Origin: Succinimonas amylolytica DSM 2873
GTDB lineage: Bacteria > Pseudomonadota > Gammaproteobacteria > Enterobacterales > Succinivibrionaceae
Assembly: GCF_000378405.1 (NCBI RefSeq)
Contig: NZ_KB899636.1
Location: 450,713 to 492,616 of the forward strand
DNA length: 41,904 nucleotides
Direction of reading: 5' to 3'
Positions 1-41,904 of the stretch are shown piece by piece. The notes under the pieces are model-generated. The model was given only the letters and a program-made list of their open reading frames with translations, had not been told where the DNA came from and did no database searches. Position 1 is the first letter of the stretch, and each line of letters starts with the position of its first letter. The position numbers were made by a program, and so were the translations under genes.

Positions 1-188
1 GCTTCAGTCTGCTTCTGAATGGTTGAAGTCTGCTTCTGAATGGTTGAGGTCTGCTCTTGAATGGTTGAGGTCTGTTCTTGAATGGTTGATGTAAGTTTTT
101 CGATTAACGAGTAAAGGTTGTCCAGTTTGGAAGGAGCAGTATCGTGCTGATTAGCAGGAAGATTGTTATTTGTGATCTTCGCTTCCAT
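1..188 (-). CDS. Transposase-like protein, N-terminal part only (copy A)
   Basis: The ORF starts at the ATG complementary to 186-188, preceded by an AAGGA ribosome site, and runs off the left edge after 62 codons. The visible protein begins MEAKITNNNLPANQ and soon becomes perfect heptads TSTIQ(E/K)Q, which predict a parallel coiled coil. Coiled-coil N-termini of this kind are common in TnpC-type transposases of the IS66 family. A single ORF starting about 110 bases from the element end would fit the single-gene subgroup of that family. The catalytic domain is not present here, so the family is inference. The same protein start, with two residue changes (AP against DT), occurs at 41725. Confidence 0.6.
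   Translation of the reverse strand, partial: MEAKITNNNLPANQHDTAPSKLDNLYSLIEKLTSTIQEQTSTIQEQTSTIQKQTSTIQKQTE
9..92 (-). repeat. Four tandem 21-bp units coding for TSTIQ(E/K)Q heptads (copy A)
   Basis: The units occupy 72-92, 51-71, 30-50 and 9-29 when read on the minus strand. Each encodes exactly one heptad, so changes in copy number keep the frame. Sequence after the fourth unit leaves the repeat (Thr-Glu-Ala), so the array ends inside this window. Confidence 0.9.
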
Positions 189-291
189 TGCAAATTCCTT
201 CAACACATCCCGATTTTTGTGTGCGATATGGTACGGATTCACCAGCACTTTTGTCAAGAATCCCTGAAGCCTTAAAAAGACGGTTTAAGAC

Positions 292-438
292 CTAATACTT
301 AACTTCCATAAAGCTGTTCCACACCTTCACTGTGTAGTTTGTATCCAGGACGACCACACCAACATTAATATCCTGAATTATGGAGAGTAAACGGTGAATA
401 TCCCTGAGTTCTGAAATGTCTGATTTTTGGGGGGTCAT
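292..438 (-). pseudogene. PAS-domain sensor gene cut off by the IS insertion
   Basis: The ATG at 438 overlaps the TGA of the response regulator gene in ATGA, so the two were translationally coupled. The remaining 48 codons contain LLSIIQDINVGVVVLD followed by TNYTVKVWNSFME, the typical opening of a PAS domain. Native sequence ends at 299 and the frame closes at a TAG contributed by the IS (complement of 292-294). In related gammaproteobacteria a response regulator-CheX gene is often followed by a PAS sensor or PAS-GGDEF gene (family knowledge). The lost part could therefore be a diguanylate cyclase, but no GGDEF sequence is present to prove it. Confidence 0.7.
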
Positions 439-1541
439 TCTGAAAACTCCATGAGCTGCATAACTTTTTTAACAGTGTTATCAGTAAACAGCATATCAAG
501 TCGTACGGTCATTCCTTGTCCCTTAACGTCAAAATTGAACTCTACGGAAAGAATATTCCCGTCCTTGTAGGTCGGTGAGGCAATGTTATAGGGCATAAAA
601 GGATCTTCAGGCTGTTCCTGATTTTCGTCTTCTTTTGCTGTTTTTGCGGGATCATCTCCTCTGATAAATGATTCATCAATCAGAATGTTCGGAACTAGTG
701 CGGGGTGTGTGGTTCTGATTACAGTATTAAACTGAGTAGCCAAAACTCTGATAAGAGTACCCGAGATCAATCCGGCCAGATCGATCATAATGCCGACTTT
801 TTCTTCGTATGTGGTTTTAGCGTCGCATACCAAGTGTGCATAATTATTCATGTCTTCAGGAGAGAAATAGAGAAGATTTTCTCCGAGTACTCCATCTCCT
901 ACAAAGCCTTGACTGACAATGATATGATTTTTCTGGTTGTCATTATCTCTCATGTTAAGCCAGTGAACGATATCCCGAGTTACTTCTATACCTTTTTTTA
1001 GTTTTACATCCGGAACAGGCATGGTAATGAAGAGATTCAGTATTTCTGCCATTCTACTAGCTGTTACACCGGCGGCTATGTTTAGTTTTTCGCGGAGAGA
1101 ATCAAAAATATTGCTACGATCCTGTCTTTCGGAATCCGTTTCAACAATCTGTACGGTTTCGGTATCGTTGGGATCCATAAGACCGTAGTTTGTAAGAAGA
1201 TCGAGCAGCTTGTTCTTATCCAAAGGCTTGGGGATAAATTCAAGCACGTTTTCGTAGCTGAGGATTATTTTTCTGGCTTCGGGCTGGATGTCGGCACTGA
1301 CAACAATGGTCATGATGTTTATATGTTCGTTTTTTATGGCCTCAAGAACCTGATATCCATCCATTCCTGGCATGGTAAGATCCAGGAAAAGAAGCTCTCC
1401 CTTGTGTTCTCTCAGACACTCCATTGCTTCCAGCCCGTTACCAGCCTGGTAGAGATTGTTAACCAAAGACCTTGGCAGAGTTCTGATGAGCTGTTTGCGT
1501 GCGAAGCTAGAATCGTCACAAACAATGACATCTAGGGACAT
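435..1541 (-). CDS. Response regulator with C-terminal CheC/CheX-like domain
   Basis: The protein has 368 residues. Residues 1-120 form a receiver domain with the acidic pair D9-D10, phospho-acceptor D54 in LFLDLTMPGMDG, S82 and K105 in FIPKPLDK. About 165-368 resemble the CheC/CheX fold, including a segment DLAGLISGTLIRVL. In active CheX phosphatases the matching helix carries an E-x-x-N pair; here it reads D-x-x-G, so phosphatase activity is doubtful. The start has AAGGA eight bases upstream. It overlaps the truncated PAS gene, so it probably worked as a receiver feeding a sensor or second-messenger enzyme. Expression looks intact, but its likely partner is destroyed. Confidence 0.8.
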   Translation of the reverse strand: MSLDVIVCDDSSFARKQLIRTLPRSLVNNLYQAGNGLEAMECLREHKGELLFLDLTMPGMDGYQVLEAIKNEHINIMTIVVSADIQPEARKIILSYENVLEFIPKPLDKNKLLDLLTNYGLMDPNDTETVQIVETDSERQDRSNIFDSLREKLNIAAGVTASRMAEILNLFITMPVPDVKLKKGIEVTRDIVHWLNMRDNDNQKNHIIVSQGFVGDGVLGENLLYFSPEDMNNYAHLVCDAKTTYEEKVGIMIDLAGLISGTLIRVLATQFNTVIRTTHPALVPNILIDESFIRGDDPAKTAKEDENQEQPEDPFMPYNIASPTYKDGNILSVEFNFDVKGQGMTVRLDMLFTDNTVKKVMQLMEFSE

Positions 1542-2473
1542 AAAGAAATTCCTTAATACTCGACAAACTACTGGGTGATGGCTGTTATTCGCATTTTCTG
1601 TGAGAAATCAAAAACCGTTTTTATGCAGTGAGCAGGAAATGAACGGCCTATTCCCGGGAGATCATTCTTGTTTTCGTTTGCGGAAGGTAGAAACAACAGG
1701 ATAATCGATACTATTTTAGACTATCGGAGAGTGTTATCAGTTGATCGTATGATGGGTGAAATTCAAATATGTGAACTTAACTCATTTTTTCAATCGTGAT
1801 GATAATAATGATACATGAAGGTCTTTGATCTATTTTTTAGATATTGAACAGTATCATGTCGTTAATTATGAAAGAAAGTGTCACTGTGAATGAATAAAAA
1901 CGACGGCCGCTAAGTCTCATTCAGAACGTAGCTTCCCATAAAGAAGTGTTGACACGGATCTTTTTCGGGAAATTCCATTACAGCCCACTCTTTTTTCAGG
2001 TTCGCTAAACCCAAATTTCCTGTAGTTTCTGGTAACTACATCTAGTTCTGCATCACTACGGCATACTTTAAGCTGATTACTTTTATATCGATCGCTAATT
2101 TTGCTTTGCATGCTCAGTACTTCATTATTTCATTATTTGTTCTGGCTTTGGCGATGTCATGTCTGATGATGATCCATACTGGTTTTTGCCAGCAACTGAA
2201 GAGTCCCGTTATAAATCTCATCGCTCAAACTGTGAGGATTGTTTGATCTTTCAACGACCAGATGATATCTAGCATACTGGTTTAGTGGGCTCTTCTGATG
2301 TCATTGTCGCTGTCGGCAGATGTTGTCGATGACCAGATAACCTATTATTCTTTGTATCAGTTATTTTCAGATGATCTTTTATGTGGCAGAGGTACTTCCG
2401 AGAAACGAAGCTACAAGAAAAACATCGGTTTTGAAGTATGATTTTATTGTTTGTAATGTTTATTTTGATCTGA
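1542..2473. other. Decayed intergenic region with minus-strand coding remnants
   Basis: No long gene is present. 1542-1900 is AT-rich and shows nothing recognisable. Between about 1915 and 2280 the minus strand has short coding-like pieces broken by frame changes. One is an open frame 1917-2111 starting MQSKISDRYK. A second frame over its 3' half reads LKKEWAVMEFPEKDPCQHFF and ends at a TAG near 1911. A small ORF at about 2124-2231 starts MRFITGLFSCWQKP, and an overlapping frame reads LVVERSNNPHSLSDEIYNG. These look like one or more dead genes of unknown family. The opposite strand at 2159-2272 also has a 37-codon ORF, so strand and frame assignment is uncertain. Confidence 0.35.
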
Positions 2474-2638
2474 CTAGGTTTCATATAGCTGCTTTAAAAA
2501 GCCACGGTCTAAGTATTGTTGCTCTTCTTTCGAAAAGCTCGAAAGGTGCGGATTTTTGGCTATGACACAACTTGTTCCTTGATCCATACGTAACTCATAT
2601 ATGCTCCTTAATTCTGCTCTGGAAGAAAGTTCTGACAT
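2474..2638 (-). CDS. Small protein of unknown function (54 aa)
   Basis: This is a complete ATG-to-TAG frame starting MSELSSRAELRS. It contains AKNPHLSSFSKEEQQYLDRG and ends LKQLYET. The amino acid mix, with charged helical stretches and few rare residues, looks like a real soluble protein, unlike the other frames here. It diverges from kdsD, 125 bases away. No strong ribosome site precedes the ATG, and an internal ATG at 2581 is an alternative. I do not recognise the family. It may be intact or the surviving part of the decayed region beyond it. Confidence 0.5.
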   Translation of the reverse strand: MSELSSRAELRSIYELRMDQGTSCVIAKNPHLSSFSKEEQQYLDRGFLKQLYET

Positions 2639-2763
2639 GTATTCAAACTGTCAGACTTACTACCTATTTATGGGATCTGTTTAACCAACCATTGGGTGAT
2701 TTAAGGTAAAATAAACCGGAGTGTTTTTCAGCATACAAATGATCCGAAAAGGAGAGAAGGGTT

Positions 2764-3738
2764 TTGTCTATCGGTGCTTTTAATTTTGAAGATATTGCTC
2801 GGAATGTTATAAACGAAGAGATTTCGGGGCTCAGACAGCTTCATTCGGAAATAGATCACAGTTTTACGGAAGCCTGCAATATTATTCTGGAATGTCCTGG
2901 AAAAATTGTTGTTACGGGAATGGGGAAATCTGGGCATATTGGTTCTAAAATTGCGGCTACTTTGGCTAGTACAGGGACACCTTCTTTTTTTGTTCATCCG
3001 GGAGAGGCTAGTCATGGCGATTTGGGCATGATAGACAGTGAAGATGTTGTAATAGCCATTTCAAATTCTGGAGAAAGCGGAGAGGTTATTCAAATTCTTC
3101 CTGTTCTTAAAAGACGAGGTATTGTTATTATCGGGATGAGCGGTAATCCTGACAGTACGCTTGCAAGGTATTCCACGGTTCATCTCAGCTTTCATGTGGA
3201 AAGAGAGGCTTGTCCTTTGAATTTAGTCCCAACCACCAGTACAACAAGTACTTTGGTACTTGGAGACGCTCTGGCAGTGGCTCTTCTTGAAGCTAGGGGG
3301 TTTACGGCAGAGGATTTTGCACTTAGTCATCCAGGAGGAGCATTAGGAAGAAAGCTCCTTACAACCTGTGCTGATGTTATGCATTCCGGTGATGATTGTC
3401 CATGTGTATACATAGATGGAACCATCAAGGATGCCATTTTTGAGATGACCTCCAAAGGGTTGGGAATGTCTGTGGTTATCGAAGAAGACGGAACTCTTTA
3501 TGGCATTTTTACCGACGGTGATTTAAGAAGAGCATTTGAAAGGATGCTGGATGTGACTACACCGCTCCGTAAAATAATAAAAAAAGGGTGTCTTACTGTG
3601 AAAAAGGAAACATTAGCTGCGGAAACGGTCAGGATAATTCATACCAGAAAGGTAAATTCCCTAGTTGTGGTTGATGACAGTAACAGACCTCTGGGGGCTT
3701 TTAATATTCACGATTTACTTAATAAAGGCGTTATGTGA
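2764..3738 (+). CDS. kdsD: Arabinose-5-phosphate isomerase
   Basis: KdsD converts ribulose 5-phosphate to arabinose 5-phosphate, the first committed step to Kdo for lipopolysaccharide. The 324 residues match the usual length. A SIS sugar-isomerase domain lies at about 35-170, with VTGMGKSGHIGSKIAATLAS and the serine-rich AISNSGESGE motif. Two CBS domains follow at about 205-324. The start is TTG, placed by the AGGAGAGAAGG ribosome site and by the expected N-terminus. The stop overlaps kdsC by one base, and the block continues through lptC-lptA-lptB as in E. coli. The upstream sodium/calcium exchanger gene often found here (yrbG) is absent. Confidence 0.95.
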   Translation: MSIGAFNFEDIARNVINEEISGLRQLHSEIDHSFTEACNIILECPGKIVVTGMGKSGHIGSKIAATLASTGTPSFFVHPGEASHGDLGMIDSEDVVIAISNSGESGEVIQILPVLKRRGIVIIGMSGNPDSTLARYSTVHLSFHVEREACPLNLVPTTSTTSTLVLGDALAVALLEARGFTAEDFALSHPGGALGRKLLTTCADVMHSGDDCPCVYIDGTIKDAIFEMTSKGLGMSVVIEEDGTLYGIFTDGDLRRAFERMLDVTTPLRKIIKKGCLTVKKETLAAETVRIIHTRKVNSLVVVDDSNRPLGAFNIHDLLNKGVM

Positions 3739-4286
3739 TGCATCCTACTTTGTACAGTCCGGTTTCAGATGATTTTTATGAAAAACTTACACGGATTCGT
3801 TTTCTTTTTTGTGATGTTGATGGAGTGTTGTCTGACGGAAGTGTGTACCTGACAAATAGCGGGGATGAAATTAAGGCTTTTAATGCTAAGGACGGTTATG
3901 GGTTAGTAGCTCTCCAGCATGCCGATGTCAAAATCGGGATAATTACTGGCAGACAATCAATACTTCTTGAACGAAGAGCTGGTGAATTAGGAATAGACTA
4001 TCTTGCTCAGGGAGTTAAAGATAAGATTTCGGAAATGAGGAAAATGCTACATAACTTAAATATTGAAGCTGTGGAATCTGCCTATATAGGTGATGATGTT
4101 CCTGATATTCCGGTGATGAATATGGCTGGGGTTTCTTTTTGTCCAGGAGACGGACATCCTCTGGTGAAAGCTACGGCTGATTATGTTTGTACAATGAACG
4201 GTGGAAAAGGGGCGGTACGAGAAGTCTGTGATTTAATTATGCAGGCTCATGGAAAGCTGGAGATCCCCGGGGTTGCATCGGTATGA
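3738..4286 (+). CDS. kdsC: 3-deoxy-D-manno-octulosonate-8-phosphate phosphatase
   Basis: KdsC removes phosphate from Kdo 8-phosphate in the cytoplasm. It is a cap-less HAD-superfamily enzyme of 182 residues, the usual size. The nucleophile motif is FCDVDGVLSDG near residue 26, followed by IITGRQS and the late acidic motif GDDVPDIPVM. The ATG in TGATG overlaps the kdsD stop; a GTG three bases earlier is equally possible. The end overlaps the lptC start by four bases (ATGA), which implies translational coupling through the operon. Confidence 0.95.
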   Translation: MHPTLYSPVSDDFYEKLTRIRFLFCDVDGVLSDGSVYLTNSGDEIKAFNAKDGYGLVALQHADVKIGIITGRQSILLERRAGELGIDYLAQGVKDKISEMRKMLHNLNIEAVESAYIGDDVPDIPVMNMAGVSFCPGDGHPLVKATADYVCTMNGGKGAVREVCDLIMQAHGKLEIPGVASV

Positions 4287-4885
4287 TGAAATATGCAAGT
4301 CTTGTTGTTCTGACATTGTTTTCTTATTTTTGTTACCATTGGTATTCTGTTAAAAAGGATGCTGTGGATCCTGAAAAAACAGAAGCGCAGCCCAATTTTA
4401 TCGCTAAAAATTTCACAACATACAGATATAATCAGCACGGCTACCTTTACGAGATTATACATGCCGATCATGCTGAAACTTATATAAGTGCTGATTTAAT
4501 TGAGATGACTTATCCTTCGCTGACATACTATCCAGCTAGGGATCTTTCTTCAAAAAAAGTTATAAAGAATCAAAAAAATATTCAAGAAAGCGATTATTGG
4601 CATATTAAAGCGGAAAGCGGTAGTTTTAACAGTAAAGACAGTATAAATCTCAGAAAAAACGTTAAGGTTCAGAATCATGGTGTTGAAACACTGATTAGCA
4701 GTATTGAATCTGATTATCTGGAGCTTGATTTTACCACTAATGAGGTTAGAACACCGGAGATGGTTTATATTAACGGAAAGGATTTTTCCAATAGTTGCAA
4801 GGGGTTAAACGGAAATCTTGATACAAAATATTTCGAACTTATGGAGGACTGCCATGCGATTTATACCGGTACTGTTAACAGGTAG
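4283..4885 (+). CDS. lptC: Lipopolysaccharide export protein LptC
   Basis: LptC is the bitopic inner-membrane member of the Lpt bridge and passes lipopolysaccharide from LptBFG to LptA. The protein has 200 residues. One N-terminal membrane helix (about 5-22) is followed by a periplasmic beta-jellyroll region containing FTTYRYNQHGYLYEIIHADH. The gene sits exactly between kdsC and lptA and overlaps both. Two adjacent ATGs (4283 and 4286) could serve as start. Sequence similarity in this family is low, so the call rests on length, topology and position together. Confidence 0.9.
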   Translation: MMKYASLVVLTLFSYFCYHWYSVKKDAVDPEKTEAQPNFIAKNFTTYRYNQHGYLYEIIHADHAETYISADLIEMTYPSLTYYPARDLSSKKVIKNQKNIQESDYWHIKAESGSFNSKDSINLRKNVKVQNHGVETLISSIESDYLELDFTTNEVRTPEMVYINGKDFSNSCKGLNGNLDTKYFELMEDCHAIYTGTVNR

Positions 4886-5384
4886 TTTGGTTGCGTTTAT
4901 TTCTTCAAATGCCTATTCCAAGCAGTCTGATTTCAAGGAACCTATAAGTGTTAATTCGGATCGTCAGATAGCAGAGCTCGCAGAGAACAGAGTAACCTTT
5001 ATGGATAATGTGGTTATTACCCAGGGAACCATAAAAATCAAGGCTGATAAAGTTGTGGTCACAAGACTTCCTGCCGGTGATGTGGATAAGGTCACTGCCT
5101 ATGGAAATCTGGCATCATTTGATCAGATTATGGATAATGGAAAGCCGATACATGCCGAGGCCAAAACTATTTCCTACACTATTAAAACTCAAGATATCAC
5201 TCTGTCTTCACATGCGTTTATTCAGCAGGAAAATTCCAAATTGTCCAGCGATATTATCTCCTATAACGTTAAAAAAGAGGTGATGGAGGCAAAGAGTAAC
5301 GAATCCACGGGCGGTCGTGTTACTACTGTTTTTATCCCGGATCAGCTTAAAAAGCAAATTGAGGCAACAAAGAAAAACAAATAA
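4854..5384 (+). CDS. lptA: Periplasmic lipopolysaccharide-binding protein LptA
   Basis: LptA polymerises across the periplasm and carries lipopolysaccharide between LptC and LptD. I chose the ATG at 4854 because it gives a clean signal peptide (MRFIPVLLTGSLVAFISSNA, then YS) and has GGAGG eight bases upstream. A longer frame from 4818 would spoil the signal. The mature part has the OstA-like pattern of repeated beta strands, for example VTFMDNVVITQGTIKIKADK. The gene starts inside lptC (32-base overlap). Its C-terminus is Lys-rich. Total length is 176 residues, close to the family norm. Confidence 0.93.
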   Translation: MRFIPVLLTGSLVAFISSNAYSKQSDFKEPISVNSDRQIAELAENRVTFMDNVVITQGTIKIKADKVVVTRLPAGDVDKVTAYGNLASFDQIMDNGKPIHAEAKTISYTIKTQDITLSSHAFIQQENSKLSSDIISYNVKKEVMEAKSNESTGGRVTTVFIPDQLKKQIEATKKNK

Positions 5385-5432
5385 CGTAAAGATGCGGCTT
5401 TACGGTGTCAACTGTGATGAAAAATTACAGTT
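5385..5432 (+). other. Two hairpins in the lptA-lptB gap
   Basis: CGTAAAG (5385-5391) pairs with CTTTACG (5398-5404). AACTGT (5410-5415) pairs with ACAGTT (5427-5432). Neither is followed by a T-run, so they are not simple terminators. They could stabilise or process the message between lptA and lptB, whose genes are separated by 120 bases while the rest of the operon overlaps. Confidence 0.35.
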
Positions 5433-5504
5433 ACAAGAACTTCAGAATGCTGCTTTTGCATGTTTCAAGCGGCGGTCATTTATATAAGGTGATGGGATTT
5501 TTTC

Positions 5505-6233
5505 ATGTCAACGCTGAGAGCAGAACATTTATTTAAACAGTTTAAGACACGGGTTGTTGTTAATGATGTTAGTTTAAGTGTCAAAAGTGGAGAAATTGTC
5601 GGTCTTCTTGGTCCTAATGGTGCGGGAAAAACCACCTCATTTTATATGATTGTCGGCATTATTAAAGTCGATGACGGGCGGGTGTTTATTGATGATGCAG
5701 AAATAACACATAAGCCTATGGATAAAAGAGCTTTAGCTGGGCTAGGATATCTTCCTCAGGAAGCGAGTATTTGGAGGAAGTTAACAGTTAAGGAAAATAT
5801 TATCGGAGCATTAGAGCTTAATAAAAATGTAAAAAGCAGGGATGAAAGACGTAAGCGAATGAAGGATCTTTTGTCTGAATTTAGAATTGAGCACATTCGG
5901 GACAGCCTGGGAATGAGTCTTTCTGGAGGGGAAAGGCGCCGAGTGGAAATAGCTAGAGCCCTGGCGTCAGATCCTCAGTTTGTATTGCTTGATGAGCCGT
6001 TTGCTGGTGTAGATCCAATTTCTGTTGGGGAAATTAAAGGTATTATAAAACAGCTTAGAGAACGAGGGATTGGTGTATTGATTACTGATCACAATGTTCG
6101 GGAAACATTGGATGTCTGCGAGAGAGCCTATATTGTGAATCAGGGAAAACTGATTGCTTATGGAAGTCCGCAGGATGTTCTGAACAATGAGCTGGTCAAA
6201 AAGGTATATTTGGGGGAGAATTTTTCAATTTGA
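5505..6233 (+). CDS. lptB: Lipopolysaccharide export ATPase LptB
   Basis: LptB is the cytoplasmic ATPase that drives LptFG. The 242 residues are the standard length. Visible motifs in order are Walker [10 protein letters not shown] (about 37-45), Q-loop [12 protein letters not shown], signature LSGGERRR (about 140), Walker [14 protein letters not shown] and switch histidine [12 protein letters not shown]. It lies 120 bases after lptA, probably in the same operon. In E. coli and many relatives rpoN follows lptB; here the next gene is glyS on the other strand, with a terminator between them. Confidence 0.97.
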
Positions 6234-6271
6234 TATTCTTTTGTGTTCAAACATAAAACACATTGCAGAAA

Positions 6272-6316
6272 AAAGCCACACTCTTGAGTTTTTTCGGTGT
6301 GGCTTTGTTGTTTTTG
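6272..6316. terminator. Terminator between convergent lptB and glyS
   Basis: AAAGCCACAC (6272-6281) and GTGTGGCTTT (6297-6306) form a perfect 10-bp stem with a 15-base loop. A T-rich tail follows on the plus strand and an A-run precedes the stem, so it can act in both directions. Confidence 0.8.
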
Positions 6317-6346
6317 CTTTAAATCCGAATCAGAACTTAGACAGTA

Positions 6347-8410
6347 CTATTTCTGAAGCAGGGAAATATCAGCGATATGAGTAAATAGTTCGCTGAGTCT
6401 TTTAAGAAGAGCTAAGCGATTTTGACGGATTTCCGGATTTTCATCGTTGACCATCACCTTCTCAAAGAAATCGTCAACAGGCTTTTTGATTTGTGAAAGA
6501 TGAGTCAGAGCATCCTTGTAATCGCCTTTGTCAAACAGACTATTAACATCTGTGCTCACCTTATCAATGGCCGCAGATAAAGTTCTTTCTTCGTCGTTAA
6601 CCATTAGTTCGGTTTTAAAAGCTGATACGGTACCGGCTTTGGAAAGAATGTTACCTACCCGTTTATTAGCTTCAGCTAGTGAGTTTGACTCAGGAATATT
6701 CTTGAACTCTTGTACAGCCTTGATACGCTTGTCAAAGTCAAGAAGATTTGTAATCCTTCTGGAAAGCACGGATTGTATAACATCTGTTCCAACTCCCATA
6801 TCTTGATAAAAAGATTTGAATCTGGCTAGAACATAATCAACAACGTCATTAACGGTGTTAGGATTTGTGAGTTTAGATCCGAAAAGTTCTGTTGCGTATT
6901 CAACAAGCTCTTTGATATCGAAGTTTAGTGATTTTTCAACTGCAATTCTGATAAGGCCGATGGAAGCTCTTCTGAGGCCATACGGATCCTTATCCCCCTT
7001 AGGAATCATATTTACTCCGAATATCCCTGTCAGCGTTGTGACCTTTTCGGCAATGCTTAATGCCTGAGATACCGGATTATTCGGAAGCTCATCTCCGGAA
7101 AACCTAGGTAAATACTGATCACTGAGTGCCTGAGCAACTTCTTCAGGTTCTCCGTCAATACGGGCGTAATGCATTCCCATTATCCCTTGTGTATCGGTGA
7201 ATTCAGTCACCATATTGGTCACAAGATCGCATTTTGAAAGAATGCCGGCACGTTTGGCGTTAGCTTGATTGGCACCTATAATTTGAGCAATTTTGGCTGC
7301 AAGCTCAGCAACAATTTCAGATTTCTCTGCAAGAGATCCCAGCTGCTTTTGATAAGTAACAGATTTAAGACTGTCAAAACGGGAGAAAAGAGACTGCTTT
7401 TTATCTGTATTGAAGAAAAATTCTGCATCTGAAAGTCTTGGTCTTACCACCCTTTCATTACCTGCAATAACAAGTTCCGGATGCAATGATTGTATATTGC
7501 TGATAAATATGAAATTGGGAAGCAATTTTCCATCACGGTAAACTGGGAAGTATTTCTGGTCCCCCTTCATTGTGTGTACTAGTGCTTCTGCAGGAACTTT
7601 TAGGAATTTTTCTTCAAATCTGGCAGTGAGAAGAACCGGATACTCAACAAGAGATGTTACTTCATCAATAAGATCTGGATCCATATCGGCAATACCACCG
7701 ATTTTATCGGCTTCTGACTTGATTGCAGCGGTAATCATTTCTTTTCTGCGATTGTAATCGGCTATTACCATTCCCTTGCATTCCAGAAGTTCCGGATATT
7801 CATCGGCTGAAGAAAGATCAAATTCCGGAGTTCCCATATAACGATGTCCTTTTATGGTACGTCCTGACTGTAGTCCCAGTATCTCCCCCGGTATAACATC
7901 ACTTCCGAAGAGCATGGTAAGAGTGTGCACTGGTCTTACAAAGAGAACATTGCTCGATCCCCAGTGCATCAGCTTTGGAACAGGAAGTTTGGAAAGAGCT
8001 TCCTGAACAAATCCGGGGATCAGGGACACTGTTTTGGCACCATGTTCAACAGTACGGTATACTAGCCATTCTCCTTTTGGAGTGGATATTCTGTCGGCTT
8101 TGTCGATGGAGATGCCATTAGACTGAGCCCATTTAAGTCCTACATTGTTAGGGGTTCCGTCGGAATTGAAAGCAGCCTTTACTGATGGCCCTTTTTTCTC
8201 AACAGGGGTGTCTGGCTGCTGTTCGTCAAGATTGATAATTTTTACGGCCATTCTTCTAGGCGTCGCGAACCAGAGAATATCACCGTGAGATATGTTTGCG
8301 TTATCGATCAGTGCTGCAAAATTATCTCTGAAAGACAGAGCAAGCTTTGAGAGAGCCTTGGGAGGCAGTTCTTCAGTACCAAGTTCAACTAGTAATGTTT
8401 TTGCAGTCAT
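6347..8410 (-). CDS. glyS: Glycine--tRNA ligase, beta subunit
   Basis: GlyS is the tRNA-binding subunit of the alpha2-beta2 bacterial glycyl-tRNA synthetase. The 687 residues are within a few of the E. coli length. The N-terminus LLVELGTEELPPKAL is diagnostic, as are HTMKGDQKYFPVY and RPRLSDAEFFF. The segment GDKDPYGLRRASIGLIRI leads to the C-terminal anticodon-binding region. Its ATG is two bases after the glyQ stop, so the subunits are made from one coupled message. It converges on lptB and shares its terminator. Confidence 0.97.
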   Translation of the reverse strand: MTAKTLLVELGTEELPPKALSKLALSFRDNFAALIDNANISHGDILWFATPRRMAVKIINLDEQQPDTPVEKKGPSVKAAFNSDGTPNNVGLKWAQSNGISIDKADRISTPKGEWLVYRTVEHGAKTVSLIPGFVQEALSKLPVPKLMHWGSSNVLFVRPVHTLTMLFGSDVIPGEILGLQSGRTIKGHRYMGTPEFDLSSADEYPELLECKGMVIADYNRRKEMITAAIKSEADKIGGIADMDPDLIDEVTSLVEYPVLLTARFEEKFLKVPAEALVHTMKGDQKYFPVYRDGKLLPNFIFISNIQSLHPELVIAGNERVVRPRLSDAEFFFNTDKKQSLFSRFDSLKSVTYQKQLGSLAEKSEIVAELAAKIAQIIGANQANAKRAGILSKCDLVTNMVTEFTDTQGIMGMHYARIDGEPEEVAQALSDQYLPRFSGDELPNNPVSQALSIAEKVTTLTGIFGVNMIPKGDKDPYGLRRASIGLIRIAVEKSLNFDIKELVEYATELFGSKLTNPNTVNDVVDYVLARFKSFYQDMGVGTDVIQSVLSRRITNLLDFDKRIKAVQEFKNIPESNSLAEANKRVGNILSKAGTVSAFKTELMVNDEERTLSAAIDKVSTDVNSLFDKGDYKDALTHLSQIKKPVDDFFEKVMVNDENPEIRQNRLALLKRLSELFTHIADISLLQK

Positions 8411-8412
8411 TT

Positions 8413-9342
8413 TTATGCCTTGTTATGTTTGTTTAAAATAGGAAATCCCAAAGCTTCGCGTGCTGCGTAATATGCTTCGGCAACGCCTTTTGAAAGCTCT
8501 CTAATTCGGAGAATGTACCGCTGTCTTTCAGTAACAGATATGGCATGTCTGGCATCAAGTAGGTTGAATGCATGAGCAGCTCGCAGAATCCTCTCGTATG
8601 CGGGAAGTGGTAAGGCGGTTTTGACCTTTTGAACGTCTAAAAGAGACTGACATTCCTTTGCGCTCTGATCAAACAATCTGAACAGAAAATCTACATCTGC
8701 GTACTCAAAATTGTAGGTAGACTGTTCTACTTCATTCTGATGGAATACGTCACCGTATGTCACAGTACCATTAGGTGTTTTTGCCCAAATGAGATCGTAC
8801 ACATTATTGACTCCTTGGATGTACATGGCCAGACGTTCAAGCCCGTAGGTAACTTCTCCGGTTACAGGAGCACATGGAAGTCCTCCAACCTGCTGGAAAT
8901 AGGTGAACTGAGTTACTTCCATGCCGTTAAGCCAAACTTCCCATCCAAGTCCCCAGGCTCCAAGCGTGGGATTTTCCCAGTTGTCTTCAACGAACCTGAT
9001 ATCATGAACGGACGGGTCAAATCCCAATTCCCTCAGGGATCCAAGATACAGATCCTGAATGTTGTCAGGAGAAGGTTTTAATACAACCTGAAACTGAAAG
9101 TAACGTTGAAGTCTATTGGGATTTTCTCCATAACGTCCGTCAGTAGGCCTTCTTGAAGGTTGTACATAAGCACAAAAATGTGGTTCCGGTCCGATTGCCT
9201 TAAGAAACGTCATGGGATGAGAGGTTCCGGCGCCTACTTCCATGTCGAAAGGTTGTGCGAGCATACATCCCTGTCGGGACCAGTAATCCTGAAGAGTTAG
9301 GATTAACCCCTGAAATGTCTTGATATCATATGTGTTGGACAT
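8413..9342 (-). CDS. glyQ: Glycine--tRNA ligase, alpha subunit
   Basis: GlyQ is the catalytic subunit that activates glycine. The protein has 309 residues. It starts with the typical [17 protein letters not shown] and contains [34 protein letters not shown] and [20 protein letters not shown], all hallmarks of class II alpha-subunit glycyl-tRNA synthetases. An AAGGA ribosome site precedes the ATG. The gene leads the glyQ-glyS pair. The 190 bases between it and tusA show no other gene. Confidence 0.97.
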
Positions 9343-9532
9343 CTGAAGATCCTTGGAAACTTTTATCCTGAAAAAGTTGTATAGTCTAAATGATGATCAT
9401 AAAGACTCCGGAACACTGAAAAAAGTGCTCCGTTTTGAGTTAGCCTATTTTACTCATGTTTGGCTGATTTTGCACTAATAGCTTTAATAACGCCTTGTAT
9501 CTTATGACGTGACGGGATTTGTTCGAGGGTAG

Positions 9533-9763
9533 TTATGGCTTTCTGATTTTGAAGAAGAATAAAGTTCCTTTTTCGGTTGTTGCGATTTTGTGATCTTCCA
9601 GTACGTATCCCAGGTTTTTACATAGTAATGAGAAATCGCGTTGGGTTGAAGGATCATCAGCGGTGATTGTAATTGCATCGCCGGAATGCAGTACTCGCAG
9701 TTCCCTTCTAACAATCATGAGAGGTTCTGGACATCTGAGACCGACTGTATTGATTTCTTTCAT
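9533..9763 (-). CDS. tusA: Sulfur carrier protein TusA
   Basis: TusA takes persulfide sulfur from cysteine desulfurase IscS and relays it, chiefly for 2-thiolation of tRNA wobble uridines. The 76-residue protein has the family motif with the carrier cysteine, GLRCPEPLMIVRREL (Cys10). The rest fits the two-layer fold, including DDPSTQRDF and a hydrophobic C-terminal strand GTLFFFKI. It is transcribed away from the rrn promoter. The 240 bases between it and that promoter hold no other gene. Confidence 0.93.
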   Translation of the reverse strand: MKEINTVGLRCPEPLMIVRRELRVLHSGDAITITADDPSTQRDFSLLCKNLGYVLEDHKIATTEKGTLFFFKIRKP

Positions 9764-10002
9764 CTTGAAGTGTTCTTTTCTTTTTCAGTAGCAGTTCCTG
9801 AAAAATATGCTGTTAATTGAGTAAAAACTGTCATACATACAGTCTACTACTTATTAAAGTAATACTGAGGTCTGAAAATGTAAACAACATCTGATTATAT
9901 GATGCTGTGAGTATAAATGATTAAAAAACGACCAATACCTGATTAAAAAACACTCAATTTGAGCTTTTGGATAAAAAAAACTGATTTTTTTTGTAATAAC
10001 GC

Positions 10003-10030
10003 TTGACAGAAAAATAAAAAACTATAAAAT
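10003..10030 (+). promoter_or_regulatory. rrn operon promoter
   Basis: A perfect -35 TTGACA (10003-10008) is followed after 16 bases by -10 TAAAAT (10025-10030). Upstream (9970-9999) is A- and T-run sequence suited to an UP element bound by the RNA polymerase alpha subunits. The GC-rich stretch just after the -10 fits stringent control of rRNA promoters. Only one promoter is seen, whereas E. coli operons have two. Confidence 0.8.
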
Positions 10031-10040
10031 TCCGCTCACT

Positions 10041-10098
10041 TGCTCAGCACGAGCAGAAAGTTCTTTAACAAACAGTTTAGACAATCTGTGTGGGCACT
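10041..10098 (+). promoter_or_regulatory. rRNA leader antitermination site (boxB, boxA, boxC-like)
   Basis: TGCTC-AGCAC-GAGCA (10041-10055) is a 5-bp hairpin with a 5-base loop, as expected for boxB. TTCTTTAACA (10061-10070) matches the E. coli boxA core. ACAATCTGTGTGGGCACTCG follows, as in E. coli boxC. Together they should load NusB-NusE and the other factors that prevent Rho termination in rRNA operons. Confidence 0.8.
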
Positions 10099-10203
10099 CG
10101 GCAGGAATTATCGGAAGGCTAAAAAAGAAGTCTCGATAATAGGAACTGCAGAGTGAACAACAAAACAGTTAAATTCATTATTGAGCAAAAGAAACAAACT
10201 TTT

Positions 10204-11742
<1,539 letters not shown>

Positions 11743-11838
11743 ACAGGAAAAGCGTCTGATAAATTGTTGCTGAATGTTCACACAGATTGTTTAAACGGGG
11801 TTAGAGAAGCATCAGGTTCCGGTCGGAAAACCTTGAGT

Positions 11839-11915
<77 letters not shown>

Positions 11916-11942
11916 CGCAAGGAGAGACGGCGGAAGGGAATT

Positions 11943-12018
11943 GGGGGTATAGCTCAGCTGGGAGAGCACCTGCTTTGCACGCAGGGGGTCAACGGTTCAA
12001 TCCCGTTTACCTCCACCA
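11943..12018 (+). tRNA. alaT: tRNA-Ala (TGC)
   Basis: The 76-base cloverleaf has acceptor GGGGGTA pairing with TACCTCC, D-arm GCTCAGCTGGGAGAGC, anticodon stem-loop CCTGCTTTGCACGCAGG and encoded CCA. It follows tRNA-Ile in the same spacer. A second boxA-like TTCTTTAAAAA occurs downstream at about 12095-12105, before the 23S gene. Confidence 0.96.
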
Positions 12019-12275
12019 GGGGACCTGAAGAGAGAAACCAGAGTAATTGCGGTTCAAGAGAGCTGAAATTACTGCGGTTTTTCACGACTGCAAGTTCTTT
12101 AAAAATTTAATCAAGCTGAAAATCAAAAAGAGTTCAAACAAGCAAGTGTCTTGGAACTTTTTGGCGTAAACAAATGTTACGAAACTGAGCTGAAAGAAGT
12201 TCAGGATCTTTGTTTAAGAATACGGCGAAGGGAAGAAAGGAAGGGGAACCCCTGACAGACTTTCCGGGGTTGTAT

Positions 12276-15127
<2,852 letters not shown>

Positions 15128-15206
15128 ACAACGCCCGGAAAGTTTGGCGCTTGCGGGTTTGAACGGAAGAAGTGATTTGAGGCGAGATTAAATTTTTAAA
15201 CCGGAT

Positions 15207-15325
15207 TGCCTGATGAAGATAACGTTCTGGAACCACCTGTATCCATTCCGAACACAGAAGTGAAACGGAACAGTGCCGATGGTAGTGTAGCATTCGCTAT
15301 GTGAGAGTAGGTCATTGTCAGGCAT
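15207..15325 (+). rRNA. rrf: 5S ribosomal RNA
   Basis: Terminal TGCCTGA pairs with TCAGGCA at the other end (15207-15213 with 15318-15324). The conserved loop region ACCTGTATCCATTCCGAACA and GAGAGTAGGTC are present. Length is about 119 bases. It lies 79 bases after the 23S gene. Confidence 0.93.
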
Positions 15326-15338
15326 TAAAATCAAGCAC

Positions 15339-15415
15339 GGAGCGGTAGTTCAGCTGGTTAGAATGCCTGCCTGTCACGCAGGAGGTCACGGGTTCGAGCC
15401 CCGTCCGTTCCGCCA
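15339..15415 (+). tRNA. aspT: tRNA-Asp (GTC)
   Basis: The 77-base cloverleaf has acceptor GGAGCGG pairing with CCGTTCC, anticodon stem-loop CTGCCTGTCACGCAG, T-arm GGGTTCGAGCCCC and encoded CCA. It is the last gene of the rrn transcript, as in several E. coli rrn operons. Confidence 0.96.
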
Positions 15416-15424
15416 CTCATACAG

Positions 15425-15451
15425 CGGGGTACCTCAGGGTACCCCGTTTTT
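15425..15451 (+). terminator. rrn operon terminator
   Basis: CGGGGTACC (15425-15433) and GGTACCCCG (15438-15446) form a perfect 9-bp GC-rich stem with a 4-base loop, followed by five T. This is a strong intrinsic terminator, ten bases after tRNA-Asp. Confidence 0.93.
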
Positions 15452-15520
15452 CTTTTATTTCAATTTGTTAAATTCGATCTATTGCTACATATTCAATTAA
15501 TGACTGATGTGAAGTAACAG

Positions 15521-16105
15521 TTATATAATTCTCATAGTCTCGCAGTTTTTAATAGTTTTTCCACGATGTTTCGCATTAAAAATATTCATGAGTCTAAAGC
15601 TGTCAGCTTCTGGATAAGCAAGTACTATTCTTATAGCTTCCATAAATTGGCCGTGGGTAAAAATCATGATGGTGTTCTCAGATCTACCTTTTGCTTTTGT
15701 GATAAGTTTTCTGACCCTTTCTATCATGTCAGAAAATGATTCTGCCCCGTCCCCGTCCCGGTATTCCGGATCCATCTTTTCCCAATATGACAATACCCAC
15801 GTTTTTCTTTCTTCAGGGGTTGTGTTGAAGCATTTTTTGGGACTGAGGTAGGTGAATTCCTGAATATCAGGCCATTCTGTTGTGGGGGTTTTCGGAAATT
15901 TCAAAGATAAAGGTTTTGCGGTTTCTTTAGTTCTTGGATATGTACTCCATACGATAAGATCGGGGGCCTTCGTAATTCCTTCGGCGAATTCTAGGGCCTG
16001 TTTCCGACCGTAATCAGTCAGATTGTTTCCTGCAGGACTGGTGGTTCTCCTTCCTGCATTACCAATGCTTTCGGCATGTCTGACAAGAATGATTTCTTTT
16101 TTCAT
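15521..16105 (-). CDS. Histidine phosphatase family protein
   Basis: The protein has 194 residues of the phosphoglycerate mutase-like histidine phosphatase superfamily. The catalytic motif is ILVRHAESIGNAG, with His9 the expected phosphohistidine. The partner residues appear as WSTYPRTKETA and IFTHGQFMEAIR. Substrates in this family range from sugar phosphates to phosphoproteins, so function cannot be assigned. It is monocistronic, converges on the rrn operon and diverges from the squalene synthase-like gene. Nearby metabolism gives no clue to substrate. Confidence 0.85.
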   Translation of the reverse strand: MKKEIILVRHAESIGNAGRRTTSPAGNNLTDYGRKQALEFAEGITKAPDLIVWSTYPRTKETAKPLSLKFPKTPTTEWPDIQEFTYLSPKKCFNTTPEERKTWVLSYWEKMDPEYRDGDGAESFSDMIERVRKLITKAKGRSENTIMIFTHGQFMEAIRIVLAYPEADSFRLMNIFNAKHRGKTIKNCETMRII

Positions 16106-16163
16106 GATAACTCCTGTTTACGAATTATGTTGCTGATTATACGCTTTACATTGGTATTTTTTG

Positions 16164-16169
16164 TATAAT
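16164..16169 (+). promoter_or_regulatory. Likely -10 element for the squalene synthase-dsbA operon
   Basis: A perfect TATAAT lies 31 bases before the ATG at 16200, in the divergent gap. No good -35 is found at the right distance, so an activator may be needed or the call may be chance. Confidence 0.4.
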
Positions 16170-16199
16170 CCTATCCTTAGTTGTGGGAGAGGAGGAGCT

Positions 16200-17252
16200 A
16201 TGAAGTCATTATCCATATCAGAACAGAATAAGCATCTTGCAGGCGTTTCCAGAACGTTTGCTCTGACAATTCCTTGTCTCCCAAAGGATCTGAGAGACTG
16301 GGTTGGTAATGCCTACCTGCTTTGCCGAATAGCAGATACTATTGAAGATGATCCGAAGATGGATATGGACTGCAAAAAAAAGTATCTTGCTGAATTTGCC
16401 GGAATTCTTTCTGCACCTGTCCATGTTGAGGAATGGACTATGGAGATCTTCTCTCTTATAAAGGAATCGGCTACGGAAGCAGAGAGTCAATTGATGGCAG
16501 ATATTCCTTTGGTTGTAGGACGATATTGTTCATATTCTGCTGCGGTGCAGAGAATCATAAGGAGAGGTATTACCATTATGTGCAAAGGAATGGGACAGAT
16601 TGAAAGGTGGAGCAAAATTGATTCTTTGGACGAAGTCGATCATTATTGTTACAGTGTTGCTGGAGTTGTTGGAGAAATACTAGTAAATCTTTTTGCTGAA
16701 CATTCCCCGACTATAAAAAAGAGACTTTCTAAATTGTCTCCATTGGCTGTTTCTTTTGGAGAGGCTTTGCAGCTTACAAATATTCTTAAGGATGTCTGGG
16801 ATGATGCTAAACGTGGGGCTAGGTGGCTTCCAATTCCATATAGCGACACAGATAAGCGTTTAGAAGCTACTAGAAAATATTCATGTGTTGCATTCGGACA
16901 CACTATGCAGGCACTTCAGTTTATAAAGCTTATTCCACGTACGGAAAGAGGTATTCGCAGGTTTTGTCTTTTAGCTTCCGAGATGGCGGTAATGACGTTG
17001 AGAAACATTTATGAAAATCCGCTTTTCAGGGAACCAAAGGAGATTAAAATCAGTCATAGAGATGTGAAAAACTGCTTTATGGTTACCACAGTATGTGCTA
17101 GCAGCAATTTTCTACTTAATATTGTTTTCAGCCATCTGGCAGGAAAAGAGATGAAGCCCGAATTCAGGGATCCTGTTGCCCTCATGAATAAGGTGAGTTT
17201 TTGGGAATCAAAAAATACTGCAGAGTGCAATTATGATTCCTGTAAGGACTGA
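16200..17252 (+). CDS. Squalene/phytoene synthase family protein
   Basis: The family joins two prenyl diphosphates head-to-head (farnesyl to squalene, or geranylgeranyl to phytoene). The 350 residues carry both Mg-diphosphate aspartate motifs: DTIED at 46-50 and NILKDVWDD at about 192-200. They also have HYCYSVAGVVGE, the equivalent of the conserved Y-C-x-x-V-A-G segment. The ATG at 16200 is chosen for its GGAGG; a longer frame from 16161 would start inside the promoter. No desaturase, cyclase or hpn gene is nearby, so the product is unknown. dsbA follows after 14 bases, implying co-transcription. The C-terminal hydrophobic stretch around 300-315 may be membrane-associated. Confidence 0.85.
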   Translation: MKSLSISEQNKHLAGVSRTFALTIPCLPKDLRDWVGNAYLLCRIADTIEDDPKMDMDCKKKYLAEFAGILSAPVHVEEWTMEIFSLIKESATEAESQLMADIPLVVGRYCSYSAAVQRIIRRGITIMCKGMGQIERWSKIDSLDEVDHYCYSVAGVVGEILVNLFAEHSPTIKKRLSKLSPLAVSFGEALQLTNILKDVWDDAKRGARWLPIPYSDTDKRLEATRKYSCVAFGHTMQALQFIKLIPRTERGIRRFCLLASEMAVMTLRNIYENPLFREPKEIKISHRDVKNCFMVTTVCASSNFLLNIVFSHLAGKEMKPEFRDPVALMNKVSFWESKNTAECNYDSCKD

Positions 17253-17266
17253 TATAGGAGTATAAA

Positions 17267-18025
17267 ATGTTTTTTAAGCCTGTTAAATTGACGTTGTGCG
17301 CACTTGTTGCCGGTTTGTCATTTTGTGGAAACATTGGATATGTGCTTGCTGGAGATGATGAAGTGCAGGAACAAAAAGCTCCTGATTTCTATGCTACTCC
17401 GGATGAACTTAGGAGTGCAGCTGCGAAGGTAACAAAGCAATTCAAGGAAGGTGTGAACTACAAGATTATTCCGGGAATGAAGATTTCGGATCATAAGATT
17501 GTCACTGAGTACTTCTCTTTTTACTGCGGGCACTGCCATGCCTTCTTGCCGATGATCCGTCAAGTTCGCGATGCGTTGCCCGATGATGTGGAATTTATGC
17601 AGAACCCGGTTCATTATCTTGGTGGTCCGATGGGACCTGAGCTTCAGAAAGCATATGCAGCATCAGTAAATCTCAATGTTTCTGAAGCCTTTGTTACTAA
17701 GCTTGATGATGAGATATTCAATAAGCAGAAGATTCCTCAGAATCATGATGATGTTGTGAAAGTGTTTGAGGAACTTGGTGTTCCGGCACATACCTTTGAA
17801 GCGCAGTATAAATCATTTCCGGTAAACACTATGTCTGGTCAGTATCGTCAGAATACCGAAGATGCGAAAATTCAGGGGGTTCCTGCAGTGGTGGTAAATG
17901 GTAAGTATATTATTGTAGCCAAGGGGGTTGATGGTATTGCAGAATATTATGCTCTGGTTAAATATCTTCTTGAGCTTGATGATCATGGACAGGATTCTCA
18001 AATAAAGGCAGAAAAGTCCGAATAG
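17267..18025 (+). CDS. dsbA: Thiol:disulfide interchange protein DsbA
   Basis: DsbA puts disulfides into exported proteins in the periplasm and is reoxidised by DsbB. The 252 residues start with a signal peptide (about 1-28, ending in VLAG) and a charged linker. The thioredoxin-like domain has active site FYCGHCHAF (Cys87-Cys90) and the cis-proline loop QGVPAVVVNGKY. E. coli DsbA has CPHC; the CGHC here is the sequence seen in protein disulfide isomerase. AGGAG precedes the ATG. The neighbouring yihG-like gene matches the dsbA-yihG neighbourhood of E. coli, which supports the name. A charged C-terminal tail follows the fold. Confidence 0.92.
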   Translation: MFFKPVKLTLCALVAGLSFCGNIGYVLAGDDEVQEQKAPDFYATPDELRSAAAKVTKQFKEGVNYKIIPGMKISDHKIVTEYFSFYCGHCHAFLPMIRQVRDALPDDVEFMQNPVHYLGGPMGPELQKAYAASVNLNVSEAFVTKLDDEIFNKQKIPQNHDDVVKVFEELGVPAHTFEAQYKSFPVNTMSGQYRQNTEDAKIQGVPAVVVNGKYIIVAKGVDGIAEYYALVKYLLELDDHGQDSQIKAEKSE

Positions 18026-18044
18026 GACAATATCAAAAAAAGTT

Positions 18045-18067
18045 AAAGCCCGGGAGCCGGGCTTTTT
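18045..18067 (+). terminator. Terminator after dsbA
   Basis: AAAGCCCGG (18045-18053) and CCGGGCTTT (18057-18065) form a perfect 9-bp stem with a 3-base loop, ending in five T. The A-run upstream (18035-18041) may let it also stop transcripts from the convergent acyltransferase gene. Confidence 0.9.
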
Positions 18068-18125
18068 CTATTTGATATAAGATTCTTTGGCACAAAATGC
18101 CATTTTCGCAAGGAATGAGCTTAAT

Positions 18126-19082
18126 CTAATCTTTGTTTTTGATGATGTTATCTGGATTTGTACTGGAGCATACCGCTTTTTCATTTTTTTTCATTTCTGA
18201 TATTTTCTCATCCTTCTCTTGCCACAGATTTTTGAGCCACAGGGTAAAATGCCTTTTAAACTGTTTGTCGGTGAGATAACTGCCACGAAGATCATCTGTT
18301 ATTTTGATTTCGTTAATACTGATGCATATTTTTTTGAGGCGCCCTTCAAGAAATGACCGAAAAGGTGTGTCCGGATTATCTGGATAGTTGAGAGTAACAT
18401 CAAGAATTTTGTTGAACTGATTTCCCAGACTCTCAATAGCTATGGCTATAGTTGTGGGTTTAGTTTGCATCAGATTTTTGTACGGGGAATTGGAAAGTGC
18501 TCTTTTTTCAGGGGTAAAACGGGTTCCCTCCGGAAAAATCACCATCATTGTTGGCACTCCAGAAAACTTTTTGCAGGCTTCTCTTGATGTTTCAATATCT
18601 GTGAACCTTTTGTCAGGATGTTTAAGGAGGTACGCCCTAGAATATCTTCTTAAAAACGGCATGTCCAGTCCCCAGCAGGCAAGTCCTACAAAAGGAACGA
18701 AAAGAAGAGAATGCTTCAGAAAAAACTTGGGTACAGGTCGCAGATCTGCAAGTACTGCAGCCAGCACCAGAGTGTCAAGCCAGCTGATATGGTTTGAAAT
18801 CAGAATATAAGAATCCTGAAATTCAGGATGGATAGCTATGTTTCTTACCCATTCGGTACGGTTTGTGATTCCCATGATACCGCGAATGCGGTAGAGCCAC
18901 CATCGCATGCACCTGTTTGCCGCTTTGATAAAAAATTTATGACAGTTTCCGAAAAACAGGATCCTGACACAGGCTACGATGCAAATGGCAAACGATACCA
19001 TTGCGGTACAGACGATAAGAAGAAACAGGTTAACCCCAATCTTTAGCCAAGCCGGCATAAAACTTAACATATAAGGCCTCAT
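18126..19082 (-). CDS. yihG: Lysophospholipid acyltransferase, YihG-like
   Basis: Members of this PlsC-type family acylate the 2-position of lysophosphatidic acid or lysophospholipids at the inner membrane. The 318 residues begin with a membrane segment (about 15-40). They carry the catalytic NHISWLD (H-x4-D), a block with PVPKFFLKHSL, and FPEGTRFT, the substrate-phosphate motif. In E. coli yihG lies close to dsbA, next to polA, and the same closeness is seen here. The tail after about 285 is long, charged and probably disordered. The exact acyl acceptor cannot be read from sequence. Confidence 0.85.
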   Translation of the reverse strand: MRPYMLSFMPAWLKIGVNLFLLIVCTAMVSFAICIVACVRILFFGNCHKFFIKAANRCMRWWLYRIRGIMGITNRTEWVRNIAIHPEFQDSYILISNHISWLDTLVLAAVLADLRPVPKFFLKHSLLFVPFVGLACWGLDMPFLRRYSRAYLLKHPDKRFTDIETSREACKKFSGVPTMMVIFPEGTRFTPEKRALSNSPYKNLMQTKPTTIAIAIESLGNQFNKILDVTLNYPDNPDTPFRSFLEGRLKKICISINEIKITDDLRGSYLTDKQFKRHFTLWLKNLWQEKDEKISEMKKNEKAVCSSTNPDNIIKNKD

Positions 19083-19440
19083 TTGTTTGAGATATATTTT
19101 ACCGGAGTTAGCAGTCGTTGTGTAAATTTAGTGACGCCATTCAGATGGATAAGCAAGCAAGTTATTTTGATAAAAATCGTAGATGTTGCATACCTGTGCA
19201 AAAAAGATGGTAAACCATATATGTTTCGCTTCTATTGTTGTAAAATGCACGGTGCGTGACTTGTTTTATGCGGTGTTTGTTTTCATGAATTCCGGGCCTG
19301 TTTTTCTGATACTCCCGTTGAATCGAGCCGTATAGTTCCCGAAGTTTGGCGCCGGGATTGGGTCAGGCGGACTTATATACTGCTTGATTATTGAAAAGTT
19401 TTTTACCTGAAGCAGCAGGGTTATGTGAGTAGGTATTACT
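19083..19440. other. Gap before ilvE with possible promoter and leader
   Basis: A TAAAAT in TTGTTGTAAAATGC (about 19236-19249) is a possible -10 for the ilv genes. Beyond it lies roughly 190 bases of leader. The leader contains CCCG/CGGG (19337-19357) and a CTGCTT/AAGCAG pairing around a T6 run (about 19380-19417). No protein gene other than the candidate leader peptide is seen. Confidence 0.35.
19285..19335 (+). promoter_or_regulatory. Candidate leader peptide for ilv attenuation
   Basis: This 16-codon ORF reads MNSGPVFLILPLNRAV and ends about 105 bases before ilvE. Six of its residues are Val, Leu or Ile, the amino acids made by the downstream genes, as in attenuation leaders such as ilvL. 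There is no strong ribosome site and no textbook terminator between it and ilvE, so it may be chance. Confidence 0.25.
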
Positions 19441-20370
19441 ATGGCTGGTAAAGAAATTACTAAGTTTATCTGGTTCAATGGCAAGTTTGTTCCATGGGAA
19501 GAGGCGAAAGTCAGTGTTATGACTCATGCTCTTCATTACGGTACTGCAGTTTTTGAGGGGATCCGGGCGTATAAGACCAATAATGGTACTGCTGTTTTTC
19601 GGCTTAAGGAGCATATGCAGCGTTTCCGTAATTCCGGACACATATACCGAATTGAGATTCCGTACACTGTAGACCAGCTTTGTGAAGCAGTATGTAATAC
19701 TATTAAGGAAAACAATGTGGATTCAGGCTATATTCGTCCGCTTTCTTTTATTGGGGATGTTGGTCTTGGGGTAAAACCTCCGAAGGATGCGGAAATAAAT
19801 ACCATAATAGGCATTGTTAAATGGGGCGCATATCTCAGCGAGGAAGGAATGAAGAGGGGGGTTTCCGTAGGCGTTTCCTCGTGGCGGCGTCTTGCTCCGG
19901 ATACTATTCCCACAGGAGCAAAGGCCGCAGGCAATTATCTGTCCTCTCTTCTGATTTCAAACGAAGCTAAGGAGCACGGCTATGACGAGGGTATTGCTCT
20001 TGATGTTAACGGATATCTCTCTGAAGGTTCTGGTGAAAATATTTTCCTGGTGAAGGACGGAGTTCTTTATACAGCTCCTATTACTTGTGGTCTTCTCCCC
20101 GGCATAACCAGAGATACCGTAATTAAGCTGGCTAAAGACAGGGGCTACCAGGTTCAGGTTGAACAGATACCAAGGGAGGCCCTTTATCTTGCTGATGAAG
20201 TATTCATGACAGGTTCAGCAGCCGAGATCACTCCGGTTCGTGCGGTTGATGGTTATGAAATCGGTTCTGGATCTCGTGGTGTGATTACAGAAGATCTGCA
20301 GAAGGCTTTCTTTGGACTTTTCAGTGGCGAAACTGAAGATAAATGGAACTGGCTGTATCCCGTGAAGTAA
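19441..20370 (+). CDS. ilvE: Branched-chain amino acid aminotransferase
   Basis: IlvE is a PLP enzyme that performs the last transamination to leucine, isoleucine and valine. Its 309 residues equal the E. coli length. Typical blocks are IWFNGKFVPWEEAKVSVMTH, the region TIPTGAKAAGNYLSSLL, DVNGYLSEGSGENIFLV and EVFMTGSAAEITPVR. The C-terminus GLFSGETEDKWNWL is nearly identical to E. coli. It is followed by an intergenic hairpin and then ilvD-ilvA, so the order is ilvE-ilvD-ilvA as in E. coli, but the ilvG and ilvM acetolactate synthase genes that normally precede ilvE are absent. Confidence 0.96.
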   Translation: MAGKEITKFIWFNGKFVPWEEAKVSVMTHALHYGTAVFEGIRAYKTNNGTAVFRLKEHMQRFRNSGHIYRIEIPYTVDQLCEAVCNTIKENNVDSGYIRPLSFIGDVGLGVKPPKDAEINTIIGIVKWGAYLSEEGMKRGVSVGVSSWRRLAPDTIPTGAKAAGNYLSSLLISNEAKEHGYDEGIALDVNGYLSEGSGENIFLVKDGVLYTAPITCGLLPGITRDTVIKLAKDRGYQVQVEQIPREALYLADEVFMTGSAAEITPVRAVDGYEIGSGSRGVITEDLQKAFFGLFSGETEDKWNWLYPVK

Positions 20371-20405
20371 CGGGACATTGTTCGGTTTTTTGTGACAGTT
20401 TGAAG

Positions 20406-20437
20406 CCAAAAGCTTTTTATACAGGCTTTTGGTTTTT
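20406..20437 (+). terminator. Terminator between ilvE and ilvD
   Basis: CCAAAAGC (20406-20413) pairs with GCTTTTGG (20425-20432) and is followed by TTTTT. It implies that ilvD has its own promoter or depends on read-through. About 50 bases remain before the ilvD start. Confidence 0.75.
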
Positions 20438-20487
20438 GTTATTTAGATTTCGATGTGAAGTCAAAATTACTAATCAGGAGAATACAA

Positions 20488-22338
20488 ATGCCAAAATATC
20501 GTTCCAGTGTGACATATGAGGGAAGGAACATGGCCGGAGCCAGGGCTTTATGGCGTGCCACGGGTATGAAGGATGGTGATTTCGGTAAACCTATTATTGC
20601 TGTTGCCAATTCCTTTACTCAGTTTGTTCCGGGTCATGTACATCTTCATGATATCGGACAACTCGTGGTAAAAGAAATTGAAAAAGCTGGCGGGATTGCA
20701 AAAGAATTCAACACCATTGCCGTTGATGACGGTATTGCCATGGGACATACGGGCATGCTTTATTCTCTTCCCAGCCGTGAGATTATTGCGGACAGTGTTG
20801 AGTACATGTGCAATGCTCACAAGGCGGATGCTTTGGTTTGCATATCAAACTGTGACAAGGTTACACCGGGAATGCTTATGGCGGCCATGCGTTTGAATAT
20901 TCCGACTATTTTTGTTTCCGGCGGTCCTATGGAGGCCGGAAAAACAGAGAAGCCTGTTGGAGGTCGTACCAAGCTTGATCTTATTGACATTATGGTGATG
21001 GCTGCAGACAAGCATATTACTGACGAAGAAGTTAATGAAGCGGAAAATTTTGGGTGTCCCACATGCGGTTCTTGTTCAGGAATGTTTACCGCGAATTCCA
21101 TGAACAGTCTTACGGAGGCTTTGGGATTGTCGCAGCCAGGTAACGGTTCGTTAGTGGCAACTCATGTTTTCCGGAGGGATTTATTTGTAAATGCCGCTCG
21201 CAGGATTGTAGAAATGTCCCGTGCATGGTATGAGCATGATGATGCTTCGGTGCTTCCCAAATCAATTGCTACCAAGGATGCATTTGAAAATGCCATGACC
21301 TTGGATATTTCCATGGGGGGCTCTACTAATACCGTACTTCATCTTCTGGCGGTGGCACAGGAGGCTGGTGTTGATTTTACAATGAACGACATTGACAGAC
21401 TTTCCAGAAAAGTGCCTCATATCTGTAAGGTTGCGCCATCCACGTCTAAATATCATATGGAGGATGTGCACCGGGCCGGTGGTATTATGGGAATTATGGG
21501 AGAACTGGATCGTCAGGGGCTTATTCATCAGGATACCCGTACGGTGCTGGGAATGACAATGAAGGAACAGCTGGATAAATATGATATTCTCAGAAATCCC
21601 GACGAGGCTGTTTCCAAACTGTACAGTGCAGCTCCCGGAGGAAAAGTGACTATTGCCCCATTCTGTCAGTCTTGCACTTATCCGGATCTGGATCTTGATC
21701 GGAATCAGGGATGTATCAGAAACCGGGAGCATGCATATAATCTCGACGGGGGGCTGGCAGTGCTTTACGGTAATCTGGCAATAAACGGCTGTATAGTTAA
21801 GACTGCTGGAGTAGATTCCTCTATTTATAAATTTTCTGGTCCTGCTGTGGTTTATGAGAGTCAGGAAGAGGCGGTTGACGGCATTCTTAATGGCGGAGTA
21901 AAGGCAGGGGATGTGGTTATTATTCGTTATGAGGGACCAAAAGGTGGGCCCGGCATGCAGGAAATGCTATATCCTACTTCGTATCTGAAATCAGTTGGTC
22001 TTGGGAAGGATTGTGCTCTGATTACTGATGGCCGTTTTTCTGGAGGTACTTCGGGGCTTTCCATTGGCCATGTTTCTCCCGAAGCGGCCAATCAGGGTAA
22101 TATTGGTCTCATCAGATCAGGGGATATTATTGACATTGATATTCCAAACCGCAGCATCAGCATCAGGATATCGGATGAGGAGCTTAATTCACGTCGGGAG
22201 CAGATGAATGCACAAGGAGACAAAGCATGGAAGCCACTTAAGAGAGACCGTGCTGTTTCTGGTTCTCTTAAGGCCTATTCAGCTTTGGCCGCATCTGCTG
22301 ACAAGGGCGGAGTGCGCGATCTTGGAAAACTGAGCTGA
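20488..22338 (+). CDS. ilvD: Dihydroxy-acid dehydratase
   Basis: IlvD is the iron-sulfur enzyme that dehydrates 2,3-dihydroxy-isovalerate and -methylvalerate. With the ATG at 20488, which follows an AGGAG site, the protein has 616 residues, the E. coli length; the in-frame upstream extension is not translated by this reasoning. Cluster and active-site segments are [44 protein letters not shown] and [20 protein letters not shown]. All expected cysteines are present. It lies between ilvE and ilvA. Confidence 0.97.
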
Positions 22339-22381
22339 TTAAGTATTTTGTGAATTTATTGCAACTGTGAGCAGTTAAATG

Positions 22382-22403
22382 GGGCAGGGTGGTCCCCTGT
22401 CCG
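22382..22403 (+). other. GC-rich hairpin in the ilvD-ilvA gap
   Basis: GGGCAGGG pairs with CCCTGTCC around a loop of TGGTC, with one G-T pair. No T-run follows, so it is not a clear terminator. It ends about 22 bases before the ilvA ATG and might affect ilvA translation or transcript processing. Confidence 0.4.
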
Positions 22404-22424
22404 TATATTAAGGATATATATAAA

Positions 22425-23963
22425 ATGGAACAACCGACACCGGAACAGTATTTAAGAAAGATACTGCTATCTCCAGTATATGAAATAGCAAAAATCACTC
22501 CTTTGCAGAGAATGGACAAAATGAGTGAGAAGCTAGGGATTAATGTTCTCCTTAAGCGTGAGGATCGGCAGATAGTTCATTCCTTCAAGCTTCGTGGGGC
22601 CTATAACAAGATTGCAGGTCTTTCAAAGGAAGCTCTGGCACGGGGGGTCATTGCTGCGTCTGCGGGGAATCATGCGCAGGGAGTGGCTCTTACAGGAAAT
22701 CGTTTGGGAATCAAGGCTACTATTGTTATGCCTAATTCCACGCCGGATATAAAAATAGATGCAGTGCGAAGATTTGGAGGAAATGTGGTTCTTTTTGGAT
22801 CCACATTTGACGAGGCATATCAGGAAAGTAAACGTCTCGCTGATGTTAATGGCTATACTCTGATCCCTCCATATGATGATCCTGATGTGCTTGCTGGACA
22901 GGGAACAATTGCTCAGGAAATCATTAAGCAGAACAGCCATATTACACATGTTTTTGTACAGGTAGGTGGAGGTGGTCTTGCCGCCGGAATGGCTGTTTAC
23001 ATTAAGCAGATCAGACCAGATATAAAAGTCATTGCCGTTGAAGCAGAGGGCAGTGCCTGTCTCAAAGCCGCTCTGGAGGCCGGAGAGCCAGTGACTCTCG
23101 ACAAGGTTTCTCTCTTTGCAGACGGAGTTGCTGTAAAAAGAATCGGTGATGAAACATTCAGAATACTTAAGGACAATGTTGATGATATAGTACTCTGTTC
23201 AAATGATGAAATTTGTGCGGCAATGCGGGATATTTTTGATGATACCCGCGCAATTTCCGAGCCGAGTGGGGCTTTGTCACTGGCCGGCATTAAAAAATAC
23301 ATGCAGGCCCATCCCGATCTCAGGGGGGATCCTGATGTTACCATGGCCGCAATTCTTTCGGGAGCAAATCTTAAATTCCATACTCTTAGATTTGTATCTG
23401 AACGTTGCGAGGTAGGTGAACGTGCAGAAGGAATCCTGTCTGTAAAGATTCCTGAAAGAAAAGGGGCCTTTCTTGAGTTCTGCAAAAGACTTGGCGGACG
23501 TTCGGTAACAGAATTTAATTATCGTTATGCGGATCCTGAAGAGGCCAGAATTTTTGTCAGTGTTCATCTGACAAACGGAGATGAGGAGCTGAATTCCATC
23601 ATTGAAGGGCTCCGTTCCGGAGGTTATGAGGTTACTAATATGACCGATAACATTCTGGCAAAGAACCATGTTCGCTATATGATAGGGGGGCACCCTCAGA
23701 AAACTCTTTCCGAAAGAGCCTATGTGTTTGAATTTCCGGAGGTTAAGGATTCCCTTTTAAGATTTCTGGAAACTCTTGGAACCAGATATAACATTACCTG
23801 TTTCCACTATCGAAACAGGGGAATGGAGTTTGGCAGTGTGCTCTGCTGTTTTGAACTGACGGATAGGGATATTGAAGTCTTCAACAGGCATCTTGAAGAG
23901 TTAAACTATGACTGCCACGAGGTTACTCAGGATTTGTCATATGTTCAGTTCCTTAACCCGTAG
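22425..23963 (+). CDS. ilvA: Threonine dehydratase, biosynthetic
   Basis: IlvA deaminates threonine to 2-oxobutanoate, the first step to isoleucine, and is inhibited by isoleucine. The 512 residues are close to E. coli. The PLP lysine is in HSFKLRGAYNK, with SAGNHAQGVA and the phosphate-binding VGGGGLAAG. The C-terminal third (about 330-512) holds two ACT-like regulatory domains, for example VKIPERKGAFLEFCKRLGG. This makes it the allosteric biosynthetic type rather than catabolic TdcB. The start is ATG at 22425, with AAGGA upstream. Its end overlaps the next exported-protein gene. Confidence 0.96.
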   Translation: MEQPTPEQYLRKILLSPVYEIAKITPLQRMDKMSEKLGINVLLKREDRQIVHSFKLRGAYNKIAGLSKEALARGVIAASAGNHAQGVALTGNRLGIKATIVMPNSTPDIKIDAVRRFGGNVVLFGSTFDEAYQESKRLADVNGYTLIPPYDDPDVLAGQGTIAQEIIKQNSHITHVFVQVGGGGLAAGMAVYIKQIRPDIKVIAVEAEGSACLKAALEAGEPVTLDKVSLFADGVAVKRIGDETFRILKDNVDDIVLCSNDEICAAMRDIFDDTRAISEPSGALSLAGIKKYMQAHPDLRGDPDVTMAAILSGANLKFHTLRFVSERCEVGERAEGILSVKIPERKGAFLEFCKRLGGRSVTEFNYRYADPEEARIFVSVHLTNGDEELNSIIEGLRSGGYEVTNMTDNILAKNHVRYMIGGHPQKTLSERAYVFEFPEVKDSLLRFLETLGTRYNITCFHYRNRGMEFGSVLCCFELTDRDIEVFNRHLEELNYDCHEVTQDLSYVQFLNP

Positions 23964-24366
23964 GATTTCCCTGGCTGTATGCGGTATTCTTGTTGTGGAT
24001 GCCGTTTATGCCGGTTCAGACATACTGTCTACCTGGAAACTTACAGAACACCTTCCGAATCGTATCAGATTTGTGAGGGACGGAGCAAGTTTGACGGTAG
24101 CTTTTGATACAGAAGCCAAGAAGCATTTCAGTGCAGCCAGAGCTTACGCCCAGGCTCTGATGGAATCTTTTCATGGGAGAGATCTGAGACCTCTTCCGTC
24201 TGTAAGAGGATGGGAATTTTCCTTTGCCGGTACTTTGGGGTGTGCTCTGGCAGTAGCTGATGACAATGATCGTTATACAGTAACAATTCTTTGCGGTTCG
24301 GCTCCAAGGGAGGAACTTTTGGAACTGTTGACCATTGCGGAAATGCAGCTTTCCAGGAAGCAGTGA
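23941..24366 (+). CDS. Exported protein of unknown function
   Basis: The 141-residue protein begins with a basic end and hydrophobic core (RRISLAVCGILVVDAVYA, cleavage likely after VYA), so it should be periplasmic or outer-membrane bound. The mature part has no motif I recognise. It contains LPNRIRFVRDGASLTVAFDT, two cysteines (in LGCALAV and ILCGSAP) that could form a disulfide, and a helical C-terminus. The start overlaps ilvA by 23 bases and has AGGA at a usable distance; a longer frame from 23908 lacks a good signal peptide. It is probably co-transcribed with ilvA, yet its role seems unrelated. The cysteine pair makes it a plausible DsbA client. Confidence 0.65.
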   Translation: MFSSLTRRISLAVCGILVVDAVYAGSDILSTWKLTEHLPNRIRFVRDGASLTVAFDTEAKKHFSAARAYAQALMESFHGRDLRPLPSVRGWEFSFAGTLGCALAVADDNDRYTVTILCGSAPREELLELLTIAEMQLSRKQ

Positions 24367-24381
24367 ACCCCAGAAAATTAA

Positions 24382-24408
24382 ACTGGCAGGAGTTTTCTTC
24401 CTGCCAGT
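24382..24408. terminator. Convergent terminator hairpin
   Basis: ACTGGCAGGA (24382-24391) and TCCTGCCAGT (24399-24408) form a perfect 10-bp stem with a 7-base loop. Read on the minus strand it is followed by TTTAATTTT, a good tail; on the plus strand the tail is weak. It sits between the ends of the exported-protein gene and the small minus-strand ORF. Confidence 0.75.
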
Positions 24409-24427
24409 CTTTGGCGGTTTCGGCTTT

Positions 24428-24559
24428 TTACGAGGTGAAGACTTCGAATTTGGTCTCTTCCGGCAGTTCTTTCGATGAGTAGTCATATTGGATTCGTCTT
24501 TCGAATGCTCGTACATTTCCATTTGCCACTAAATGATATTTCCAACTTCTCTGATGCAT
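24428..24559 (-). CDS. Small minus-strand ORF, unknown (43 aa, perhaps part of a longer gene)
   Basis: From the ATG at 24559 the frame reads MHQRSWKYHLVANGNVRAFE and ends KFEVFTS at a TAA. The same frame stays open and protein-like upstream to about 24643 (PYNHIKNANYAERKLAYRN) but lacks a start codon there. An ATG in the neighbouring frame (MKRISTSS) lies just beyond an A6 run. So it may be a longer gene with a frameshift, or a short gene from 24559 without a good ribosome site. The terminator hairpin placed right after its stop, with its T-rich tail on this strand, supports a real transcript. I do not recognise the family. Confidence 0.4.
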   Translation of the reverse strand: MHQRSWKYHLVANGNVRAFERRIQYDYSSKELPEETKFEVFTS

Positions 24560-24720
24560 AATGTTTCGGTATGCTAGTTTTCTTTCTGCGTAATTGGCGT
24601 TTTTTATGTGGTTGTAAGGAAGGAGAAGAGGTAGAAATTCTTTTCATTTTTAACCAACGTACGTAGCTTCTAAGATGGAGAGTGTCAGGTGGCAAAATCT
24701 CCCCCTACAGATCATTGGTT

Positions 24721-24729
24721 TGTTATAAT
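24721..24729 (+). promoter_or_regulatory. Extended -10 promoter for hemX
   Basis: TGTTATAAT is a perfect -10 with the TGn extension, ending 30 bases before the hemX ATG. The -35 region is poor, as is usual for extended -10 promoters. It suggests that hemX-hemY-cyaA has its own promoter. Confidence 0.6.
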
Positions 24730-24759
24730 GCTCATATTATCTAAAGGTAGAAACCATCT

Positions 24760-26031
24760 ATGAGTGAGAAAAAAGAAATTATCGAAAATGAACTGGAAAA
24801 TGCAATATCGGCATCAGCACAGTCAGATATGCAAACATCTGAAACTGTTACTACGGAGATTGAAAGTTCCTCATTTAGTATCTCGGATGAGATGGGTAAG
24901 GCAAACAGTGAATACTCCGACTCTGACGTTGTAGATGACGGTGTAGTTAATAAGAATGATGGTGTCAGTGTTGCGTTGCTTGAAAAGTCGGTTAAGCGTC
25001 TTAGGAACGGAATGCTGGTTGGAGCAGGTCTGGGAATTCTAGTTGTCATTTTTATGGGGGGGCTTTGGATTCAGAATGCAGAGCTTAATAGGCGTCCCGT
25101 TCCCAAAAACTATGATAGTGCCATAATCGAAATCAGAACGGAGAATCAGGAATTACAGAATCAGCTGAATAGAATGCTGTCCTCTGTTAAGAATGAATTT
25201 CAGTCTGATATACGTTCCTCAGAATCCAGAGTAATTGGACAGGTTAATAATCTTAGAAGGGAGCAGGAACGTATTTCTCAGGATTTAAGAGAACTAAGAG
25301 ACCGATCTGGTAGAAAATCTCCCGATGAAGTATGGCAGCTTTATGAGGCAGTGTTCCTGATAAATATAGCAGATCGTAAGGTTCTGGCGGATCAGGACTA
25401 TGTTACTGCCAGAACACTTTTGCAAAATGCCGACGAATTGATAAAAGGTCTTGACGACCCTCGAGCCAGGGATCTTCGTGCCTCGTTGGCAAAGGACATT
25501 AATGTTTTGGGCAATATGCCGCGCCTTGATAGAGAAGGCATGATGCTTCGTTTGCAGGAACTGGTAGACAATGTGTCGCTTTTTCCTCTTAAATCACTGA
25601 AGACCATCGTGACGGAAAAACGCGATAGGAAGGGGGTTTCCGAAGACTTTTCCGAGTGGCGTCAAAATCTTATGAATTCAGTGGAAGATTTTATGGAAAG
25701 CTTTATCACTGTGAGAAAAAAACAGCCGGAAGATCCTGAACTTATGGACTTCAGCAACGAAGCTTTTCTCAGAGAAAATATCAAAAGCTACTTTCTTACT
25801 GCTCAGGTGGCATTTTATCGTGGAGAAATTTCTCTTTTTCAGAAGAGTCTTGAGAGGGCGGATTTTCTGATTGCCAGATATTTTGATAATGCTGACAAGG
25901 TGGTGATGAATACCAGAGAGCAGATTCGTAATTCTCTTGTCCCGATGAAAAATGTTACTCCCCCCACACATCTCGAAAGTCAGGTTACCATGCGCAATTA
26001 CCTAAAGCTGACTGACGAGAAAGAGCAGTAA
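24760..26031 (+). CDS. hemX: HemX-type inner-membrane protein
   Basis: HemX proteins sit in the hem operon of gammaproteobacteria. They are often labelled uroporphyrinogen methyltransferases but lack that domain, and their exact role is unsettled. The 423 residues show an acidic Ser-rich cytoplasmic N-terminus and one membrane helix at about 87-108 (MLVGAGLGILVVIFMGGLWI). A long heptad coiled coil follows (about 125-185), then a helical periplasmic domain with DEVWQLYEAVFLINIADRK. hemY follows after 27 bases. The usual upstream hemC and hemD genes are missing. Confidence 0.85.
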   Translation: MSEKKEIIENELENAISASAQSDMQTSETVTTEIESSSFSISDEMGKANSEYSDSDVVDDGVVNKNDGVSVALLEKSVKRLRNGMLVGAGLGILVVIFMGGLWIQNAELNRRPVPKNYDSAIIEIRTENQELQNQLNRMLSSVKNEFQSDIRSSESRVIGQVNNLRREQERISQDLRELRDRSGRKSPDEVWQLYEAVFLINIADRKVLADQDYVTARTLLQNADELIKGLDDPRARDLRASLAKDINVLGNMPRLDREGMMLRLQELVDNVSLFPLKSLKTIVTEKRDRKGVSEDFSEWRQNLMNSVEDFMESFITVRKKQPEDPELMDFSNEAFLRENIKSYFLTAQVAFYRGEISLFQKSLERADFLIARYFDNADKVVMNTREQIRNSLVPMKNVTPPTHLESQVTMRNYLKLTDEKEQ

Positions 26032-26058
26032 TGCTGGATTATAATAATAGGGGTATAA

Positions 26059-27231
26059 ATGATTAAGTTTATTACCATACTGGTGCTGATAGTTGTTCTT
26101 CTTTTTCTTGCCCCGATGCTTTCCGGAAACCAGGGCTTATTACATATAGAAATTGCTTCGTATGTTATAGAAACCAGTGTGGCAGCCGGCATTGTCATGC
26201 TTTTGGTTTTTATGCTGCTTTGTTATTTGGCATTAGGTATTCTGGGATGGGTTTTTGGGGTAAAGGGCGGGCTTTTGTCTTGGTTTAATGAATCACGTAC
26301 ACGTTCCGCGGACAGAAAACTCCTCAGGGCTCTCAGATCCTATCTTGTCGGAGATTTTAGACAGGCTCAGGATTGGGCTGAAAAATCATTGAAGTGGTCA
26401 TCTGTGCCTGAATTTTCAAGGCTTTTGGCAATAGCCGGAGGCTACCAGAGTGGAGACATGGAGCGGGTGATTCGAGGGCATGATTTAGTTAACAATAAAA
26501 ATGTTGATGATGCTTTTGCAGTATGTCTGTTCAAAGCTCAGACATTCATCAGCAAAAAAGAGTGGAACAGTGCTCTCCGCATTGCAGAGGCTTTGCGAAA
26601 TACCAATAAAAATAATCACTTAGTTAACAGGGTGTATTTCGATGCGCTAGTAGCTTTGAATAAGCATGCGGAAATAGAAGAAAACCGTGATCTTTTTACC
26701 AAGGAGGGGTTTCTTAATAATAGTAATTACTATAATCTTATTTCTGGTCGTATAATAAAGGAAATTAAATATCTTAATGATATTCGTATCCTGAGACAGA
26801 TGATGAAAGATTTGCCCCGGGATATTTCTGCACGGGAGGAAGTTGTCTTGGCATTCGCAGAACGGCTTTTTGAACTTGGCGATAGTGAGCGTGCCTTTAA
26901 GATGACAGAGTCTCTTATCAGAGGTACTGAAAACAGAGAGACAGTCCTTGCAGATATTGCATCCTGGCGCACAGGAGATCGGCGAATTCTGGAACTTCTT
27001 GATGAGCTTGGCGGTGAAGAACGTTCCTTTAATTATTTGGCGGCAAGAGCTAATATGCACCTCGTTATGAATGAAACTGAAAAAGCTCGTGAGCTGTATG
27101 ATGTGCTTGTTCGAGAGGCTCCTCGCCCTCTTTATTACATTAAGCTTGGAGAGTGTTTTCAGAAAACTGGCAGAACTGAACAGGCTGCAGCGTTTTATCA
27201 GGAGGCTGCAAAGCTTACTTATCTGGTATAG
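26059..27231 (+). CDS. hemY: HemY-type protein with TPR domain
   Basis: This is the gammaproteobacterial HemY of the hem operon, not the Bacillus protoporphyrinogen oxidase of the same name. The 390 residues have two N-terminal membrane helices (about 2-20 and 37-62). They are followed by helical repeats typical of TPR proteins, ending LYYIKLGECFQKTGRTEQAA. Its function is unclear but thought to be linked to haem synthesis at the membrane. It directly follows hemX, with GGGG as ribosome site, and is followed by cyaA after 49 bases on the same strand. Confidence 0.87.
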   Translation: MIKFITILVLIVVLLFLAPMLSGNQGLLHIEIASYVIETSVAAGIVMLLVFMLLCYLALGILGWVFGVKGGLLSWFNESRTRSADRKLLRALRSYLVGDFRQAQDWAEKSLKWSSVPEFSRLLAIAGGYQSGDMERVIRGHDLVNNKNVDDAFAVCLFKAQTFISKKEWNSALRIAEALRNTNKNNHLVNRVYFDALVALNKHAEIEENRDLFTKEGFLNNSNYYNLISGRIIKEIKYLNDIRILRQMMKDLPRDISAREEVVLAFAERLFELGDSERAFKMTESLIRGTENRETVLADIASWRTGDRRILELLDELGGEERSFNYLAARANMHLVMNETEKARELYDVLVREAPRPLYYIKLGECFQKTGRTEQAAAFYQEAAKLTYLV

Positions 27232-27280
27232 TACAGGAATGTATAGACTGGCAAATCTGAATTTTGGATCTTGATCTGAT

Positions 27281-29728
27281 ATGGATTTTGATTATTCCCG
27301 CACTAAATTATATGAGCACCGCTATCTGGAACATAATAAGGCCCGAATTCAGCGCGCGCTTTCCATGATGAGCTCCAAATGTCAGGAGTTTTTTAACCTT
27401 GTGCCGGTTCTTCTCCATTACAATCATCTGGCAGTACCTTCATACGTGGATGATTCACCTGATGGAACGGTTGTTCCACACGGTATCAAGGGATTCGAAC
27501 TTACGCAGGAGCAAATGTCGTACATTTCGTCGTTGAGCGGCAGTTCCGGTTTTTATTCGATAATTTCTCGTGACGAATCCATTCTGGCTCTGTATTGTAT
27601 GGGCAGCACCTCATCTATTGGTCAGGAGCCGAAATCTGATATTGATTATTGGGTTTGTGTTTCTCGACATATGAGTGCTGAAAGGATTGCTCTTCTTGAG
27701 AAAAAATGTGAAGTAATCCGTCAGAAAGCAGCGGGAGAGGGGGTGGAGATCAATCTGTTCATTGTCAAGGAGGATCAATTTACTAATCCGCATAATGATC
27801 AGCATACGGATGAGGAAAGCTGTGGCAGTGCGCAGAAACTTTTTCTTCTTGATGAATTTTATCGCAGTTCTGTATATCTAGGGGGACAGAAACTGGTGTG
27901 GATGCTTGTTCCCAAGAAGTATGAAAAAAATTATAACCAGTACGTAGAAGGCCTTTTTAAAAATCGTATTATCAAGAAGGACGAGTGGCTTGATCTTGGC
28001 AGTGTCGGAAAAATACCGGTGGATGAGTATTACGGTTCGGCACTATGGCTCCTTTACAAGGGGATTGATTATCCGTTTAAAGCGGCTCTCAAAATCATGC
28101 TGATGGAAGTTTACAGTTCCGAGTATCCTAATACTGAGCTTCTATCTATACTCATAAGGGATTCTATTCAGAATAATGATAGTTATGTTCCGGAAATGGA
28201 TTCCTATTACAGATGTTATCTTAAGATTGCACAATATTTGAAAACACAGAATGATTCACAGAGAGAATATCTTTTGAAGCTGTGTTTTTATTTCAAAATC
28301 TCTGCCGGTCTGAAAGCCGTTTCAGACTGTGACATTAGGGCAGAGCGTAAAAAAATGTTTTACAGTCTTCTTAGAGAATGGAACTGGACTGAAAAAGAGC
28401 AAACTTTCATTGATGAAAGGTTTCGCTGGCATATAAATGATGTGCGCCGGGTGTACGCCATTCTGTTTGAAAGCATGATGAGAAGTTATAGGGCTCTGCT
28501 TAATTTCGGTCTCAGAAACAATATAAAGGATGCCATCAGATTCCGGGATATCAGAGTATTAAGCCGTAAGCTCTATACTGCCTTTGACACATCTCCGGGA
28601 AAAATTAAGATTTATAACCTTAACATTGGTCAGATTTCCCCAGAAAGCAATGTTACCTTTGTTGAGGTAGGTAATTCAGAGGTGTGTCGTAACGGCTGGT
28701 ATGTATATGCACTGAGACGTACGGATCAGGTGATCATCAGTCAGAATAAACCTCTGGCTTTTTTCCCTGATTTAGGTTCGGCCATTGTAGAGTGCTGGAT
28801 CAACGGCATGATATCGCCTAAAACATCCATAAACGTTCATTCAGTAAACAGGCTGCTTACAGGTGAAAGAATTCACCTGTTTGTAAGAGATCTTTCCAAG
28901 GCCTTTCCGCAAATATCGTGCAAAATTTCTCATGATGAATTGTTAAAACCTGAAATGGTTCGGGAAGTGGCGGTGTTTGTAAATCTTGAGAAGGATCCTG
29001 CTAGCGATCTGATGCATAAGGGGGAGGCTAATCTCAATGTTTCTAATATTTTTTCAGCAGGCAGTAGAAAAGTTTCCTTGGTTGGTTCTGTAATAATGGT
29101 TCTGAGAACATCATGGAATCAGTTTTTTGTAAACAGCTATACGGAAACAGACACCAATCACTGTATTACAGATTTTGTAAAGGATGTGGGCAGGTTTTTT
29201 CACAGAAAGGAGCATTCCACAAAGTCTTTAATGTTTTTTCAGTATGGTAATGAACTTGAGGTTTACATCAGGGCTGGGATGCTAGAGGTTCTGGAAAAGA
29301 TAAAAAACTGTATAAACTATCCTGATGAAGGAGGGTTCAGAGTTAATATCACGGGCAATGATTATGTTATTTCCTGTAATTACCAAGGGCTCTCGGTGAC
29401 ATTGGGAGAAAATGAGATTCCTCCGGATCCGAAAGATATTCCGGAGGCTGTACTTAATAGTGTTACAACAGGCCTGGAGCAGTTCTTTTTTCAGGAAGTG
29501 GAGCAGGGAATCTGGGATATATTCAATTCTGACAACGAACGTCATATCAAGATATACCGAAAATTTACCGGCAATATTACGGAACTGGTATTGGACATAA
29601 ACAGACATTATGCCAAGCTTCTTGATAATGATAACAACAGATATGTCAGATGTCGTCAGTATTTTAATCTTCCCCAATATTACAGAGTATCCGGTGATGG
29701 ATGTAGTATAACTCCTTTGGCGGTTTAG
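27281..29728 (+). CDS. cyaA: Class I adenylate cyclase
   Basis: CyaA makes cAMP for CRP and is controlled by the glucose phosphotransferase system. The 815 residues resemble E. coli CyaA (848) along the whole length. The nucleotidyltransferase motif is GSTSSIGQEPKSDIDYWVC (about 108-126). Conserved stretches include DEESCGSAQKLFLLDEFYRSSVYL, given here only in part, and WLLYKGIDYPFKAALKIMLM. The C-terminal regulatory half ends FNLPQYYRVSGDG. The short C-terminal tail of the E. coli protein is missing. In E. coli cyaA is divergent from hemCDXY; here it runs downstream of hemXY, so cAMP and HemXY may share a transcript. Confidence 0.96.
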   Translation: MDFDYSRTKLYEHRYLEHNKARIQRALSMMSSKCQEFFNLVPVLLHYNHLAVPSYVDDSPDGTVVPHGIKGFELTQEQMSYISSLSGSSGFYSIISRDESILALYCMGSTSSIGQEPKSDIDYWVCVSRHMSAERIALLEKKCEVIRQKAAGEGVEINLFIVKEDQFTNPHNDQHTDEESCGSAQKLFLLDEFYRSSVYLGGQKLVWMLVPKKYEKNYNQYVEGLFKNRIIKKDEWLDLGSVGKIPVDEYYGSALWLLYKGIDYPFKAALKIMLMEVYSSEYPNTELLSILIRDSIQNNDSYVPEMDSYYRCYLKIAQYLKTQNDSQREYLLKLCFYFKISAGLKAVSDCDIRAERKKMFYSLLREWNWTEKEQTFIDERFRWHINDVRRVYAILFESMMRSYRALLNFGLRNNIKDAIRFRDIRVLSRKLYTAFDTSPGKIKIYNLNIGQISPESNVTFVEVGNSEVCRNGWYVYALRRTDQVIISQNKPLAFFPDLGSAIVECWINGMISPKTSINVHSVNRLLTGERIHLFVRDLSKAFPQISCKISHDELLKPEMVREVAVFVNLEKDPASDLMHKGEANLNVSNIFSAGSRKVSLVGSVIMVLRTSWNQFFVNSYTETDTNHCITDFVKDVGRFFHRKEHSTKSLMFFQYGNELEVYIRAGMLEVLEKIKNCINYPDEGGFRVNITGNDYVISCNYQGLSVTLGENEIPPDPKDIPEAVLNSVTTGLEQFFFQEVEQGIWDIFNSDNERHIKIYRKFTGNITELVLDINRHYAKLLDNDNNRYVRCRQYFNLPQYYRVSGDGCSITPLAV

Positions 29729-29764
29729 TTATTTGACAGCGTTTTTTATGGAACGGAGATTCCC

Positions 29765-29956
29765 GTGAAGATGAAAAAGAAACTTCTGTTTATTATGATG
29801 TTTTCAACGGTGTTAATTTTCGGGTGCGGACTCAAAGGGGGACTTTATCTTCCAGAAGAGGGGAAGTCTGACAAGGTTTTGAATTCCGATAATGATAATA
29901 CTGCCGTACCCGCTGTTGAGAAGGAGGAGGCTTCATTTGCGGGGGCTCGAAAATAA
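29765..29956 (+). CDS. lptM: Small lipoprotein LptM (YifL)
   Basis: LptM is a short outer-membrane lipoprotein that helps the LptD-LptE translocon assemble with correct disulfides. The 63 residues have a signal peptide with lipobox LIFGCGLKGGLYLP; the segment C-G-L-K-G-x-L-Y-x-P is the family signature. The rest is polar and disordered. The start is GTG at 29765, with GGAG six bases before; ATG at 29771 is the alternative. It stands between cyaA and lysA as in many relatives. Together with lptABC and dsbA it completes several parts of lipopolysaccharide transport in this window. Confidence 0.9.
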   Translation: MKMKKKLLFIMMFSTVLIFGCGLKGGLYLPEEGKSDKVLNSDNDNTAVPAVEKEEASFAGARK

Positions 29957-30046
29957 GCTTTCTGAAAAATTTCTTGAAGTAATATCTGATAAAATACCTC
30001 TTCGTGTAATTATCAGTTTATCGGGGTTGTCCCCGGAGGGTATCTA

Positions 30047-31291
30047 ATGGAATTTTTTTCGCGAAATGATAATGGTTCAATGATGGCAGAGGATGTTTCG
30101 GTTTCATTTTTGGCCCGGCAGTATGGAACCCCTCTGTATGTCTATTCAGAAAAGGCGCTCAGGGAGCATTTTTCCGAATTTGAGCAAAGTGCTGGCGATT
30201 TTCCTCATCTGATTTGCTATGCTGTTAAAGCAAACAGCAATCTCTCCATACTCCGTCTTATGGCTTCTCTTGGAGCCGGATTTGATATTGTGTCTGGCGG
30301 TGAACTGGCTCGGGTTATTAAAGCAGGGGGAGACCCTGCTAAAGTGGTTTATTCAGGGGTCGCCAAAACTGAATCTGAAATTTCCGCTGCTCTCAATGCC
30401 GGCATTCTTTCCTTTAACGTGGAATCTGAAGCTGAAATGGAGCGGATTAGTAGGGTGGCGGTGTCCGGGAATACAACGGCCAGAATTTCTGTCAGAGTAA
30501 ATCCAGATGTTGATGCCGGGACACATCCTTATATTTCCACCGGACTTAAAACCAATAAGTTCGGAGTTCCTGTGGAAAGGGCCTTCAATCTTTACAAAAG
30601 GGCTCTGGAACTTCCTGGAATTAAGATTGTCGGAATTGACTGTCATATTGGATCTCAGCTAACAAGTCTGGCACCTTTTGAAGATGCTTTAGATCGTATT
30701 GTTATGCTTATTACACGGCTCAAGAATGAAGGTATTGTTCTTGAGCATATTGATGTTGGTGGCGGACTTGGTGTTGTATATAACGATGAAGTTCCGCCAT
30801 CAAGAAAGTCTTATATGGATGTGATTATTAATAAGATAAGAGGGTTGAATATTAAACTGATTTGTGAACCTGGAAGATCCATGGTTGCCAATGCCGGTAT
30901 TTTAGTGTCTCGTTGTGAATATCTCAAGGAAGGGGAAACTGTTAATTTCTGTATTGTAGATACTGCAATGAATGACATGATCAGGCCTTCTCTTTATCAG
31001 GCCTGGATGAAAATTGAAGAAGCTGAGATGAATCAAAATGCTTCTGACGCAGTTTACAATGTTGTTGGTCCGGTGTGTGAGACTGGTGATTTCCTTGGAA
31101 AGGATCGGCATCTTCAGGTTGCCGCCGGAGATTATCTAGTGATGCAGGGAGCCGGTGCCTATGGTTTTTCAATGTCGTCCAACTATAATTCCAGGCCTCG
31201 GGCTTGTGAGGTAATGGTATCTGGCTCAGATCATCGTATTATCCGCAAAAGAGAGACTATTGAGGATCTTTGGCGAGGGGAAGAACTCTGA
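30047..31291 (+). CDS. lysA: Diaminopimelate decarboxylase
   Basis: LysA decarboxylates meso-diaminopimelate to lysine. The 414 residues are standard for the PLP fold-III family. The PLP lysine is in ICYAVKANSNLSILRLM, followed by AGFDIVSGGEL, DCHIGSQL, EPGRSMVANAG and the substrate-contact cysteine in GPVCETGDFLG. All catalytic residues appear intact, unlike those of the dapF-like gene that follows after 36 bases. GGAGG precedes the ATG. A working LysA needs meso-diaminopimelate, so an epimerase or dehydrogenase must exist elsewhere if the next gene is inactive. Confidence 0.96.
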   Translation: MEFFSRNDNGSMMAEDVSVSFLARQYGTPLYVYSEKALREHFSEFEQSAGDFPHLICYAVKANSNLSILRLMASLGAGFDIVSGGELARVIKAGGDPAKVVYSGVAKTESEISAALNAGILSFNVESEAEMERISRVAVSGNTTARISVRVNPDVDAGTHPYISTGLKTNKFGVPVERAFNLYKRALELPGIKIVGIDCHIGSQLTSLAPFEDALDRIVMLITRLKNEGIVLEHIDVGGGLGVVYNDEVPPSRKSYMDVIINKIRGLNIKLICEPGRSMVANAGILVSRCEYLKEGETVNFCIVDTAMNDMIRPSLYQAWMKIEEAEMNQNASDAVYNVVGPVCETGDFLGKDRHLQVAAGDYLVMQGAGAYGFSMSSNYNSRPRACEVMVSGSDHRIIRKRETIEDLWRGEEL

Positions 31292-31327
31292 TCGTTTTCA
31301 GACGAATGTCGAATCAAGGAGTTTATG

Positions 31328-32155
31328 ATGCTGGTCCATTTTTCAAAAATGGAGTGTCTGGGGCAGGATTTTATGGTCATGGATGCTGTGACCGAAAAGA
31401 TTTTTCCCGTGGCAGAAAAAATTCAAAAATGGGCTCAGCGTTGTACAGGAGTTGGATTTTCTGAATTCGCTCTGGTGGAACCTCCGTACGATCCGGATAC
31501 AGATTTTTACTTTCGGGTGTTTAGTGATACCGGCCAGGAGAGACAGCTCAGCGGGCATGCCTCTCTGGCTATGGGACGTTTTGTGAGGGATCGCAGACTT
31601 ATAAACCGTCCGAGCATCAGAGCAGGATATAACGGAGGGATTATTGCGCTAGATGTCGCTGATGAGAATGTCATTTCCGTGAATATGGGAAGACCTGTGT
31701 ATGATCCCATCAGATTGGGCTTCAAAACAAAAAAGCAGGAAAAAACTTATATATTGGAAAACGGAAAGTCAGGGATTCTCGTTTCGGTTGTCGGACTCCC
31801 AGAGGTTCATGTTGTGGTGGAGTCGCGGGAAATTACCAGTGCTGATATTACCGGTATTGGGAAGTCTTTGTCGGCTTCAGAACGTTTTACTGAAGTTCCT
31901 GCCATTGATTTTATGGAGATTGTAAATAATCATGAACTGGTTTTCAGAGGCTATCGTCATAATAAGGGCGAATGCGCATCTTCTGGAACCGGCGGTGTTG
32001 CAAGCGCCCTGGTTGGCGTTATGCACAAAACACTGGAATCTCCGGTAAAAATTAATTGTTCATCCGGTACAGAGGAGGTTGTGATAACTGCAGACGGTTC
32101 TGTTTCACTTTCTGCCCAGGTGAATTTTGTATTCAGCGGAATGGTTGAAATATAG
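31328..32155 (+). CDS. DapF homologue lacking both catalytic cysteines
   Basis: The 275 residues align end to end with diaminopimelate epimerase: FSKMECLGQDFMVMDAVT and GVGFSEFALVEPPYDPDTDF match E. coli closely. DapF uses Cys73 and Cys217 as acid-base pair. Here the corresponding residues are Ser75 (QLSGHA for QCGNGA) and Ser219 (CASSGTGG for TQACGSGA). Asn11 of GLGNDF is Gln, the NPH motif is LPE, and the Glu-Arg before the second cysteine is Arg-His. The frame is intact, with AGGAG seven bases from ATG 31328. The position between lysA and xerC is that of dapF. It may be a pseudoenzyme or a changed activity; GHAS recalls the related PhzF fold. Confidence 0.85.
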   Translation: MLVHFSKMECLGQDFMVMDAVTEKIFPVAEKIQKWAQRCTGVGFSEFALVEPPYDPDTDFYFRVFSDTGQERQLSGHASLAMGRFVRDRRLINRPSIRAGYNGGIIALDVADENVISVNMGRPVYDPIRLGFKTKKQEKTYILENGKSGILVSVVGLPEVHVVVESREITSADITGIGKSLSASERFTEVPAIDFMEIVNNHELVFRGYRHNKGECASSGTGGVASALVGVMHKTLESPVKINCSSGTEEVVITADGSVSLSAQVNFVFSGMVEI

Positions 32156-32224
32156 AGCGCTGGAATCCGGTAGTTTTCATCAAAATTTATATTTTTGTCC
32201 GTAACTTTGTTCGGGGAATATAAA

Positions 32225-33193
32225 ATGACATTAGATGATAAAGACTATTATCTGAACAGTCCTTTTTCTAAAGAGGTTAGTGATTTTTTGCAATACCTTG
32301 CTTTGGAACGTAATTACAGTGATAAAACTGTTGAATCTTATAGACTTTCCCTTAAAAGGGCGGTACTCGAGATTCATCATTTCTACCCGGAAATAAACTC
32401 TTGGAATGATGTTACGGATACTTGCATTCGAAAAGTTATAAGAACACTGGACAATCTTAATGATCCTTCGAAAAGAATGTCAGGGAGATCGAAGGCTCAT
32501 TTTCTCAGTGTTTTAAAAAGCTTTCATAAATACCTCCATGAACAGGGGCGTATTTCCAGCGATTTTGTTTCCAATATTGAATCCCCCAAATATGGTGTCA
32601 GACTTCCGGAATATCTTACAGAAGATCAGTTTAACGAGCTTATAAAACTTCCGGATTCTCCGGAGCCTCGAGATTATCGTGATAATGCAATTATGGAATT
32701 GTTGTTTTCTAGCGGTCTCCGGGTAGCAGAAGTGGTATCCCTATTAATTGATGATGCTGATATGTCAAGAGGGATGCTCCATGTTGTAGGAAAGGGGAAT
32801 AAGGAAAGATTTGTTCCCTGTGGCGAGTATGCTTTGCGGGCTCTTAAGCGTTGGTTTCGTGTCAGGGATACCTATAGTCCGCAGTGCAGTAATATATTTG
32901 TTAACCGTTTTGGAGCACCGCTAACAACCCGGGCTGTACAGATTATGATAAAGAAGAAAGGATTGGATAATGCATTGCCAATTCAGCTTCATCCTCATAA
33001 GCTGAGGCATTCGTTTGCAACGGAAATGCTGAGAGGTGGTGCGGATATAAAGGTTATTCAGGAACTGATGGGACATGCCTCAAGCAATACCACAGGGGTT
33101 TATCTCCATTTGGGAATTGGAGATTTAAAAAAAGTATACGATCAGTGTCATCCTCTTGCATTACTTTGCAATAACGGAGAAGATGGTGAATAG
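32225..33193 (+). CDS. xerC: Tyrosine recombinase XerC
   Basis: XerC and XerD resolve chromosome dimers at dif under FtsK control. The 322 residues have the SAM-like N-terminal core-binding domain (about 15-110, LQYLALERNYSDKTVESY). The catalytic domain has Arg in SSGLRVAEV, Lys in VVGKGNKERF, H-x-x-R in HPHKLRHSF, His in LMGHASSNTT and the nucleophile Tyr in GVYLHLG. The ATG at 32225 follows GGGGA. Position after dapF and before yigB matches E. coli and supports XerC over XerD. The small gene or DUF484 gene usually between dapF and xerC is absent. Confidence 0.94.
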   Translation: MTLDDKDYYLNSPFSKEVSDFLQYLALERNYSDKTVESYRLSLKRAVLEIHHFYPEINSWNDVTDTCIRKVIRTLDNLNDPSKRMSGRSKAHFLSVLKSFHKYLHEQGRISSDFVSNIESPKYGVRLPEYLTEDQFNELIKLPDSPEPRDYRDNAIMELLFSSGLRVAEVVSLLIDDADMSRGMLHVVGKGNKERFVPCGEYALRALKRWFRVRDTYSPQCSNIFVNRFGAPLTTRAVQIMIKKKGLDNALPIQLHPHKLRHSFATEMLRGGADIKVIQELMGHASSNTTGVYLHLGIGDLKKVYDQCHPLALLCNNGEDGE

Positions 33194-33226
33194 TATATTA
33201 AAAATAATAGTTCTTAAGTTTTGAAA

Positions 33227-33937
33227 ATGATATTTTTTAAATCATTTAAAAAACCTCGGATTGTGTGTTTTGATCTCGATGATACCCTTTACGATAATAC
33301 TTTTCCAATCTCTTATGCGGAGCAATATATGCTTGAGGCTATTGGGGAGCGTTATCTTGGGGGGGATGTTCTGTCCCCGAATAGTTACACTGAAATTAAA
33401 AATATAATTATCGATCGATGTCCGGAAATCAAAGATGACGTGTCCATGGTTAGGTATTTTGCCTACAGGCATATTTTGGATAATTATGGTTATGAGAGAA
33501 AACAGTCAGCATCTATTGCTGGTAGTCTGGTAGATGAATTCATCAAAGTTCGTTCCAGAATAAATGTTCCTGAAACATCATTGGAAACTTTGCGTATATT
33601 GGGAAGATACTATCATCTAGTGGCTTTATCAAATGGTAATGCCGATATGAATTGTACCAGCCTAAGAAATTGTTTTGAGAATATATGGATGCCGATATCT
33701 GGAATATCTGCAAAACCTGCACCGGATCTGTTCATAATTGCTTCAAGTTATTACCGTGTGGCGCCGAATGAAATGCTTTTTGTTGGTGATGATCCGCAAA
33801 ATGATGTTTACGGGGCTGTTAGATTCGGATGTCAAATGTGCTGGCAAACGCAATATAGAAAGCCAGCTAATGAACTTATCGTTCTTCCTCACGTTATGAT
33901 TTCAAATATCCGGGAGCTTATAGATCTGCTACTATAA
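33227..33937 (+). CDS. yigB: HAD-superfamily phosphatase YigB
   Basis: YigB-type phosphatases hydrolyse FMN and the riboflavin pathway intermediate 5-amino-6-ribitylamino-uracil phosphate. The 236 residues carry the nucleophile motif FDLDDTLYDN, diagnostic for YigB, then LVALSNGNAD, SAKPAPDLF and GDDPQNDVYGA. A helical cap lies between motifs I and II. An in-frame TTG six bases upstream could be the start instead; neither has a strong ribosome site. It sits 33 bases after xerC and before uvrD, the conserved order in gammaproteobacteria. Confidence 0.88.
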   Translation: MIFFKSFKKPRIVCFDLDDTLYDNTFPISYAEQYMLEAIGERYLGGDVLSPNSYTEIKNIIIDRCPEIKDDVSMVRYFAYRHILDNYGYERKQSASIAGSLVDEFIKVRSRINVPETSLETLRILGRYYHLVALSNGNADMNCTSLRNCFENIWMPISGISAKPAPDLFIIASSYYRVAPNEMLFVGDDPQNDVYGAVRFGCQMCWQTQYRKPANELIVLPHVMISNIRELIDLLL

Positions 33938-33992
33938 TTTCCGTATGCGTATGAAATTGTTATTGCAATTATCAATTTGGCCATGTAAGAAA

Positions 33993-34012
33993 ATTGTTCC
34001 ACGTGGAACAAT
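33993..34012. promoter_or_regulatory. parS centromere site (ParB binding)
   Basis: The perfect 20-bp palindrome ATTGTTCCACGTGGAACAAT contains TGTTCCACGTGGAACA (33995-34010), which fits the bacterial parS consensus NGTTNCACGTGNAACN at every fixed position. It lies in the 138-base gap between yigB and uvrD, not inside a gene. parS sites cluster near oriC, and the surrounding genes are origin-proximal in many gammaproteobacteria. E. coli itself has no chromosomal ParABS, so this marks a ParABS-bearing lineage. parA and parB are not in the window. Confidence 0.88.
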
Positions 34013-34075
34013 GGTTCCTGTCGAGCTTGGATATTGCTCTGTATTTTTTTTTGAAATTGATGGGACTCATGTCAT

Positions 34076-36211
34076 ATGAAAAACTCTGAACAGCGTATCA
34101 TCGATGGGTTAAATGAGGAGCAAAGAGAGGTCGTAACTGCTCAAAGACAGAATATTCTGGTCTTGGCTGGGGCTGGCACAGGAAAGACTCGGGTACTAGT
34201 TTCAAGAATTGCATATCTAGTAGAACACTGTGGAGTTGATTCCAACAGAATACTGGCTGTTACTTTTACAAATAAGGCTGCTAGGGAAATGCGAGAACGT
34301 CTTATTGGACTGTTGGGAGAGTACAGTGTTCGCAGACTTTGGGCTTATACTTTTCATACTGCGTCCTCGCATATTCTTAGAAATTTTGCTGAAGAGGCAG
34401 GGCTTACCAGAAATTTCACCATAATAGATACATCCGATCAGTTGGCGCTGGTAAAACGGGTGATGCAGGATCTTAACTTGCCTGCAGATATTTGCGTCAA
34501 TGGTATTCGGTATAATTCCCGAAATTACTTGCAGAAGATTATGGATGAGAAATCTCGTGGTCATCGACCAGGAATGGAGGGGAGCAGTATTCTTCCCTGT
34601 TTTTATGATGTCTATGCACTCTATCAAACAAGGTGCGATAAAAGCGATCAGGTGGATTTTGAAGAACTAATTTTACGTACATGCGAACTCATTGAGAGCA
34701 ATCCTCAGGTCAGGCATTATATTCGTTTAAAATTTCAAGAGATTCTGGTGGATGAATTTCAGGATACCAGCAGTCTTCAATATCGGTGGCTAAAACTTGT
34801 AAGCGGTATTGAAAATTTGGATCCCGGAAAGCACCCGGCAAATGTTTTAATTGTGGGGGATGATGACCAGTCAATATACGGCTGGAGAGGTGCGGCCGTG
34901 GAAAATATGTTTTATTTTCAGAAAGAGTTCTCTCCGGTGAAACTTGTTAAACTGGTGCAGAACTATCGTTCTACAAAGGCAATTCTTAGTAATGCCAACA
35001 GTCTGATAAAAAACAATAGTAAACATGTAGCAGAAAAGACGCTTATTACTCGTAACCCCGATGCCACAATGGTTAAACTGATGGAATCCTATGATAGTAG
35101 TGATGAAGCTGATGAAATTGCAAAAATTATCAGAAAACTGATAGATAATCTTAAAAAGGATCCATCTGAGATTGCGGTACTTTATAGAACAAATGCCCAG
35201 TCCCGAATGATAGAAAAAGCGATGGTTGAATATGGTGTTGATTACAATATATATGGAGGAGCCAGGTTTTTTGACAGGGAAGAGATAAAAAATACTTTGG
35301 CCTATCTCAGGCTGATTGTCAATCCTGAGGATAACATCTCATTCAACAGAATTGTAAATGTCCCCTCCAGAAAAATCGGAAAGGTTACTCTTGGAAAAAT
35401 AGAAGCCCTGAGACGTGAGTTTGGTATTAGCATGTTTAAAGCGGCGGAGATGTATGCCCTTAAAAACAAATCCCGGTCTCTGCAGAACTTTATTGAGTTA
35501 ATACATGTTTTTAGTGCTAGGGTGGCAGAAAGTCCAAAGAACATGGATGATATTGTGAGATTTCTGGAGAGTGTTATTGAAGATAGTGGATTAGGGACAT
35601 ATTACAGAGAGAAATCTGCTATGGATGATGCTGATAGCAGTAATGACAGATTCGGAAATATCGAAGAGTTAATAAGCGATATTTCAGGAAGAGACTATGA
35701 CGAGCTGTCAGACCAAGGTTTTGATAATGCAGGTGAAGTACTGGAAGATGGGAAAGAGATCTCGAAATCTCGAAATACTGATGACAATTCAGTCCCTGAA
35801 AACAAAAAGATGAAGTATACGATCGCCGATTTTATTCAGATATATTTATCATCGGCGGCTTTAATGCCTAGTTCCGAACTTTTGAAAAGCGAGGAAGATA
35901 GTGCTGTTAACCTGATGACAATTCATTGTTCCAAGGGGCTCGAATTTGAGGTGGTTATTATTGCCGGATTTGAAAAGGGATTACTGCCCTTGGAGCGTTA
36001 TTCCAGTATTAAAACGGACCAGAATGCACATATCGAGGAGGAGCGCCGACTCGCATATGTGGCAATCACCAGGGCAAAAGAGCTCCTCTTTTTATCATGT
36101 GCCAACTGGCATTCCTCTTATGACGGGCAGTATCCTACAGGCCCAAGTCCTTTTACATATGAGCTTGACAGTTGCAGTATTGATACGGATATGAATTTTC
36201 TTGATGCTTGA
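34076..36211 (+). CDS. uvrD: DNA helicase II (UvrD) with shortened C-terminus
   Basis: UvrD is a superfamily 1 helicase that works 3' to 5' in nucleotide-excision and mismatch repair. The 711 residues contain motif I LAGAGTGKTRVLV, II LVDEFQDTSS, III VGDDDQSIYGWRGA, IV QNYRST, V MTIHCSKGLEFEVV and VI EEERRLAYVAITRAK (about 653-667). Compared with E. coli UvrD there is an extra acidic segment of about 45 residues near 535-580, in the 2B/2A boundary region. Only about 35 residues follow motif VI beyond the core, so the C-terminal tail with the Tudor-like RNA-polymerase contact is missing. The position after yigB supports UvrD rather than Rep. Confidence 0.92.
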   Translation: MKNSEQRIIDGLNEEQREVVTAQRQNILVLAGAGTGKTRVLVSRIAYLVEHCGVDSNRILAVTFTNKAAREMRERLIGLLGEYSVRRLWAYTFHTASSHILRNFAEEAGLTRNFTIIDTSDQLALVKRVMQDLNLPADICVNGIRYNSRNYLQKIMDEKSRGHRPGMEGSSILPCFYDVYALYQTRCDKSDQVDFEELILRTCELIESNPQVRHYIRLKFQEILVDEFQDTSSLQYRWLKLVSGIENLDPGKHPANVLIVGDDDQSIYGWRGAAVENMFYFQKEFSPVKLVKLVQNYRSTKAILSNANSLIKNNSKHVAEKTLITRNPDATMVKLMESYDSSDEADEIAKIIRKLIDNLKKDPSEIAVLYRTNAQSRMIEKAMVEYGVDYNIYGGARFFDREEIKNTLAYLRLIVNPEDNISFNRIVNVPSRKIGKVTLGKIEALRREFGISMFKAAEMYALKNKSRSLQNFIELIHVFSARVAESPKNMDDIVRFLESVIEDSGLGTYYREKSAMDDADSSNDRFGNIEELISDISGRDYDELSDQGFDNAGEVLEDGKEISKSRNTDDNSVPENKKMKYTIADFIQIYLSSAALMPSSELLKSEEDSAVNLMTIHCSKGLEFEVVIIAGFEKGLLPLERYSSIKTDQNAHIEEERRLAYVAITRAKELLFLSCANWHSSYDGQYPTGPSPFTYELDSCSIDTDMNFLDA

Positions 36212-36560
36212 ATAGGTTTTTACAAAGAGGGAATGCTACTGTAAAACGGAAATGGAACACGAGATAAGCGCAATCAGCACAGTAAACAGTGATTTTGTGT
36301 TTTCTGTTTTTCTTTGAATACGGGGGGGCACTTAGGGGTGTAATTTCCACCCTTAGTTCTCAAATTCTAGATCCTTAAAAGTCAGACAATCTCAAAAAAA
36401 ATAGCGCTGAAACGACATTTTGATCATCGACTGCTCATCTGGCAGTCGATAAGGATGACGGGTTCTCTGTACTTCGAAAATTTCCATTACCTACGGTCAA
36501 ATCAGGTACCTGACTTTTAACCTGTTTTATTCTGAAAAAATGTGACATTGGTGACAAAAA
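36212..36560. other. Gap after uvrD with a perfect hairpin
   Basis: No gene is seen. ATCGACTGC (36426-36434) and GCAGTCGAT (36442-36450) form a perfect 9-bp stem around TCATCTG, without a T-run. A weaker AGGGGTG/CACCCTT pairing lies at about 36332-36352. The change to GC-richer coding sequence starts after this gap. Confidence 0.45.
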
Positions 36561-36601
36561 TGACTAAAAGTCAATGACCGTTAGTCAGTGAAATATATAA
36601 T
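36561..36601 (+). promoter_or_regulatory. Promoter and likely operator of the TetR-family gene
   Basis: A perfect -10 TATAAT lies at 36596-36601, 22 bases before the ATG. Around the -35 position is an inverted repeat TGACTAA (36561-36567) and TTAGTCA (36581-36587), with an inner TGAC/GTCA pair. Further GTGACA copies occur just upstream (36541-36555). TetR-family proteins commonly repress their own promoter through such palindromes, so autoregulation is likely. Confidence 0.6.
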
Positions 36602-36623
36602 GGAGAATGAAAGGAGTTCTTAA

Positions 36624-37232
36624 ATGGCTACCAGAAAAGAAAATGCTCAGAAAACCCGGGAAAAGCTTCTGAAAGCGGCGGAACTGCTTTTAAGCGAGAA
36701 GGGCTTCGGCGCACTTTCGGTGGATGAGATTACCAGACAGGCCGGAGTTGCCAAGGGGACATTCTATGTTTATTTCAGCCACAAAGAGGACGTGGTTACG
36801 GAGATTTGCAGAGGATACTTTTCAAGTATTGCAGATCAGGTTTCCGGAATGCGGGATGTCTCCATGGCTACGCGTCTCAGACTTTATATGCGGGAGTTCA
36901 TGGCGGCGGTGGAAAAGTATGGTATTCACATCTGCCGTGAATGGATAAGAAGTACGGTGGATCCGGAACATCCCGGAGAGAATGTTGACAACTCCAAGTG
37001 GGCCTTCGATGTGGAAATGCTGCGGGGCATTATCAGGGACGGGATAACTCGAGGAGAGCTCCGGAAGGACACTCCGGCGGATCTTTTGGCTTATCTTCTG
37101 ATTTCGCAGCTGTACGGGATGATGCTCTCCTGGTGCATGTCAGACGGTGTTTTCGAGCCTCTTGAATGGAGTGATCTTTTTTCCGATGCGGAGCTGGAGG
37201 CTATTCTTAAGCCGTATCTGACAGTATCCTGA
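36624..37232 (+). CDS. TetR/AcrR-family transcriptional regulator
   Basis: The 202 residues start with a TetR helix-turn-helix domain (about 8-55): TREKLLKAAELLLSEKGFGA, then VDEITRQAGVAKGTFYVYFS, which is the family pattern. The remaining helical part is a ligand-binding and dimerisation domain whose effector cannot be told. An AGGAG site is well placed. It is followed on the same strand by an aldo/keto reductase after 42 bases, so it may control the reductase-flavodoxin genes, perhaps in response to a reactive carbonyl or redox compound (inference). Confidence 0.88.
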   Translation: MATRKENAQKTREKLLKAAELLLSEKGFGALSVDEITRQAGVAKGTFYVYFSHKEDVVTEICRGYFSSIADQVSGMRDVSMATRLRLYMREFMAAVEKYGIHICREWIRSTVDPEHPGENVDNSKWAFDVEMLRGIIRDGITRGELRKDTPADLLAYLLISQLYGMMLSWCMSDGVFEPLEWSDLFSDAELEAILKPYLTVS

Positions 37233-37274
37233 AGTTTGTTTTGGGCGAAGTTACTTACTAGCAAGGAATATATC

Positions 37275-38267
37275 ATGAAATATGTAAAGCTTGGAAAGTC
37301 AGGGATGGACGTGTCCCGTATCTGCCTCGGGTGCATGAGTTTCGGAAAGCCCGGACAGGAGAATGGAGTTTTTCCGTGGGCCAAAGATTATGACGGTGCG
37401 AAGGAGATTTTTCGGGAGGCTGTGGAGCAGGGGATTAACTATTTTGATACTGCCAATGTTTACCAAAACGGCACTTCCGAGGAGATAATCGGCAGGCTGA
37501 TCAGGGATTTCGACTTGGATCGGGACGAGATCGTGGTGGCCACCAAGGTTCATTTTGCCATGCGGGAAGGAAAACCCAATGGCGCCGGCCTTTCCCGCAA
37601 GAATATCATGACCGAGATTGACCATTCCCTGAAGAGACTCGGTTTGGATTATGTCGATCTGTATCAGATACACCGTTTGGATCATGACACTCCCATGGAG
37701 GAGATCATGGAGGCTCTTCATGATGTGGTGAAGTCAGGCAAGGCCAGATATATCGGTGCGTCTACCATGTTTGCCTGGGAATTTGAACGTCTTAACCAGA
37801 TTGCTGAAAGACATGGCTGGACTAAATTTGTTTCCATGCAAAACCAGTACAACCTGATATATCGCGAGGAGGAACGCGAGATGATGCCGCTCTGTGCCGA
37901 CCGCGGCATTGCCGTGGTGCCATGGAGTCCTCTGGCAGGTGGCAGAACCGCTCACCCCTGGGGCACGGTCACTGCAAGAAACAGCGTGGACAGGGTTTCT
38001 CCCATGGTATGGGGCAGCACTGATGCGCAGGACAGGCCGGTGGTAGACAGGCTTGAAAAGGTGGCTGCGAACCTGAGTTATTCCATGGCTCAGGTTTCTC
38101 TGGCCTGGATGCTGTCCAAGCCATATGTTACCGCTCCTATAGTAGGGGCCACTTCCCCGGTTCATATAAAAGAAGCAGTGTCTGCCATTGATATCACGCT
38201 TTCTTCGGAAACCATAAAGGAGCTGGAAGCCCTCTATGTGCCTCATATAAAGACAGGGGTCTTTTAG
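37275..38267 (+). CDS. Aldo/keto reductase, YajO-like (first copy)
   Basis: The protein reduces aldehydes or ketones with NADPH in a TIM-barrel fold. The 330 residues start at ATG 37275 (AAGGA before). They hold the catalytic tetrad: Asp and Tyr in NYFDTANVYQNGTSEE, Lys in VVATKVHF and His in DLYQIHRLD. The cofactor end shows MQNQYNLIYREEEREM and VPWSPLAGGRTAHPWG, strikingly close to E. coli YajO. Substrate is unknown. It is paralogous to the gene at 38982, and the two enclose a flavodoxin-like gene. Confidence 0.9.
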   Translation: MKYVKLGKSGMDVSRICLGCMSFGKPGQENGVFPWAKDYDGAKEIFREAVEQGINYFDTANVYQNGTSEEIIGRLIRDFDLDRDEIVVATKVHFAMREGKPNGAGLSRKNIMTEIDHSLKRLGLDYVDLYQIHRLDHDTPMEEIMEALHDVVKSGKARYIGASTMFAWEFERLNQIAERHGWTKFVSMQNQYNLIYREEEREMMPLCADRGIAVVPWSPLAGGRTAHPWGTVTARNSVDRVSPMVWGSTDAQDRPVVDRLEKVAANLSYSMAQVSLAWMLSKPYVTAPIVGATSPVHIKEAVSAIDITLSSETIKELEALYVPHIKTGVF

Positions 38268-38329
38268 TCAGGGAATTTTGTTGGGCATATCCGGGGCTCT
38301 GGCGGGGTTTCCGGTCTTAAGGACTTAAC

Positions 38330-38848
38330 ATGAGCAGAAATCTGATTATCTATTATTCAAGAAGAGGGCAGAACTACGTCGGAGGTTCCATTGTGAATCT
38401 TGCCCGGGGCAATACGGAGCTTGTGGTCGGTTATATTGCGGATGCGGTGGGAGCGGATCTTTTCGAGGTGGTTACGGTAAAGCCCTACAGCGAGGACTAT
38501 ACCGCCTGCACGGAGGAGGCAAAGGCCGAGCTCCGCAGCCATGCCCGCCCAGAGCTCAGGAATTATCTTTCGGATATTTCCGGATACGATCGCATTGCGG
38601 TGGCCGGCCCCTGCTGGTGGGGCACCTATCCCTGCGGTGTATTCACTCAGCTGGAAAAGCTGGATTTCACCGGAAAGAGGGTGTTTCCTCTGATGACACA
38701 CGAGGGCAGCGGCCTCGGCAGGGCGGTTCGGGATCTAAGAGACTGCTGCAGGGGCGCGGATATCGGTGCCGGACTGGCTGTCCGGGGATCCGAAGCGCTT
38801 GACGCCAGGGAGACGGTTTCTGCCTGGGCGAGGCAGCATCTGGCATAG
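38330..38848 (+). CDS. Flavodoxin-like protein
   Basis: The 172 residues have the flavodoxin pattern. The FMN-phosphate loop region is IIYYSRRGQNYVGG, and the conserved segments AVAGPCWWGTYPCGV and PLMTHEGSGLG follow the flavodoxin-like family that accompanies reductases. It may be an electron carrier or a quinone reductase. It lies 62 bases after the first aldo/keto reductase and 133 bases before the second. Codon choice is GC-rich compared with the core genes of the window. Confidence 0.85.
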   Translation: MSRNLIIYYSRRGQNYVGGSIVNLARGNTELVVGYIADAVGADLFEVVTVKPYSEDYTACTEEAKAELRSHARPELRNYLSDISGYDRIAVAGPCWWGTYPCGVFTQLEKLDFTGKRVFPLMTHEGSGLGRAVRDLRDCCRGADIGAGLAVRGSEALDARETVSAWARQHLA

Positions 38849-38981
38849 CGCCGGTGGTGGCTGGTCCTGTCGCTGGCAGATCCCATCAGGTGTTTTAAGA
38901 TTCCCGGAAAGAAAATGGTGAACAGATCTGGGCATCATATCTCAGCTATTCGGCAAGGAAACAACTAACAGGAGTCTAAAA

Positions 38982-39971
38982 ATGGAATATGCAAAGCTTG
39001 GCAGCACCGATATCTCGGTTTCCAGACTGTGCGTCGGCTGTATGTCCTACGGACAGCCGTCTGAAGATTTTCACATGTGGACTTTGGATTATGACCGGAG
39101 CCGGGAGATGATAGCCTGTGCCTGGGATCTGGGAGTGAATTTCTTTGATACTGCCAATGTTTACTCCTTTGGCAGCAGCGAGGAATATCTGGGCCGGGCC
39201 GTCAGGGATCTTAAAATTCCCCGGGATCGGATAGTGCTGGCGTCCAAGGTTTACTTCAACGAGGGGTTTCTGTCCAAGGAGGCTATTCTGCGGGAGATAG
39301 ACGGCACGCTTAAACGTCTCGGCACAGACTATCTGGATCTCTACCAGATTCACCGTTTTGACTACAGCACGCCGCCTGAGGAATTCATGGGTGCTTTGAA
39401 CAGTCTTATCAGGGCCGGGAAGGTACGGGCCATCGGAGCCTCGGCAATGTTCGGATATCAGTTCCATAACCTGCAGATTATCGCTGAACGGAACGGCTTT
39501 GCCGGATTTTCCACCATGCAGAATCACTACAACCTGCTTTACCGCGAGGATGAACGGGAACTAATTCCGATCTGCCGGCAGTACGGTGTGTCCCTGATTC
39601 CGTATTCTCCTCTGGCGGGCGGTCATCTCTCGAGAAGGGAGTGGGATTCAGATTCTCTCCGAAGCGCTTCCGACAGGGTGTCCAGGCAGAAGTACGACCA
39701 AGCCCGGGAAAACGACACGGAGATTACTGAGAGAGTTTATGCCCTGGCGGAAAAGCGCGGTGTGTCCATGACCGAGATCTCCCTGGCCTGGCTCCTGCAT
39801 CGGGGAGTTGCTGCTCCCATTGTGGGCGCGACAAAGCCGTGGCATTTTGAAGCGGCTGTGAAAGCTCTGAGCCTTAAGCTGGACGAGGAGGAGCTACGTT
39901 CTTTGGAGGAACCATACAGGGCCCACGAGGTGGTAGGGGCACTGTCCAGTAACATAACCTTAAGCAAATAA
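38982..39971 (+). CDS. Aldo/keto reductase, YajO-like (second copy)
   Basis: The 329 residues repeat the pattern of the first copy: LCVGCMSYGQP, FFDTANVYSFGSSEEYLG, LASKVYF, LDLYQIHRFD, MQNHYNLLYREDEREL and PYSPLAGGHLSRREWD. The tetrad Asp-Tyr-Lys-His is complete. Similarity to its neighbour is high in motifs but diverged between them, which indicates an old duplication or two related acquired genes rather than a recent one. It has its own gap, in which no clear terminator or promoter is seen. Confidence 0.9.
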   Translation: MEYAKLGSTDISVSRLCVGCMSYGQPSEDFHMWTLDYDRSREMIACAWDLGVNFFDTANVYSFGSSEEYLGRAVRDLKIPRDRIVLASKVYFNEGFLSKEAILREIDGTLKRLGTDYLDLYQIHRFDYSTPPEEFMGALNSLIRAGKVRAIGASAMFGYQFHNLQIIAERNGFAGFSTMQNHYNLLYREDERELIPICRQYGVSLIPYSPLAGGHLSRREWDSDSLRSASDRVSRQKYDQARENDTEITERVYALAEKRGVSMTEISLAWLLHRGVAAPIVGATKPWHFEAAVKALSLKLDEEELRSLEEPYRAHEVVGALSSNITLSK

Positions 39972-39979
39972 CGGCAACT

Positions 39980-40005
39980 GAAAACAGCGCTTGCCAACTG
40001 TTTTC
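39980..40005 (+). terminator. Weak terminator after the second aldo/keto reductase
   Basis: GAAAACAG (39980-39987) pairs with CTGTTTTC (39998-40005) across a 10-base loop. The T-run lies inside the stem rather than after it, so termination efficiency is doubtful. Confidence 0.35.
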
Positions 40006-40540
40006 CGGATATGAACAGAGGTTCTTATCTGTGATTGAACTTCGAGGATTCGGCAGAGCTATTGACGTTGCCTGAAAAGTTCCTTCATGCTTGTGGTTAT
40101 AGAAGGAGTCTTTTTCGGATCATTTCCAGGCGGAAAGGATTCCTGAATGGCATGCAATTGAAACAAAACAGCTCACGGGTTAAAGTGCTGTTTTTCTGAC
40201 CGGAAAATGCTTCTGGAATATGATTTTTATAACGACAAAGTCCATAACAACAGAACCTTTTATGCATCATCCAATTAAAAATTATAGGCACTGTTGTCAT
40301 AGTGAGCAAACCACAAACAGATCAAGTAATGTATTTAAATTTCCTTATCGTTGCAAGACGCGATGAATCATGTTTTTGGGCAGTAATGAGTCATTTGAGT
40401 TTTAATTAAATCATCTAACAGCAAAAATATCTATTCTCATTATTTATGAACTCAAGTTTCCCACATCAATAACAAGGGCTATTCTTTGCTCTCAAAGGCT
40501 TGCCCTTACAAAAATTAGATCCCTTGACAAATCTGCTATT
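40006..40540. other. Gap without a supported gene
   Basis: Short open frames exist on both strands, such as 40097-40309 on the minus strand. None has a ribosome site or convincing composition. Base composition drops back to AT-rich. The region looks like eroded sequence between the reductase cluster and the mobile DNA at the right end. Confidence 0.5.
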
Positions 40541-40678
40541 TTATGCCGCTCGCACCAGATCCTTCATGTCTGAATTTAGCCCCATTATAAAATTCTGGAA
40601 GAATTCCCCTTGTTGTCGAAACCAATCATTGAGTATTGCATTGACTATTGCATATGCCTCCTCTACTTTCCCTTCTTT
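40541..40678 (-). pseudogene. C-terminal remnant of an unknown gene
   Basis: The minus-strand frame reads KEGKVEEAYAIVNAILNDWF, then RQQGEFFQNFIMGLNSDMKD and LVRAA before a TAA. This is clearly protein-like, but there is no start codon and an in-frame stop lies just upstream. A shift of one base at the run near 40676 would extend it into SHYLTKFPK, so it may be the frameshifted end of a longer gene. It lies directly downstream of the coiled-coil ORF at 40700-41083. Family unknown. Confidence 0.4.
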
Positions 40679-40699
40679 GGAAATTTAGTGAGGTAGTGA

Positions 40700-41083
40700 C
40701 TAGCCTTTGAGGTAATTAGTGACTCCCTTTTCGATTTCTCTCTCTTTTTCGAGCCGGAGTTTTACCTCTTCGGTGTATTTGCTTTGGGTGCCACGCAGCT
40801 TCTCTTTGATCGTTTTCAGCTGCTGTTTTGTTTCGTCAAACCGCTGTTTCAGGTTTTCGTGCGCCTCCTGCTTTCTTGCCAGCCCCCGCTGAACGCTGCT
40901 GGCAGATCCTCTGGACGGATTTTCCCAGTCATTAAGCCGGCTTTCGAGTTCTTTGCAGCGGGAAGTAAGAGAGGCAGCCTTTTTAGTAAGCCGACGGACA
41001 TCTGCGGCCTTCCTGCCGTATTCTGAAATTGCAATCCAGCGAGAGCCGTTAAAATCTATTGTTTTTGGCTGAATGCTCATCAT
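40700..41083 (-). CDS. Coiled-coil protein next to transposase-like ORF
   Basis: With the ATG at 41083 the protein has 127 residues; a longer frame to 41149 lacks a ribosome site. It begins MMSIQPKTIDFNGSRWIAIS and continues as charged helix with heptad spacing, for example LTKKAASLTSRCKELESRL and QQLKTIKEKLRGTQSKYTEE, so an extended coiled coil is expected. I know no family for it. It follows the gene at 41170-41538 after 86 bases on the same strand and presumably shares its promoter, so it may be an accessory gene of a mobile element. Codon use is GC-richer than the core genes. Confidence 0.5.
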   Translation of the reverse strand: MMSIQPKTIDFNGSRWIAISEYGRKAADVRRLTKKAASLTSRCKELESRLNDWENPSRGSASSVQRGLARKQEAHENLKQRFDETKQQLKTIKEKLRGTQSKYTEEVKLRLEKEREIEKGVTNYLKG

Positions 41084-41169
41084 GTTTTCACTTCCCGAAC
41101 ATACGATGACCGCGGACAGTCGAATGCGGAGATGTAAAAAAACTCTCAAACTGCCGGATGTTCCGGCTG

Positions 41170-41538
41170 TTATTCGTTAGGCTGAGATTTTTCGGCATCA
41201 GCCATTTTGCCGAGAATAGCCCTATACTTCTTATCCAAAGCGGCGTATGAGGCCTTCAGCTCGTAGAGTTCCTTCAAAAGCCGGAGAATTTCCTCGCCTC
41301 TTTCCTTGACAGTGCGCGGCATCTTGTAATCCTTCTCGTAAGGTTCCGGAACATACTCCTTCTTAAGCCGTTTGTTACGGTTGTCAGTAGGTTCGATTTC
41401 CCCGGTTTCAGGATTAAACCTTCCAAGCAGTTTCCGTCTGCAGATCTTCTTCTTGTTAACGGGATCCCAGGTGCCGAGATTTTCATACGCGTAAATGACA
41501 CCGGATTTCTGTTTTACGTAGGTGATATTGCCTGCCAT
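41170..41538 (-). CDS. Transposase N-terminal-like protein, stand-alone
   Basis: The 122 residues open with NITYVKQKSGVIYAYENLGT, followed by WDPVNKKKICRRKLLGRFNP and ETGEIEPT. This resembles the N-terminal segment of IS1634-type DDE transposases, which usually reads roughly V-Y-E-S-x-S-Y-W-D-x-E-K-K and then I-G-K-x-D-P-x-T-G-E. Those enzymes continue for hundreds of residues; here a helical, probably coiled-coil tail ends at a stop after 122. AGGAGG lies six bases before the ATG, so expression should be strong. It could be a truncated transposase or an independent small DNA-binding protein. Confidence 0.6.
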   Translation of the reverse strand: MAGNITYVKQKSGVIYAYENLGTWDPVNKKKICRRKLLGRFNPETGEIEPTDNRNKRLKKEYVPEPYEKDYKMPRTVKERGEEILRLLKELYELKASYAALDKKYRAILGKMADAEKSQPNE

Positions 41539-41566
41539 GACAGCCTCCTAAAATGACCTTTGTTAT

Positions 41567-41604
41567 CTATATGGGACAATAACCCATATAGAGGTAAATG
41601 TCAA
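41567..41604 (-). promoter_or_regulatory. Consensus promoter with overlapping palindromic operator
   Basis: On the minus strand TTGACA (41604-41599) and TATTGT (41581-41576) are separated by 17 bases. The perfect 9-bp arms CTATATGGG and CCCATATAG (41567-41575 and 41583-41591) around a 7-base centre cover the -10 and part of the spacer. A protein bound there would block transcription of the 41170-41538 gene, so autorepression by that protein is a natural hypothesis. The IS boundary at 41615 is only 10 bases from the -35. Confidence 0.65.
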
Positions 41605-41724
41605 CAAAAATTTGGTATTAGGTCTTAAACCTTCTTTTTATGGCTTCGGGGATTCTTGACAAAAGTGCTGGTGAATCCGTACCATATCGCACACAAAAAT
41701 CGGGATGTGCTGAAGGAATTTGCA

Positions 41725-41904
41725 ATGGAAGCGAAGATCACAAATAACAATCTTCCTGCTAATCAGCACGATACTGACACTTCCAAACTGGACAACCTTT
41801 ATTCGTTAATCGAAAAACTTACATCAACCATTCAAGAGCAGACCTCAACCATTCAAGAGCAGACCTCAACCATTCAGAAGCAGACTTCAACCATTCAGAA
41901 GCAG
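41725..41904 (+). CDS. Transposase-like protein, N-terminal part only (copy B)
   Basis: Sixty codons are visible from an ATG with AAGGA upstream; the frame is open to the window edge. The protein begins MEAKITNNNLPANQHDTDTS, then KLDNLYSLIEKL and four TSTIQ(E/K)Q heptads. It matches copy A except for the DT/AP pair. As with copy A the IS66-like assignment is inference from the N-terminal coiled coil. Confidence 0.6.
   Translation, partial: MEAKITNNNLPANQHDTDTSKLDNLYSLIEKLTSTIQEQTSTIQEQTSTIQKQTSTIQKQ
41821..41904 (+). repeat. Four tandem 21-bp units coding for TSTIQ(E/K)Q heptads (copy B)
   Basis: The units are exactly 21 bases each and run to the last base of the window, so the total number in this copy is unknown. 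Units one and two encode QEQ ends and units three and four QKQ ends, the same order as in copy A. Confidence 0.9.

Follow-up and report, generated by a model that had tools for sequence, protein, structure and literature searches.

The dapF gene of the window (the whole stretch of 41,904 nt analyzed here, from Succinimonas amylolytica DSM 2873) lies in the classical position, and its product is a predicted dead epimerase under purifying selection. Sequence comparisons make it probable that this protein has been kept as a partner of RppH, docking through an EPPYDP hairpin in its N-domain. The surrounding gene order, hemY-cyaA-lysA-dapF-xerC-yigB-uvrD, is the classical one (compared with E. coli); xerC, yigB, cyaA, and uvrD are named here from best matches, each below the cut-off of its model, and LysA is far above its own (Table 1). 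The dapF ORF is complete, with 275 codons from the first start given in Table 1 or 276 from the alternative, and AAGGAG is immediately 5' of the start. The protein passes the NCBIfam DapF equivalog model TIGR00652 (135.6 bits; cut-off 114.65). The original prediction had described the frame, ribosome site, and overall fold pattern as intact, and this is borne out: an AlphaFold model (mean pLDDT 85.4, pTM 0.85) has the DapF fold, and its top match among the 50 listed is 6d13_A, the E. coli RppH-DapF complex (TM 0.91).

Table 1. Positions of the features discussed, numbered from the first letter of the window.
Feature	Position	Strand	Basis
lysA, diaminopimelate decarboxylase	30047..31291	+	TIGR01048, 524.8 bits (cut-off 297.9)
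dapF, classical position, predicted catalytically dead	31328..32155 (start alternatively 31325)	+	TIGR00652; Ser75/Ser219; dN/dS 0.07 relative to G028
A20-K24 (E. coli 18-22, VTQ region), second retained N-domain segment	31385..31399	+	TQKVF retention; VTQNV RppH effect
EPPYDP hairpin, E51-P56 (E. coli 49-54), proposed RppH-docking loop	31478..31495	+	PPYDP/PPFDP retention; RppH tracking
Ser75 codon AGC, replacing catalytic Cys73	31550..31552	+	Alignment and codon reading
Ser219 codon TCT, replacing catalytic Cys217	31982..31984	+	Alignment and codon reading
xerC, best match only, below model cut-off	32225..33193	+	TIGR02224, 274.2 bits (cut-off 335.15)

Residue positions below are in E. coli DapF numbering, taken from an alignment with PDB 6d13 that is colinear and gap-free across 254 residues. 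The alignment and the codons place serine at both catalytic cysteines, as had been predicted. Of the residues that we take to bind substrate, Asn11, Asn64, Asn157, Asn190, Glu208, and Arg209 are Q, S, E, A, R, and H. The predicted change of the GLGNDF Asn to Gln (Asn11) and of the Glu-Arg pair to Arg-His (Glu208-Arg209) are thus both present, but the reading of NPH as LPE was a register slip: NPH (157-159) aligns with EVH, and His159 is retained, as are Gly74, Gly218, and Gly220. Changes beyond those first described are Asn64 to Ser, Asn75 to His, Arg78 to Leu, and Asn190 to Ala. Both serines recur in two relatives, 91% (the genus-mate G028) and 74% identical to the window DapF, which rules out a sequencing slip in one genome.

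The window genome (G000; 3.96 Mb, 97% complete) encodes other means of making meso-diaminopimelate. It has an intact second DapF (DapF2; 302 bits), with both cysteines and the remaining active-site residues present, followed directly by DapL, and it also has Ddh (429 bits); no match to dapD or dapE was found in this 97% complete genome. A second cysteine-bearing dapF or a ddh were the alternatives that the original prediction had proposed looking for, and both are there. The asnB-dapF2-dapL cassette (L001; G000 C1:1338403-1342245) also occurs at L051-L056 and L063, and its similarity between genera far exceeds that of core genes (in G048 vs. G050, 91% identity for DapF2 and 57% for LysA), which suggests recent horizontal transfer. 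The asnB product may act on diaminopimelate.

Loss of the cysteines was followed through 56 genomes of the Succinivibrionaceae, the family of the window, 55 of which gave a DapF linked to lysA or xerC (G038, 69% complete, had no DapF match). Both cysteines are present in 36 of the 55, and dapD is matched in all 36 of these genomes, though only partially in G015 and G036; one or both are missing in the other 19, from genomes of which some are incomplete (59-99%), and none of these has a dapD match. Cysteine loss and dapD absence thus go together throughout the 55. Mapped on a five-marker tree, the pattern amounts to six changes, with six independent pairs all in the same direction (p 0.031). 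dapE, used as a control for plain gene loss, is mixed: there is no match in nine of the 19 genomes and one copy in the other ten. In group g11, two DapE-like genes are found in nine of ten genomes with intact cysteines, whereas genomes with a dead DapF have at most one, which may serve some other purpose. One possible intermediate is the G036 DapF (L069), from a genome 96% complete with only a partial dapD; it has both cysteines but also R78C and R209S. It was counted as cysteine-bearing in the dapD and loop tallies and left out of the 35-row canonical set used below.

The replacements at Cys73/Cys217 vary: Ser/Ser in g1, Gly/Cys in g9, Gly/Asn in a g11 clade, Val/Gln in G046, Gly/Gly in G035, and Asn/Asn in G050, with Cys73 retained and position 217 changed in the other four g12 genomes. 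In the g9 clade only Cys73 is lost and the remainder is nearly canonical, so that "impaired" is the better label for these copies. Ddh was found in 16 of the 19 genomes with cysteine loss (the remaining three are 59%, 74%, and 87% complete) and also in 14 of the 36 with intact cysteines, so Ddh alone is insufficient to force the loss. DapL is present in 15 of the 19 genomes if a fragment in G039 is included, with a linked DapF2 found in 14 of these, and above cut-off in none of the 36. G022 and G023 (95% and 97% complete) have Ddh, with no second DapF and no DapL above cut-off.

Despite these losses, the original view that this is not simple decay holds up. Alignments of close relatives, one of the checks first proposed, give a dN/dS for the lysA-linked DapF of 0.07 between the window and G028, and of 0.05-0.13 over ten close pairs from four groups. 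Neighboring genes have values of the same order, with LysA often lower. More distant g12 pairs reach 0.18-0.29, but at dS of 2-3, near saturation, and their neighbors are also higher. The N-domain (taken as residues 1-117 together with the C-terminal strand) is under stronger constraint than the C-domain in 10/10 pairs, which are partly non-independent. Seventeen of the 19 dead DapFs, of at least 257 aa, span both domains. The other two are truncated: the dapF of G041 (L045:4747-5178) has its C-domain deleted, leaving a protein of 143 aa, and that of G022 (L046:1567-2193) has lost most of it. Both retain the N-domain, the EPPYDP loop, and the C-terminal strand.

What is retained is concentrated in the N-domain. 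At 97 positions, at least 95% of the 35 canonical relatives share one residue; 15 of these positions survive in all nine full-length clades with cysteine loss, and all 15 are in the N-domain. Mean retention across the nine clades is 3.1 for the 16 active-site positions and 5.5 for the other 81. All 19 cysteine-loss DapFs, including both without all or most of the C-domain, have PPYDP (13) or PPFDP (6) at positions 50-54. A retention scan of 269 five-residue windows was run over eight branches from four of the six losses (g1; g12, with four branches; the g11 clade with G046; and G035), leaving out the g9 clade and the truncated G041 and G022 copies. Positions 50-54 (PPYDP) rank top of the 269, tied with 49-53, both raw and adjusted for canonical conservation. 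RLADR (32-36) and TQKVF (20-24) are likewise high, and R36 is retained in all nine full-length dead clades; the S. amylolytica sequence at the start of the TQKVF segment is VTEK, with Q21 changed to E. In the AlphaFold model the loop connects strands 46-51 and 60-65. DapF2 has a two-residue gap at the loop in 14/14 cases, a difference that would account for its failure to replace the lysA-linked copy.

A candidate for the retained role comes from E. coli, where the mRNA pyrophosphohydrolase RppH is both bound (Kd about 5 nM) and stimulated by DapF, and the epimerase-inactive C73A/C217A protein still does both (PMC4227774). R36 is required for DapF dimers, and a dimer-breaking mutant still binds RppH (PMC7144940). 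The window genome encodes RppH (G000 C1:237803-238327; 60% identity to that of E. coli), but so do 54 of the 56 family genomes, so that its presence alone is uninformative, and a reverse test was run instead. If a cysteine-free DapF binds RppH, then in genomes that still require the epimerase, loss of RppH should be accompanied by decay of the docking surface with the active site kept.

RppH had no match in nine of 295 genomes of the order and in 87 of 392 in the family of G095. Fifty of these 87, of which 19 were named outright and 31 deduced from missing handle numbers, entered the DapF search: a usable DapF was recovered from 39 and a split or broken one from three (G336, G471, G417), and eight had none. 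Thirty small RppH-bearing genomes gave 19 usable DapFs, fragments only in four, and no match in seven. The final comparison of 42 RppH-less and 39 RppH-bearing DapFs includes 18 of the 36 intact Succinivibrionaceae DapFs and excludes G115 and G175. At most two of five loop residues are present in 42/42 RppH-less DapFs, vs. at least three in 36/39 RppH-bearing ones (G333, G491, and G552 are the three without the loop), while both cysteines are present in 42/42 and 38/39, respectively. In congeneric pairs, the loop reads EPPYDP with RppH and EQTLNP without it in g207, EPSYKP and ESSHNP in g212, and EPPYDP and ESSDQL in g221, where the pair are not sisters on the DapF tree. A case from the window's own family is G002 (3.6 Mb; dapF locus 52% GC), which has a clean deletion of rppH; in four relatives the gene lies between ptsP and mutH. 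The loop of G002 is EKPKDD, vs. EPPYNP, EPPYSP, or EAPYSP in nine congeners.

Along the protein, with overall divergence as a covariate, the RppH effect is strongest at positions 51-55 and 50-54 (t 8.4 and 8.0, kinship ignored), and VTQNV is next best outside the loop. The retention and RppH scans, from different genomes, share the same top loop and are correlated (Spearman 0.48 over 54 non-overlapping windows). RppH-less symbionts are AT-richer (mean GC 0.24 vs. 0.36). Loss of prolines through AT bias was considered and rejected: the loop effect persists with GC added (t 7.5 and 7.1; stratified permutation p 0.0005, kinship again ignored), and prolines 121, 158, and 186 are retained to the same degree in both sets. 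In a phylogenetic test of loop against RppH there were five supported pairs, four one way and none opposite (p 0.125). Two genomes, G115 (89% complete) and G175 (60% complete), have no RppH match and retain the loop. Since 11 of the 30 small RppH-bearing genomes lack an intact DapF, RppH can evidently dispense with it in some genomes. Outside the family, the DapF of a small RppH-bearing genome, G552 (L210), has C73Y, C217S, and a half-decayed loop, EPPFYS; two of its congeners have no DapF match.

The closest known system, by both sequence and structure, is E. coli DapF (PDB 6d13, 6d1q, 6d1v, 6vck). Its loop, EPPYDP, is identical to that of the window DapF, and its cysteine-free mutant still binds and stimulates RppH (PMC4227774). 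The E. coli protein is however a working epimerase with both roles, whereas the window protein lacks the catalytic residues and about two thirds of the sequence identity has been lost. The same Cys to Ser changes are found, one each, in H. influenzae DapF C73S and C217S (PDB 2q9h and 2q9j, from their titles), but those are single, laboratory-made mutants, otherwise intact, while in the window both changes are natural and other active-site residues are gone as well. A broader parallel is E. coli enolase, a metabolic enzyme that, like DapF in the present proposal, takes part in mRNA decay, in its case within the RNA degradosome (PMC4227774); unlike the window DapF, predicted to be dead, enolase retains its activity.

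Other readings of the conserved but inactive protein were weighed. A decaying relic, in frame by chance or for operon continuity, would fit the lost active site, the two forms without all or most of the C-domain, and the faster evolution of that domain in every pair compared, but it is hardly credible and was rejected on the dN/dS of 0.05-0.13, of the same order as the neighbors though often above LysA; most copies also span both domains, and the same five residues are retained in 19/19. A pseudoenzyme role, in which the protein partners or regulates the intact DapF2, would account for the frequency of DapL and linked DapF2 alongside dead copies. It was rejected as highly improbable with G022 and G023, whose DapFs are dead or impaired and which have no second DapF to partner. 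A novel function, enzymatic or binding, confined to the window's genus, such as PhzF-like chemistry, would be in keeping with the Ser/Ser pair common to all three sequences of the group, with fold similarity to PhzF (TM 0.74), and with a short GHAS motif, likened to PhzF in the original prediction, that among the aligned DapF rows occurs in no group but the window's own. The protein is nevertheless colinear with gammaproteobacterial DapF, it scores below cut-off with PhzF models (16 bits vs. 76.2 for TIGR00654 of NCBIfam; 26.5 vs. 27 for PF02567 of Pfam), and PhzF structures rank under DapF structures among the 50 matches listed; a PhzF-like enzyme was rejected on these scores and this ranking. 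In addition, the strongest constraint is in the N-domain, not the old active site, and other lineages show the same loss with different replacements, which argues against one shared new chemistry. A genus-specific function is accordingly very unlikely. The original prediction had offered either another route to meso-diaminopimelate or a new function, with a hint at PhzF; the route exists and a function is indeed retained (dN/dS 0.07), but the PhzF hint finds no support.

A less distant alternative is that the same dead epimerase uses its loop and N-domain to bind another partner, which reduced genomes would have lost along with RppH. Gene loss in symbionts affects many genes at once, so that the loop may have had a different partner; RppH persists without an intact DapF in over a third of the small genomes, the 11 of 30 noted above; and R36, a dimer residue unneeded for RppH binding (PMC7144940), is kept in all nine full-length dead clades, so that dimerization or another role may also be selected. 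On the other side, G002 is not a reduced genome and yet combines a clean rppH deletion with loss of the loop, and RppH is the sole partner with evidence in those parts of the literature that were covered by the search. Another partner is therefore considered unlikely.

The explanation preferred here is that of a dead epimerase kept for RppH. The window protein would be the lineage's native DapF after loss of its epimerase job. Direct synthesis of meso-diaminopimelate by Ddh, often with an imported dapF2-dapL pair in addition, would have made the succinylase branch dispensable; dapD would then have been lost and the DapF active site have decayed. The gene would have been retained for a non-catalytic job of the N-domain, most likely docking to and stimulating RppH by way of the EPPYDP hairpin (E. 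coli 49-54) and adjoining segments, a job that the imported DapF2, without the loop, would be unable to take over. We infer this order of events, and likewise that in S. amylolytica the protein binds RppH physically and influences the 5' ends of mRNAs. In more general form, the argument is carried with somewhat less confidence, but still on balance favored: the dead DapFs may be dedicated mRNA-decay cofactors with some six origins, in forms down to 143 aa, and EPPYDP the RppH-docking signature of the DapFs studied.

In the part of the literature covered by the search, with few of the subscription journals, neither a naturally occurring dead DapF nor coevolution of DapF with RppH was found to be reported, and the relevance in nature of the effect of DapF on RppH has rested so far on E. 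coli experiments. If the reading is correct, the RppH role of DapF would be under lasting selection of its own, separable from the epimerase role and sometimes outliving it. Evolution appears to have separated the two functions both ways, with the active site lost and the loop kept in lineages that do not need the epimerase and, in genomes without RppH, the loop lost and the cysteines kept. A link between a metabolic enzyme and mRNA decay becomes directly testable, with the residues named. There is also a caution for annotation: in these bacteria a "dapF" in the classical place, even one above the equivalog cut-off, is not necessarily an epimerase.
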